From an uncultured Bacteroidota bacterium (GTDB lineage: Bacteria > Bacteroidota > Bacteroidia > Flavobacteriales > Flavobacteriaceae), in assembly GCA_902609035.1 (NCBI GenBank), contig CACLQG010000041.1, forward strand, positions 1-8,878: a stretch of DNA of 8,878 bases, in the 5' to 3' direction. The position numbers were made by a program, and so were the translations under genes. Below, piece by piece: positions 1 to 8,878 of this stretch. The notes beneath the pieces were generated by a model, which searched no databases, was not told the DNA's origin, and saw only the letters and a list, made by a program, of their open reading frames with translations. Positions within the stretch are counted from its first letter, which is position 1. Each line of letters begins with the position of its first letter.

Positions 1-1470
1 GACGGGATTGCCAGAGTTTACGGTCTAACCCATGCTGAATATGGAGAATTGGTAACCTTCGAAAACGGAATGGATGGCATGGTCCTCAACCTAGAAGAGG
101 ACAATGTCGGAGTGGTATTATTAGGGCCCTCCAAAGAAATTAAAGAAGGTAATACAGTAAAGCGAACCAAGAAAATTGCTTCCATCAGTGTAGGTGAAGG
201 TATCGTAGGTAGAGTGGTTGACACTTTGGGAACCCCCATAGATGGAAAAGGACCCATAGAGGGAGAAATTTATCAAATGCCATTGGAAAGAAAAGCTCCA
301 GGGGTAATCTTTAGACAACCAGTAAACGAACCTCTTCAGACTGGAATCAAGTCTATTGACGCCATGATTCCTGTTGGAAGAGGACAAAGGGAATTGGTAA
401 TCGGTGATCGCCAAACGGGAAAAACTACAGTTTGTATCGATACCATTTTGAACCAAAAAGAATTTTTTGATGCGGGTGAACCTGTGTATTGTATCTATGT
501 TGCGATAGGCCAAAAAGCCTCTACCATAGCAGGGATTGCCAAAATATTAGAAGATAAAGGAGCTCTGGACTTCACCACCATAGTTGCCGCCAATGCCTCG
601 GACCCAGCCCCAATGCAAGTATATGCTCCTTTTGCAGGTGCTGCAATTGGGGAATATTTCAGAGATACTGGTCGTCCCGCATTGATTATCTATGATGACC
701 TGTCCAAACAAGCGGTTGCCTATCGTGAGGTATCCCTTTTGCTTCGTCGTCCTCCAGGACGTGAGGCCTACCCAGGGGATGTATTTTACCTTCACTCCAG
801 ATTGCTGGAGCGCGCGGCAAAAGTCATTGCCGATGACGAGATCGCTAAAGGTATGAACGACCTGCCCGAATCTCTAAAGGACAAAGTAAAAGGAGGAGGT
901 TCACTCACCGCCTTGCCCATCATTGAAACCCAAGCGGGAGATGTTTCTGCCTATATACCAACCAACGTAATTTCCATTACAGATGGTCAGATATTTCTGG
1001 AGTCCGATCTCTTCAACTCAGGCGTTCGCCCTGCGATCAACGTAGGAATATCCGTATCTAGGGTAGGAGGGTCAGCACAGATCAAGTCCATGAAAAAAGT
1101 AGCAGGAACACTCAAACTTGACCAAGCCCAGTTCCGGGAACTGGAGGCTTTCGCCAAATTTGGTTCCGATCTTGATGCGGCTACACTCAACGTAATTGAA
1201 AAAGGACGTCGAAATGTGGAAATTCTCAAACAGTCTCAAAATGATCCCTTTACCGTTGAAGAGCAAGTGGCCATTATCTATGTAGGCTCCAAAAATCTTT
1301 TGAGGAAAGTTCCTGTTGAGAAAGTAAAAGAATTTGAAACCGCCTTTTTGAGCACCCTTAAAAAGAAGCACAATAAGGTTTTGGCAGAGCTAAAAGCAGG
1401 GAATATGACTGACAATGTGCTCGACACACTCAATAATTTGTCCGAAGAAACCTCTAAAGTATTTGAATAG
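1..1470 (+). CDS. atpA: F1Fo ATP synthase subunit alpha (5' end cut by window)
   Basis: This is the non-catalytic nucleotide-binding alpha subunit of the F1 head, which alternates with beta around the gamma shaft. The frame is open from base 1 (DGIARVYGL, an N-terminal alpha motif) to a TAG at 1468-1470. It gives 489 residues, so about 35-40 N-terminal residues lie off the left edge. The P-loop GDRQTGKT is at residues 135-142 of the visible part, and the Walker B region [11 protein letters not shown] is at 227-237. The alpha/beta signature [14 protein letters not shown] carries the arginine-finger Arg at about 354. [20 protein letters not shown] is typical of alpha rather than beta. The C-terminal helical domain is complete. 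A TTG at 49 could be mistaken for a start, but the homology runs upstream of it. atpG begins on the base after the stop, in the same frame, so the two should be co-transcribed and possibly translationally coupled. No damage is seen in this gene. Confidence 0.97.
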
Positions 1471-2334
1471 ATGGCCAATCTAAAAGAAATACGGAATCGT
1501 ATTACTTCGGTCTCCTCAACCATGCAGATTACTAGTGCCATGAAAATGGTATCTGCTGCAAAGTTGAAGAAAGCCCAAGAGGCCATCGCCGCCATGCGGC
1601 CTTATGCCAATAAGCTTAAGGAACTCCTTCAAAACTTAAGTGGAGGCCAAGATGGTAGTGGGCAAAACTCCTATACCATTCAACGTTCAGTGAAAAAAAT
1701 TCTCATTATCGCCGTAACCTCCAACAGAGGATTATGCGGAGCCTTCAATACTAATATCATCAAAGAAACCCTTAGGCTTGCCAGAGAGGACTATGCTGGA
1801 AAAACCGTTTAGGTAATGGGAATCGGGAAAAAAGGAGGAGACATTCTCTCCAAAACTCTACCCATCAAAAGTCGTCATGATGCTGTCTATGATGACCTTA
1901 ATTTTGGTAATATTTCTTTTGTAGCCCATCAGGCCATGGAGGCTTTTGCCGAAGGACAGTACGACAAAGTATTGGTGGTTTACAACCGATTTAAAAATGC
2001 CGCCACACAAATTTTGACGACCGAACAATACCTTCCTATCGTCGCGGTAAAAGATGCTACACATGAGTCATCTGCAGATTATATCTACGAACCGTCACAA
2101 GTTGCAATTGTGGATGAGCTCTTGCCCAAATCACTGAAAATGCAACTTTTTAAGGCAGTGAGAGATTCATTTGCCAGTGAGCATGGTGCTCGTATGACAG
2201 CCATGCACAAGGCAACTGACAACGCAACCGAGCTGAGAGATCAACTCAAACTGACTTACAACAAAGCGCGACAGGCTGCCATTACTAATGAGATTTTGGA
2301 AATTGTTGGTGGAGCAGAGGCTTTGAATAATTAG
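1471..2334 (+). pseudogene. atpG: F1Fo ATP synthase subunit gamma, interrupted by an in-frame TAG
   Basis: Gamma is the central rotor shaft of F1. The 288-codon frame starts at ATG 1471 (MANLKEIRNRITSVSSTMQI, the gamma N-terminal helix) and ends with the gamma C-terminal helix (ARQAAITNEILEIVGGAEAL) and TAG 2332-2334. The implied 287 residues match the family's usual length. Codon 114 (1810-1812) is TAG, in the middle of the Rossmann-like domain, between AGKTV and VMGIGKKGGD. Both flanks stay in one frame and align to family expectations, so a single substitution explains it, for example CAG (Gln) to TAG. As written, the sequence yields a 113-residue N-terminal piece. An ATG at 1816, three bases after the stop, could restart a 172-residue C-terminal piece, but no Shine-Dalgarno is visible. 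Gamma is needed for a working ATP synthase, so a base-call error, a strain-specific nonsense mutation, or split or read-through expression are the options. Sequence error is the simplest. Confidence 0.93.
1810..1812 (+). other. Premature in-frame amber codon in atpG
   Basis: TAG lies in frame with both the start (1471) and the end (2334) of atpG, at codon 114 of 288. No insertion or deletion is needed to join the flanks. It is followed by GTA and then ATG (1816), so termination-reinitiation is physically possible. TAG is also the normal stop of atpA, the true end of atpG, the nucleotidyltransferase, envC, the SPOR gene and trpS. This argues against amber being a sense codon in this genome. 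Confidence 0.95.
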
Positions 2335-2442
2335 GAGTAACCTTTACAATCCTTTTAAACAACTAAGGATAAGAAGAACAATAGTTTTATTGCCAATATC
2401 CAAACGGACTGCATTAAATAAATAAATTTTCAAAAAAAAATA

Positions 2443-2462
2443 GCATCTCAAAGGTGAGAAGC
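2443..2462. repeat. Small inverted repeat in the atpG-dut spacer
   Basis: The 172-base spacer between atpG and dut contains a stem GC-A-TCTCA, loop AAGG, TGAGA-A-GC with one A/A mismatch. A run of nine A's (2432-2440) lies just 5' of it, so it would look like hairpin plus U-tract only when read on the minus strand, where there is no gene to terminate. On the plus strand a second, imperfect pairing (about 2456-2463 with 2475-2483) precedes T-rich sequence and might end atp transcription, but it includes wobble pairs and a bulge. Function is unproven. Confidence 0.3.
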
Positions 2463-2484
2463 CAGTGTTTCAAGGTGCTTTTTG

Positions 2485-2492
2485 TATTTTTG
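2485..2492 (+). promoter_or_regulatory. Candidate -7 promoter element for dut (TAnnTTTG)
   Basis: TATTTTTG is an exact match to the Bacteroidota -7 consensus TAnnTTTG and ends 14 bases before the dut ATG. Transcription would start at about 2497-2500, leaving a leader of roughly 8-10 bases. No clear TTTG -33 element is seen at the expected distance, so support rests on the -7 motif and the position only. Confidence 0.4.
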
Positions 2493-2506
2493 GGTAAATC
2501 AATATA

Positions 2507-2944
2507 ATGATAGAAATTCCTGTACGCTATTCTGGAGCGGTGGAACTTCTCCAACATGCAACTATGCTTTCTGGAGGAATTGACTTTCGCGCCTTTGTAA
2601 AGGCGCTTGTATCCTTGAATTCCGTAGAGCGTGAATTCATCCCTACCAGCTTGTCTATTGCCTTGTCCGAAGGCTATGAGGCTCAAGTCCGACCTAGAAG
2701 CGGATTGGCCGCAAAAGAAGATACAATTGTTCTCAACCCTCCAGGAACCATTGATACAGATTATCGTGGAGAAATTGGCGTTATACTGTTCAACGTCTCC
2801 CAAGAACCTTTTACCATTTCTCTCCATGATCGAATTGCACAGTTGGTCGTAGCCCAATATGCTACCGTGGAATGGCAAGCCCTAGATACGCTTCCCGAAT
2901 CGGAGAGAGGCATTGAAAAATTTGACAGTTCGGGCAAAAAATAA
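2507..2944 (+). CDS. dut: dUTP diphosphatase (trimeric dUTPase family), motif 5 divergent
   Basis: This enzyme hydrolyses dUTP to dUMP and pyrophosphate in the cytoplasm, supplying dTMP synthesis and keeping uracil out of DNA. The 145-residue product has the usual trimeric dUTPase length. Motif 1 is SGGIDFRA (22-29, Asp26), motif 2 is RPRSGLAAK (62-70), motif 3 is GTIDTDYRGEIGV (80-92, with the water-activating Asp83 and the base-pocket Tyr86), and motif 4 is DRIAQLVV (108-115). Motif 5 near the C terminus is normally RGxGGFGSTG. Here it is RGIEKFDSSGKK: Arg134, Phe139, Ser141 and Gly143 are kept, but the glycine-rich character is lost (I, E, K and D in glycine-rich positions). This flexible arm closes over the triphosphate, so activity may be altered, although the catalytic core is intact. 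The start is ATG 2507, with MIEIPVRY aligning to family N termini. It lies upstream of the nucleotidyltransferase with a 37-base gap and may share transcription with it. Confidence 0.9.
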   Translation: MIEIPVRYSGAVELLQHATMLSGGIDFRAFVKALVSLNSVEREFIPTSLSIALSEGYEAQVRPRSGLAAKEDTIVLNPPGTIDTDYRGEIGVILFNVSQEPFTISLHDRIAQLVVAQYATVEWQALDTLPESERGIEKFDSSGKK

Positions 2945-2949
2945 ATTTG
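2922..2949 (+). promoter_or_regulatory. Candidate Bacteroidota promoter before the nucleotidyltransferase
   Basis: TAAATTTG at 2942-2949 matches TAnnTTTG exactly and overlaps the dut stop codon. TTTG at 2922-2925 could be the -33 element, with a 16-base spacer that is slightly short of the usual length. The predicted transcript start near 2955 leaves about 27 bases before the TTG start at 2982. It would let the nucleotidyltransferase-DUF4292-envC group be expressed apart from dut. Confidence 0.45.
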
Positions 2950-2981
2950 AAGTAATAGTTTAAACATTAATATATAATAAA

Positions 2982-3998
2982 TTGAAAATAATTGTTCCCA
3001 TGGCGGGGAGAGGCTCACGACTCAGACCACACAGCCTTACCATTCCAAAGCCCATGCTGCCTGTTGCCGGATCGCCTATCGTTGCCCAATTGGTCAACGA
3101 AATTGCACGAGTAGTGGCACAACCAATAGAGGAGATAGCCTACATCTTGGGTGATCCCGTATTTTTTGGCCCTTCTAATGAGGAAGAACTTACACAAGTG
3201 GCACAAGACCTAGGTGCCAAAACCTCTATTTACCGACAGTCGGAACCCCTTGGAACTGGACATGCTGTGATGTGTGCCGCCGATTCCTTATCTGGACCTA
3301 TAATCGTGGCCTATGCCGATACCCTCATCCGTACCGATTTATCCCTTGATCCCACTGTAGACGGAATGATCTGGGTAAAGCAAGTAGAAAACCCCAAAGC
3401 ATATGGGGTGGTTAAAATGAATCAAGACAATCACATCACAGCTTTGGTCGAAAAGCCTGAGGAATTTGTCTCCGACTTGGCAGTTATCGGGATATACTAC
3501 TTTAAAGAAGGCGAAGTCATCAGGGCTCAATTGGATAAAAGCATGGCCCTTGCACTAGATAAAGGCGAGGAATTTTTATTAAATGAAGGGATATTAGCGA
3601 TGATGGAAAAGGGCGCAGTTTTTACCCCTGGAGCGGTCAAAGAATGGATGGACTGTGGGAACCCCAAAATCACCTTAGAAACCAATAGAAAAATGCTAGA
3701 AATCCTTACCAAAGAGGGTAATAAATTGGTGGCTGACGATGTTATATTAGAAAATAGTAAGATCATACCTCCCTGTTCCATTGCATCTGGGGTGGTCTTA
3801 AAAAATGCTATTGTTGGCCCCCATTCTGCTATTGGAGAGGGCACCCGTATCGAGAACAGTAATGTAAGCAGTAGTTTGGTGCAAAAACACAGCCTCATTA
3901 TAAACTCCCAACTCGAGGGCGCTATGATTGGGAACCATGTGCATTATGATGGAAAACATAAATTTGTCAACATTGGGGACTATTCAGAATTGTCATAG
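2982..3998 (+). CDS. Sugar-phosphate nucleotidyltransferase with C-terminal beta-helix repeats
   Basis: A 338-residue member of the NTP-transferase family, which joins a sugar 1-phosphate to an NTP to make an NDP-sugar and pyrophosphate. The N terminus KIIVPMAGRGSRLRP (about 2-16) is the nucleotide-binding loop GxGxRLRP, followed by the conserved PKP with Lys23. EPLGTGHA (88-95) and VAYADT with the probable metal-binding Asp113 follow, then VEKPEEF near 150 and EWMDCGNP near 220. From about residue 250 the sequence shows hexapeptide-like repeats (VILENSKIIPPCSIASGVVL, then AIVGPHSAIGEG), typical of a left-handed beta-helix. The start is TTG at 2982, chosen because KIIVPMAGRG is the standard N terminus and a start at the internal ATG (residue 7) would remove part of the nucleotide loop. 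The sugar and base used cannot be told from sequence. It is followed after 2 bases by the DUF4292 gene, implying an operon, and envelope polysaccharide synthesis is a reasonable guess. Confidence 0.88.
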   Translation: MKIIVPMAGRGSRLRPHSLTIPKPMLPVAGSPIVAQLVNEIARVVAQPIEEIAYILGDPVFFGPSNEEELTQVAQDLGAKTSIYRQSEPLGTGHAVMCAADSLSGPIIVAYADTLIRTDLSLDPTVDGMIWVKQVENPKAYGVVKMNQDNHITALVEKPEEFVSDLAVIGIYYFKEGEVIRAQLDKSMALALDKGEEFLLNEGILAMMEKGAVFTPGAVKEWMDCGNPKITLETNRKMLEILTKEGNKLVADDVILENSKIIPPCSIASGVVLKNAIVGPHSAIGEGTRIENSNVSSSLVQKHSLIINSQLEGAMIGNHVHYDGKHKFVNIGDYSELS

Positions 3999-4000
3999 CC

Positions 4001-4792
4001 ATGAAAAAAAACTGCAAGGCATTTAAATTCGTTAATCTCCTTTTAATTTGGATAATACTGGTATTTGCTGCATGTAAATCTCCATTATTACCATCGAGCA
4101 GGACCCCCATGAAAAACATTGAAACCAATGACTTGACCAAATCCATTTCCAAAAAACAATTGGAGTACAAGAAATTTCGTTCTCGTGTAAAAACAACTTA
4201 TGACGATGGTAAAAGAAAACAACAGATTATCATCAATCTGCGCATGGAAAAATCCAAATCCATATGGATGAGCGCCAATATGATCGTGCCCATTGCCAAA
4301 CTATTGGTCACACCCGATAAGGTCTCCTTTTATGAAAAGTTTCAAAAAACTTTTTTTGAGGGTGATGTTTCTTTTATCAACCGACAGTTTAACACCAGCT
4401 TTGAATTTAAAGATCTTCAAAATCTATTAATGGGTCTTCCTTTAACTGACATTAAAAGGGGGAGATGGGAAACCGTCTCCCACCCAAAATATTATATTTT
4501 GACACCAAAGTCTAAAAAACTCCGGTTTCGTCCCACTTTCTTTTTTGACCCTAATAACTTTTTATTGCTGGAGCAACGATTTATAGTACCGGGGACGCAA
4601 CAAAATTTGACCATCAAATATCTGAATCATCAAAAATTGGAGGGGGAATTTGTCCCCGGGGAAGTACAAATTTCTTTGTTTGACGGGAGAAATTTAAAGC
4701 GTGTTAACTTGGAGTATACCCGTGCCGATTTTCCCGATCGCATTAGTATTCCCTTTGACATTCCTTCAGGCTACGAACAAATTGAAATGTAA
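4001..4792 (+). CDS. DUF4292-type lipoprotein
   Basis: A 263-residue predicted envelope lipoprotein resembling the flavobacterial DUF4292 family, whose role is not established; family members recall the LolA/LolB type of beta-rich fold. A basic N terminus (KK, K) and a hydrophobic stretch (residues 10-24) end in FAAC with Cys25 as the probable lipidated residue. The -3 residue is Phe, which is off consensus. Lys26-Ser27 follow rather than an acidic export signal, which would suit a periplasm-facing anchor. The middle (about 55-110) alternates charged and hydrophobic strands, including SIWMSANMIVPIAKLLVTPD, then FEGDVSFINRQF, and the C-terminal half is rich in beta-strand patterns. It starts 2 bases after the nucleotidyltransferase stop, and its TAA overlaps the envC ATG by one base, so translation is probably coupled to envC. 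Co-transcription with envC points to cell-wall or outer-membrane upkeep. Confidence 0.75.
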   Translation: MKKNCKAFKFVNLLLIWIILVFAACKSPLLPSSRTPMKNIETNDLTKSISKKQLEYKKFRSRVKTTYDDGKRKQQIIINLRMEKSKSIWMSANMIVPIAKLLVTPDKVSFYEKFQKTFFEGDVSFINRQFNTSFEFKDLQNLLMGLPLTDIKRGRWETVSHPKYYILTPKSKKLRFRPTFFFDPNNFLLLEQRFIVPGTQQNLTIKYLNHQKLEGEFVPGEVQISLFDGRNLKRVNLEYTRADFPDRISIPFDIPSGYEQIEM

Positions 4793-6012
4793 TGCACCGC
4801 TTAAGACAGCTCTGTATAATTTTTTTACTTTCTTTCAATTCATTTTGTATGGCGCAGTCAAATTCGGCCCGCCAGAAAACATTGGAAATACAGAAAAAGC
4901 GTCTTCAAGCGGAGATCAAACAAATCAATTCTTTACTTTTTAAAAATACCAAACAAGAAAAATCTGTCCTTTCTCAGGTCGAGGACCTCAATGTCAAAAT
5001 ATTGGTAAGAACTGACTTGGTCAAAGTCAACAAACAGCAGGCCAACCTCCTCATACTGCAAATCAATGTTAACCAAAGAAACATTACCAATTTTAGAAAA
5101 GAGCTTGAGATTCTTAAGAAAGACTATGCCGAAATGATCCGAAAATCCTACAAGAGTAAATCCGCTCAAAATCGATTGATGTTTTTGTTTTCTTCCGATG
5201 ACTTTTTACAGGCCTATAAGCGGATTCAGTATATTAAACAATATACGAACTACAGGAAAAAACAGGGGGAACAAATTGCCGAGAAAACCAAAACCTTACA
5301 GTCGCTCAATAAAAATCTTTTAGAGCAAAAAGCTCAAAAAGAGGGTTTGGCATTGGAAAACCAAAAGATGCAAGAGCAATTACAGCAGGAGCGAAAATCG
5401 CAGCAAAGACTCATCCGAAGTCTAAAAAATAAATCGCGATCTCTGGCAGGTGAGATCAAACAAAAGCAACGCAAAGCACTGGCCATTGACCGAGAAATTG
5501 AACGCTTAATACGTGAGGCCATTGCCGCCTCTAATAAAGCTGCTGGGAAAAAGTCAAATAACGCTTTTGCTCTTACTCCTGAAGCTAAAAAATTGGCCTC
5601 CAATTTTGTGGCAAACAAGGGGAAACTCCCTTGGCCGGTAGAGAAGGGATTTGTTATACAGCGCTTTGGTATGCAACCCCACCCTGTGGTTAAGACCACC
5701 ATGATCAAGAGCAATGGAGTGACCATAGCTACCACCCCTAGAGCAGAGGCTAGAGCTGTCTTTGAAGGGGAGGTAATGACCATTCTCAGTTTTAAGGGCA
5801 GTAACCCTACCATACTGATCAAACACGGCAATTTTATAACCACCTATAAGAACATGGGGAGAGTCTATGTCAAAAAGGGAGACAAGGTCAGGGCAAAACA
5901 GCCAATAGGGGAAATCTTCACCCATCCTCAGACAGGCAAAACAGCCCTACAATTCAGTGTATTTAACGAATTGAGGCCTCAAAATCCAAAAAGTTGGATT
6001 TTCAGAATGTAG
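4792..6012 (+). CDS. EnvC-like murein hydrolase activator with degenerate LytM (M23) domain
   Basis: A 406-residue exported protein. Residues 1-22 form a signal peptide ending at MAQ. Residues about 24-245 are a long charged coiled coil (KTLEIQKKRLQAEIKQINSL onwards), including a segment like the FtsX-contacting hook of EnvC (YAEMIRKSYKSKSAQNRLMF). Residues about 280-406 are a LytM/M23 fold. The zinc-ligand positions are lost: HxGxD reads SNGVT (307-311), the Tyr-x-His position reads YKN (352-354), and HxH reads ALQ (385-387). It should therefore not be a peptidase but an activator of amidases during cell separation, as known for EnvC and NlpD. It is often annotated simply as peptidase M23. 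The ATG overlaps the DUF4292 stop by one base. The stop lies one base from the stop of the convergent SPOR gene, another peptidoglycan-related gene. What it activates here is unknown; that it activates an amidase is inferred from the family. Confidence 0.87.
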   Translation: MHRLRQLCIIFLLSFNSFCMAQSNSARQKTLEIQKKRLQAEIKQINSLLFKNTKQEKSVLSQVEDLNVKILVRTDLVKVNKQQANLLILQINVNQRNITNFRKELEILKKDYAEMIRKSYKSKSAQNRLMFLFSSDDFLQAYKRIQYIKQYTNYRKKQGEQIAEKTKTLQSLNKNLLEQKAQKEGLALENQKMQEQLQQERKSQQRLIRSLKNKSRSLAGEIKQKQRKALAIDREIERLIREAIAASNKAAGKKSNNAFALTPEAKKLASNFVANKGKLPWPVEKGFVIQRFGMQPHPVVKTTMIKSNGVTIATTPRAEARAVFEGEVMTILSFKGSNPTILIKHGNFITTYKNMGRVYVKKGDKVRAKQPIGEIFTHPQTGKTALQFSVFNELRPQNPKSWIFRM

Positions 6013-6013
6013 G

Positions 6014-7009
6014 CTAGTACTCCTCCAAGTACCACGCCTCCTCTTTAAGGGCAAAACGGATGTAGTTGTGGAGGTTCAATGCTTCACGTTTTGAAGAGAA
6101 TCGACCATAAGCCACACGATGAAGTCCCTCGGGATTTACCTCTGTAAAGGCAGCATCAAAACCTTCGGCTTGAAGTTGTGCCAATCGTTTTTCGGCATTA
6201 TCCATTGATCGGTAGGAGCCGGCAATTACACTGTAAAATATTTCATCCAAAGGAGCAACCTCGAGCATTTCAGGGTAGGCTTCCAAGTCCAAATCGACTT
6301 GTGCCAATGTCCCCAAATCAAATGTCGCTTTCTGTACATTGTTTTTAATTTTCTTTTGAGCGATCTGAGTAGCCTTTGCTTTCTCGCTGGCCACATATTG
6401 ATCTCCAAAGTAGTATAACGCACCAATTAAGGAAATCCCAATTACACCAATGATAACAAAGCGTAAAATGGGTGATCGCTTAGTTTGGTTTTCATCTTTA
6501 GTTTCGTTTTCTGTGGGGGTAAACATTAAGTCGTCTTTATTTTTATTATCCATGACGGGAACGGGTTTAGGTTTTTCAATATTTATGGGTGGGGGATTTA
6601 TAGATTTTCTAATAAAACTTCCTAATCCATAGGAGCTCAGGTCAAAATTAACTTCTCCAAAAGGAGAAAAGTTAATTTTCTTTTGCTGGTTAAGACGTAT
6701 TTCTCCAATTCCTGCAAAAGTCAAGTGCTGGGTGTTTAGTCGCTGTTTCCATACGATCACTTCTTTTTCTATTCTCCTCAAGGCCTGTTCGAAGGAGAGA
6801 TTATCTCTTTGCGCCATATAATGCGCCAGTATTCCATCATTGCTTTTTAGGAGGTGGTTAAAACTCACCTCTTTACGAGGAGGGTTAAAAACACCCGTTT
6901 CGGCTCGTATCAGTACATTGACCTTACGGGTAAGAAAAGCACCAAAATTTGGTACCGTAACACACTCATGTTGGTAAAGTAATTCTTTAATGTACTGCTG
7001 CAATGGCAT
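6014..7009 (-). CDS. HU-CCDC81 / SPOR domain membrane protein
   Basis: A 331-residue protein with the layout common in Bacteroidota. Two N-terminal HU-CCDC81-type domains (about 1-60, MPLQQYIKELLYQHECVTVP then NFGAFL; and about 62-120, including LTFAGIGEIRLN) are followed by a Pro/Lys/Asn/Glu-rich linker. A single membrane helix lies at about 182-201 (LRFVIIGVIGISLIGALYYF), then an extracytoplasmic linker and a C-terminal SPOR domain (about 257-328, FYSVIAGSYRSMDNAEKRL). SPOR domains bind glycan strands lacking stem peptides, which are made at the septum by amidases, while the HU-like part would sit in the cytoplasm. I chose ATG 7009 because MPLQQYIKELL is the normal family start. An in-frame TTG at 7024 would overlap the promoter motif and add LLYLN. 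Convergent with envC, with one base between stops. Confidence 0.9.
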   Translation of the reverse strand: MPLQQYIKELLYQHECVTVPNFGAFLTRKVNVLIRAETGVFNPPRKEVSFNHLLKSNDGILAHYMAQRDNLSFEQALRRIEKEVIVWKQRLNTQHLTFAGIGEIRLNQQKKINFSPFGEVNFDLSSYGLGSFIRKSINPPPINIEKPKPVPVMDNKNKDDLMFTPTENETKDENQTKRSPILRFVIIGVIGISLIGALYYFGDQYVASEKAKATQIAQKKIKNNVQKATFDLGTLAQVDLDLEAYPEMLEVAPLDEIFYSVIAGSYRSMDNAEKRLAQLQAEGFDAAFTEVNPEGLHRVAYGRFSSKREALNLHNYIRFALKEEAWYLEEY

Positions 7010-7012
7010 ATT

Positions 7013-7020
7013 CAAATATA
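7013..7020 (-). promoter_or_regulatory. Candidate -7 element for the SPOR gene, implying a leaderless or near-leaderless mRNA
   Basis: On the minus strand TATATTTG matches TAnnTTTG exactly and ends only three bases before the ATG at 7009. If used, transcription would start on or just inside the ATG. No good -33 TTTG is seen upstream, and AT-rich sequence makes chance matches common. Confidence 0.35.
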
Positions 7021-7076
7021 ACAATATTTATTACCTTTAATAACGATGAATATTTATGTTAGTATATTTAGTGGCG

Positions 7077-7117
7077 TCTAAATTTTTTAGATCATTGTCC
7101 ATGGACTGCCCTAGGGC
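7077..7117. repeat. Cluster of three adjacent perfect palindromes
   Basis: TCTAAA-TTT-TTTAGA (7077-7091), GTCCATGGAC (7097-7106) and GCCCTAGGGC (7108-7117) lie side by side. The last two are separated by one base and are GC-rich islands in very AT-rich sequence. They sit about 70-110 bases upstream of the SPOR gene start. They could be operator-like or simple cruciform-forming sites; no hairpin-plus-T-tract arrangement fits a terminator. Confidence 0.5.
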
Positions 7118-7278
7118 CTATTGATTTTGTTTTTTATTGATGGATTGGGTAATTTCTTTGCCAAAAAAATTATGGAAATTTTGCAGTATCATGAGCCAAT
7201 TTTAAGGGAATTATTAGAATTTCATCAACATACAATGTATTTATACTATTTATAATAATAAATTGAACTTGAAAAAAA

Positions 7279-7401
7279 TTAGGATATGGTGTAGCTAGAA
7301 GAGGAAACCTTCTCAAAAACCAAATTATAATCCTCTTTCTCGATGATGCGTAATTTTTCATAATACAATCCTTTCGTCCAGATGCCCTCTTTAGTGAAGG
7401 T
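7279..7401 (-). pseudogene. C-terminal fragment of an unidentified protein
   Basis: On the minus strand a 40-residue reading, TFTKEGIWTKGLYYEKLRII followed by EKEDYNLVFEKVSSSSYTIS, ends at TAA (7281-7279). Its composition (Glu/Lys-rich, regular strand-like pattern) is much more protein-like than the other frames here. It is preceded by an in-frame TAA at 7404-7402, and upstream of that the same frame stays open to about 7566 (HQLGQSFLKIKSLDHKRIMV) without recognisable similarity. I cannot name the family. Best read as the surviving tail of a lost gene; it could also be chance. Confidence 0.4.
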
Positions 7402-7468
7402 TTAAAAGGGGAAGATTAGTTTAGGATAGTGGAAACTTATAACCATTATGCGTTTATGATCTAGCGAC

Positions 7469-8113
7469 TTGATTTTTAAAAAACTCTGCCCTAGCTGGTG
7501 GCAGATTTGCAGGGAATCTATTCCATTATTATTTTTATTGCCACTTAGGACCGACATCTTCGCTCAAGATCGAGCGCTCAAGTCGAATTTAAATACTATT
7601 GCTAGTATGGAGCACGCGCTAAATCAAATTTGTCAACTTAAACGTATTGGATATGCAGATCCAGTAAAATAAAAAGTCGGCTTGGTCTCAGAATTTATCA
7701 ATGCAGAAATATTTGACCGAAAACACTTTCTGGTCCACAATTGACTATAATGTGATTGTCTCAAGCCCCAGTTATCAGTTAATTCAAATTAAAAGGGAAC
7801 AGTATTATCAATGTGAGTTTTACATATCATTACAATCGGGATTTATTTAATAACCCCCACGATTTGTTAAGTTCTTTTCACCAATGTTGTTATGCATTGA
7901 TTCAAATACAAAACGCAATTAATTTCTTGGGCGAAGGATTCTGGCAATAGCTAGGGCTGGACCCCTGAACCGATTAGTTAGTGCGTTCAAAAAAAGTTAT
8001 TTGTAAAACTTTCACCAGCGGAAAATCCTTTTTCGACTGTCTTAAAACAATACCCTATGAAAGGTTACGTAAAACCTATTACTGGGGAGTTTTTTGTGGA
8101 TCTAAAATCCTAG
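7469..8113 (+). pseudogene. Broken gene for an unidentified, possibly exported protein of about 210 residues
   Basis: Four coding-like pieces follow each other in order on one strand but in different frames. Frame 2 (7469-7669) has a hydrophobic stretch IPLLFLLPLRTDIFAQ, like a signal peptide ending in Ala-Gln, then ALNQICQLKRIGYADPVK. Frame 3 (7668-7847) reads MQKYLTENTFWSTIDYNVIV. Frame 1 (7783-7947) reads NVSFTYHYNRDLFNNPHDLL and then LIQIQNAINFLGEGFW. Frame 2 again (7955-8110, with a TAG at 7979) reads KLFVKLSPAENPFSTVLKQY and ends GEFFVDLKS with TAG 8111-8113. Joining them needs at least three frame changes and one or two stop repairs. Shift points fall near A-rich runs (about 7665-7675, 7788-7796), as expected for indel decay. 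The last bases overlap the trpS 3' end. I do not recognise the family. Dense damage argues against a live gene and against simple sequencing error. Confidence 0.45.
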
Positions 8114-8878
8114 CTTTCTCCGAACCCTAAGCAGTACATCATCGGCTATCTTGCTTGCTCTAACCGCGCCTTTAGCGAGAGTGACTTCAACCTCTTGTGG
8201 ATTTTCGCTGAAATAATTGAACTTCGCTCGTTCTACTTTAAATTTCTCCACGATCAATTCAAATAAGGCCTGCTTGGCATGACCATAGCCCATACCTCCT
8301 CCTAAATATTGTTTTTTCAAATTTTCTATTTGATCTGGGGTTCCCAGAAGCGAGAATATCTTAAAGATATTACAGCTTTCTGGGTATTTGCGCTCCTCTA
8401 TGGTTTTGCTATCGGTCTGAATACCCATTATCTGTTTGAGAAGGGCCTTTTCAGGGAGAAAAATATTAATAAAGTTGTTTTTGGATTTGGACATTTTGTT
8501 TCCGTCCGTTCCGATGATGGACTGTGTATTCTCTTGAATTTTTGCCTTTGGTAATAAAAAAGTTTCCCCCATCTGGTGGTTAAACCGTGCTGCCACATCT
8601 CGAGTCATTTCCAAGTGCTGTAATTGGTCTTTTCCTACAGGGACCACTTCAGCATCGTAGATCAAAATATCGGCAGCCATCAACATTGGATAGGTAAATA
8701 GACCGGCGTTGACATCTTCGAGCTGATTGGCCTTATCTTTAAAAGAATGGGCAAGGTTAAGGCGCTGGTAGGGATAAAAACAATTCAGGAACCATGCGAG
8801 TTCAGTCACTTGACTTACATCACTCTGGCGGTAAAAGACGGTTTTTTCTGTATCCAAACCACAGGCGAGCCATGCAGC
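8102..8878 (-). CDS. trpS: Tryptophanyl-tRNA synthetase (5' end cut by window)
   Basis: A class I aminoacyl-tRNA synthetase that charges tRNA-Trp with tryptophan. The frame is open to the right edge (AAWLACGLDTEKTVFYRQSD), giving 258 visible residues; roughly 60-65 N-terminal residues, including the HIGH-type motif, lie outside. Family landmarks are ELAWFLNCFYPYQRL, LAHSFKDKANQLEDVNAGLF, MAADILIYDAEVVPVGKDQL (tryptophan pocket region), and the ATP-binding GNKMSKSKN with KMSKS at visible residues 128-132. The C terminus RVRRKLGF ends at TAG (8104-8102), a usual ending for this family. A TTG near 8857 is internal, not the start. It is convergent with the decayed plus-strand gene, whose stop lies inside its last codons. 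No damage is seen. Confidence 0.96.
   Translation of the reverse strand, partial: AAWLACGLDTEKTVFYRQSDVSQVTELAWFLNCFYPYQRLNLAHSFKDKANQLEDVNAGLFTYPMLMAADILIYDAEVVPVGKDQLQHLEMTRDVAARFNHQMGETFLLPKAKIQENTQSIIGTDGNKMSKSKNNFINIFLPEKALLKQIMGIQTDSKTIEERKYPESCNIFKIFSLLGTPDQIENLKKQYLGGGMGYGHAKQALFELIVEKFKVERAKFNYFSENPQEVEVTLAKGAVRASKIADDVLLRVRRKLGF

Follow-up and report, generated by a model that had tools for sequence, protein, structure and literature searches.

A single in-frame amber codon in atpG, the ATP synthase gamma subunit gene, in a sequence from an uncultured flavobacterium

An amber codon lies inside the reading frame of atpG in the DNA of an uncultured flavobacterium, which raises the question of whether it is a wrong base in an assembled sequence, a real loss of the gamma subunit of ATP synthase, or a sign that this protein is made in two pieces or by read-through. 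The window (the whole stretch of DNA that was analyzed, a single assembled sequence of 8,878 nucleotides) contains the following features.

1..1470, forward strand: atpA, F1 alpha subunit, 3' part (5' end cut by the window); TIGR00962, 735 bits
1471..1812, forward strand: N-terminal piece of atpG, 113 amino acids plus TAG; PF00231 profile positions 1-103
1810..1812, forward strand: in-frame TAG, codon 114; Glu, Asp, Ser, or other sense codons in relatives
1816..2334, forward strand: C-terminal piece of atpG, 172 amino acids from ATG 1816; PF00231 profile positions 116-285
2507..2944, forward strand: dut, an open and fast-changing frame
2982..3998: nucleotidyltransferase gene
4001..4792: LolB1-type lipoprotein gene
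4792..6012: M23 peptidase gene
6014..7024, reverse strand: HU-CCDC81/SPOR gene
7121..8095, forward strand: dprA remnant between the HU-CCDC81/SPOR gene and trpS, located by tblastn
8102..8878, reverse strand: trpS, 3' part

The interrupted gene

By direct reading, the bases around positions 1801-1821 are AAA ACC GTT TAG GTA ATG GGA. The atpG frame runs from ATG 1471 to TAG 2332-2334 (287 codons), the TAG at 1810-1812 is its codon 114, and no further in-frame stop precedes the end of the gene anywhere in the frame 1471-2334. In the list of open reading frames the gene is split into 1471-1812 (113 amino acids) and 1816-2334 (172 amino acids), and both pieces match PF00231 (length 285), at profile positions 1-103 and 116-285, each above the 39.9-bit cut-off. 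Direct reading, the open reading frames, and the profile matches to both pieces thus confirm the original prediction that a single amber codon at position 114 splits atpG. A lone stop in a conserved frame of 287 codons indicates an interrupted gene and not a chance open reading frame.

The gene resembles known F1-ATP synthase gamma genes (PF00231, TIGR01146) in its sequence, its length, both of its ends, and its position in the atp operon, with atpA (1-1470) ending directly before ATG 1471. It differs from them by one in-frame TAG at codon 114, which interrupts a frame that is uninterrupted in relatives. A search of the window against Rfam returned no matches.

Codon 114 and constraint on gamma in relatives

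A protein cluster with 99% identity over the C-terminal piece (P0002, 287 amino acids, found on 12 contigs, the longest 79833 in length) is intact and has Glu at residue 114, and the Glu codon of relatives becomes TAG in a single-base step. Over the whole of gamma, the window and P0002 differ at seven residues (12, 37, 60, 63, 114, 153, and 193, with the stop at 114); at residues 12, 37, 60, and 193 the window departs from the residue common to 83-99% of 111 other sequences. P0002 also matches, by sequence, 50 distinct solved gamma sequences.

Residue 114 is Glu in 107 and Lys in 4 of the 111 other full-length sequences in the protein alignment. At the DNA level, a gamma match was present in 110 loci, one of which (L100) holds only the 3' end and was left out; codon 114 is covered by the other 109 and is a stop in none of them, the residue encoded being D (51 loci), E (31), S (19), H (5), N (1), A (1), or K (1). 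These 109 loci include repeated genomes and correspond to 95 distinct DNA sequences. The nearest named locus is L001, and of 22 genomes from its genus, 20 have one gamma gene each (19 full-length, 1 partial), with neither an internal stop nor a second gamma copy in any of the 20, and two (G012 and G023) gave no gamma match. The earlier suggestion that the strain might have another source of gamma is therefore unsupported by its relatives. The nearest genome compared at the DNA level (G014) shares 91% identity with the window over positions 1-2355 and ∼84-85% over most of the rest. In its locus (L102), 442 of 16001 bases are scattered Ns, and codon comparison with this genome is limited accordingly.

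To ask whether the genes around the stop look functional, residues unique to one sequence at otherwise invariant columns were counted; the window has 5 of these in atpA (1-6 in relatives) and 4 in atpG (1-10 in relatives). The window branch of atpG carries 11 synonymous and 13 nonsynonymous changes versus 5 and 6 on the sister (G014) branch (Fisher p = 1.0), in counts that leave 37 differing codons unpolarised and that lack 11 G014 codons because of N bases. In a leave-one-out count for atpG the window scores 1; across 113 rows, the score is 0 in 83, 1 in 20, and 2-4 in 10. These values bear out the claim that there is no other decay in atpA or atpG. Three candidate descriptions were rejected: relaxed constraint on atpG, as replacements are not in excess on its window branch; a generally error-rich contig, on the atpA counts above; and an atpG pseudogene with several disabling changes or relaxed constraint, as there is one stop only and the branch balance is that of the sister.

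We also analyzed whether other database sequences share the split. Among 120 listed matches to the C-terminal piece, three are 172 amino acids long (P0001, P0003, and P0046). P0001 is the window's own C-terminal piece, in a cluster of 3 member sequences, and P0046 lies on a 599-base contig that has no room for the N-terminal piece, which points to a contig-end effect. P0003 is a second 172-amino acid gamma C-terminal piece, with 95% identity, on a 970-base contig; it may reflect a contig end or another interruption. N-terminal pieces of 113 amino acids were absent from the 120 listed of 2410 matches, and this absence is weak evidence because the window's own N-terminal piece is also missing among the matches listed. 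Three 114-amino acid N-terminal pieces from diverged kin, which end one codon later, are not a clear excess among the 120 listed.

Base error or recent null allele as possible causes, and gene erosion nearby

These results make a base error or a rare broken copy the most probable account of the stop, ahead of a new kind of gene. Within this description we lean, with middling confidence, toward a base that is wrong in this assembled sequence alone, with a true mutation as the alternative. An error in the consensus or in the template would yield TAG at 1810-1812, and the gamma subunit of the organism itself would be ordinary and free of interruption. A cell would be expected to pay heavily for losing gamma, so a stop in such a gene, with no other damage, looks like a base error. 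Consistent with this, the intact P0002 has at residue 114 a codon one base away from TAG, a stop at codon 114 is absent from all 109 loci and the 20 genus gamma matches are stop-free, atpA and the remainder of atpG resemble working genes, and no 113-amino acid N-terminal piece occurs among the 120 relatives listed. Draft metagenome contigs carry errors in consensus bases as well as nonsense alleles that arise by a single base change; the window resembles both, with a lone stop, a single base from the codon of relatives, in a gene that is otherwise undamaged, and its TAG shows no distinguishing feature. The stop itself is an ordinary, already-known kind of event.

Several observations speak against this reading. 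By the atpA counts, the contig as a whole is not rich in errors, gamma has six further residue differences from P0002, four of them at widely shared residues, the P0001 cluster has three members, and P0003 is another C-terminal piece of the same length. In addition, the same window contains a dead dprA and a decaying dut, so this lineage does lose genes.

The dprA remnant (7121-8095) contains many stops and was recognized with the DprA protein of a genus relative, G019 (tblastn, 30.7% identity over 355 columns, E 1.4e-29). This gene is broken in G014 and G011 and intact in G001, G015, and G019. Across the 22 genus genomes, dprA was above the cut-off in 8 (one with an internal TGA), present as fragments in 2, and without a match in 12, where some of the absences perhaps reflect incomplete genomes. 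A literature search found no account of a published dprA pseudogene in Flavobacteriaceae.

The dut frame has 16 unique residues at columns that are invariant in the eight relatives compared, which themselves have 0-3. On its window branch there are 6 synonymous and 25 nonsynonymous changes. This balance differs from that of the other seven genes pooled (p = 0.0014), and its difference from the sister branch is marginal (p = 0.049). The changes hit conserved columns, as in the replacement of GGFG by EKFD near the C terminus. The window's dut protein is present on 2 contigs, and six near relatives (P0242-P0247) show varied decay, with 11-22 of 65 conserved columns changed, compared with 10 in the window. 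The other 113 listed dut sequences depart at 0.42 of these 65 columns on average (maximum 4), a low value that arises partly by construction, because conservation in those 113 was the basis for choosing the columns. The recurrence of decay in six other clusters indicates that the contig is biologically faithful at dut. A single dUTPase match was found in 21 of the 22 genus genomes, so replacement of dut is not obvious. Together, the dead dprA and the decaying dut indicate that the lineage is really losing genes, which makes a real atpG allele somewhat more probable without showing the allele itself.

A real, recent null allele is accordingly a possibility that we hold tentatively. In this case gamma would be truncated, F1 would not assemble as a rotary motor, and ATP synthase coupling would be missing from the cell, or from a small fraction of cells bound to die out. 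The decay of dprA and dut in the lineage, and a contig true to biology at dut, favor such an allele. Lowered gamma is also tolerated in some bacteria, as a report on Clostridium acetobutylicum describes normal growth upon atpG knockdown (PMC8573202). Against a null allele, atpA is without decay, the window branch of atpG has no excess of replacements (11 synonymous and 13 nonsynonymous versus 5 and 6), and the frame is open in every genus relative with a gamma match. C. acetobutylicum, moreover, is a fermenter, while nothing in the window points to fermentation. AtpG changes in Klebsiella appear as substitutions in the table of another report and as nonsense changes in its discussion (PMC8612250); because these two parts of the report disagree, it was not used as a precedent. 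No account of a premature stop codon in a metagenomic atpG was found in the literature search.

The original prediction favored an error or a very recent mutation. This is the best-fitting account, given the intact, near-identical P0002, the normal atpA, and the balanced atpG branch. The prediction made no mention of the decay of dprA and dut in the same window. A real stop would mean an uncultured strain in nature whose ATP synthase rotor is either not intact or split; the likelier lesson at present concerns how accurate single bases are in draft contigs. The decay seen in dprA and dut is real in the lineage and makes a more solid biological point than the stop in atpG.

Possible split expression or read-through, and viral matches

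Translation might instead stop at the TAG and restart at ATG 1816, with the two pieces assembling around the rotor axis; two-piece expression was raised in the original prediction, and we judge it unlikely. ATG 1816 follows the TAG after one codon, without a change of frame, and the C-terminal piece that begins there is open for 172 amino acids. A gamma subunit cut at residue 114 would keep its terminal helices intact on separate chains, and a low-confidence structure model agrees with this arrangement. The Met encoded at 1816 (M116), however, is present without exception in the 19 full-length sequences aligned, which makes it a conserved, ordinary internal Met and not a new start. The cut also falls inside a predicted strand (residues 112-119) of the globular domain in this model (mean pLDDT 43.8, ∼58-60 locally), and no conserved split is seen at the site, given the lack of 113-amino acid N-terminal pieces, and of a clear excess of 114-amino acid ones, among the 120 listed. 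That a working two-piece gamma is made by restart at ATG 1816 in a flavobacterial lineage eroding housekeeping genes is, in our estimate, very improbable.

Read-through or reassignment of TAG, which would give full-length gamma from a frame that is open and conserved past the stop, is the least credible explanation, as TAG ends 6 of the 8 genes that end in the window as well as atpG itself in 46 of 109 relative loci, prfA (RF1) is above its curated cut-off in 18 of the 22 genus genomes, and no tRNA gene was found within the window. In addition, the TAG of atpA adjoins the ATG of atpG in the same frame (1468-1473), so any efficient read-through would produce an alpha-gamma fusion. Reassignment of TAG is therefore unlikely, the frequency of TAG as a gene end in the window and the presence of RF1 in genus relatives speak against TAG as a sense codon, and read-through expression, also raised in the original prediction, is disfavored.

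Among viral contigs, three stretches fit a pattern and none of them encodes a relative. When window positions 6900-8878 were compared with a phage collection in a distant mode, there was a single match (70% over 165 bases, to an unannotated record), and it lies inside the coordinates of trpS.
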